53,895 bases of DNA from Patellaria atrata CBS 101060 (Eukaryota > Ascomycota > Dothideomycetes > Patellariales > Patellariaceae): assembly GCA_010093705.1 (NCBI GenBank), contig MU006108.1, forward strand, positions 328,843 through 382,737, written 5' to 3'. The position numbers and the translations under genes are program-made. Positions 1-53,895 of the stretch are shown in pieces (the first letter of the stretch is position 1; each line of letters begins with the position of its first letter). The notes under the pieces are model-generated. The model saw only the letters and a list, made by a program, of their open reading frames with translations, did not search any database and was not told where the DNA came from.

Positions 1-10
1 GAGTCTCTGC

Positions 11-1372
11 TCAGGGTTTCTCGTTTTCCAAATCTGACCCTAAATCTAACTTTGAGCTCTAATGCTCGTCTTTCTGGACCGACTTTACTTCGGTTATCTT
101 CTTTGGTCCCCGGCATTCTAACGCTCTGTGTCCGGCCTTGCCGCAGTTGAAGCAGTTACCCGTAAACTTCCGAATAGTTGTGGTCTACTCCGTCACTTAT
201 GGTGTTATGGGTGAGGTGGTTCCTCCGCTCCCTAATCGGTATAAAGTTCTATTCGTCGTTATTAAGGTGGAAGTTATTCTAGTCGGTTTACCACGCTTCT
301 AACTCTCTCTACGGGCCTTACTAGCTTTGCCTGACCTTTCTAGCTCTCGTGCCTACGTCGTGGCTTTACTACAGTACTTCTGGAAGCTAATTTCGTCGTT
401 ACCCACGGCTTCCGCCATTGTTAGCCTTAGACTATCGTAGAGTCTGTCGTGGAGTTCCTCTTTCCACTGGTCGCGTGATAACCTGGCTTCATTAGCCAGC
501 CGGATGAACGTAGACTAGAACTTCGGAAAGTCCGCTAGGTAGCCTTACCTTAACTCCTTTAGTTCGTCTCTAGCTTTTAGTCGCCTGTTTAGGTCCTTAT
601 AGATCTAGTCTAGGAATCTCATTAGCCTTATTAAGGTTACGTCGTCCTCCTCCGATTCTAAGAAAGGGTACATATGTTCAGCTGCCTCGCCACTAATCCG
701 TGTCTTAATATAGGCAGTCTTCGCCCTTTCGTCTTGGAACTAGTCGCTGTTAACGTGGAGCTTGTCGTTTATCTTGCTCTTCCACTCCTTATAGGTTGGC
801 TTCTTGCCATCGGTTAGTTCTAGTGGATCGGGGAACTTCTTTATCTTATCGTCGCCCCTGCTCCTGAAGCTTCCGGTTAAGTCGACTGTTCCAGCTCGGT
901 CGTTACGACTACGTGGTGCCAATGGTTCTTCGTCGTTAGATTCGTCGTCGAACCGGACGCTTCTTCGGTCTAGTTTAGACTACTTAGTCTATCCCTTTAG
1001 GTCATCGATCTCGTCCTAGAGGCGTTCTATAGCTTCTTCGTTCGCTTAGCATACTTGCAGCTTCAGCTATAAGTCGGGCGCCATCTCGTTAATAAGGTTT
1101 ACCATCTTTCCGAGTTGTATCTCTCGAGCCATAAGCTTCGCTCTCGTGTGGAGGTACTCCGTTACGAACTGGTCTAGGTTTTCAGCTACCCATTCCTTCG
1201 CTCCGTCGATCGTATCGGCGTTTCGATCGTCTATAATAGCGGTACACCCAAGAGGCTTCCCTTCTTCTATCATTCCGGGGATTCCTCTTAGTAGGTTCTA
1301 TAGATCCGCTTCTAGAATATCGTCGGTGATCTACTGGTCGACCACTTCTAGCGTCGATCTGCGTCGGTGCAT
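11..1372 (-). pseudogene. gag: Gag of Gypsy-A copy F, RIP-inactivated
   Basis: Gag forms the nucleocapsid and packages element RNA. The start is the ATG read at 1372-1370, and the frame runs 453 codons to a natural TGA at 13-11. A CCHC zinc knuckle is intact around 107-162: C-x2-C-x4-H-x4-C, read as CFNCGKAGH followed by RALEC, with its first Cys at codon 407. The frame is broken by stops of CAG-to-TAG type, for example at codons 14 and 29. The longest open stretches are 1067-1273 and 740-922. Pol would follow in an overlapping frame to the left, outside the window. The knuckle and same-length matches in other copies make the identification firm; the N-terminal part was not recognised beyond being Gag. 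Confidence 0.9.
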
Positions 1373-1725
1373 TTTTCCTTTTCCTTTTGATCCGGTGCTA
1401 CTCTCTACTCCTGGATCCATAGTTGGCTCGTTGCCCGTCTGCTTCGCTGAGGTTGCTGAAGGTTTAACCATCTTGTTTAGTTTACTATAATGTTTACTTC
1501 TCTAAGTAATTCGTATTCGTTAGTCCTGATCTCTTTCAAGTACTGGGTCGTCGTTATCGTCGGCGCTAATACTCTCAGGCACCGGATATCTCGTTACTAG
1601 TAGAGCTTAGCTGCTTACAGATCCCCGATCAGTCCGATGATCGTTTATCAGCTAGACTAATATCGTGCTCCGGTTGGAATATTATATCGCCTTTCTAGAG
1701 GCCGTTGAAGGTGAACTTAATCTAG
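1373..1725 (-). other. Leader between 5' LTR and gag of copy F
   Basis: This is untranslated leader, 353 bp, colinear with 17463-17815 of copy A. I see no canonical primer-binding site complementary to a tRNA 3' end (no TGG start) next to the LTR. The leader begins with a motif read in sense as TTAGATTAAGTTC or CTAGATTAAG, shared by copies A and E1. How the family primes reverse transcription cannot be told from this. Confidence 0.6.
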
Positions 1726-1997
1726 TATAACAATGTAGTATAGCTGTAGTAATCGTATTTTAACTATCTCTATTACTAACTACTAAGTGTGGAGATTAAG
1801 TTAAGGAACAATAATATCGTGGGCCGAATGTCCGTATATAATAGTCCCGCCTTACCAAGCCTCGGCCCGACTATCTTCCGTTTAACCAATCAGCGCTTAG
1901 AGATCTTTTCCGCGTCCGACCCGGCAAAGATCTCTTGCAAATAAACTAAACACTCAGCATAGGAAATACGGGATTAGCATCGTGACACGTCGTTATA
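1726..1997 (-). repeat. 5' LTR of Gypsy-A copy F (272 bp)
   Basis: Its length is identical to the LTRs of copies A and E1. The ends are TATAACA... and ...CGTTATA, the RIP-altered form of TG...CA, since the LTR end at 17461-17462 is still CA. A CCAAT box is readable on the + strand at 1886-1890. This is the best preserved Gypsy-A LTR in the window. Confidence 0.92.
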
Positions 1998-2002
1998 TTT
2001 AT

Positions 2003-5000
2003 ATTAATCTAGCTATTAAAAAGACTAATAGCTACTTTAATTAGACTTAATAAAAGGTTAAAGAGAAATATTAAAAATTTAGCGATAAAGTTAAATATAC
2101 TATTAATAATATCTAGTTAATTTTTAAGAAATTCTCTTAAAGATTAAAATAGTAAAACGACTCTAAATTCTTTAAAATCTTAAATAAAAAGATTAATCTA
2201 ATAGCTATAAACTTCTCTAATAATTTATCCTTTAAATTCTTAGTTAGTTTTTTACTAGATAGTGAGTTTAATATCCACGTTTATAATAATCTAGATATTT
2301 TTAAAATCGAATAAATAGAATTAGATTTAATATTTAAAATAGATTTTAAATCTATTCTAATTAAAGTTATTAAAAGCTTTAAAGTCTTTATAAATATATT
2401 ATATAAAAGAGACTATATCACTATAAATAACGTCTATTTATATCTATAATTTAGAATATCTCTAATTTTATAGTCTTAAACTTAAAAATAAAAAATATTC
2501 TATTATATATAAAAAAGGATCTTTAAGAATTTAGATAGAAACGAAATTTATAAAATTTATTTAATTAATACCCTATATATACTCTATTATATTAAGTTTA
2601 ATATTAATTAATAGCGCGTTATTATATTAACTCGCTTTATTTAATTAAGGCCGTTAATATTAACTCTTATTAAGAAATAGTATAAAATACTTATATATTT
2701 AGGATTTAAGACTCTCGAATATCTTTAAACGAATATAATTAAAGTTAAAATCTTTAGTAAAGATTTTATTATAATTAAATATAAAATTTACGCTTTAACT
2801 AAATTAATAAAGATTATTTTATAAAGATTAAAAGTTATTTTACTCGTAATAAAATCTTTTAAATAAGTTACTTTTAATCTTATTTACTTTAAAGATAGTT
2901 ATAATAGAAGTAAATACGTATCTCACTTCTATAATAAAGTTATTAGCTAATATAAAACCGTATTTTACACTTAAAAAAACTAAGTTAGCTAAATTTATAA
3001 ATATTTTATTATTTATATTAAAGCTCGATTTAACTATATAATTATCTATTTTAAATGTGATAATAAGAATATTTTTATAGTAGAATTTTACGATCTACTC
3101 GTCTTAAAAGATAATATATTAAAACTATTAATCTTTAGTATTTAGACTTAAAATAAAGATATTAAAACTTCTAGAAAAATATTAATAATAAAGATTTACT
3201 CTTTATAAATTAGTGTTAATTTATCTTATAATATCTAGATTAAATTAATTAATATAGCTATATATTTAGTTAATAGGACTTCTTAAAAACGGCTTAACTA
3301 GAAAATATCGTATAAAATAGTTATTAATAGGAAACTAGATCTTAATTATTTAAAAATATATAATTATAAAGTATATATTTTAAAAAAAGATATATCTAAA
3401 CTTTAAAAACTCGATTCACGTATCTATATTAACTATCTAATTAAATACGATTTATTAAATATCTTTAGAATCTAAATTCTTAATTATAAACACGTTTTCT
3501 TCTTAAAAGATATTTATTTTAATAAAAGCGAGTTATATAAATTTTAAGTTATTAATATTAATTATATTTTAAAGAAATTCACTAAAGATATTATTAATAT
3601 AATCGAGATACTAGCTAAATTTAAGACTATAGTCTTATAAGAAGATTTTCTAGTTATACTAAATAATAATAATAATTTTTTAAAATTAAAGATTACCTCT
3701 AAACTTATTTTTACTTTTAAAGATATAACTAAAAATAGTCTTATACTATTAGCTAATAGTAGTGTTATATCTATTTAAAGATTATTTAATTTTTATCTAT
3801 TTAACTTAAAAGCTATATTAGATAATATTAACCTTTAATAATAAATAATAACTTTTCTAAATTAGTATTATAACTTTTATAATATCTTAAATTTAACTTT
3901 TAAAGACTTATTTTATTAGCTTATTTAGAAGTTTACCTAAGATTTAATAAAGAATATTTAAGATATTTAGAATTTAGCTTAAAATAAACCTAATTTCTTT
4001 ATTTTATTAAATACTATAGCTTATATTAGAAGTTTATAAAATACGGCTCTACGAGTTAATTTAATCTTATTTAACTTTTTAGAATTAAATATACTAATTT
4101 CTAAATATCGTTATAACTAAATAAATTATAACGCGTTATTTATCTCCTTTTTAGCCTTTTAAAAACGTGAAATCTAACTAATAAATTAGTTATATAAAAG
4201 TTAGCTTCTTTTAATATTAAATAGTTAAAAGTAAGCTCTTAATTACCCTTTTAAATAAAATTAAATAATAGTAACTATTTAAGAGTATATTAAACTATAA
4301 TATTATAGTATATTTACTATTAAACGAAGATTTAATCTACTAGAAAGAACTTAAATAATTCCCTTAATTTAAATTTAAATATATAAATATAATAAAAAAG
4401 AATTTCTAATTAAATTTAAAACGCGACTTTATATTAAAGGCGATTTATAATATATAAATCTAGATATCTATATTATTATTCTAACTATATATACTATATA
4501 AGCTATATTATCGATTATAGCTACTTTTAACCTAATAACTTATTATTTAGATATTATAAACGTCTTTATAAATAATTTATTTAATAAAAAGATATATTAT
4601 ATTTTATCTAATAAATTTATAACTTTTAAATCTATTCTTTATCTTAAATAAACTTTATATAATTTTAAAAGATCTCCTTTATTTTAATAGAAGATATTAT
4701 CTAGATTCTTTAAAAATTTAAGTCTATTTAAAGTATTAGATATTAATTATTTATATATAAATAACTAGTTAATTATATTTTTTTATATAAATAATATAGT
4801 TTTACTTTACTTATTATACTATTCTAAAGAATTAAAAAAGTTAAAATTTAAATTAATAACTTAATATTTAATAAAAGATTTTAGAGATTTTTAATACTTC
4901 TTAAATATTTATATTATATATAATTTAGATATATATAAGTTATAGCTATATTAAGATATTTATTTTAAGAATATCTTCTTAAAATTTAAATTAATTAAAT

Positions 5001-5860
5001 TCGATAGAAAAATTCTATAAATACTACTTTTATTTAATATTTTAAAATAGTTTATAATTTAGATATCTTCTTCTTAAATTCGTCTTTATTAGTAGTTAAT
5101 TAGCTTAATTATTTAGCTAACCTTAATAATAAGACTTAATATAGCTAAAGTAACTTTAAAACTATTAAAATACTTTATTAATCTATTAAAATAATATATT
5201 AAAGCGGTAAAATAAACTATTTATTATCTATATTATATTAGATTTTACTTTATTAAATATAGTAATAAATTATAAGATAATATAATCTTTATAATTATCT
5301 TAAATATATTATTTACTAATAATACTATAAATTATAAAAGTAATTAAAATTATCTATTTTTATTATTTAATAAACTAATTAATTAGAAAGCTTTAAAGTA
5401 AAATATAATTATTATATTAAGTATAAAAATTAAATTATTATTATTCTCTTTAATAGCTAAAGAGTTAATCTCGTAGAAATATCTTTTTAATTATATTAAT
5501 TTTAATCTAAAATAATAAATCTTAATTTTCTATAATAATTATTAAATTATATAGCTTTTTAAGACTAATACGCTTTAACTTATAATTAAACTTTAATATA
5601 TAAATATTTATTAATACTAACTATATTAAGAGGTTTAAAATAATATTATTACTATTAACTAGAAATTTATAATTAAGATATTAATTAATAAATTTATTAA
5701 ATTATTATTTTTATAGAAATATTAATACTTCCTCCTATAATTAAAAATAATAGATATTTAATATTATATTAAATAACTCGATTTAAGAAAAAAGACCTAA
5801 AATAGTTATATAATATAAATAGTTTCTCTTTAAATCTCTTAAGTTAGAAGAGTATATTAG
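2003..5860 (+). pseudogene. pol: Ty1/Copia polyprotein relic, heavily RIP-mutated
   Basis: A Copia-order polyprotein can be read through dense TAG/TAA stops. A protease is near 2254-2268 (LLDS before a degraded G-S). The integrase core is near 3050-3340 with remnants of the DN, Q-N and VNRT segments. The reverse transcriptase is near 4540-4830, with remnants of LDVVNAFLN, the LYGLK segment and YVDD, now YINN (4784-4795). RNase H is near 5450-5790 with a degraded DNRQ segment and a final TKLL-like stretch. The order PR-IN-RT-RH is diagnostic for Ty1/Copia and differs from the Gypsy elements around it. The 5' part, including the LTR, is lost to the left, where F has inserted. CA and TG are almost absent. 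Confidence 0.85.
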
Positions 5861-6000
5861 ACTAAAAAAATTAGTAATAATAGATAATTAAATATATTTC
5901 TTATTATTTTATATTAACTATTAGTATTATTTCTTTAATATAGCTATTTAATAAATATTAACGCTATTATTTATATATTTTTATATATTTAAATATTTAT
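5861..6000 (+). repeat. Probable 3' LTR remnant of the Copia element
   Basis: After the RNase H end a purine-rich stretch (near 5845-5858) is followed by very AT-rich sequence with no readable coding signal, up to where Gypsy-A-like sequence begins. This is where a Copia 3' LTR should lie. No partner LTR is in the window, so neither edge is proven. Confidence 0.35.
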
Positions 6001-6599
6001 TAAAATAATTATTAAATAATTAAGTAATATCTCTTTATTAATTTATATATTATAAATTTAATAAATATTTAATAAATAAGAGATATAATATTTAAAGATT
6101 AAAATTAAATAAAAGAAAAAGTTTATACTATTTAAATAGAAATAATCGAGATTATAGAGATAAAAACTAAATTTAAATATATAAAAAATAAAGATAAAAT
6201 TATTAGATATAATAAAAAAAAGAGATTTTAAAGCTTTTAAAAAAGTTAAAAGTAAATTAATATATTAATATATTTAGAATAAAGTTAAATATTTATATAA
6301 TTAATATTAAAGATTATTTATAAAATATTTAAAAACTAAATATAATTATTAGAGTTATAAATTTATATAAAATTAATTCTCTAATTTAAGATAAATTTAG
6401 AGAAGATAAAAATCTATTATTAAATAATAAGAAAGAATTTAAGGCGATAATATTAAAAAAGTTATCTATAAAATATTATTATCTTTTTTATATATTTTTA
6501 AAATATATATTAAACTAATTACCTTTTTATTAAAAGAGAGTTAATTATAATATTATATTAAAATAAGATAATAATTTAATAATAAATTTATTATATAAT
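6000..6599 (+). pseudogene. E0: diverged Gypsy-A-like pol fragment, left part
   Basis: From about 6060 this aligns with the protease-RT linker and start of RT of copy A (around 19690-20260), ending at the segment read L-Y-N-I just before RT block 1. E1 is inserted at 6600; E0 resumes at 34957 with the duplicated ATAAT. The sequence is more degraded than E1 and somewhat more divergent from copy A, so it is an older or sister lineage. The left edge against the Copia relic is approximate. Confidence 0.7.
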
Positions 6600-6871
6600 T
6601 ATAATAATATATTATAATATTAATTCTATATTTTCTATACTAAATATTTAGTTTATTTATAAAAGATTTTTACTAAATCGAATATAGAAAAGATCTTTAA
6701 ACGTTAATTAATTAAATAGAAAATAATTAAGTTAAAATTTAATAAAATAGAATTATTATATATAAATATTCGATTTATAATATTATTATTTCTTAATTTA
6801 ATTTTTATATTTAATAATTAGTAATAGAGATAATTAAAATATAATTATTATAATTATATTATATTATTATA
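6600..6871 (+). repeat. 5' LTR of E1
   Basis: 272 bp with TATAATAATA start and ATTATTATA end. It aligns along its full length with 17191-17462 and with 34685-34956. It is followed by the family leader motif CTAGATTAAG. Confidence 0.93.
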
Positions 6872-7224
6872 CTAGATTAAGTTTATTTTTAACGATCTTT
6901 AAAAAGATAATATAATATTTTAACTAAAATATAATATTAATCTAATCGATAAATAATTATTAGATTAATCGGGGATTTATAAATAATTAAACTTTATAAA
7001 TAATAAGATATTTAATACTTAAAAGTAATAATATTAATAATAATAATAACCTAATATTTAAAAGAGATTAGAACTAATAAATATAAATTATTTAAAGAAG
7101 TAAATATTATAGTAAATTAAATTAAATAATTAAATTTTTAATAACTTTAATAAAATAGATAAATAATAAACTAATTATAAATTTAAAAGTAAAAAGTAAT
7201 ATTAAATTAAAAGAAAAAGAAAAA

Positions 7225-8596
7225 ATATATTAATATAAATTAACGCTAAAAATAGTCGATTAGTAAATTACTAATAATATTTTAAAAACGAATTTATAGA
7301 ATCTATTAAAAGAAATTCTCGAAATAATAGAAAAAGAGAAGTCTTTTAAATATATCACTATTATAAATAATCGAAACGTCGATATAATCGATAAAGTGAA
7401 GGAATAAATAGTTAAAAATCTAGATTAATTTATAATAAAATATCTTTATATAAAAGTAAAATTTATAGCTTAAAAAATATAATTTAGAAAAATAATAAAT
7501 CTTATTAACGAGATAATATCTAATTTATAGCTAAAATTATAAGTATATTAAATAAATAAAGAAACTATAAAACGCTTTTAAAATAAAATCGATAATTTAA
7601 AAAAAATAGACTAAATAATCTAAACTAAATTAAAAAAATATCTAGTTTAATAATAAATCTAATAATAAAGAATTATTAATATTATATAATTATAATAATT
7701 AAGTTAGAATAATCGATTTAACTAAAAGCTTTAAAAGTAAAGGCGATAATAAGATAAAAAAGTTCCCTAATTCATTAAAATTAATTAATAATAAAAAGCT
7801 AATTTATAAAAAATAGAAAAGTAAAATAAATAATAAACTTTATATTAATAGCGACTAGTTTTAAAATAAAAGAGCGAAGACTATTTATATTAAAATATAG
7901 ATTAATAGCGAGATAGTTAAATATATATATTTTTTTTTAAAATTAAAGAAGGATAATATAATTTTAATAAAGTTAATAAAATTTCTAAATTAAATTTATA
8001 AAAACTTAAATAAACGATTAAAAGCTAGAAATAAACTAAAAAAGTTAAAATAAAATTATTTAATAGACTTTTTAAAGTTTTAATTTATATTTATCTAGTT
8101 AGCTAATAAAGTTAGGTTATTATATAACTAGTGAAAAAAGGAACTTCACGATAAACTTTATAATAATTTAAAACTAATAATAATAAAAATTGTAAATAAT
8201 AATAAAATTAACTTTTAGAAATACTATAATAAAGTTATAATATAAATATAAAAGTTAAAAAGATTAAATAAAGTTAATAAAACTTATAAAAAGAGTAAAA
8301 AGAGTAAAAAATATAATAAATTAATTAAAATAATTTCTATCTTAATAATAATAAATAGAATTTTATATTAATTAAAAAATAGAGAAACTATCTTATTTAT
8401 AATACTATAAATAATAAAGTAGACTATAATTATTTAGAAGTTTATAGATAACTACTTTAATTATAATAAAGCTAGATATAAAGCGTTAAAATACTAAAAA
8501 TTAAAGAAAATAATTAAAGTAAAATTAATTTAAAAAGACGAGTATTAAAGTTTAAAATCTAATTTAAGATTAAATTTAGAAAATAAGAAACTCTAA
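7225..8596 (+). pseudogene. gag: Gag relic of E1
   Basis: It is colinear with Gag of copies F and A. The start codon has become ATA at 7225-7227 and the terminal stop lies at 8594-8596. About 10 bp of net length difference from the 1,362-bp consensus implies small indels as well as transitions. Cysteine codons of the zinc knuckle have become TAT/TAC-type. It is dead through many TAG/TAA stops. Confidence 0.8.
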
Positions 8597-9893
8597 ATAA
8601 AGACTTTATATTAAGATTAATAATAAAAGTATTAATAATACTAATTAATAATCTAATATTAGAAAAGCTATTTATAATATTATATTAAATCTTAAAAAAT
8701 AGAATTATAATATAACTTAAGGCCTTAATTAATATTAAAGTTTAAAAGTATATCTTATTAAATAAAAGATAGTTACTCGCTTTAAAATAATATCTTAAAA
8801 TTAAAGTTAGAAAGATAAACTAGAAGATTAAAATTAATATTTTTAATAATTTAAAAGTAGTATTAATTAATTAAATACTCGAGATAAGCCTTATAATTAG
8901 AGAATAAAGATAATTAACACTAATTATAATAATAAATATAGATTATAATAATATATTTATAAATAAGAAATAGTTCTTTAAAATTAATAATTTATTTAAT
9001 TATAAATATTATTAGATTATTTAATTAAAATAAACTATTATAATTAAAGACTAGTAATAAAATATTATAATTCTAAAAAATAAACTATAAATTTAAATTA
9101 ACTTATAATATTAATTCGATATAAATAATAAGATAAAATTATTAATAAATAAAAATATAATTAATAAAAAATATTAATTAACTAAAGAAGAAAACTATAA
9201 TTATTTTAATAGAAATAATTAAATTTATAGGCTAAAAATATTAACTTTAATCTTTAAAAGATAAAATTAAAACTATTAAACTTAATAAAAAGAAAGATAC
9301 CGGAACTTTCTAAAAAGCTAAAATTAAAGTTAAGTAAGCGGGTTAATATTACCGAAATTTATATAAATATCTACTTAATTAATAGAGAGAATTATCTATA
9401 GAATATAAAATATAAATATATTATTATAAATATTATAAGCTTATATAAGATTAACTCCTTAATATAAAATCGATTTATAGAAGATAAAAACTCTTTAAAT
9501 AAAGATAAAGATATCTATAAAACGATAATTTATAAGAAGCTATTTAAAGAGTATTATTATTTAGTCTATATATTCTTAAAATCTATATTAAATAAACTAC
9601 TACTATTTAGAGAAGATATAAACTATAATATAATATTAAATTAAGATAATAATCTTACTATTAACTCTTTATATAATATATTTATTAAATATTTATAGCT
9701 AATAAAGAACTATTTAAAGAAATATTTTTAGAATAAATTTATCGTTCTAAATAATATATTATATATATCTTTAATATTATTTATTAAAAAGTTAGAGAGA
9801 GGTTAAAGATTCTATATTAACTATAAAAAGTTAAATAATATTATTAAAAAGAATAAATATCTATTACTCTTAATTAAAAAAATATTAACGCGT
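8597..9893 (+). pseudogene. pol: Pol relic of E1, segment 1 (protease to early RT)
   Basis: It aligns with 19178-20480 of copy A: protease, linker and the first RT blocks. It breaks off where element B is inserted (target CTCTA, 9894-9898) in the stretch read ETLARLR in less mutated copies. It continues at 24075. Confidence 0.85.
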
Positions 9894-9898
9894 CTCTA

Positions 9899-10508
9899 TA
9901 TTACAGCCACAAGTTATAGGAATATATAGATAACGAGTGAGGGGAAAGTAGGAACACTACTCGGGAGAACCACGGATAAAACTAGTAATAAGGGATCACG
10001 TGACTAAAAACTATAGACGTAAAGGATATAAAGGATATAAAAGGGGATCTATATCCACCACGTCTAGGACGTCTAGGTTATAGATATAATAGATATAAAG
10101 GATATAGAAGGAGATCCACGTCTAGAATAGCCACTACGTCTAAAAGGATGTAAGCACCCTAAATTAACTATAGAGGATAGGAATATTTAAGGACGGTCTT
10201 TCCCTTATATATTTAGATTCTTCGTAGTTATTCTTACTATCAATCTTACCTATAGATTTGGATGTTACGGTTTTAAACTTAACTTTATTTATCATATTAT
10301 TTCTATATAGTACGTCTTATCTCATTATAAGCGGTACCCGAAGTTAAGGAGTTAACGAGTTATATCGATAACTTAAAGTGCTTTTATTATACGTATCCTA
10401 TCACTTTACCAAACCTACCTTTATAGTTAACCACGTTAAGTGAGAAGCTAGGCGCGTTTCTAGACTTATCTAGTTCCGTCTTAATAAGTATAGACTCCCG
10501 TTATAATA
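9899..10508 (+). repeat. 5' LTR of Gypsy-B copy B (610 bp)
   Basis: The start TATTACAGCC is a RIP form of TGTTACGGCC, seen intact in reverse in copy C. The end is CCCGTTATAATA. It contains an intact CACGTG at 9997-10002 and a degraded form of the 9-bp unit array near 10015-10150. Confidence 0.94.
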
Positions 10509-10539
10509 TTATAACTACCACGTAATAGGAAAGCGTATA

Positions 10540-12675
10540 ATAGACCTAGACACGATATCGTTAGCCGTAGCTAATACGAAGACGGATAAAGAATATATCT
10601 AAGCGTTATATAAACGTATTAGCGAACTTGAAAATAAAGGGACGGTCTAAGAACTTAGGGACTAGCTCGAACAACTTATCGTATAGTTGCTCTCACTATA
10701 AAAGCGAACCGCGAAAGTTAAAGAACCCGCACTATATAATGGTAAACGAGACGAGCTAAGAGGATTCTTAACCTAGGTAAGGATCTATTATAAAAGAATA
10801 GGGCTAACGGATAATAGTGAACGTGTACTCGATATATTAACGTACCTTAAAGGAGACGCTCTAGAATAGTTCGAACCTATTACACGAGACTATCTTAAAA
10901 ATAGTGAAGAACACTAGAAAGACGAAATAGTGGAGATCTTTAAGTCGTTTCCAAAGTTCGAAGAAACGCTTAAGAACGTCTTTAGGAAAGTCGATAAATA
11001 ATAAATAGTTAAAAGGAAGCTCTAAGGACTTAGATAGAAGGAGTTAACTTCGAAGTATATAACTATATTCTAGTAGGTAGTATCAATATTAGATTAACTT
11101 AATAAACCACTAATAATCGCCTTCTATTAAGGTTTAAAGGAAGAAGTGAAGGACGAATAGGTTTATTATAAAAGACTAATAACTATATAGGATATAATAA
11201 CCTTAGTAGTTAGAATAGATAATAGGTTATACGAGCGTAGATAGGAAAAGGGAGGATAGAAGAATATTATAGTTAGATATAGAAAGAAGATAATAAGGGC
11301 TATAAATAGATAAGATTAGAGAGACCCGATAGACCTTAACCGACTATAATAAATAAAATAAAAGAAGTCGAAGAAATAACGATAGTTTATCTAAGAAGAA
11401 AGAGAACGTTTTACGAATAGAGTATATCTATAATATAGAGAAGTGGGATATTTTAAGAGAGACTACCCACGGAAGACGTAACTAGCCTCGCGATATAACC
11501 GACGTATATAACTTAGAGTTATATACTTAACGCCACTATCACTAGTCTTATCGCTCGAAGAAGGAGAGATTAAAGAAATGCCGCTACCCTACTAGATAGG
11601 GGTGAGTAGGCTATTAACGCCGTTCCCAATAGTAGGAAACTAGCTAGAGGAGGGAATACTCCGATAACGTTTAGATAACTAATAATATTAGGCGTATAGA
11701 AACGTATATATATATATAGTATTAGAATGCCTAGTATAGAACTAAGGTTAGAAAATTAGAGTATAAATATCTAACGGACCGAGCCTTATATACCGGATTA
11801 TAAAATAATAATAACGGCTCGAACAAGAATTCCAAGACTAGGAGCTAGTTAAACCTAAATCCCACGACGATAGAATTGTCGAAAAACAATAATTAAACCT
11901 TATACCGAGGGTAGAAGACTATTTAGCCTTTCGATAGATATAATATAAAGAGGATAACTACTTATATTATAAATAGTAGAAGATTATAACGAAGTTTAGG
12001 GATCGAGACTCTATCTATATACACTTACTTAAAAGCGAATACTAGGTGGAAGGATGTAAAATCCACGAAGACGAAATAAGAAAAGCTAAAAAGAACTAAG
12101 AACTCGAACCACTAGTAGACGATTATAGAAAGTACGATAGTTTCGACTATATAAATAAGTTTAGGTGTAGGCGACACTATTAAACGCTAATCTATATAGA
12201 ATATATAGTAGCGACGTGGGAAAACTACGAATATAGTACGGAGTACTAATACTATAAAGATTTAGAAGAAGAGTTCTATAAAGAAAAAGTATTCCCGTAG
12301 GAAATAAAAGTACTCTAAAACGATAAAGAAGTACCTAAACACGTTACTAAGTATAATATATAAGACTTCGGATAATACGTAATAAGAGGTATATAGTGTG
12401 ACTATTATATAGTATAGAGGTAGAGAGTAGGAATTAAAAGTAACCCTAGCCACGACGTAGTTATTAAAAGAGAGTGTCGAGAGCTCGAATACGAAGAACA
12501 CCGTAAAGGCCCGTATTACGATAGACACGATAGACTATACTAGGCTAAGTGTATAGAATTCGGTTATCTAGTGTATAGCTATATAAAAAACTACTAAGCC
12601 ACTTAAAATAAAAATAATCGAGAAGTATAGCTTCTAAGTTCTTTAAGATCCTATAAAGTAATAATAAAACGCTTT
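10540..12675 (+). pseudogene. gag: Gag of Gypsy-B copy B with long Cys/His-rich C-terminal extension
   Basis: The start codon is now ATA (10540-10542), 32 bp after the LTR. A CCHC knuckle lies in frame at codon 295 on (about 11425-11478), read with first and last Cys as Tyr, ending GYFKRD then PRK. The frame then continues about 400 codons to the protease overlap near 12640-12675. This extension has several retained Cys/His and many Tyr codons at former Cys positions (about 12150-12560). Pol follows in a -1 frame. The extension is long for a Ty3/Gypsy Gag and I do not recognise its function. Its antisense strand yields an 88-codon open frame at 12262-12528 that is only a RIP by-product. The end point is approximate. 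Confidence 0.8.
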
Positions 12676-15600
12676 AGGTAGATATTACTATACACGGTAA
12701 GAGAACGATAGCGCTAGTAGATAGCGGCGCCACTAATTCATTCATTTCACCCCGATAGGTAGAAAAGAAAAGTATACTTTATACGAAACTTAAGAACCTA
12801 GTCCTATTACGACTAGAAAATAGCGAAGGAATAGGATATAGACGAGGTCTAATTAACTTTAGGACTATACTAGTAAAAGTTAACGTATAAGGGAAAGTAA
12901 CTACTTAACGTATTCTTATAATCGATTTAAGAGATATAGATATAATTTTAGAGATAGACTAGTTATAAATAATAAACTTAAATATTAACTAGAAGACGAG
13001 AAGTATCTAGATTAACTAAAATATCTTATAAAAGGATAAAGTTAAGCGAATAAGACGTACTAAATAGATAGACGCTAGTATACCCGTAGAACGTATTTCG
13101 TATTATAAGATAATAAAGATTTATAGAAATAAATCTAAAAGTGTAGAAGTAATATAGTTTAAGAAAGTAGACGTTAAAAAGGTTTCTAAAGAATCTAAGA
13201 TACTTAAAGAATATAGCGAGTTTAAAGATTTATTTAAGAAAGATATAGCGACTATACTTCCAGATCACTAGACGTGAGATCACGAAATAGTGCTAAAAGA
13301 GAGTACGAAACTACGACCCGGTCTAATTTACCCGTTAATAAGGGAATAATATAAAGCACTTAAAGAATATATCTACACTAACTTAGAAAAAGGATATATA
13401 TAATCTAGCGAAAATTTAATAGCTTCACCGATTCTATTTATACTAAAGAAGAATAGTAAGTTAAGATTATATATTAACTATAAATAGTTAAACGACGTTA
13501 TAATTAAGAATAAATATCCACTACCCTTAATCTTAAAAATCTAAGATAGATTATAAAGAGTAAAATAGTTTACGAAATTCGATATCCGAGATAGTTACTA
13601 TCGAATTAGAATAAAAGAAGGCGAAAAATGGAAGATAGTTATAAGAATAAGATTTAAACTATATAAATATATAGTAATACTATTTAGCTTAACTAACGCC
13701 CTAGTAACGTTCTAAGTAATAATTAATTACGCACTAAAAGAATATTTAGACGTATTTATAACTACTTATCTAGATAATATACTAGTATATATAAATGGAA
13801 CACTCGAAAAGTATAGAAAGTATATAAAGAAAGTATTAATGAAACTATAAGAAAAAAGACTTCTAGTACACCTAAATAAATATAAATTCTATATTAAAGA
13901 AACGAAATTCCTAGACTTTATCGTTACCACTAAAAACGTACGAGTAGACTTAAAAAAGATAGCTATAATCTAAGATTAGTCGATACTAAAGAACGTTAAA
14001 AATATATAATCGTTTCTAGGTTTCGCGAACTACTATAAGAAATTTATCTAAAGGTATTTAAAGATAATAACGTCGCTATTAGAATTAATAAAGAAGGAAA
14101 ATACCTTTATTTAGATAAAGAAGGTCTAGAAAATATTCGATAAACTTAAAAAGAAGTTCACTATAACACTTATCTTAGTTATATTTAACCTAGAGAAATC
14201 GATAGTGCTAGAAACTAATATATCTAATTATATATTAAGTGTATATATAAGTTAGCTAGATAAGAAAGGACGACTATATTTAATAATCTTTTATTTATAA
14301 AAGTTTATAGCTATAGAGCTAAACTATAACGTACACGATAAAGAATTATTAGCAATTATCGATATATTCGAATAGTGAAGGTTATACCTTAAAGGATCTA
14401 AGTACACTATAAAAGTTTAATTAAATCACTAAAACCTAATAAACTTCCTCACGATAAAAAAGTTAAATCGAAGATAAGTAAGATAGACGGAAACACTTAT
14501 ATCCTTTAACTTCAAAATATTTTATAGACTAGAAGTCGAAAATAAACTAGCCGATATTATAAGTAGAAGATCTAACTATTTAAAAGGAACGAAATTAGTA
14601 TATAACACGGTACTAAAGAAAGAAAACGACGCGATCACCTATAATTAACTAAAATTAGCTATAATGCTAATAATCGAATCTATAAGAGAATAATAAATTC
14701 GTAATACCTATTAGAAGAATAGTATAATAGAGGAGTTCTAAAGGAATAATAACCTTAAGATAATATAAATAGCTTAAGAAATATAGCTATATAATAGGCT
14801 TATATATATACTAACGATACTACGAAAGACCCTTACTAAAGAAATCCACGAAGCACTAGTATATAATCACTAAGGTATTAATAAAACTTTAGAAAGGATT
14901 CTAAGGAATTACTATTTCCTAGAAATAAGAAGTATAATAAAGTAAGTTATCTTAGAATATAATAACTATATATAGAATAAAAGTGTAAAACACGTATCTT
15001 ATAGACGGATATAATATATTAAACCACTAAAGCGAGTATAGAACTTAATAACGATAGACTTTATTATAGATTTATTAGAATCTAAAGATTTAATAATAGG
15101 AGTAAAGTACGACGCGATATTAGTTATTATAGAACGACTAATAAAGTTCACCTACTTTATACTAGTAAAGACGACGATAATAGCATTATAAGTAGTAGTA
15201 TTAATAATGAAAATAATACTAATAAATCACTAGATACCGAGAGAAATTATCTTAGATAGGGATAAACTATTTAAATTAATGTTTTAGTAGACTCTAGTAT
15301 AAAGTTTAGAGGTAAACTATAAGCTATTAATAAGCTTCCACCTATAAATAGATAGCTAAACCGAGAGAATAAATTAATCTCTAAAGTAATACTTACGTAA
15401 TTATATAAATTACTAGTAGAATAATTAGGTAGAGCTATTACTAATAGTATAATTCGTATATAATAACGCGAAATCCGATATTATAAAGGTTTCACCCTTT
15501 TATATAAACTATAGTTTTAAACTAGAAGTATATCGTGAGTCGAGAATAGTTTAGAGCATTTTATAGGAAGTAACGTTAAAAGTCGAGTAAATTAAGAAAT

Positions 15601-16235
15601 TACACGTATAGCTATCACGAGATATAGCTTTCTAGACGATAAAGGCTATAAAGTATAGTAACTAGTATAGATCGCTAAAACCGATCTTTAAAAGAGGGAA
15701 TAAAGTTTACTTATTATAGAAAAATCTTAAAATAAAATAACCTAATAAGAAACTAGACTATAAGAAAATCGGCCCCTTTAGAATTAAATAGGTTAAAGGA
15801 GAAGTTAATTATAAATTAGAATTACTATAAGGAATAAAGATATATTTAGTTTTCTATATATCACTTCTAAAACTAGTATATACTAACGCTAAACTCTAAA
15901 TAAGACTTATAGAACTTAAGAAGGGAGATATCTATAAGATAAAATAAATCCTAAACCTATAATAAATAAATAATTAGTATAAGTATTTAGTAAAATGGAA
16001 AGGCTATAAATATATAGATAATACGTGGGAACTATTTAAGTATTTAACGAACTATAATTAAAAACTTAAATAGTTTTATCGTTAAAACTAGGGAATTCTA
16101 GACCCTCGAGGGTAAAGAAATCTAGATTAGACTAATTAAAGAGAGATACGATAGCGGAGGAAGAAGAAGCGACTAAGGAAACTCGCTATCTTTTAATTAT
16201 CTATTTTAAAGCCTTAAGTTCCTCGATAAAACTAA
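12640..16235 (+). pseudogene. pol: Pol of Gypsy-B copy B (PR-RT-RH-IN-chromodomain)
   Basis: Pol lies in -1 frame relative to Gag and all domains stay in one frame. The retropepsin is at about 12711-12750, with DSGATNSFISP intact. RT is at 13290-13960, with its catalytic YLDD changed to YLDN (13767-13778). RNase H is about 14190-14560. Integrase is about 14840-15600: a HHCC zinc region, then catalytic D near 15053, D in a SDRDKLF-like segment near 15255, and E in TERIN near 15355. The chromodomain is about 15930-16050 (VKWKGY then IDNTWE retained). The natural stop is TAA at 16233-16235. Internal TAG/TAA stops are RIP products. Order PR-RT-RH-IN with a C-terminal chromodomain defines a Ty3/Gypsy chromodomain element. 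Confidence 0.92.
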
Positions 16236-16605
16236 GCTTACGATAAATTATTTCGCCCTCCTTCTAATCGAGAAGTTAAAGCTACTATATTAATCGCTTC
16301 TTACGAGCGAAAGTCTCTAATATCCGGGCGTGTACGTTATTACGGGAAACTCGCGCCTTAACGAGCTTATAACGAAACTTAAATCGCGAAGCGTTTAGCT
16401 TATCCTAATCCTTTTATATCACTATAAGGTCGTATTTTAAACCACGAGCCACACACTTAGAATAGAAACCGGAAGAAAGATCGAGACGGTAAATACGAGA
16501 CTAACGATAATAAGTTGAATAGGGAGTAGGTATTAGTCGACTAGAGGATATAATTTAGGCTATAAGACGCCGATAACGAACTATATAAGATTTAGTTTAA
16601 GGTAT
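16036..16605 (-). pseudogene. RIP-killed antisense Zn2Cys6-type ORF of copy B
   Basis: This is the exact 570-bp counterpart, without indels, of the intact ORF at 26668-27237. The start codon has become ATA (16605-16603). Five of the six metal-binding cysteine codons have become Tyr (TGT to TAT or TGC to TAC); only the fifth remains TGT. CAG-to-TAG stops interrupt the frame, and the stop position itself is altered. Its 3' end overlaps the 3' end of pol (to 16235). It shows what RIP does to this gene when it is not spared. Confidence 0.85.
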
Positions 16606-16699
16606 CTTAGAAGAAAGGAAAGAGAGATACGTACGACTTAATAGATAGATAATACGTCTACTTTATATCTAAGTAAAGGGAATAAACTCTTAAGATAAG

Positions 16700-16720
16700 A
16701 GTTAAAAAAGGGAAGGATAG
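16700..16720 (+). promoter_or_regulatory. Polypurine tract of Gypsy-B copy B
   Basis: An A/G-rich run ending GGAAGGATAG abuts the 3' LTR start (16721). In copy C the same site reads AAGGGGGAGGATAG in sense (26553-26570). This is the expected plus-strand primer site. Confidence 0.75.
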
Positions 16721-17190
16721 TGTTATAGCTATAAGTTATAGGAATATATAAATAATAAATGAGGGAAAAGTAGAAATATCACTTAAAAGAACTATAGATA
16801 AAACTAGTAATAAGGGATCACGTGACTAGAAACTATAAACGTAAAGGATATAAAGGATATAAGAGAGGATCCACGTTCACTATATTTAGGACGTCTAGGT
16901 TATAGACGTAATAGATATAAAGAATATAGAAGAAGATCCACGTCTAGAATAATCACTATATCTAAAAAAATGTAAGCACCTTAAATTAACTATAAAGAAT
17001 AGGAATATTTAAGGATAGTCTTTCCCTTATATATTTAGATTTTTCGTAGTTATTCTTACTATTAATCTTATCTATAGATTTAAATATTATAGTTTTAAAC
17101 TTAACTTCACTTATTATACTATTTCTATATAGTACGTCTTATCTTATTATAAGCGGTACCTAAAGTTAAGGAGTTAGCGAGTTATATCGA
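16721..17190 (+). repeat. 3' LTR of copy B, first part
   Basis: 470 bp beginning TGTTATAGCT, interrupted at 17190 by copy A after the target ATCGA (17186-17190). CACGTG is retained at 16819-16824. The rest of the LTR lies at 23930-24069. Confidence 0.94.
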
Positions 17191-17462
17191 TATAACGATA
17201 TATTATAATACTAATCCCGTATTTCCTATACTAAGTGTTTAGTTTATTTGTAAGAGATCTTTACCGGGTTAGACGCGGAAAAGATCTCTAAACGCTAATT
17301 AGTTAAATAGAAGATAGTCAGGCTAAGGCTTAGTAAAGCGGGACTATTATATATAGATATTCGGCCCACGATATTATTATTTCTTAACTTAATCTCTATA
17401 CTTAATAGTTAGTAATAGAGATAGTTAAAATACGATTACTATAGCTATACTATATTATTACA
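17191..17462 (+). repeat. 5' LTR of copy A
   Basis: 272 bp, start TATAACGATA and end ATTATTACA. The terminal CA is preserved here, which fixes the edges of all other copies. Confidence 0.95.
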
Positions 17463-17815
17463 CTAGATTAAGTTCACCTTTAACGGCCTCTAGAAAGGCG
17501 ATATAATATTCTAACCGGAGCACGATATTAGTCTAGCTAATAAACGATTATCGGACTAATCGGGAATCTATAAGTAGCTAAGCTCTACTAGTAATAAGAT
17601 ATTCGGTGCCTAAAAGTATTAACGCCGACGATAACGACGACCTAATACTTAAAAGAGATTAGGACTAACGAATACGAATTACTTAGAGAAGTAAATATTA
17701 TAGTAAACTAAATAAGATAGTTAAACCTTTAGTAACCTTAACGAAGTAGATAGGTAACGAGTTAACTATAAATTTAGAAGTAGAGAGTAGTATCGGATTA
17801 AAAGAAAAAGGAAAA
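17463..17815 (+). other. Leader of copy A
   Basis: 353 bp of untranslated leader beginning CTAGATTAAG, with no tRNA-type primer-binding site that I can recognise. There is a purine-rich stretch of AAAAGAAAAAGGAAAAATG type immediately before the gag start. Confidence 0.65.
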
Positions 17816-19177
17816 ATGCACCGATATAAATTGACGCTAGAAGTGATCGACTAGTAGATTACTAACGATATTCTAGAAGCGGATCTATAGAACCTACTAA
17901 GAGAAATCCCCGGAATAATAGAAGAAGGGAAGCCTCTTAGATATACCGCTATTATAGACGATCGAAACGCCGATATAATCGACGGAGCGAAGGAATAAGT
18001 AGCTAAAAACCTAGACTAATTCGTAACGGAGTATCTCTATACGAGAGCGAAGCTTATAACTCGAGAGATATAACTCGAAAAGATAGTAAACCTTATTAAC
18101 GAGATAACGCCCGATTTATAGCTAAAGCTATAAGTATACTAAGCGAACGAAGAAGCTATAGAACGCCTCTAGGACGAAATCGATAATTTAAAGAGGTAGA
18201 TTAAGTAGTCTAAACTAGACTAAAAAAGCGTCTAGTTCGATGACGAATTTAACGACGAAGAACTATTAGCACTATATAGTCGTAACGATCGAGCTAGAAT
18301 AGTCGACTTAACCGGAAGCTTTAGAAGTAGAGGCGATAATAAGATAAAGAAGTTCCCTAATCCACTAGAACTAACCGATAGTAAGAAACTAATCTATAAG
18401 GAGTAGAAGAGTAAGATAAACGATAAACTCCACGTTAATAGCGACTAATTCTAAGACGAAAGGGCGAAGACTACCTATATTAAGACACGGATTAGTGGCG
18501 AGGTAGCTAAATATATATACCCTTTCTTAGAATCGGAGGAGGACGACGTAACCTTAATAAGGCTAATAAGATTTCTAGACTAGATCTATAAGGACCTAAA
18601 TAGGCGACTAAAAGTTAGAGATAAACTAAAGAAGTTAAGGTAAGGCTATCTAGCGGACTTTCCGAAGTTCTAGTCTACGTTTATCCGGCTAGCTAATAAA
18701 GCTAGGTTATCACGCGACTAGTGGAAAGAGGAACTCTATAATAGACTCTACGATAGTCTAAGGCTAATAATAGCGGAAGCCGTAAGTAACGACGAAATTA
18801 GCTTCTAAAAGTACTATAATAAAGTCACGATATAGGCACGAGAGCTAGAAAGGTTAGGTAAAGCTAGTAAGGCCCGTAAAGAAAGTTAGAAGCGTGGTAA
18901 ACCGACTAGAATAACTTCTATCTTAATAACGACGAATAGAACTTTATACCGATTAGGGAGCGGAGGAACCACCTCACCTATAACACTATAAGTGACGGAG
19001 TAGACTATAACTATTCGGAAGTTTACGGGTAACTACTTTAACTACGGTAAGGCCGGATATAGAGCGTTAAAATGCCGGGGACTAAAGAAGATAACCAAAG
19101 TAAAGTTAGTCTAGAAAGACGAGTATTAGAGCTTAAAGTTAGATTTAAGGTTAGATTTAGAAAACGAGAAACCCTAA
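17816..19177 (+). pseudogene. gag: Gag of Gypsy-A copy A
   Basis: ATG is intact at 17816-17818, and the 453-codon frame ends with TAA at 19175-19177 (TGA in copy F). The zinc knuckle is at codon 407 on. Its first two Cys codons are now TAC and its His codon is TAT, while the last Cys (TGC) survives, so the knuckle is dead. Numerous TAG stops came from CAG/TGG. Pol overlaps the end in the -1 frame, open from at least 19072, which suggests -1 frameshifting or an internal start. The overlap is also present in copy F. Confidence 0.9.
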
Positions 19178-22100
19178 ATAAAGACTCCGTATTAGGGCTA
19201 ATAGTAGGAGTATTAATAACACTAATCAGCGATCCGGTATTAGAAAAGCTATTCACAATACCGTACCGAATCTCGAAGAACGGAATCGTAATATAGCTTA
19301 GAGCTCTAATTGATACTAGAGCTTAAGAGTATACCTTACTAAATAAGAGATAGCTACCCGCTCTAAAATAACGTCTCGGAATCGAAGTTAGAAAGATAGA
19401 CTAGGAGATTAAAGTTAATACCTTTAATAATTCGAAGGTAGCACTAATTAACTAAGTACTCGAGGCGAGCCTCGTAATTAGAGGACGAAGGTGGCTAACA
19501 CCGATTATAGTAATAGATACGGGCTATAATAATATACTTATAGGTAAGAAGTGGTTCTTTAAGACTAATAGCCTACCTAATTATAGGCACTATCGGATTA
19601 TTTAGCCGGAATAAGCTACTACAGTTAAAGACTAATAACGAGATATCGTGATTCCGAAGAGCGAGCTACAAATCTAAATTAACCTATAGCACTAATTCGA
19701 TATAGAACGACGAGATAAAGCTATCGATAAACGAGAATATAACCGATAGAAAGTATTAGTTAACTAGAGGAGGAAACCGTAACTATTCTAATAAAAGTAA
19801 CCGAGTTTATAGGCTAAGAATATCGGCTCCGATCTTCGAAAGATAAAATTAGAACTATCGGACCTAACGAAGAGAGAGACGCCGGAACTCTCTAAAAAGC
19901 TAAAGCCGAAGTCGAGTAAACGGGTTAATATTACTAGGATCTATATAGATATCTACTTAGTTAGCGGAGAAAACTACCTAAGGAACGTAAAGCGTAAAGA
20001 CGTCGTTATAGATACTATAAGTCTATACGAGATTAACTCCTTAATATAAGATCGACTCTCAGAAGACGAAAACCCTCTAGACGAAGATAAAGACGCTTAT
20101 AGAGCGATAATCTACGAAAAGTTACCTAAGGAATATCACCACTTAGCCCACGTATTCTCGAAATCTATATCCGATAAGCTACTACCGCTTAGAGAAGACG
20201 TAGACCACAATATAGTATTAGACTAAGATAGTAATCTTACTACTAGCCCCTTATATAATATACCTATCGAATATTTATAGCTAGTAAAGGACTATCTAAA
20301 GGAGCACCTTTAGAAGGGGTTTATCGTTCCGAGCGAGGCACTATACGCGTCTCTAATATTATTCGCTAAGAAGCTAGGGGGAGGTTAAAGATTCTACGTT
20401 AACTATAGAAAGCTAAATAGTATTACTAAGAAGGATAAATATCTATTACCTTTAATCGAAGAAACACTAGCGCGCCTTCGACGAGTAAAGATATTTATAA
20501 AACTTAACGTAAGATAAGTATTCTATTAAATCTAGATAAAGGAGTTAGCCGAAGATCTTACCACCTTCCGAACGAGATATAGATCGTTTAAGTATAAGGT
20601 ACTACCTTTTAGGTTATATAACGGCCTAGCCTCGTTCTAATAATTTATTAATAAGGCGCTTTTCTAATACCTAGACGACTTCTATATAGTATATATTAAC
20701 GATATACTAATCTACTTTAAGTGCCCACTAGAGCACTAGACCCACGTCGCGAAAGTGCTAGAAGCACTAGCTAAGGCCGGCCTATAAGCCGATATTAAGA
20801 AAAGCGAGTTCCACGTAATAAAGATAAAGTTCCTCGGCTTTATTATTAGTACTAACGGAATAGCGATAGATCTAGAAAAGACTAAAATAATCCGAAACTA
20901 GAAGTTACTAATAAACGTAAAGAGGATCTTATCGTTTAACGGATTCTATAACTTCTACCGGAAGTTCCTAGAGAAATTCGGACGAGTTATACGACTATTG
21001 ACGATACGGATATGAAAAGGGGTTTGGAAACCACTTAGATAGAAAGAAGAAGAGGTATTTAAGAAAGTAAAAGAGCTAATTCTATTAGATTAAGTGTTAA
21101 CGCACTATAACCCTCTACTCGAGACGAAAGTCGAGTCCGACTATAGTGACGGGGTTATTATAGTAGTTATATTATAGCTCTACGGACACGTCTAAAGGCT
21201 AGTTACCTTCTAGACTAAGACGTTATCGGAGATAGAACTAAGGTACGAAATCCACGATAAGGAAATACTAGCCGTGGTAAGAGCACTAGCCGAGTGGAGA
21301 AGTATATTAGTAAGGCTATAGCAAGTTCCCTTCACTATAATCACTAACTATAGAGCACTAGAATACTTTACTATAAAATAGTTACTCAATACTAGATAAA
21401 CCCGATAGAGTAAAGCTCTCTCTAATTTCCACTTCCGAATCACGTATTAGCCCGGAGCCTAAAACGTCGTGGTAGACACACTCTCCCGTAAATAAGAAGA
21501 CCTAAAGATAGCGAAAGATAAAAATATTACGATACGGACCTAAGTGTTAATCGACCTAAATATAATAGTAGCACCTCTTCGGCTCTTAATAAAATAATAA
21601 CTACTACTTAAGAAGATATCTTAGAGTAATAAGAAATATATAATCTCTAGAGAGAAAGTGGTAGAAAAGTACGCTCTAAAGTTAGGACCCGGGACCCGGG
21701 TGGCGGTAGCCGAGGTGGCGATAGCCGAGCCTTTATAGGGGACGGAGGGAGCCGAAGCTTAGGACTAAGAGTCTATAATAACTAAAACCTTGAAAGGGAG
21801 GAATAATATATTAAAGAAGTGTATTAACCCCGACTTTAGGCTAGGGCCCACGTCTATCCACTCTATAATTCCCACTATAACTGAAAAAGAAAAGGAAGTT
21901 AGGTATAAGGTAGAAGAAAGGGAAGATATACCTATAAATTTAAAGCGGTATATTTAAAACGAGCCCGATCGGAAATAAGAGCCGCTAGTAACGTACTTAC
22001 TAATAGATCGAATATTAAAAGCGAACCGGAAGTATAACTCTTTATCGGTATATCGAAAGTAAGTCGAAGCTAAAGAGAGGCACTAGAAACTATAAAATAG

Positions 22101-23652
22101 CCTACTTATTAGATTTAGTAGACTTATAGTCCTAGACGTGGATAATCTTAGAACGTATCTAATACGAGACGTGTATAACGCACTAGTTATAGGATATCTA
22201 GGAACTAGGAAGACGAAAGAACTAATTCGAGCGCGATACTACTAACCCGGATTAGTAGCTAATATAGATAGATATATCCGGAACTATCACACTTATCGTC
22301 GGACGTATACACTAAGAGATAAAACCCCCGGTTTACTAAAATCACTACTAATCGGAGATAGATATTAGTAACACGTCGCCTTCGACTTTAAATCGTTCCC
22401 TAAGGACACGCACGGATTCGAAATAGCGTTTATAGTAGTAGATCGACTAGGAAAGAGAGCGATCTCACTCCCCTATACTAAAGATATCTCGGCTAAGGTA
22501 GCCGTAAAGCTATATTATAAACACGTATAGCGGATATACGGTATACCGGAGATAGCGATATTAGACCGTAGTCTATAGTTTATTTCTATATTTATAGATA
22601 AGCTTTATAAACTAATAAAAGTGAAATAGAAGCTATCTATAGCTTACCACTTATAGACGAACGGAGATACGGAGATTATTAACTAGTATATAGATTTATA
22701 GCTCCGGCCCTTTATAAACCATTATTAGAGTAATTAGTTAGAGTTACTACTTATAGTAGACTTTACCTAGGCCACGTTAGTCTATAAATTAACGGGTATT
22801 TCCCCTTACGAGTTAGAATTCGGTTACTAACTACGAATACATTTCGACTAGTAAGAGCGGATAGATCTCGACGTATATAAGATAGTCCGAGAAAAGATAA
22901 GTAGAGAGGAAGCTTAACTATTCACGAAACACACCCACGACGCCGTTAAATAGGCGAGGAATAACCTAGAAAAGGTATAAGTAATATAGATAAAGTCGGT
23001 TAATAAGTATCGGAGAGAACTAGACTTCGGACTAGGAGACTACGTCTTTATCTTATATAAAGGCTAGATATCGGATAGATCGAGTGTTAAACTAGATTAT
23101 TAGAACGTAGGTCTATATAAGATAATAGAAATAAAGAGGCACTCTTATATAATCGACTTACCCACTAATATAAAGATATCGAACGTATTCTACGTAGATA
23201 GGCTTCGTAAAGCACCGATAAACCCGTTACCCGGATAACGGCTAGAACCATCACCGCCGATCGAAATAGACGGCGAGCCCGAATATAAAGTAGATAAGAT
23301 CCTAGTAAGCCGTATCTCTCGCGGTAAGTTATAGTATAAAGTAAGTTAAATCGGATACGACCCTAATAAGATATAGTATCCGGCTTATAACTTTATCGGA
23401 GCACCGTATAAGCTCGAAGAATTCTATAATTAGAGATTAATCGACGCCGGACCACTAGTCTAACTTAAAGAATAGCTCTAAGCCTTTAGATCTAAGATAG
23501 AAGTAGAGCCGTACGACGATAATAATATAGCTAAAAAGACGGGGCCTATATAGATTTTAAGACGTCGTAAATAGATAATAGATCGCGTTATAGAACGCTA
23601 CTAATATTATCACGGAAATTGGGGCCGATTTCTACTATTAAGGGGGGGGTAA
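19072..23652 (+). pseudogene. pol: Pol of Gypsy-A copy A (PR-RT-RH-IN-chromodomain)
   Basis: All domains share one frame, -1 relative to Gag; 19072-19296 is still open. The retropepsin is near 19303-19420 with the active site now DTRA (19312 on). RT is about 20250-20900; LDDFYIVYIND at 20671-20703 carries the catalytic YIDD changed to YIND. RNase H is about 21120-21495, with an acidic D before a YSDG-like stretch. Integrase is about 22150-22900, with a degraded HHCC region, then DDE core segments such as VVDRLGK and YHPQTNG-like. The chromodomain is about 23281-23440. The frame ends in TAA at 23650-23652, directly against the 3' LTR, so the last codons (LLLRGG) also encode the polypurine tract. 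It is inactive through TAG/TAA stops. Confidence 0.92.
23640..23652 (+). promoter_or_regulatory. Polypurine tract of copy A (G8 run)
   Basis: The sequence A-A-GGGGGGGG-TAA directly precedes the 3' LTR. It is the plus-strand priming site and also the end of the pol reading frame. In E1 the same site has decayed to AAAAAGAGGTAA. Confidence 0.8.
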
Positions 23653-23924
23653 TATAACGACGTGTCACGATACTAATCCCGTATTTCCTATACTAAGTGT
23701 TTAGTTTATTTATAAGAGATCTTTACCGGGTTAGACACGGAAAAGATCTCTAAGCGCTAATTAGTTAAACGGAAAATAGTCGGGCCGAGGCTTAGTAAGG
23801 CGGGACTATTATATACGAATATTCGGCTTATAATATTATTATTCCTTAACTTAATCTCTATACTTAGTAGTTAATAATAGAGATAGTTAAAATATAATTA
23901 CTATAGCTATACTATATTATTATA
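23653..23924 (+). repeat. 3' LTR of copy A
   Basis: 272 bp, beginning TATAACGACGTGTCACGAT. It keeps GTG and CAC where the 5' LTR reads ATA and ATA, so the two LTRs differ only by RIP-type transitions as far as I compared them. Confidence 0.95.
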
Positions 23925-23929
23925 ATCGA

Positions 23930-24069
23930 TAACTTAAAGTGCCTTTATTATATATATCCTATCACTTTACTAAACCTATCTTTATAGTTAATCACGTTAA
24001 GTGAGAAGTTAAGCGTGTTTCTAGACTTATCTAGTTCCGTCTTAATAAGTATAGACTCCCGTTATAACA
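23930..24069 (+). repeat. 3' LTR of copy B, second part
   Basis: The last 140 bp of the 610-bp LTR, ending CCCGTTATAACA with an intact CA terminus, followed by the CTCTA duplication. It resumes exactly one ATCGA repeat after copy A. Confidence 0.94.
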
Positions 24070-24074
24070 CTCTA

Positions 24075-25941
24075 ATAAGTAAAGATATTTACGAAACTTA
24101 ATATAAGATAAATATTCTACTAAATTTAGATAAAAAAGTTAGTCGAAAATCTTACTATCTTTTAAATAAAATATAAATTATTTAAGTATAAGGTATTATC
24201 TTTTAAATTATATAATAGTTTAGCCTTATTTTAATAATTTATTAATAAGGCGCTTTTCTAATATTTAAATAACTTCTATATAATATATATTAATAATATA
24301 TTAATTTATTTTAAGTATTTATTAGAGTATTAAATCTATATTATAAAAGTATTAAAAGTATTAATTAAGACCGGTTTATAAGATAATATTAAGAAAAACG
24401 AGTTTTATATAATAAAAATATAATTTCTTAGCTTTATTATTAGTATTAATAGAATAACGATAAATTTAGAAAAGATTAAAATAGTTTAAAACTAATAATT
24501 ATTAATAAATATAAAAGAAATTTTATTATTTAATAAATTTTATAACTTTTATTAAAAGTTTTTAGAGAAATTTAGATAAATTATATAACTATTAATAATA
24601 TAGATATAAAAAGAGATTTAAAAACTATTTAAATAAAAAGAAGAAGAGATATTTAAGAAAATAAAAAAGTTAATTCTATTAGATTAAATATTAATATATT
24701 ATAATCCTCTATTTAAGATAAAAGTTAAGTCTAACTATAATAATAAGATTATTATAGTAATTATATTATAACTTTATAAATATATTTAAAGGCTAGTTAC
24801 CTTCTAGACTAAGACGTTATTAGAGATAAAATTAAGATATAAAATCTATAATAAAGAAATATTAGCTATAATAAAAGCACTAGTCGAGTAAAGAAGTATA
24901 TTAATAAAGTTATAATAAATTTCCTTTACTATAATTATTAATTATAAAGTATTAAAATATTTTACTATAAAATAGTTACTTAATATTAGATAAGCTTAAT
25001 AAAATAAAGTTTTCTTTAATTTTCACTTCTAAATTATATATTAACTTAAAGCTTAAAATATCGTAATAAATACGTTTTCTCGTAAATAAGAAGATCTAAA
25101 AATAGTAAAAAATAAAGATATTATAGTATAAACCTAAATACTAATTAATTTAAATATAATAATAGTATCTTTTTAGCTCTTAATAAAATAATAACTATTA
25201 TTTAAGAAGATATCTTAAAGTAGTAAGAAATATATAATCTTTAAAAAGAGAATAATAGAAAAGTATACTTTAAAGTTAAAGTTTAAGGCCCGGATAGTGA
25301 TAACTAAAATAGCGATAACTAAATCTTTATAAGGGATAAAGAAAATTAAAACTTAAAATTAAAAATCTATAATAATTAAAATCTTAAAAGAAAGAAATAA
25401 TATATTAAAAAAGTGTATTAATTTTAATTTTAAACTAAAGTTTATATCTATTTACTTTATAATTTCTATTATAACTAAAAAAGAAAAGGAAGTTAAATAT
25501 AAGATAAAAAAAAGGAAAAATATATTTATAAATTTAAAGTAATATATTTAAAATAAGTTTAATTGAAAATAAAAGTTACTAATAATATACTTACTAATAA
25601 ATTAAATATTAGAAGTGAACTAGAAATATAATTCTTTATTAATATATTAAAAGTAAATTAAAGTTAAAGAAAAATATTAGAAACTATAAAACGATTTATT
25701 TATTAAATTTAATAGATTTATAGTTTTAGATATAAATAATTTTAGAATATATTTAATATAAGACGTGTATAACGCACTAATTATAGAATATCTAGAAATT
25801 AAGAAGACGAAAAAACTAATTTAAATATAATATTATTAACTCGAATTAGTAGCTAATATAGATAGATATATCCGAAACTATTATATCTATTATCGGACGT
25901 ATATATTAAAAGATAAAATCCTCGATTTACTAAAATTATTA
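24075..25941 (+). pseudogene. pol: Pol relic of E1, segment 2 (RT to integrase zinc region)
   Basis: It continues 9893 without loss, starting at the sequence read RAKIFTKLD in less damaged copies. It covers most of RT, RNase H and the integrase N-terminal zinc region, and stops where element C is inserted (target TATTA, 25937-25941). It continues at 33381. From about 24893 on it has an inverted partner at the right end of the window. Confidence 0.88.
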
Positions 25942-26308
25942 TATTATAACGGAAGTTTATACTTATTAAGACGGAACTAGATAAATCTAGAAACACGCCT
26001 AGCTTCTTATTTAACGTGGTTAACTATAAAGGTAGGTTTAGTAAAGTGATAGGATATATATAATAAAAGGCACTTTAAGTTATCGGTATAATTTACTAAC
26101 TTCTTAACTTCGAGTAATACTCTTAAAGAGATAAGACGTACTATATAGAAATAATATAATAAGTGAAGTTAAGTTTAAAACCGTAATATCCAAATCTATA
26201 GGTAAGATTAATAGTAAGAATAACTACGAAGAATCTAAATACATAAGAGAAAGACCGTCCTTAAATATTCCTATCCTCTATAGTCAATTTGGGGTGCTTA
26301 CACCCTTT

Positions 26309-26438
26309 TGGACGTGGTAGCCGTTCTAGACGTGGATCTCCTTCTACGTCCTTCACGTCCACTACGTCCATAACCTGGACGTCCTAGACGCGGTGGACGT
26401 GGATCCCCTCTCGCGTCCTTTGCGTCCATTGCGTCCAC
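26309..26438. repeat. Array of about eleven 9-bp GACGT/ACGTC units in the LTR
   Basis: In order on the + strand: TGGACGTGG, TAGACGTGG, TACGTCCTT, CACGTCCAC, TACGTCCAT, TGGACGTCC, TAGACGCGG, TGGACGTGG, CGCGTCCTT, TGCGTCCAT, TGCGTCCAC. Several are directly adjacent at 9-bp spacing, and units occur in both orientations. Such clustered short sites look like transcription-factor sites in U3. The array lies 230-360 bp upstream of the antisense ORF start, so it could serve both promoters. The factor is unknown. Degraded forms are in the other Gypsy-B LTRs except the solo LTR. Confidence 0.65.
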
Positions 26439-26446
26439 AGTTTCTA

Positions 26447-26456
26447 GTCACGTGAC
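26447..26456. promoter_or_regulatory. Palindrome GTCACGTGAC (E-box CACGTG)
   Basis: A perfect 10-bp palindrome, typical of bHLH or Cbf1-type binding. The CACGTG core is also intact in the LTRs at 9997-10002, 16819-16824 and 33272-33277, although CA and TG are the targets of RIP. It is lost in the solo LTR. Confidence 0.6.
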
Positions 26457-26552
26457 CCCTTGTTACTGGTTTCATCCGTGGTTCTCCCGAGTGGTGTTCC
26501 TACTTTCCCCTCACTCGTTGTCTGCATGTTCCTATAACTTGTGGCCGTAACA

Positions 26553-26570
26553 CTATCCTCCCCCTTCTCA
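26553..26570 (-). promoter_or_regulatory. Polypurine tract of copy C
   Basis: On the + strand CTATCCTCCCCCTTCTC abuts the LTR end, that is a purine-rich GAGAAGGGGGAGGATAG in element sense. It is unmutated and sets the form of the family's plus-strand primer. Confidence 0.8.
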
Positions 26571-26605
26571 ACTCTTGTCCCAAGAGTTTATTCCTTTTGC
26601 TTGGG

Positions 26606-26612
26606 TATAAAG
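26606..26612 (+). promoter_or_regulatory. TATA box of the antisense ORF
   Basis: TATAAAG stands 62 bp upstream of the ATG at 26668. A CT-rich stretch (CACCTCCTTTTCCTTTCTTC) follows just before the start codon, as is common at filamentous fungal transcription starts. The placement between LTR and ORF suggests that the gene has its own promoter. Confidence 0.55.
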
Positions 26613-26667
26613 TAGACGTGTTGCCCACCTATCAAGTCGTACGCACCTCCTTTTCCTTTCTTCTAAG

Positions 26668-27237
26668 ATGCCTCGAACTGAATCTCGCGCAGTTCGTCGT
26701 CGGCGTCTCGCAGCCCAAATTGTGTCCTCCGGTCGACTAATGCCCACTCCCTGTTCAACCTGTCGCCGTCAGTCTCGCACTTGCCGTCTCGATCTCTCTT
26801 CCGGCTTCTGTTCTAAGTGTGTGGCTCGTGGTTCAAAATGCGACCTTATGGTGACACAAAAGGACTGGGACAAGCTGAACGCTTCACGATCTGAGCTTCG
26901 TCGCAAGCTCGCTGAGGCGCGAGTTTCCCGTGACAACGCACATGCCCGGATGTTGGAGGCTTTCGCTCGTGAGGAGCGATTAATGCAGCAGCTCCAACTT
27001 CTCGATCAGAAGGAGGGCGAAATGATTCGTCGTGAGCTTAGTTCCATCGAGGAGCTTGAGGCTTTGGAGCGAGCAGCCGAAGGGCAGCGAGCTTCCTCGG
27101 TCGCTCCTTCTTCCTCCGCTGTCGTGTCTCCTTCTGGTTGGTCTGGTTTGGATTTCTCCGCCCTCGAGGGTCTGGAATTCCCTGGTTTTGGCGATGAAAC
27201 TGTTCAAGTTTCTGATCGCAATTCGTCAAATGTTTGA
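26668..27237 (+). CDS. Antisense ORF: Zn(II)2Cys6-type protein in Gypsy-B copy C, intact (189 aa)
   Basis: An intact gene on the strand opposite to gag-pol, between pol and the 3' LTR. The N-terminus is basic (RAVRRRRLAAQ, residues 7-17). Six cysteines at 29, 32, 39, 48, 51 and 58 give C-x2-C-x6-C-x8-C-x2-C-x6-C, exactly the fungal Zn(II)2Cys6 binuclear cluster spacing, with basic residues between the second and third Cys; the usual loop proline is absent. Residues about 67-140 are rich in E, R, L and A with heptad character, a probable coiled-coil dimerisation segment. The C-terminus is Ser-rich, then acidic and aromatic (GLDFSALEGLEFPGFGDE), like an activation tail. It has a TATA box and CT-rich leader. 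Its 3' end overlaps pol by 200 bp. A DNA-binding regulator of the element or host is inferred. At 189 residues it is short for this family and lacks the usual middle homology region. A Gag-like zinc protein is an alternative. Confidence 0.75.
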   Translation: MPRTESRAVRRRRLAAQIVSSGRLMPTPCSTCRRQSRTCRLDLSSGFCSKCVARGSKCDLMVTQKDWDKLNASRSELRRKLAEARVSRDNAHARMLEAFAREERLMQQLQLLDQKEGEMIRRELSSIEELEALERAAEGQRASSVAPSSSAVVSPSGWSGLDFSALEGLEFPGFGDETVQVSDRNSSNV

Positions 27238-30200
27238 GTGGTTCCCACGTGTTGTCTACGTGTTCGTAGCCTTTCCATTTTACTAAATACTTGTACTGAC
27301 CGTCGACTCGTTATAGGTCTAAGATCCGTTCTACCTCGTAGATATCTTCTTCCTCGAGTTCTATAGGTCGTGTTTGGAGTTTAGCGTTAGCATGTGCTGG
27401 TTCTAGGAGTGATATATGAAAAACTGGGTGTATCTTCATTCCTTATGGTAATTCTAACTCGTAATTGACTTTTCCTTTGACCTATTTAATTTTAAAAGGG
27501 CCGATTTTCTTGTGGTCTAGTTTCTTGTTAGGTCGTTTTGTTTTGAGGTTTTTCTATAACAAGTAAACTTTGTCCCCCCTTTTAAAGGTCGGTTCTAGCG
27601 ATCTATGCTAATTGCTGTACTTTGCAGCCCTTGTCGTCTGGAAAGCTATATCTCGTGATAGTTATGCGTGCAATTCTTTGATTTGCCCGACTTTTAACGC
27701 TACTTCTTATAAGATACTCTAAACTGTTCTTGGCTCACGATATACCTCTAGTTCGAAACTATAGTTCGTATAGAAGGGTGAAACCTTCGTAGTATCGGAT
27801 TTCGCGCTATTATATGCGAATTATACTATTGATAGTAGCTCTACCTAGTTATTCTACTAGTAATTCATATAGTTGCGTAAGTATTGCTCTAGAGATTAGT
27901 TTATTCTTTCAGTCTAGCCATCCGTTTATAGGTGAAAGCTCGTTAATAGCTTATAGTTTACCCCTAAACTCTATACTAGAGTCTACTAAAACGCTAATTT
28001 AAATAGTTTATCTCTATCTAAGATAATCTCTCTTAGTATCTAGTGATTTGCTAGCACTATTTTTATCACTAATACTACTACTTATAATGCTATTATCGTT
28101 ATCTTTACTAGTATAAAGTAGGTGAACTTTATTAATCGCTCCACGATAACTAATATCGTGTTATACTCTACTTCTATTACTGGATCTTTAGATCCTAGTA
28201 GACCTATAATAAAGTCCATTATTATTAAGTCTTAAGCTCGCTTTAGTGGCTTAATATATTATATTTATCTATAGGATATATGTTTTACACTCTTATTCCG
28301 TGCGTAGTTATTACACTTTAAGATAACTTACTTCACTATACTTCTTACTTTTAGGAAATAGTAATTCCTTAGGATTCTTTCTAAGGTTTTATTAATACCC
28401 TAGTAACTATACGTTAGTGCTTTATAGATCTCTTTAGTAAGGGTCTTTCGTAGTATCGTTAGTATATATATAAGTCTATCGTATAGCTATATTTCTTAAG
28501 CTATTTATATTACCCTAAAGTCGTTATTCTTTCTAAACTCCTCTATTATACTATTCTTCTAATAGATATCACGAATTTATTATTCTCTCGTGGATTCGAT
28601 TATTAGTATTATAGCTAATTTTAGCTAATTATAGGTGATCGCGTTATTTTCTTTCTTTAGTACTATATTATATATTAGTTTCGTTTCTTCTAGGTAGTCG
28701 AATCTTCTACTTATAGTATTAGCTAGTTTATTTTCGACTTTTAGTCTATAAAATATTTTGAAGTTAAAGGATACGAGTGTTTCCGCCCACCTTACTTATC
28801 TTCGATTTAACTTCTTTATCGTGAGGAAGTTTATTAGGTTTTAGTGATCTAACTAAACTTTTATAGTGTACTTAGGTCCTTTAAGGTATAACTTTCACTA
28901 TTCGAATACGTCGATAATTGCTAATAATTCCTTATCGTGTATATCGTAGTTTAGCTTTACGGCCGTGAACTTTCGCGAATAAAAGGCTATTAGATATAAT
29001 CGTCCTTTCTCGTCTAGCTAACTTATATATACACCTAGTGTATAATTAGATACGTTAGTCTTTAGCACTATCGATTTCTCTAGGTTAAATATAATTAAGA
29101 TAGGTGCTATAGTGAATTTCTTCTTAAGTTTATTAAATACTTTCTATATCTTCTCTATCTAAACGAAGGTATTTTCCTTCTTTATTAACTCTAATAGCGG
29201 CGTTATTACCCTCGAGTACCCCTAGATAAACTTTCTATAGTAGTTCGCGAAATCTAAAAACGATTATATATCTTTTACGTTTTTTAGTATTAGCTAATCT
29301 TGGATTACGGTTATCTTTTTTAAGTCTACTCGTATACCTTTAATGGTAACGATAAAGCCTAGGAATTCCGTTTCTTTAATATAGAATTTACACTTATTTA
29401 GGTGTATTAGAAGTCTCTTTTCCCGTAGTTTCGTTAATATTTTCTTTATATACTCCCTATACTCTTCGAATATTCCGTTTATATATACTAGTATATTATC
29501 TAGATAAATAGTTATAAATACGTCTAAATACTCTCTTAGTATATAATTAATCACTATTTAGAACGTTACTAGGGCGTTAATTAAGCCGAATAGTATCACT
29601 ATATATTCGTATAGTCTAAACCTCGTTCTTATAACTATCTTCTATTCTTCGCCTTTTTTTATTCTAATTCGATAGTAACCGTCTCGGATATCGAATTTCG
29701 TAAACTATTTTACTCCTTATAACCTATCCTAGATTTCTAAGATTAAGGGTAATAGATATCTATTCTTAATTATAGTGTCGTTTAGCTATCTATAGTTAAT
29801 ATATAATCTTAGCTAGCTATTCTTCTTTAATATAAATAAAATCGGTGAAGCTATTAGACTTTCGCTAGGTCGTATATATTCCTTTTCTAGGTTAGTATAA
29901 ATATATTCTTTAAGTGCTTTATATTATTCTCTTATTAACGGGTAAATTAGATTAGGTCGTAATTTTATACCCTTCTTTAGCACTATTTTATAATCCTATA
30001 TCTAGTAATTTAGAAGTATAGTCGCTATATTTTCTTTAAATAAATCTTTAAACTCGCTATACTTTTCAGGTATTTTAGGTTCTTCGGAAACCTTTTTAGC
30101 GTTTACTTTTCTAAGCTATACTACTCTTACGCTCTTAGGTTTATTTCTATAGATCTTTATTATCTTATAGTGCGAAATACGTTCTATAGATATACTAGCG

Positions 30201-32733
30201 TCTATCTATTTAGTACGCCTTATTCGCTTAACTTTATTCTTTTATAAGGTGTCTCGATTAATCTAGATACTTCTTATCTTCTAGTTAATATCTAGATTTA
30301 TTATTTATAACTAGTCTATCTCTAGAATTATATCTATATCTTCTAGATTAGTTATAAGGATACGTTAAGTAGTTACCTTCCCTTATATATTAACTTTTAC
30401 CGGTATAGTCTTAAAGTTAATTAGACCTCGTCTATATCCTATTTCTTCGCTATTTCCTAGTCGCAACGGGACTAGATTCTTAAATTTCACGTAAGGTATA
30501 CTCTTCTTTTCTACCTATCGGGGTGAGATAAACGAATCGGTGGCGTCACTATTAACTAGCGCTATCGTTCTCTTACCGTATATAGTAACATCTATTTAAA
30601 GCGTTTTATCGTTACTTCGTAGGGTTTTAAGAAATTTAGGAGCTATACTTCTCGATCGTTTCTATCTCGAGTGGCTTAGTAGTTTTTTATATAGCTATAC
30701 GTTAGATAACCGGGTTCTATACACTTAGCCTAGTGTAGTCTATCGTGTCTATCGTAATACGGGCCTTTACGGTGTTCTTCGTATTCGGGCTCTCGACACT
30801 CTCTCTTAATAACTACGTCGTGGCTAGGGTTACTTTTAATTTCTACTCTCCACCTCTATACTATATAATAGTTATACTATATACCTTTTATTATATATTA
30901 TCCGAAGTCTTATATATTATACTTAGTAACGTGTTTAGGTACTTCTTTATCGTTTTAGAGTACTTTTATCTCCCACGGGAATACTTTTCCTTTATAGAAC
31001 TCTTCTTCTAATCCTCTATAGTACTAATAATCCGTGCTATATTCGTAGTCTTCCCATATTATTACTATATATCTTATATAGATTAGTGTTTAATAGTGTC
31101 GCCTACACCTAAACTTATCTATATAGTCGAAACTATCGTACTTTCTATAATCGCCTATTAGTGGTTCGAGTTCTTAATTCTTTTCAGTTTTTCTTATTTT
31201 ATCTTCATAGATTTTATATCCTTTCACCTAGCATTCGCCTTTAGGTAAATATATATAAGTAGGGTCTCGATCCCTAAACTTCGTTATAGCCTTCTACTAT
31301 TTATAGTATAAGTAGTTATCCTCTTTATATTATATCTATCGAAAGGCTAAATAGTCTTCTATCCTCGGTATAAGGTTCAATTATTATTCTTCGATAATCG
31401 CGTCGGTATTAGATTTAGGTTCGATCGGTTCCTAATCTTAGAACTCTTATTCAAGCTAACGTTATTATTCTATAATCCGGTATATAAGGCTTAGTCCGTT
31501 AGATATTAATACTCTAATTCTCTAACCCTAGTTCTATACTAGGTATTCTAATACTATATATATATATACGTTTCTATACGCCTAATATTGTTAGTTATCT
31601 AAACGTTATCGGAGTGTTTCCTCCTCTAGCTAGTTTCCTACTATTAGGAACGACGTTAATAGCTTACTTACCTCTATTTAGTAGGGTAGCGGTATTTCCT
31701 TAATCTCTTCTTCTTCGAGCGATAAGACTAGTGATAGTGGTGTTAGGTGTATAACTCTAAGTTATATACGTCGGTTATATCGCGAGGATAGTTACGTCTT
31801 CTATAGATAGTCTCTCTTAAAATGTCCCATTTCTCTATATTATAGATATACTTTATTTATAAAGCGCTCTTTTTCTTCTTAGATAAATTATCGTTATTTC
31901 TTTAACTTCTTTTATTTTATTTATTATAGTCGATCGAGGTCTATCGAGTCCCCCTAATCTTATCTATTTATAGCCTTTATTACCTTCTTTCTATATTTAA
32001 CTATAATATTCTTCCGTCCTCCCTTTTCCTATCTACGCTTATATAACCTATTATCTATTCTAACTACTAAGGTCACTACGTCCTATATTATTATTAGTCT
32101 CTTATAATAAACCCATTTATCCTTCACTTCTTCCTTTAAACCTTAATAGAAAGCGATTATTAGTGATTTATCGGGCTAACCTAATATTAATACTACTTAT
32201 TAGAACGTAGTCGTATACTTTAAGGCTAACCCTTTCTATCTAAGTCCTTAAAGCTTTCTTTTAGCTACTTATTATTTATCGACTTCCCTAAAAATATTCT
32301 TAAGCGTTTCTTTAAACTTCGGAAATAACTTAAAGATCTTTATTATTTCGTCTTTTTAGTGTTTTTCGCTATTCTTAAAATAGTCTCGTGTAATAGGTTT
32401 AAACCATTCTAGAGCGTCTTCTTTAAGGTACGCTAATATATCGAGTACACGTTCACTATCGTCCGTTAACCCTATTCTTTTATAATAAATCCTCACCTAG
32501 ATTAAGAATCCTCTTAGCTCGTCTCGTTTACTATCGTATAGTGTGGGTTCTTTAACTTTCGCGGTTCGCTTTTATAATAAGAGTAACTATACGGTAAGTT
32601 GTTCGAGTTAGCCCCTAAGTTCTTAAACTATCCCTTCATTTTCGAGTTCGCTAATACGTTTATATAACGCTTAGATATATTCTTTATCCGTCTTCGTGTT
32701 AGCTACGGCTAACGATATCGTGTCTAAGTCTAT
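27038..32733 (-). pseudogene. Gag-Pol of Gypsy-B copy C
   Basis: Mirror of copy B (position = 43273 - x). The gag start, now ATA, is read at 32733-32731 and the zinc knuckle lies near 31795-31851. The protease is at about 30527-30562 (DSGA damaged to NSDA). RT is about 29313-29983, partly open at 29294-29554 with YLDD damaged to YLDN. RNase H is near 28713-29083, integrase near 27673-28433 and the chromodomain at about 27223-27343. The Pol C-terminus after the chromodomain is unmutated: a basic, Gln/Arg/Pro-rich tail of about 65 residues ending in TAA at 27040-27038. Upstream parts are full of RIP stops, so no functional polyprotein remains. Confidence 0.9.
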
Positions 32734-32764
32734 TATACGCTTTCCTACTATATGGTAGTTATAA

Positions 32765-33375
32765 TGTTATAACGGGAGTCTATACTTATTAAGACGGAAC
32801 TAGATAAGTCTAGAAACGCGCCTAGCTTCTCACTTAACGTGGTTAACTATAAAGGTAGGTTTAGTAAAGTGATAGAATACGTATAATAAAAGGCACTTTA
32901 AGTTATCGGTATAACTTACTAACTCCTTAACTTCGGGTAATACTCTTAAAGAGATAAGACGTACTATACGGAAATAGTGTAATAAGTGAAGTTAAGTTTA
33001 AAACCGTAACATCCAAATCTATAGGTAAGATTAATAGTAAGAATAACTACGAAGAATCTAAATATATAAGGGAAAGACCGTCCTTAAATATTCCTATCCT
33101 TTATAGTTAATTTAGGGTGCTTACACTCTTTTAGACGTGGTGGCCGTTCTAGATATAGATCTTCTTTTACGTCCTTCACGTCCATTATATCTATAACCTA
33201 GACGTCCTAGACGCGGTGGACGTGGATCCCCTCTCGCGTCCTTTACGTCCATTACGTCCATAGTTTCTAGTCACGTGACCCCTTATTACTAGTTTTATCT
33301 ATGGTTCTCCCGAGTGGTGTTCCTACTTTCCCCTTACTCATTATCTATATATTCCTATAACTTATGGCCGTAATA
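32765..33375 (-). repeat. 5' LTR of copy C
   Basis: 611 bp, TGTTATAACGGG start intact and GGCCGTAATA end, followed by TATTA. The half corresponding to the unmutated part of the 3' LTR is visibly RIP-mutated here, so the two LTRs diverged after insertion. CACGTG is retained at 33272-33277. Confidence 0.95.
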
Positions 33376-33380
33376 TATTA

Positions 33381-34684
33381 CTAATTAGAGATAAATATTA
33401 ATAATATATTATCTTCGACTTTAAATTATTCCTTAAGAATATATATAGATTCGAAATAACGTTTATAGTAGTAGATCGATTAGAAAAAAGAGCGATCTTA
33501 CTTCCTTATATTAAAAATATCTCGATTAAGATAACTATAAAGCTATATTATAAATATATATAATAAATATATAATATATTAAAGATAACGATATTAGATT
33601 ATAATCTATAGTTTATTTCTATATTTATAGATAAACTTTATAAATTAATAAAAGTGAAATAGAAACTATCTATAACTTACTATTTATAAATAAATAAAGA
33701 TATAAAGATTATTAATTAGTATATAAATTTATAGCTTTAACTCTTTATAAACTATTATTAGAATAATTAATTAAAGCTATTATCTATAATAGACTTTATT
33801 TAAATTATATTAATTTATAAATTAATAGGTATTTTTCTTTATAAGTTAGAATTTAGTTATTAACTATAAATATATTTTAATTAATAAGAGCGGATAGATC
33901 TCGATATATATAAGATAGTCCGAGAAAAGATAAATAAAGAAGAAGCTTAACTATTTACGAAATATATCTATAATACTATTAAATAGGCGAGGAATAACCT
34001 AGAAAAGATATAAATAATATAGATAAAGTCGATTAATAAGTATCGAAGAAAACTAGATTTCGAATTAAAAGACTACGTCTTTATCTTATATAAAGACTAG
34101 ATATTAAATAAGTTAAGTATTAAACTAGATTATTAAAATATAGATTTATATAAAATAATAGAAATAAAGAGGTACTCTTATATAATTAACTTATCTATTA
34201 ATATAAAAATATCGAATATATTCTATATAAATAGACTTTATAAAGCACTAATAGACCTATTACTTAGATAATAATTAGAATTATCACCGTTAATCGAAAT
34301 AGATAACGAGTCTAAATATAAAGTAGATAAGATCTTAGTAAACTATATCTCTCGCGGTAAATTATAGTATAAAGTAAGTTAGATTAAATATAACCCTAAT
34401 AAGATATAATATTTAACTTATAACTTTATCGAAGTATTATATAAACTTAAAGAATTTTATAATTAGAGATTAACTAATATTAAACTATTAATCCGACTTA
34501 AAGAATAACTCTAAGCCTTTAAATTTAAGATAAAAGTAGAGCCGTATAACGATAATAATATAATTAAAAAGAAGGGGTCTATATAAATTTTAAGATATTA
34601 TAAATAGATAATAGATTATATTATAAAATACTATTAATATTACTATAGAAATTAAGGCCGATTTTTACTATTAAAAAGAGGTAA
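33381..34684 (+). pseudogene. pol: Pol relic of E1, segment 3 (integrase core and chromodomain)
   Basis: It resumes after the TATTA duplication at the integrase catalytic core and runs through the chromodomain (about 34310-34470) to the polypurine tract next to the 3' LTR. It aligns with 22365-23652 of copy A. It is strongly mutated, and its inverted partner is at 50936-52250. Confidence 0.88.
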
Positions 34685-34956
34685 TATAATAATATATTAT
34701 AATATTAATCCTATATTTCTTATATTAAGTGTTTAGTTTATTTATAAAAGATCTTTACTAAGTTAGACACGAAAAAGATCTTTAAATATTAATTAGTTAA
34801 ATAGAAGATAATTAGATTAAGACTTAATAAGATAAGACTATTATATATAAATATTTAGCCTATAATATTATTATTTCTTAACTTAATCTCTATACTTAAT
34901 AGTTAGTAATAGAGATAGTTAAAATATAATTACTATAACTATACTATATTATTATA
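34685..34956 (+). repeat. 3' LTR of E1
   Basis: 272 bp, followed by duplication ATAAT. Its inverted counterpart is at 50664-50935. Confidence 0.93.
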
Positions 34957-35283
34957 ATAATATATCGATTAAGTATCTTTAGTTAGTAAAAAATTATCTA
35001 AAAAAGTATTTTTAAAAAGAGTTTATTAAGTTAAGCGAGATATTATATATATCTCTAATATTGATTATTAAGAAGTTAAGTGGTAGTTAAAAATTTTATA
35101 TAAACTATTAAAAGCTTAATAATATTATTAAGAAAGATAAGTATCTATTATTACTTATAAAAAAGATATTAACCTAGCTATAATATATAAAGATATTTAT
35201 AAAACTTAACGTATAATAAATATTTTACTAAATATAAATAATAAAGTTAATTAAAGATTTTATTATATTCTAAACCTAATATA
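34957..35283 (+). pseudogene. E0 fragment, right part (RT domain)
   Basis: It continues 6599 after the ATAAT duplication and aligns with RT of copy A from about 20265 to 20580, ending at the segment read FRTRY. It then stops at a 272-bp LTR, after which unrelated-position sequence follows; the rest of E0 is missing. Its inverted counterpart is at 50337-50663. Confidence 0.82.
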
Positions 35284-35555
35284 TATAATAATATATTATA
35301 ATATTAATCCCGTATTTTCTATACTAAATATTTAGTTTATTTATAAGAGATCTTTACTAGATTAAACGCGGAAAAGATCTTTAAACGTTAATTAGTTAAA
35401 TAGAAGATAGTTAAACTAAGACTTAATAAAATAGGATTATTATATATAAATATTTAGTTTACGATATTATTATTTCTTAACTTAATCTCTATATTTAGTA
35501 GTTAGTAATAGAGATAGTTAAAATATAATTATTATAATTATATTATATTATTATA
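35284..35555 (+). repeat. Gypsy-A LTR at a chimeric junction
   Basis: A full 272-bp LTR, but its flanks do not match as a target duplication (ATATA left, GGAAT right). E0 lies on the left and reverse protease-region sequence on the right. This is what recombination between LTRs of two elements leaves. The same junction is mirrored at 50065-50336. Confidence 0.85.
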
Positions 35556-36033
35556 GGAATTATAATATCTTATTACTAGTCTTTAACTATAATAGCTTAT
35601 TCTAGCTAAATAATCTAATAATATTTATAATTAAGTAAATTATTAGTTTTAAAGAACTACTTCTTATTTATAAGTATATTATTATAACTTATATCTATTA
35701 TTATAATTAATATTAACTATTTTTATTCTCTAATTACGAGGTTTATCTCGAGTATTTAGTTAATTAATACTACTTTTAAATTATTAAAGATATTAATTTT
35801 AATCTTTTAGTTTATCTTTCTAACTTTAATTTTAAGGCGTTATTTTAAAGCGGGTAACTATCTTTTATTTAATAAAGTATACTTTTAAACTCTAGTATTA
35901 ATTAAAGCTTTAAGTTATATTATAATTCTATTCTTTAAGATTTAATATAATATTATAAATAGCTTTTCTAATACTAAATCGTTAATCGATATTACTAATA
36001 CTTTTACTATTAACTCTAATATAAAGTCTTTAT
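35556..36033 (-). pseudogene. Pol start (protease region) of copy G
   Basis: It aligns with about 19178-19650 of copy A in reverse, covering the retropepsin and part of the linker to RT. It is cut at the chimeric LTR junction. No open frame is left. Confidence 0.75.
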
Positions 36034-37396
36034 TTAAGATTTCTCGTTTTCTAAATTTAACTTTAAATTAGACTTTAAACTTTAATATTTATCTTTTTAG
36101 ACTAATTTTACTTTAATTATCTTTTTTAATCTTTAGTATTTTAATACTTTATATCTAGCCTTATTATAATTAAAGTAATTATCTATAAACTTTTAAATAA
36201 TTATAATCTACTTTATTATTTATAATATTATAAATAAGGTAATTTCTTTACTTTCTAATTAATATAAACTTCTATTTATTATTATTAAGATAGAAGTTAT
36301 TCTAATTAATTTATTATATTTTTAACTTTTTTTTATAGATTTTACTAATTTTATCTAACTTTTCTAACTCTTATATTTATATTATAATTTTATTATAATA
36401 CTTTTAAAAGCTAATTTCGTTATTATTTATAATTTTTACTATTATTAACCTTAAATTATTATAAAATTTATTATAGAGTTTCTCTTTCTATTAGTTATAT
36501 AATAATTTAGCTTTATTAACTAGCTAGATAAATATAAACTAGAATTTTAAAAAGTCTATTAAATAATTTTATCTTAATTTCTTTAATTTATCTTTAACTT
36601 TTAATTATTTATTTAAATCTTTATAAATTTAGTTTAGAAATCTTATTAATCTTATTAAAATTATATTATTCTCCTCTAATTTTAAGAAAAAGTATATATA
36701 TTTAACTATTTTATTATTAATCTATATTTTAATATAAGTAATCTTTATCCTTTTATCTTAAAATTAATTATTATTAATATAAAGTTTATTATTTATTTTA
36801 CTTTTTTATTTTTTATAGATTAACTTTTTATTATTAATTAATTTTAATAGATTAGGGAACTTTTTTATCTTATTATCGTCTTTACTTCTAAAGTTTTTAG
36901 TTAAGTTAATTATTTTAACTTAATTATTATAATTATATAATATTAATAATTCTTTATCGTTAAATTTATTATTAAACTAAATACTTTTTTAATTTAATTT
37001 AAACTATTTAATCTATTTTTTTAAATTATCGATCTTATTTTAAAGACGTTTTATAGCTTTTTTATTTATTTAATATATTTATAACTTTAGTTATAAATTA
37101 AGTATTATCTTATTAATAAAATTTACTATCTTTCTAAATTATATTTCTTAAATTATAAGCTTTATTTTTATATAAAGATACTTTATTATAAATTAATTTA
37201 AACTTTTAACTACCTATTTCTTTATTCTATCGATTATATTAACGTTTCAATTATTTATAATAATAATATATTTAAAAGATTTCTCTTTTTCTATTATTCT
37301 AGGAATTTCTTTTAATAGATTTTATAAATCCACTTTTAAAATATTATTAATAATTTATCAATTAATTACTTTTAATATTAATTTATATTAGTATAT
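36034..37396 (-). pseudogene. gag: Gag relic of copy G
   Basis: The start codon is now ATA (37396-37394) and the terminal stop TAA lies at 36036-36034. One net base of length difference from the 453-codon frame implies a small indel. Zinc-knuckle cysteines are mostly lost. Identified by colinearity with F and A. Confidence 0.8.
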
Positions 37397-37749
37397 TTTT
37401 TCTTTTTCTTTTAATTTAATATTACTTTTTACTTCTAAATTTATAATTAACTTATTATCTATTTATTTTATTAAAGTTACTAAAAATTTAACTATTTTAT
37501 TTAATTTACTATAATATTTATTTCTTTAAATAATTTATATTTATTAATTTTAATCTTTTTTAAATATTAGATTATCGTTATTATTAATATTAATACTCTT
37601 AAATACTAAATATTTTATTATTAATAAAGTTTAATTATTTATAAATTCTCGATTAATCTAATAATTATTTATTAACTAGACTAATATTATACTTTAATTA
37701 AAATATTATATCGCCTTTTTAAAGACTATTAAAGAAGAACTTAATTTAA

Positions 37750-38021
37750 TATAATAATATAGTATAGCTATAATAATTATATTTTAATTATCTTTATTAT
37801 TAATTACTAAATATAAAGATTAAGTTAAGAAATAATAATATTATAAATCGAATATTTATATATAATAGTCTTATCTTATTAAATCTTAATCTAATTATCT
37901 TTTATTTAATTAATTAACGCTTAAAGATTTTTTCTATATTCGATTTAATAAAGATCTATTATAAATAAACTAAATATTTAATATAAAAAATATAGAATTA
38001 GTATTATAATATATTATTATA
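37750..38021 (-). repeat. 5' LTR of copy G
   Basis: 272 bp, TATAATAATA to TATTATTATA. Its mirror partner is 47603-47874. Confidence 0.9.
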
Positions 38022-38223
38022 AATATAAAGATTAAATTAAGAAATAATTATATTATAAATTAAATATTTATTTATAATAATTCTATCTTATTAATTTTTA
38101 GCTTAACTATTTTCTATTTAATTAATTATAATTATAAGATCTCTTCCGCGTTTAAACCGATTAAGACCTTATATAAACTTATTAAATATAGGAATAAGAC
38201 TAATATTATAATAAGTTATTATA
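38022..38223 (-). repeat. Truncated Gypsy-A2 3' LTR, left arm
   Basis: The mirror image of 47401-47602 with the same length and the same cut point. It still holds CTCTTCCGCG and AAACCGATTAAGACC, so it is less decayed than the right copy. Confidence 0.82.
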
Positions 38224-41200
38224 TTACCTCTCTTTTTAATAGTAGAAATCGGCCTTAATTTCTATTATAATATTAATAGAATTTTATAATACTTTATTAT
38301 TATTTATTTATAATATTTAAATATTTATATTAAATCTTTCTTCTTTATAATATTATTATCGTTATATAATTATATTTTTTTATTAAAGTGGAAGGCTTTT
38401 AGTTATTCTTTAAGTTAAATTAATAGTTTAATATTAATTAATCTTTAATCGTGAAATTCCTTAAACTTATATAATATCTCGATAAAGTTTTAAACTAAAT
38501 ATTATATTTTATTTAGATTATAGTTAATCTAGTTTACTTTATACTATAATTTATTATAAAAGATACGGTTAATTAATATCTTATTTAATTTATATTTAAA
38601 TTCTCTATTAATTTCGATTAATAACGATAATTTTAATAATTATTTAAGTAATAAATTTATTAAAGCTTTTCTTAGTCTATTAATATAGAAAATATTCGAT
38701 ATCTTTATATTATTAAATAAATCGATTATATAGAAATATCTCTTTATACTAATTATTTTATATAGACTCGTGTTTTAATAATTAAGTTTAATATTTAATC
38801 TATCTAATATTTAACTCTTTTATAAGATAAATATATAATTTTTTAAGTTAAAGTTTAGTTCTTATTAATATTTATTAGCTAATTTAGTTTATATTATTTA
38901 CGTTTTTACTAAATTACTTTTCGTCTATTAAATAGTATTATAAATTTATTTTATAAATAATTAAACTTTCTTTTTATTTATCTTTTCTTAAATAATCTTA
39001 TATTTATTTAGATTTATTTACTTTTATTAGTTAAAATATATCTATAGTTAGTAACTAAACTTTAATTTATAAAATAATATATTTATTAATTTATAAACTA
39101 ATATAATTTATATAAAGTCTATTATAAATAATAATTCTAACTAATTATTTTAGTAATAGTTTATAAAAGATTAAAGTTATAAATTTATATATTAGTTAAT
39201 AATCTTTATTTCTCTATTTATCTATAAATAATAAGTTATAAATAGTTTTTATTTCACTTTTATTAATTTATAAAGTTTATCTATAAATATAAATATAAAT
39301 TATAGATTATTATTTAATATCGCTATTTTTAGTATATTATATATTCGTTATATATATTTATAGTATAGTTTTATAGTTATTTTAATTAAGATATTTTTAA
39401 TATAAAGAAATAAGATTATTTTCTTTCTTAGTTAATCTATTATTATAAATATTATTTTAAAACTATATATATTTTTAAGAAACGATTTAAAGTTAAAAGA
39501 AATATATTACTAATATCTATTTTCTATTAATAGTAATTTTAATAAATTAAAGATTTTATCTTTTAATATATATATTTAGCGATAAATATAATAGTTTTAA
39601 ATATATTTTTTTTATATTAACTATTAAATTAGATTAATAATATTATATTTAAATTAATTTTCTTATTTTCTTTATTTTTAAATATTCTATAACTAGCGTG
39701 TTATATATTTTTTATATTAAATATATTTTAAAATTATCTATATTTAGAATTATAAGTCTATTAAATTTAATAAATAAACTATTTTATAGTTTCTAATATT
39801 TCTCTTTAATTTTAATTTACTTTTAATATATTAATAGAAAGTTATATTTTCTATTTACTTCTAAAATTTAATTTATTAATAGATATATTAATAATAATTC
39901 TTAGTTTTAATTAAGTTTATTTTAAATATATTATTTTAAATTTATAAATATATTCTTTCTTTTTTTCTTTTAAAATTTAATCTTCTTTTCTTTTTTAGTA
40001 ATAAAAATTATAAAGTAAATAAATATTAGCTTTAATTTAAAATTAAAATTAATATATTTCTTTAATATATTATCTCTCTTTTTTAAAGTTTTAGCTATTT
40101 TAAACTTTAAGTTTTAAGTTTTAACTTTCTTTATCTTCTATATTAATAAAGACTTAATTATTATTATTTTAACTATTATAATTTAGACTTTAAATCTTAA
40201 GTTTAAAGTATATTTCTTTATTATCTTCTTTATAAAGATTATATATTTTCTATTATTCTAAGATATCTTCTTAAATAGTAGTTATTATTTTATAAAAAAT
40301 TAAAAAGATATTATTATTATATTTAAATTAATTAATATCTTAATTTATATTATAATATCTTTATTTTTTACTATTTTTAGATTCTTTTATTTATATAAAA
40401 ATATATTTATAACGACGTTTTAAGCTCTAGATTAGTATATAATTTAAAAGTAAAAATTAAATAAAGTTTTATTTTATTAAACTTATTAAATATTAAATAA
40501 CTATTTTATAGTAAAATATTCTAATACTTTATAATTAATAATTATAGTAAAAAGGATTTACTATAATTCTACTAATATATTTCTTTATTTAATTAGTACT
40601 TTTATTATAATTAATATCTTTTTATTATAAATTTTATACTTTAATTCTATTTCTAATAATATCTTTATTTAAAAGGTAACCGGTCTTTAAATCTTTCTAT
40701 AAAACTAAGATAAGACTATTATAATAACTTTATTATTATAATTAAATTTAACTTTTATTTTAAGTAAAAAGTTATAGTATATTAATATTTAATTTAATAA
40801 AATTAGTTTTTTAGCTTTTTTAAATACTTTTTCTTCTTTTAACTTAAGTAATTATTATACTTCTTTTTAGATCTAAACTATTAATAATTATATTATCTAA
40901 TTAAACTTTTTAAGAAACTTTTAATAAAAGTTATAAAATTCGTTAAATAATAAAATATCTTTTATATTTATAAATAACTTCTAGTTTTAAACTATTTTAG
41001 TTTTCTTTAAGTTTATTATTATTTTATTAATATTAATAATAAACTTTAAAAATTTAGTTTTTATTATATAAAACTTATTTTTCTTTATAGTAATTTATAG
41101 ATCGACTTTTATTAATACTTTTAATACTTTAATAACGTGAATCTTATATAAAGTAGATTAAAATATTATTAATATATATTATATAAAAGTTATTTAAGTA

Positions 41201-42616
41201 ATTAAAAAGTACTTTATTAATAAACTATTAAAATAAAGCTAATTTATTATATAATTTAAATAATAGTATTTTATATTTAAATAATCTATATTTTATTTAA
41301 AATATAGTAAAGTTTTTAATTATCTCTTTTATCTAAATTTAATAGAATATTTATCTTATATTTAATTTAATAAAAATTTTAACTTATTATAATTATATTA
41401 ATATTTCTTTAATTAATAATAATAGATATTTATCTTTTTTTATAATACTATTTAATTTTTAATAGTTAATATAAAATTTCTAATTATCTTTTAACTTCTT
41501 AGCGAATAGTATTAAAAACGCGTATAATACTTTATTTAAAATAATAAATCTCTTTTAAAGATACTTTTCTAGATAGTTTTTCGCTAATTATAAATATTTA
41601 ATAAATATATTATATAAGAAGTTAATAATAAGATTATTATTTTAGTTTAATATTATATTATAATTTATATTTTTTTTAAACGATAATAGTTTAATTAATA
41701 TAAATTTTAAAAATATATAAATTAAATAATAATACTTTTTAAATAGCTTCTCGTAAATTATTATCTTATAAGTATTTTTATTTTTATTTAAAAAGTCTTT
41801 ATCTTTTATAAATTAATTTTATATTAAAGAGTTAATTTTATATAAATTTATAATATTTATAATAATATATTTATACTTTATATTTTATAGATAATTTTCT
41901 TTATTAATTAAATAAATACTTATATAGATTCTAATAATATTAATCTATTTATTTAACTTTAACTTTAATTTTTTAAAGAGATTTAATATCTTTTTCTTTA
42001 TTAGATTTAATAATTCTAATTTTATTTTTTAAAAATTAAAATTAATATTCTTAATTTATAAATTTAATTATTTCTATTAAAATAATTATAGTTTTCTTTT
42101 TTAATTAATTAATATTATAAATTAATTTAAATTTATAATTTACTTTTTAAAATTATAATATTTTATTATTAATTTTTAATTATAATAGTTTATTTTAATT
42201 AAATAATTTAATAATATTTATAATTAAATAAACTATTAATTTTAAAGAACTATTTTTTATCTATAAATATATTATTATAATTTATATTTATTATTATAAT
42301 TAGTATTAACTATTTTTATTCTTTAATTATAAGACTTATTTTAAATATTTAATTAATTAATATTATCTTTAAATTATTAAAGATATTAATTTTAATCTTT
42401 TAATCTATTTTTCTAATTTTAATTTTAAAATATTATTTTAAAGCGGGTAATTATCTCTTATTTAATAGAGTATATTTTTAAATTTTAATATAAATTAAAG
42501 TCTTAAATTATATTATAATTTTATTCTTTAAAATTTAATATAATATTATAAATAATTTTTTTAATATTAAATTATTAATTTATATTATTAATACTTTTAT
42601 TATTAATCTTAATATA
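38224..42616 (-). pseudogene. pol: Pol relic of Gypsy-A2, left arm
   Basis: It is colinear with 42933-47400 in inverted orientation and with pol of copy A. Readable remnants include the RT stretch near 41150-41550, the integrase region near 39100-39800 and the C-terminal region near 38240-38600. It has stops throughout. Confidence 0.8.
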
Positions 42617-42932
42617 GTCTATAAAAAGAGTTAAAAACGTAATAAATTAATTAAAATAATTTTTATCTTAATAATAATAAATAGAATTTTATATTAATTA
42701 AAAAATAAAGAAATTATCTTATTTATAATATTATAAATAATAAAATAAACTATAATTATTTAGAAATTTATAAATAATTACTTTAATTATAATAAAATTA
42801 AATATAAAGTATTAAAATATAAAGAATTAAAGAAAATAATTAAAGTAAAGTTAATTTAAAAAGATAAATATTAAAGTTTAAAATTTAATTTAAAGTTAAA
42901 TTTAAAAAATAAGAAACTTTAAATAAAGACTT
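42617..42932 (+). other. Palindrome centre: single-copy 316-bp gag-end segment
   Basis: This matches about 18870-19188 of copy A (end of gag including the degraded zinc-knuckle region, start of pol) in forward orientation, and is the only part between the arms without an inverted partner. It continues directly into the right-arm Gypsy-A2 pol. Confidence 0.8.
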
Positions 42933-45900
42933 TATATTAAAATTAATAATAAAATTATTAATAATATTAATTAGCGATTTAATATTAGAAAAGCTATTTA
43001 TAATATTATATTAAATTTTAAAAAATAGAATTATAATATAATTTAAAGCCTTAATTAATATTAAAGCTTAAAAGTATATTCTATTAAATAAGAGATAATT
43101 ATTTACTTTAAAATAATATTTTAAAATTAAAGTTAAAAAGATAAATTAAAAGATTAAAATTAATATTTTTAATAATTTAAAGATAATATTAATTAATTAA
43201 GTATTTAAAGTAAACCTTATAATTAAAAAATAAAGATAGTTAATATTAATTATAATAATAAATATAAATTATAATAATATATTTATAAATAAGAAATAAT
43301 TCTTTAAAATTAATAATTTATTTAATTATAAATATTATTAAATTATTTAGCTAGAATAAACTATTATAATTAAAAATTAATAATAAAATATTATAATTTT
43401 AAAGAATAAATTATAAATTTAAATTAATTTATAATATTAATTTAATATAAAATTATAAGATAAAGTTATTAATAAATAAAAATATAATTAATAGAAAGTA
43501 TTAATTAATTAAAAAAGAAAATTATAATTATTTTAATAAAAATAATTAAATTTATAAACTAAAAATATTAGTTTTAATCTTTAAAAGATAAAATTAAAAC
43601 TATTAAATCTAATAAAAAGGAAAATATTAAAACTTTTTAAAAAGTTAAAATTAAAACTAAATAAGTAAGTTAATATTATCGAAATTTATATAAATATTTA
43701 TTTAATTAATAAAGAGAATTATCTATAAAATATAAAATATAAATATATTATTATAAATATTATAAGCTTATATAAAATTAATTCTTTAATATAAAATTAA
43801 TTTATAAAAGATAAAAACTCTTTAAATAAAGATAAAAATACTTATAAAATAATAATTTATAAAAAATTATCTAAAAAGTATTATTATTTAATTTATATAT
43901 TCTTAAAATCTATATTAAATAAACTATTATTATTTAAAGAAAATATAGATTATAATATAATATTAGATTAAAATAATAATTTTTCTATTAACTTTTTATA
44001 TAATATATTTATTAAATATTTATAATTAATAAAAAACTATTTAGAAAAATATCTTTAAAAGAGATTTATTATTTTAAATAAAATATTATATATATCTTTA
44101 ATATTATTCGTTAAAAAGTTAAAAGATAACTAAAAATTTTATATTAATTATTAAAAACTAAATAATATTATAAAGAAAGATAAATACCCGTTACTATTAA
44201 TTAAAAAAATATTAATATAATTATAATAAATTAAGATCTTTATTAAATTAGATATAAGATAAATATTTTATTAAATTTAAATAAAAAAGATAATTAAAAA
44301 TCTTATTATATTTTAAATAAGATATAAATTATTTAAATATAAAATACTATTATTTAAATTATATAATAGATTAATTTTATTTTAATAATTTATTAATAAA
44401 GTACTTTTTAATTACTTAAATAATTTCTATATAATATATATTAATAATATCTTAATTTACTTTATATATTTATTAAAATATAAGATTCACGTTACTAAAA
44501 TATTAAAAGTATTAATAAAAGTTAATCTATAAATTAATATAAAGAAGAGTAAATTCTATATAATAAAAATTAAATTTCTAGAATTTATTATTAATATTAA
44601 TAAAATAGTAATAAATTTAGAGAAATTAAGATAATTTAAAATTTAAAGCTATTTATAAATATAAAAGATATTCTATTATTTAATAAATTTTATAACTTCT
44701 ATTAAAAGTTTCTTAAAAAGTTTAATCGGGTAATATAATTATTAATAATTTAAACTTAAAAAGAAGTATAATAATTATTTAAGTTAAAAGAAGAAGAAAT
44801 ATTTAAAAAAACTAAAAAATTAATTCTATTAAATTAAATATTAATATATTATAATTCTTTATTTAAGATAAAAGTTAAATTTAACTATAATAATAAAGTT
44901 ACTATAATAGTTTTATCTTAATTTTATAGAAAAATTTAGAGACTAATTATCTTTTAAATAAAGATATTATTAGAAATAAAATTAAAATATAAAATTTATA
45001 ATAAAAAGATATTAACTATAGTGAAAATATTAGTTAAATAGAAAAATATATTAATAAAATTATAGTAAATTCTCTTTATTATAATTATTAATTATAAAGT
45101 ATTAAAATACTTTATTATAAAATAATTACTTAATATTTAATAAATTTAATAAAATAAAATCTTATCTAATTTTTACTTTTAAATTATATATCGGCTCGAA
45201 GTCTAGAATATTATTATAGATATATTCTTATATAAATAAAAGAATTTAAAGATAATAAAAGATAAAAATATTATAATATAAATTAAAATATTAATTAATT
45301 TAAATATAATAATAGTACTTCTCTAATTCTTTATAAAATAATAATTATTATTTAAGAAGATATCTTAAAATAATAGAAAATATATAATTTTTATAAAAAA
45401 GATAGTAGAGAAATATATCTTAAATTTAAGATTTAAGATTTAAATTATAATAATTAAAATAATAATAATTAAGCCTTTATTAATATAAAAGATAAAAAGA
45501 GTTAAAGTTTAAGACTTAAGATTTAAAATAGTTAAAACTTTAAAAAAAAGAGATAATATATTAAAGAAATATATTAATTCTAGTTTTAAATTAGAGTTAA
45601 TACTTATTTACTCTATAATTCTCATTATTAAAGAAGAAAAGAAGGTTAAATTTTAAAAGAAAAAAAGAAAAAATATATCTATAAATTTAAAGTAATATAT
45701 TTAAAATAAGCTTAATCGAAATTAGAAACTATTAATAATATATTTACTAATAAACTAAATCTTAGAAGTAAATAGAAAGTATAACTTTTTATTAATATAT
45801 TAAAAATAAATTAAAATTAAAAAGAGATATTAAAAATTATAGAATAATTTATTTATTAAATTTAGTAGATTTATAGTTTTAAATATAAATAATCTTAAAA

Positions 45901-47400
45901 TATATTTAATATAAGATATATATAATACGCTAATTATAGAATATCTAGAAATAAAGAAAATAAAAAAGCTAATTTAAATATAATATTATTAACTTAATTT
46001 AATAATTAATATAAAAAGATATATTTAAAACTATTATATTTATTATTAAATATATATATTAAAAGATAAAACTTTTAATTTACTAAAATTATTATTAATA
46101 AGAGATAAATATTAATAATATATCTCTTTTAACTTTAAATTATTTCTTAAAGATATATATAATTTTAAAATAATATTTATAATAATAAATTAATTAAAAA
46201 AGAAAGTAATCTTATTTTCTTATATTAAAAATATTTTAGTTAAAATAATTATAAAACTATATTATAAATATATATAATAAATATATAATATATTAAAAAC
46301 GATAATATTAGATTATAATCTATAATTTATATTTATATTTATAGATAAACTTTATAAACTAATAAAAGTGAAATAAAAACTATTTATAATTTATTATTTA
46401 TAAATAAATAGAGAAATAAAGATTATTAATTAATATATAAATTTATAACTTTAACTTTTTATAAATTATTATTAAAGTTATTAATTAAAATTATTATCTA
46501 TAATAAATTTTATATAGATTATACTAGTTTATAAATTAATAAATATATCGTTTTATAAGTTAAAATTTAATTATTAACTATAAATATACTTTAATTAATA
46601 AGAGTAAATAAATCTAAATAAATATAAAACTATTTAAGAAAAGATAAATAGAAAGAAAGTTTAACTATTTATAAAATAAACTTATAATATTATTTAATAA
46701 ATAAAAAATAATCTAATAAAAATATAAATAATATAAACTAAATTAGTTAATAAATATTAATAAGAACTAGATTTTAGCTTAAAAGATTATATATTTATTT
46801 TATAAAAGAGCTAAATATTAGATAAATTAAATATTAAGTTTATTTATTAAAACGCGAGTTTATATAAGATAATTAGTATAAAAAGATATTTTTATATAAT
46901 TAACTTATCTAGTAATATAAAGATATTAAATATTTTCTATATTAATAAACTAAAAAAGACTCTAATAAATTTATTACTTAAATAATCGTTAAAACTATTA
47001 TTATTAATCGAAATTAATAAAGAATTTAAATATAAAGTAGATAAAATATTAATTAACTATATCTTTTATAATAAATTATAGTATAAAATAAGCTAAATTA
47101 ACTATAATTTAAATAAGATATAATATTTAATTTAAACTTTATTAGAATATTATATAAGCTTAAAAAATTTTATAACTAAAGATTAATTAATATTAAACTA
47201 TTAATTTAATTTAAAGAATAATTAAAAGCTTTTCACTTCGATAAAAAAGTATAACTATATAATAATAATAATATTATAAAGAAGAAAGGCCTAATATAAA
47301 TATTTAAATATTATAAATAGATAATAATAAAATATTATAAAATATTATTAACGTTATAATAAAAATTAGGGCTAATTTCTACTATTAAGAAAGAAGATAA
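42933..47400 (+). pseudogene. pol: Pol relic of Gypsy-A2, right arm
   Basis: Protease, RT, RNase H, integrase and chromodomain relics lie in forward order. The chromodomain region lies near 47020-47160. The end reads CTACTATTAAGAAAGAAGATAA before the LTR, a decayed polypurine tract. Dense stops; it is recognised only by alignment with copy A. Confidence 0.8.
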
Positions 47401-47602
47401 TATAATAATTTATTATAATATTAGTTTTATTCTTATATTTAGTGAGTTTATATAAGGTCTTAACCGATTTAAATATAAAAAAGATCTTATAGCTATAATT
47501 AATTAAATAAAAAATAGTTAAATTAAAACTTAATAAAATAAAATTATTATAAATAAATATTTAATTTATAATATAATTATTTCTTAACTTAATCTCTATA
47601 TT
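47401..47602 (+). repeat. Truncated Gypsy-A2 3' LTR, right arm
   Basis: 202 bp starting TATAATAATTTATTATAA and ending at CTCTATATTT where copy I begins. It is homologous to the Gypsy-A LTR but with a distinct middle part. Confidence 0.82.
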
Positions 47603-47874
47603 TATAATAATATATTATAATATTAATTTTATATTTCTTATATTAAGTATTTAATTTATTTATAAAAAATCTTTATTAAATTAGATATAAAAAAGATCTT
47701 TAAATATTAATTAATTAAATAAAAGATAATTAAACTAAAATTTAATAAAATAGAATTATTATATATAAATATTTAATTTATAATATTATTATTTCTTAAC
47801 TTAATCTTTATATTTAATAATTAATAATAAAAATAGTTAAAATATAATTATTATAATTATATTATATTATTATA
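47603..47874 (+). repeat. 5' LTR of copy I
   Basis: 272 bp, followed by TTAAATTAAG, the RIP form of the family leader motif. Confidence 0.9.
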
Positions 47875-48224
47875 TTAAATTAAGTTCTTTAATAATCTTT
47901 AAAAAGACGATATAATATTTTAATTAAAATATAATATTAATTTAATTAATAAATAATTATTAAATTAATCGAGAATTTATAAATAGCTAAACTTTATTAA
48001 TAATAAAGTATCTAGTATTTAAGAGTATTAATATTAATAATAATAATAATTTAATATTTAAAAAAGATTAAGATTAATAAATATAAATTATTTAAAGAAA
48101 TAAATATTATAATAAATTAAATAAAATAGTTAAACTTTTAATAACTTTAATAAAATAAATAAATAATAAATTAATTATAAATTTAAAAGTAAAAAGTAAT
48201 ATTAAATTAAAAAAAAAAAGAAAA

Positions 48225-49585
48225 ATATATTAATATAAATTAATATTAAAAGTAGTTAATTAATAAATTATTAATAATATTTTAAAAATAAATTTATAAA
48301 ATCTATTAAAAGAAATTTCTAAAATAATAGAAAAAAAGAAATCTTTTAAATATACTACTATTATAAATAATTAAAACGCTAATATAATTAATAGAATAAA
48401 GAAATAAATAGTTAAAAATCTAAATTAATTTATAATAAAATATTTTTATATAAAAATAAAGCTTATAATTTAAGAAATATAATTTAGAAAGATAGTAAAT
48501 CTTATTAATAAAATAATATTTAACTTATAATTAAAGTTATAAATATACTAAATAAATAAAGAAGCTATAAAATATCTTTAAAATAAAATTAATAATTTAA
48601 AAAGATAAATTAAATAGTTTAAACTAAATTAAAAAAGTATTTAATTTAATAATAAATTTAATAATAAAGAATTATTAGTATTATATAATTATAATAATTA
48701 AGCTAAAATAATTAACTTAATTAAAAACTTTAGAAGTAAAGACGATAATAAGATAAAAAAGTTCTTTAATCTATTAAAATTAATTAATAGTAAAAAGTTA
48801 ATCTATAAAAAATAAAAGAGCAAAATAAATAATAAACTTTATATTAATAATAATTAATTTTAAGATAAAAGAATAAAGACTATTTATATTAAAATATAAA
48901 TTAATAATAAAATAATTAAATATATATACTTTTTTTTAAAATTAAAGGAGAATAATATAATTTTAATAAAATTAATAAGATTTTTAAACTAAATTTATAA
49001 AGACTTAAATAGATAATTAAAAGTTAAAGATATATTAAAGAAATTAAGATAAAATTATTTAATAAACTTTCTAAAATTCTAGTTTATATTTATTTAACTA
49101 GTTAATAAAGCTAAATTATTATATAATTAGTGGAAAAAGAAACTCTATAATAAACTCTATAATAATTTAAGATTAATAATAATAAAAGTTATAAATAACG
49201 ATAAAATTAGCTTTTAAAAGTATTATAATAAAGTTATAATATAAATATAAGAGTTAAAAAAGTTAGATAAAATTAGTAAAATTTATAGAAAAAATTAAAA
49301 ATATAATAAATTAATTAGAATAATTTTTATCTTAATAATAATAAATAGAATTTTATATTAATTAAAAAATAGAGAAATTATTTTATTTATAATATTATAA
49401 ATAATAAAATAGATTATAATTATTTAAAAGTTTATAAATAATTATTTTAATTATAATAAGGTTAAATATAAAATATTAAAATACTAGAGATTAAAAAAGA
49501 TAATTAAAGTAAAGTTAGTCTAAAAAAACGAGTATTAAAGTTTAAAGTCCAATTTAAAGTTAATTTTAGAAAACGAGAAATCTTA
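48225..49585 (+). pseudogene. gag: Gag relic of copy I
   Basis: The start is ATA at 48225-48227 and the terminal stop TAA at 49583-49585, close to the 453-codon length. It is interrupted by many stops. A few less mutated patches (near 49520-49580) still match copies A and F closely. Confidence 0.8.
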
Positions 49586-50064
49586 AATAAAAACTTTATA
49601 TTAAGGCTAATAATAAAAGTATTAGTAATATCGATTAATAATTTAATATTAAAAAAGTTATTTATAATATTATATTAAATCTTAAAAAATAGAATTATAA
49701 TATAATTTAAAGCCTTAATTAATATTAAAGCTTAAAAGTATACTTTATTAAATAAAAGATAATTACCCGCTTTAAAATAATACCTTAAAATTAAAGTTAA
49801 AAAGATAAATTAAAAGATTAAAGTTAATATCTTTAATAATTTAAAAATAGTATTAATTAATTAAATATTTAAGATAAACCTTATAATTAAAGAATAAAAA
49901 TAGTTAATATTAATTATAATAATAGATATAAACTATAATAATATATTTATAAATAAGAAATAGTTCTATAAAATTAATAATTTATTTAATTATAAATATT
50001 ATTAGATTATTTAGTTAGAATAAACTATTATAATTAAAAACTAATAATAAGATATTATAATTTC
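49586..50064 (+). pseudogene. Pol start (protease region) of copy I
   Basis: It aligns with about 19178-19650 of copy A and ends at the mirrored chimeric LTR junction. Inverted counterpart of 35556-36033. Confidence 0.75.
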
Positions 50065-50336
50065 TATAATAATATAATATAATTATAATAATTATATTTT
50101 AATTATCTCTATTATTAATTACTAAATATAGAGATTAAATTAAGAAATAATAATATTATAAGCTAAATATTTATATATAATAATTCTATCTTATTAAGTT
50201 TTAGTTTAATTATTTTCTATTTAACTAATTAACACTTAAAGATCTTTTCCACGTTTAATTTAGTAAAGATTTTTTATAAATAAACTAAATACTTAATATA
50301 GAAAATATAGAATTAATATTATAATATATTATTATA
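50065..50336 (-). repeat. Chimeric-junction LTR, right arm
   Basis: The reverse 272-bp LTR corresponding to 35284-35555, with the same two neighbours (protease region of a Gypsy-A copy and an E0 fragment) in mirror order. Confidence 0.87.
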
Positions 50337-50663
50337 TATATTAAGTTTAGAATATAGTAAAATCTTTAATTTACTTTATTATTTATATCTAATAAAATAT
50401 TTATTATATATTAAATTTTATAAATATTTTTATATATTATAGCTAGGCTAATATCTTTTTTATAAATAATAATAAATATTTATCTTTCTTAATAATATTA
50501 TTAAGCTTTTAATAATTTATATAAAATCTTTAATTACTATTTAATTTCTTAATAAATATTATTAAAGATATATATAATATCTCGCTTAATTTAATAAATC
50601 CTTTTTAAAAGTACTTTTTTAGATAATTTTTTATTAATTAAAGATACTTAATCGATATATTAT
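50337..50663 (-). pseudogene. E0 fragment, right arm (reverse)
   Basis: The inverted copy of 34957-35283, with the same end points and clearly the same RT segment (remnants of LFVKK and YRKLNNI). Confidence 0.83.
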
Positions 50664-50935
50664 TATAATAATATAATATAGTTATAGTAATTATATTTTA
50701 ACTATCTTTATTACTAATTATTAAATATAGAGATTAAGTTAAAAAATAATAATATTATAAATTAAATATTTATATATAATAGTTCTATCTTATTAAGTTT
50801 TAGCCTAACTATTTTCTATTTAACTAATTAGCGTTTAAAGATCTTTTTTATATTTAACCTAATAAAGATCTTTTATAAATAAATTAAACACTTAATATAG
50901 AAAATATAGAATTAATATTATAATATATTATTATA
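50664..50935 (-). repeat. E1-type 3' LTR, right arm
   Basis: The reverse 272-bp LTR mirroring 34685-34956, followed by a decayed polypurine tract (TTATCTTTCTTTAATAG on the + strand). Confidence 0.88.
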
Positions 50936-52433
50936 TTATCTTTCTTTAATAGTAAAAATCGACTCTAATTTTTATAGTAATATTAGTAATATTCTATAAT
51001 ATAATCTATTATCTATTTATAATATCTTAAAATTTATATAAATTCCTTCTTTTTAGCTATATTATTATTATTATATAGCTTTACTTTTATCTTAAATTTA
51101 AAGGCTTAAAGTTATTCTTTAAGTCGAATTAATAGTTTAATATTAATTAATCTCTAATTATAAAATTTTTTAAGTTTATATAATACTTTAATAAAGTTAT
51201 AAATTAAATATTATATCTTATTAAAGTTATATTTAATCTAACTTATTTTATACTATAATTTACCGTGAAAGATATAATTAATTAAGATTTTATCTATTTT
51301 ATATTTAAGCTTATTATCTATTTCGATTAGCGATAATAGTTCTAGTCGTTATCTAGATAATAAGTTTATTAATACTTTATAAAATTTATTTATATAGAAT
51401 ATATTCGATATTTTTATATTAATAGATAAATTAATTATATAAAAGTATCTTTTTATTTCTATTATTTTATATAGACTTATATTTTGATAATTTAGTTTAA
51501 TACTTAACCTATCTAATATTTAATCTTTATATAAGATAAAGATATAATTTTTTAATTTAAAATTTAGTTTTTTCCGATATTTATTAATTAATTTTATTTA
51601 TATTATCTATATTTTTTCTAAATTATTCCTCGCCTATTTAACGATATTATAGATATATTTCGTAAATAGTTAAATTTCTTCTTTATTTATCTTTTTTTAA
51701 ATTATCTTATATATATTAAGATCTATTCACTCTTATTAATTAAAATATATTCGTAGTTAATAATTAAATTTTAATTTATAAAGAGAAATATTTATTAATT
51801 TATAAATTAATATAATTTAAATAAAGTTTATTATAAATAGTAACTTTAATTAATTATTCTAATAATAGTTTATAAAGAGTTAAAGCTATAAATTTATATA
51901 TTAGTTAATAATCTTTATATCTTTATTTATTTATAAATAGTAAGTTATAAATAATTTCTATTTTATTTTTATTAATTTATAAAGTTTATTTATAAATATA
52001 AAAATAAATTATAAATTATAATTTAATATTATTATCTTTAATATATTATATATTTATTATATATATTTATAATATAGCTTTATAATTATCTTAATTAAGA
52101 TATTTTTAATATAAAAGAGTAAGATTATTCTTTTTTCTAATTAATTTACTATTATAAATATTATTTTAAATCTATATATATTTTTAAGAAATAATTTAAA
52201 GTCGAAGATAATATATTATTAATATTTATCTTTAATTAATAATAATTTTAGTAAATTAGAAATTTTATTTTTTAATATAAATATCTAATAATAGATATAA
52301 TAATTTTAAATATATTTATCTATATTAACTATTAATTTAAGTTAATAATATTATATTTAAATTAGTTTTTTCATTTTCTTAATTTCTAGATATTTTATAA
52401 TTAGTGTATTATATATATTTTATATTAAATATA

Positions 52434-53025
52434 TATTATAACGGGAGTCTATACTTATTAAGATAAAACTAAATAAGTTTAGAAATACGCTTAACTTCTT
52501 ATTTAATATAATTAACTATAAAGATAGATTTAGTAAAGTAATAAAATATATATAATAAAAGTATTTTAAATTAATAATATAACTTATTAACTTTTTAACT
52601 TTAGATAATACTTATAATAAGATAAGATATACTATATAGAAATAATATAATAAGTGAAATTAAGTTTAAAACTATAATATTTAAATCTATAAATAAAATT
52701 AATAATAAAAATAATTATAAAGAATTTAAATATATAAAAGAAAAATTATTTTTAAATATTTTTATTCTTTATAGTTAATTTAGTTATTTATATTTTAATT
52801 ATTCTAATTATTTTAATTATTAGTTATTTTCTATAACTAATATAACTAATAATTATTATTTAGTTATTTTAATTATTAATTATTTTCTATAATTAATATA
52901 ACTAGTAATTATTATCTAGATTATATAATTCTTTATTACTTATTTTATTTATAATTTTCTTAAATAGTATTTCTTCTTTTCCCTTACTTATTATCTATAT
53001 ATTCCTATAATTTATAGCTATAATA
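52434..53025 (-). repeat. Gypsy-B solo LTR with different central array
   Basis: 592 bp, TATTATAACGGGAG to AGCTATAATA, flanked by ATATA (52429-52433 and 53026-53030). Both ends match the LTRs of copy C. The centre does not: in place of the 9-bp units it has two tandem 56-bp repeats (52808-52863 and 52864-52919). A solo LTR is the usual product of LTR-LTR recombination. Confidence 0.88.
52808..52919. repeat. Two tandem 56-bp units inside the solo LTR
   Basis: The units start TTATTTTAATTATTA and end ATTATT followed by TAG or CTAG; they differ at a few transition sites. They occupy the position held by the GACGT array in the other Gypsy-B LTRs. Confidence 0.8.
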
Positions 53026-53895
53026 ATATATTTTAAGATTATTTATATCTAAAACTATAAATTTACTAAATTTAATAAATAAATTATTTTATAATTTTTA
53101 ATATTTTTTTTTAATTTTAACTTACTTTTAATATATTAATAAAGAATTATACTTTTAATTTATTTCTAATATTTAATTTATTAGTAAATATATTACTAAT
53201 AACTTTTATTTTTTATTAAACTTATCTTAAATATATTATTTTAAATTTATAGATATATTTTTCCTTTTTTTTATTTTATATTTAACTTCTTTTTCTTTTT
53301 TAATTATAATAGAAATTATAGAGTAAATAAATATAAGCTTTAATTTAAAATTAAAATTAATATATTTTTTTAATATATTATTTCTTTCTTTTAAAATTTT
53401 AATTATTATAAACTTTTAATTTTAAATTTTAATTTTCTTTATTTTTTATAAAAACTTAATTATTATTATCTTAATTATTATTATTTAAACCTTAAATTTT
53501 AGCTTTAAAGTATATTTTTTTATTACTTTTTTTTTAAAGATTATATATTTCTTACTATTTTAAAATATTTTCTTAAATAATAATTATTATTTTATTAAAA
53601 GTTAAAAAGATATTATTATTATATTTAAATTAATTAATATTTAAATTTATATTATAATATTTTTATTTTTTATTATTTTTAGATTTTCTTATTTATAGAA
53701 AAATATATTTATTATAATATTTTAAGCTTTAAATTAATATATAATTTAGAAATAAAAATTAAAAAGAGTTTTACTTTAATAAATTTATTTAATATTAAGT
53801 AATTATTTTATAATAAAGTATTTTAATACTTTATAATTAATAATTATAATAAAGAAAATTTATTATAATTTTATTAATATACTTTTCTATTTAAT

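Follow-up and report, generated by a model that had tools for sequence, protein, structure and literature searches.

The role of antisense ORFs located near the 3' LTR is unsettled in plant retroelements (PMC7264820, PMC11963269). In Gypsy elements of the Retand group, TRP28 proteins with predicted DNA binding are encoded antisense in the interval from pol to the 3' LTR, and a regulatory role of the Retand antisense proteins was suggested by comparison with retroviral antisense genes (PMC11963269). The antisense ORFs of maize Grande (gene23), rice RIRE2 and PvRetro13 occupy the same position and orientation as the ORF analysed here, and that of Grande is transcribed from its own upstream promoter into a nuclear product; according to the same review, these ORFs have no described similarity to other proteins and no known role (PMC7264820). 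A retroviral counterpart is HBZ of HTLV-1 (mentioned in PMC11963269), a regulatory protein of the nucleus whose gene is antisense in its retroelement. In fungi, crapaud of Podospora is a chromodomain element that undergoes RIP and forms LTR subfamilies, differing mainly in U3, the cause of which is likewise unsettled; LTR subfamily and internal region were reported to be little associated (PMC10787394).

Here we describe an antisense ORF of a chromovirus in the genome of Patellaria atrata (28.3 Mb in 46 contigs; the one fungal genome covered). The window, a stretch of 53.9 kb, is the end of contig C20. The ORF belongs to an element referred to as copy A (Table 1); its relatives in the same genome carry L numbers and fall into three types, as described below. 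Copy A is a Ty3/Gypsy chromovirus as judged from its LTRs, target duplication, chromodomain at the end of pol and the domain set of its relatives. A TATTA target duplication borders it on either side (25937-25941; 33376-33380), and the terminal TG and CA are each present in one LTR, with TA in the other. The gag-pol of copy A is on the minus strand. The gag, protease, RT, RNase H, integrase and chromodomain regions were identified piecewise in L024, L026 and L032, the chromodomain also in the window, and the core integrase match (rve) stayed below its Pfam cutoff. Along the plus strand, the 3' LTR side is arranged in the order R-U5, U3 array, the remaining U3, which contains GTCACGTGAC and extends to 26552, the leader with polypurine tract and TATA box, extending to 26667, ORF codons 1-124, and ORF tail with chromodomain.

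Table 1. Features of copy A and of its antisense ORF in the window
Feature	Position	Strand	Basis
Ty3/Gypsy chromovirus copy A, complete, RIP-damaged	25942..33375	-	LTR alignment, flanks, domains in relatives
3' LTR, 611 bp	25942..26552	-	LTR alignment
5' LTR, 611 bp	32765..33375	-	LTR alignment
R-U5 side of LTR, conserved in three types	25942..26290	-	2-4 transversions of 190-191 in 16 copies (compared over 26100-26290; L034 misaligned, L024, L026 and L032 not included)
U3 repeat array, type 1	26291..26446	.	Motif counts (164 bp, 26291-26454)
GTCACGTGAC, CACGTG palindrome at array edge	26447..26456	.	Present in window, L026 and L040, less mutated copies covering the three types
Polypurine tract, immediately before 3' LTR	26553..26574	-	Position and composition
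TATAAA box, starting 62 bp 5' of the ORF ATG	26606..26611	+	Sequence
Antisense ORF, 189 aa from ATG, zinc-cluster/coiled-coil/acidic-tail protein	26668..27237	+	ORF list, dN/dS, Cys codons
Zn2Cys6-type cluster, codons 29-58	26752..26841	+	Spacing and Pfam Zn_clus profile
Long helix/coiled coil, codons 64-144	26857..27099	+	AlphaFold2
Acidic, aromatic tail, codons 153-189	27124..27234	+	Composition
pol chromodomain (PF00385), E 2.9e-13, antisense to last ORF codons	27191..27304	-	Pfam profile
ORF remnant in second type-1 copy (B)	16042..16605	-	61% identical, 13 stops

Alignment of the two LTRs of copy A (618 aligned bp, reaching 6 bp and 1 bp past the LTR) gave 53 transitions and one transversion, the latter (25940) falling outside the LTR. 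The changes of C were most often located before A (25 of the 52 counted), as is typical of RIP. Since the differences are nearly all transitions (53/54), no age clock was put on the LTRs. In the window copy, the G+C content per 300-bp bin is 27-38% for gag-pol and 52-56% for the ORF; in the less mutated L026 and L032, that of gag-pol is 35-47%. The ORF is open in the window copy probably because this end of the copy escaped most RIP. Adjoining the element copy L024, an open frame of 236 codons with Lys/Glu-rich coils was observed (L024 8426-9136, +), which we take to resemble the end of a pogo/Fot1-type transposase.

The antisense ORF is the sole closed ORF of at least 150 aa among those listed for the window. 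Its cysteines at 29, 32, 39, 48, 51 and 58 form the pattern C-x2-C-x6-C-x8-C-x2-C-x6-C, conforming to the Zn2Cys6 (PF00172) consensus C-x2-C-x6-C-x5-12-C-x2-C-x6-8-C. In all six frames of the window this spacing gave a single match, the ORF itself, and it appeared in none of 20000 shuffles of the 189-aa protein. The N-terminus is basic (net charge +12 over residues 1-58), and the tail (153-189) has a net charge of -5 and four aromatic residues. AlphaFold2 with a five-row alignment predicted a single helix over residues 64-144, mostly at pLDDT above 90; the Cys region was modelled free of zinc at pLDDT of about 50, with low-confidence helices at 30-34 and 49-54. A reading made earlier from the sequence only had described a 189-codon ORF with six cysteines in exact Zn(II)2Cys6 spacing, followed by a coiled-coil-like segment and an acidic/aromatic tail and preceded at 62 bp by a TATA box, and all of these parts were found as described. 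Fungal Zn2Cys6 transcription factors such as Gal4 and AflR likewise have this Cys spacing, a coiled coil after it and an acidic region.

In the Zn_clus profile search, which the sequence-only reading had proposed as a check, the corresponding piece of the type-2 relative L026 scored 21.8 bits, above the Pfam cutoff of 21 bits, and the window protein scored below it (17.1 bits for residues 1-70; 14.1 bits, E 0.051, for the whole protein, on which chance-like coiled-coil families scored alike at E 0.052-0.055). Neither PF04195 (the TRP28 domain) nor bZIP was present among the Pfam matches listed at E up to 10. A Foldseek search of the AlphaFold2 model against PDB gave no match, and the PDB sequence search with the ORF protein gave one match at chance level (E 1.7). 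Among the annotated 'hypothetical proteins' of other Pezizomycotina there may be short ones that resemble the ORF protein in Cys pattern and tail; if these exist, the protein is less novel and the novelty of the covariation described below is unaffected.

From the position of the chromodomain (27191-27304, -), the ORF and pol are convergent genes with an overlap of ~15 ORF codons. The ORF had been placed between pol and the 3' LTR, and this placement is only partly right, as the last ~15 codons are opposite the pol chromodomain. Past the chromodomain the pol frame is open to 27041 in the window, opposite ORF codon 125; in L024 it is open opposite codons ~60 to 156, and in L026 opposite codons 1 to ~166 of 200. 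The stops that break this extension may come from RIP. On the L026 sequence (3000-3686, -), most of the antisense ORF faces an open pol frame, which continues as far as the masked LTR. With such a long open pol frame in L026, the antisense ORF might be spurious, a mere shadow of a C-terminal pol extension. The frame-wise dN/dS values, which rest mainly on one subfamily pair and include transitions inflated by RIP, do not agree with this view. For codons 1-87, comparison of the window (type 1) with L026 (type 2) gave a dN/dS of 0.34 in the plus frame, the lowest of the six frames, against 1.57 in the pol frame; for codons 88-124, the values were 0.29, again the lowest of six, and 0.95 (Fisher p for constraint in the plus frame, 7e-5 and 0.006, respectively, on rounded counts). 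Throughout the region beyond the chromodomain, the pol frame gave 0.95-1.76 in this one pair of subfamilies, which is no constraint. The pol-extension reading of the ORF region is disfavoured accordingly, and together with the Zn_clus match of the type-2 relative L026 this makes a spurious ORF highly improbable.

The frame comparison was extended to codons 125-189 with four copies, where changes are few and the six pairs are not independent. For codons 125-173, the synonymous rate exceeded the nonsynonymous rate of the plus frame in 6/6 pairs, in the weakest pair barely (2 of 37.7 vs 5 of 103.3), and no such excess was observed in the pol frame, apart from a marginal one in the pair just named. 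Over codons 174-189 the situation was reversed, with constraint in the pol frame in 6/6 pairs. Around codon 173, the antisense protein therefore gives way to the chromodomain as the object of selection. Judging from the pattern of codon substitution, the plus frame is under purifying selection. The Cys codons were conserved as well: in 21 of the 22 copies known (codons 1-61; L032 left out), 125 of 126 Cys codons read TGY or its RIP product TAY, the remaining one being TAA, and codons unchanged in purine/pyrimidine terms in all 21 copies amounted to 5/6 for Cys and 18/55 for the others (Fisher p 0.025). The same constraint bears on the idea that the product is the antisense transcript and not a protein, acting through dsRNA or interference with gag-pol. 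This idea would suit the convergent overlap with pol, and antisense RNAs have been proposed as regulators in plant elements (PMC7264820); we consider it very unlikely in view of the constraint at the level of codons and frame and of the Cys conservation.

By tblastn of the ORF against the own genome, 23 matches were obtained; two of these are the halves of a single copy, which makes 22 copies in all. Homologous gag-pol was present on the expected side in all 22, and the ORF was in antisense position near the 3' LTR in 22/22 copies found, the search by ORF yielding ORF-bearing copies only. The homologue check proposed in the sequence-only reading, whether relatives sit antisense beside Gypsy 3' LTRs, thus came out in its favour within this genome, as did its view of an element gene rather than a capture in one copy. 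Its description of an intact antisense gene holds in part: the ORF is open throughout in the window copy, which is only one of the 22 and has RIP-damaged gag-pol, and is broken or incomplete in the other 21. The Cys pattern is preserved in three divergent subfamilies. A host zinc-cluster gene might have been captured once by the element, and the Patellaria atrata genome contains at least 67 Zn_clus matches, a number that together with the RIP-like damage suggests a filamentous ascomycete. However, all 15 matches listed (E up to 10) for the type-2 zinc-cluster piece in the own genome, searched in six frames without introns, were copies of the element, and the gene is common to the three divergent subfamilies; such a capture is hardly credible as a recent event, and could have happened long ago. 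Relatives were looked for also in viral contigs (73 pattern matches) and in prokaryote genome contigs (205 pattern matches), with none confirmed.

The copies were clustered separately by the U3 array and by ORF codons 1-124, using 20 of the 22 copies (L032, whose ORF start reads N, and L034, with unusable U3, were left out). At a cut of 10%, which was set once the types had been recognised by visual inspection, both blocks gave the same three groups in 20/20 copies: type 1 (n=7), type 2 (n=11) and type 3 (n=2). At 8% the two type-3 copies were separated by the ORF and not by U3, and at 5% L037 and L039 were separated from type 2 by U3 and not by the ORF. Between types 1 and 2, transversions amounted to 5.1-14.7% in the U3 array and 8.3-12.6% in ORF codons 1-124. 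Within type 1 the respective levels were at most 1.2% and 1.3%, and within type 2 at most 9.8% and 5.7%, the internal U3 distances of type 2 overlapping the between-type range. The Mantel correlation between the two blocks was 0.85 (p 1e-4, 9999 permutations; descent ignored). The U3 of L026 was taken from the 5' LTR, since its 3' LTR reads N, and so was that of L024, in which a run of N in the leader blocked the anchor although the array of the 3' LTR can be read. Manual placement was used for the array end in L040 and in the second L036 copy, and for the ORF block of that L036 copy. This covariation fits the earlier suggestion that the gene product may control the LTR; the control of host genes, suggested as an alternative, gained no support.

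The 213 bp between the two variable blocks hardly differ between types 1 and 2. When the window was compared with 11 type-2 copies, we observed 0-1 transversions in the 108-114 bp of leader with the TATA box, 1-3 over 74-99 bp of remaining U3 and 0-2 over 260 bp of ORF tail; with nine type-2 copies, R-U5 showed 2-3 in 191 bp (L034 misaligned and unused, L026 reading N). The alignment behind these counts excluded the leader of the type-1 copy L024, a run of N, and the second L036 copy. The spacer of type 3 has diverged too (leader, 6-8 of 107; rest of U3, 8-11 of 81-83), and the contrast between blocks and spacer therefore rests on types 1 and 2. In a sliding profile of 15-17 copies of these two types (without L032, L034, the second L036 copy and type 3), the pair-averaged difference between types was 9.2% at 26342-26541, 10.0% at 26742-26941 and 0.2% at 27142-27341. 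The profile was used only for 26142-29141; beyond ~29 kb, within-type values reach 3-9% because nested insertions misplace segments. Between L026 and the window, most of gag-pol showed 0-1 transversions per 150 bp, with a maximum of 3, and the bins of ORF codons 1-124 showed 13-26.

A different pattern was observed for one patch of gag-pol. In three 150-bp bins, the type-1 window differed from L024 by 7, 8 and 3 transversions, and the type-2 L026 from L029 by 3, 11 and 4, whereas the window (type 1) differed from L026 (type 2) by 0-1 per bin. The variable patch is at L026 ~7200-7650, where as many as 11 transversions per 150 bp separate L026 from L024 and L029. By these counts gag-pol recombines between copies, the patch not following the type and the two blocks following it. 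Such recombination could also account for the covariation as a mere linkage of lineages, if types 1 and 2 are old, the rest of the element was homogenised between them, and U3 and ORF came to differ by chance, the function of the ORF being unrelated to U3. U3 subfamilies without reported regulator are described for Podospora crapaud (PMC10787394). Homogenisation, however, would have to have reached the 213-bp spacer and neither of the blocks on its two sides, and we regard this course as quite unlikely. Somewhat unlikely is also that the ORF encodes a nucleic-acid-binding accessory protein acting elsewhere, in packaging, nuclear entry or integration, with the U3 differences independent of it. 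Selection and Cys conservation suit any zinc-dependent function, and the basic N-terminus would be in line with such a protein; the identical clustering of the two blocks in 20/20 copies and the hardly diverged stretch between them in types 1 and 2 argue against it.

The arrays of the types were compared with respect to sequence motifs, of which the counts are inflated by tandem duplication. The type-1 array contains 10 (A/G)CGTCC or GGACG(C/T) sites in 164 bp, against 0.46 expected from dinucleotide shuffles. In type 2a (L026), three TTTGGTCG-N7-CGACCAAA copies are present in an 86-bp tandem unit, in addition to 8 ACGTCC, and the dyad GTCG-N7-CGAC was counted 3 times against 0.02 expected from dinucleotide shuffles. 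Type 2b (L029) carries TAGTCGT-N5-ACGACTA twice and lacks ACGTCC. L026 and L029 are 1.1% apart in the ORF block and nearly alike in the zinc-cluster part, the ORF of L029 being 18 codons shorter within the coiled coil; they have the GTCG-N7-CGAC dyad in common and differ in the remaining array. Since ACGTCC is common to types 1 and 2a, wholly separate sites are less likely. The classical half-site CGG/CCG is below expectation in the less mutated arrays. AflR-type sites are TCG-N5-CGA, near the type-2 dyad TCG-N7-CGA. The tandem repeats of the array could bind host factors, and GTCACGTGAC may be where a conserved host factor binds.

Genome-wide, the exact 15-mer dyad occurs 12 times, each time beside LTR sequence of the same element family by position. 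The type-1 pattern with up to two mismatches occurs 48 times, against 14 for the reversed control; its places on C5, C8, C17, C20, C29, C31 and C40 are LTRs of the same family as far as the best 40 LTR candidates scored can tell, and this assignment does not extend to others such as those on C7, C10, C14 and C26, so that a role at host promoters is conceivable. The R-U5 piece gave 160 first-look candidates, of which the best 40 were scored. With the U3 piece, 23 of the best 40 scored matches cover only the part from base 123 on, and further array types therefore probably exist. Two type-1 U3 regions, 96% and 95% identical to that of the window, are located ~3.5 kb apart on C5 (3941-4202 and 7100-7707), and the ORF search listed no match at either place. 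This pair may mark a shortened relative, non-autonomous and conceivably driven in trans.

We propose, at a probability of about 55%, that the antisense ORF encodes a zinc-cluster regulator matched to the LTR of its own element. The TATA promoter just inside the 3' LTR would give a short mRNA antisense to gag-pol. The coiled coil would serve for dimerisation of the protein, and the Zn2Cys6 cluster would bind the repeated sites of the U3 array. The array is present in both LTRs and is located upstream of gag-pol in the 5' one and of the antisense gene in the 3' one, so that one protein could set the expression of gag-pol and, by feedback, its own. From the acidic, aromatic tail, activation appears more likely than repression by roughly three to two. 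The DNA-binding part and the U3 array would then form a matched pair that differs between subfamilies. This proposal builds on the observed gene and element, selection on the frame, Cys conservation and covariation of two separated blocks. The regulator part of it is limited by the Zn_clus score of the window protein below cutoff and by the pLDDT of ~50 in the Cys region, and the covariation could be lineage linkage. On a more tentative level, at somewhat less than even odds, fungal chromoviruses would carry a specificity-switching antisense transcription factor, of which the DNA-binding domain and the LTR operator array diversify as a pair, each subfamily driving its own LTRs and ignoring those of competitors in a self/non-self control within a single retrotransposon family.

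Compared with Gal4 and AflR, the ORF protein is encoded by a retrotransposon and has 189 aa, and the sites of the array are not classical CGG triplets. HBZ is a bZIP protein and not a zinc cluster, encoded by a retrovirus of people. Unlike the present chromovirus, Retand is a plant element of a non-chromovirus lineage with the PF04195 domain, for which the window ORF gave no match; a matching of protein type and U3 type is not described in the text examined on Retand (PMC11963269). For crapaud of Podospora, two ORFs (gag and pol) are drawn, and the words antisense and zinc are absent from the text examined of that paper (PMC10787394). Likewise, the words antisense, opposite, zinc and transcription factor are absent from the examined text of 'LTR Retrotransposons in Fungi' (PMC3248453). 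Among the titles and abstract openings listed from the open-access literature (at most 20 of up to 853 papers per query), none reports a fungal retrotransposon with a zinc-cluster or antisense ORF; full texts, subscription papers and most preprints may differ.

Antisense ORFs at such a position are already known in plant Gypsy elements (Grande, Retand), and the covariation of U3 and ORF is new. One gene, in which a DNA-binding domain can be recognised and which changes together with a candidate operator array, may join the two questions of what antisense ORFs near the 3' LTR do and why LTR subfamilies differ in U3. If specificity-switching factors of this kind exist, they would account for U3 subfamilies like the ones of crapaud. 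If the proposal of a matched regulator is right, a retrotransposon carries its own, from a class of transcription factors that is characteristic of fungi, and its host could come to borrow such regulators.
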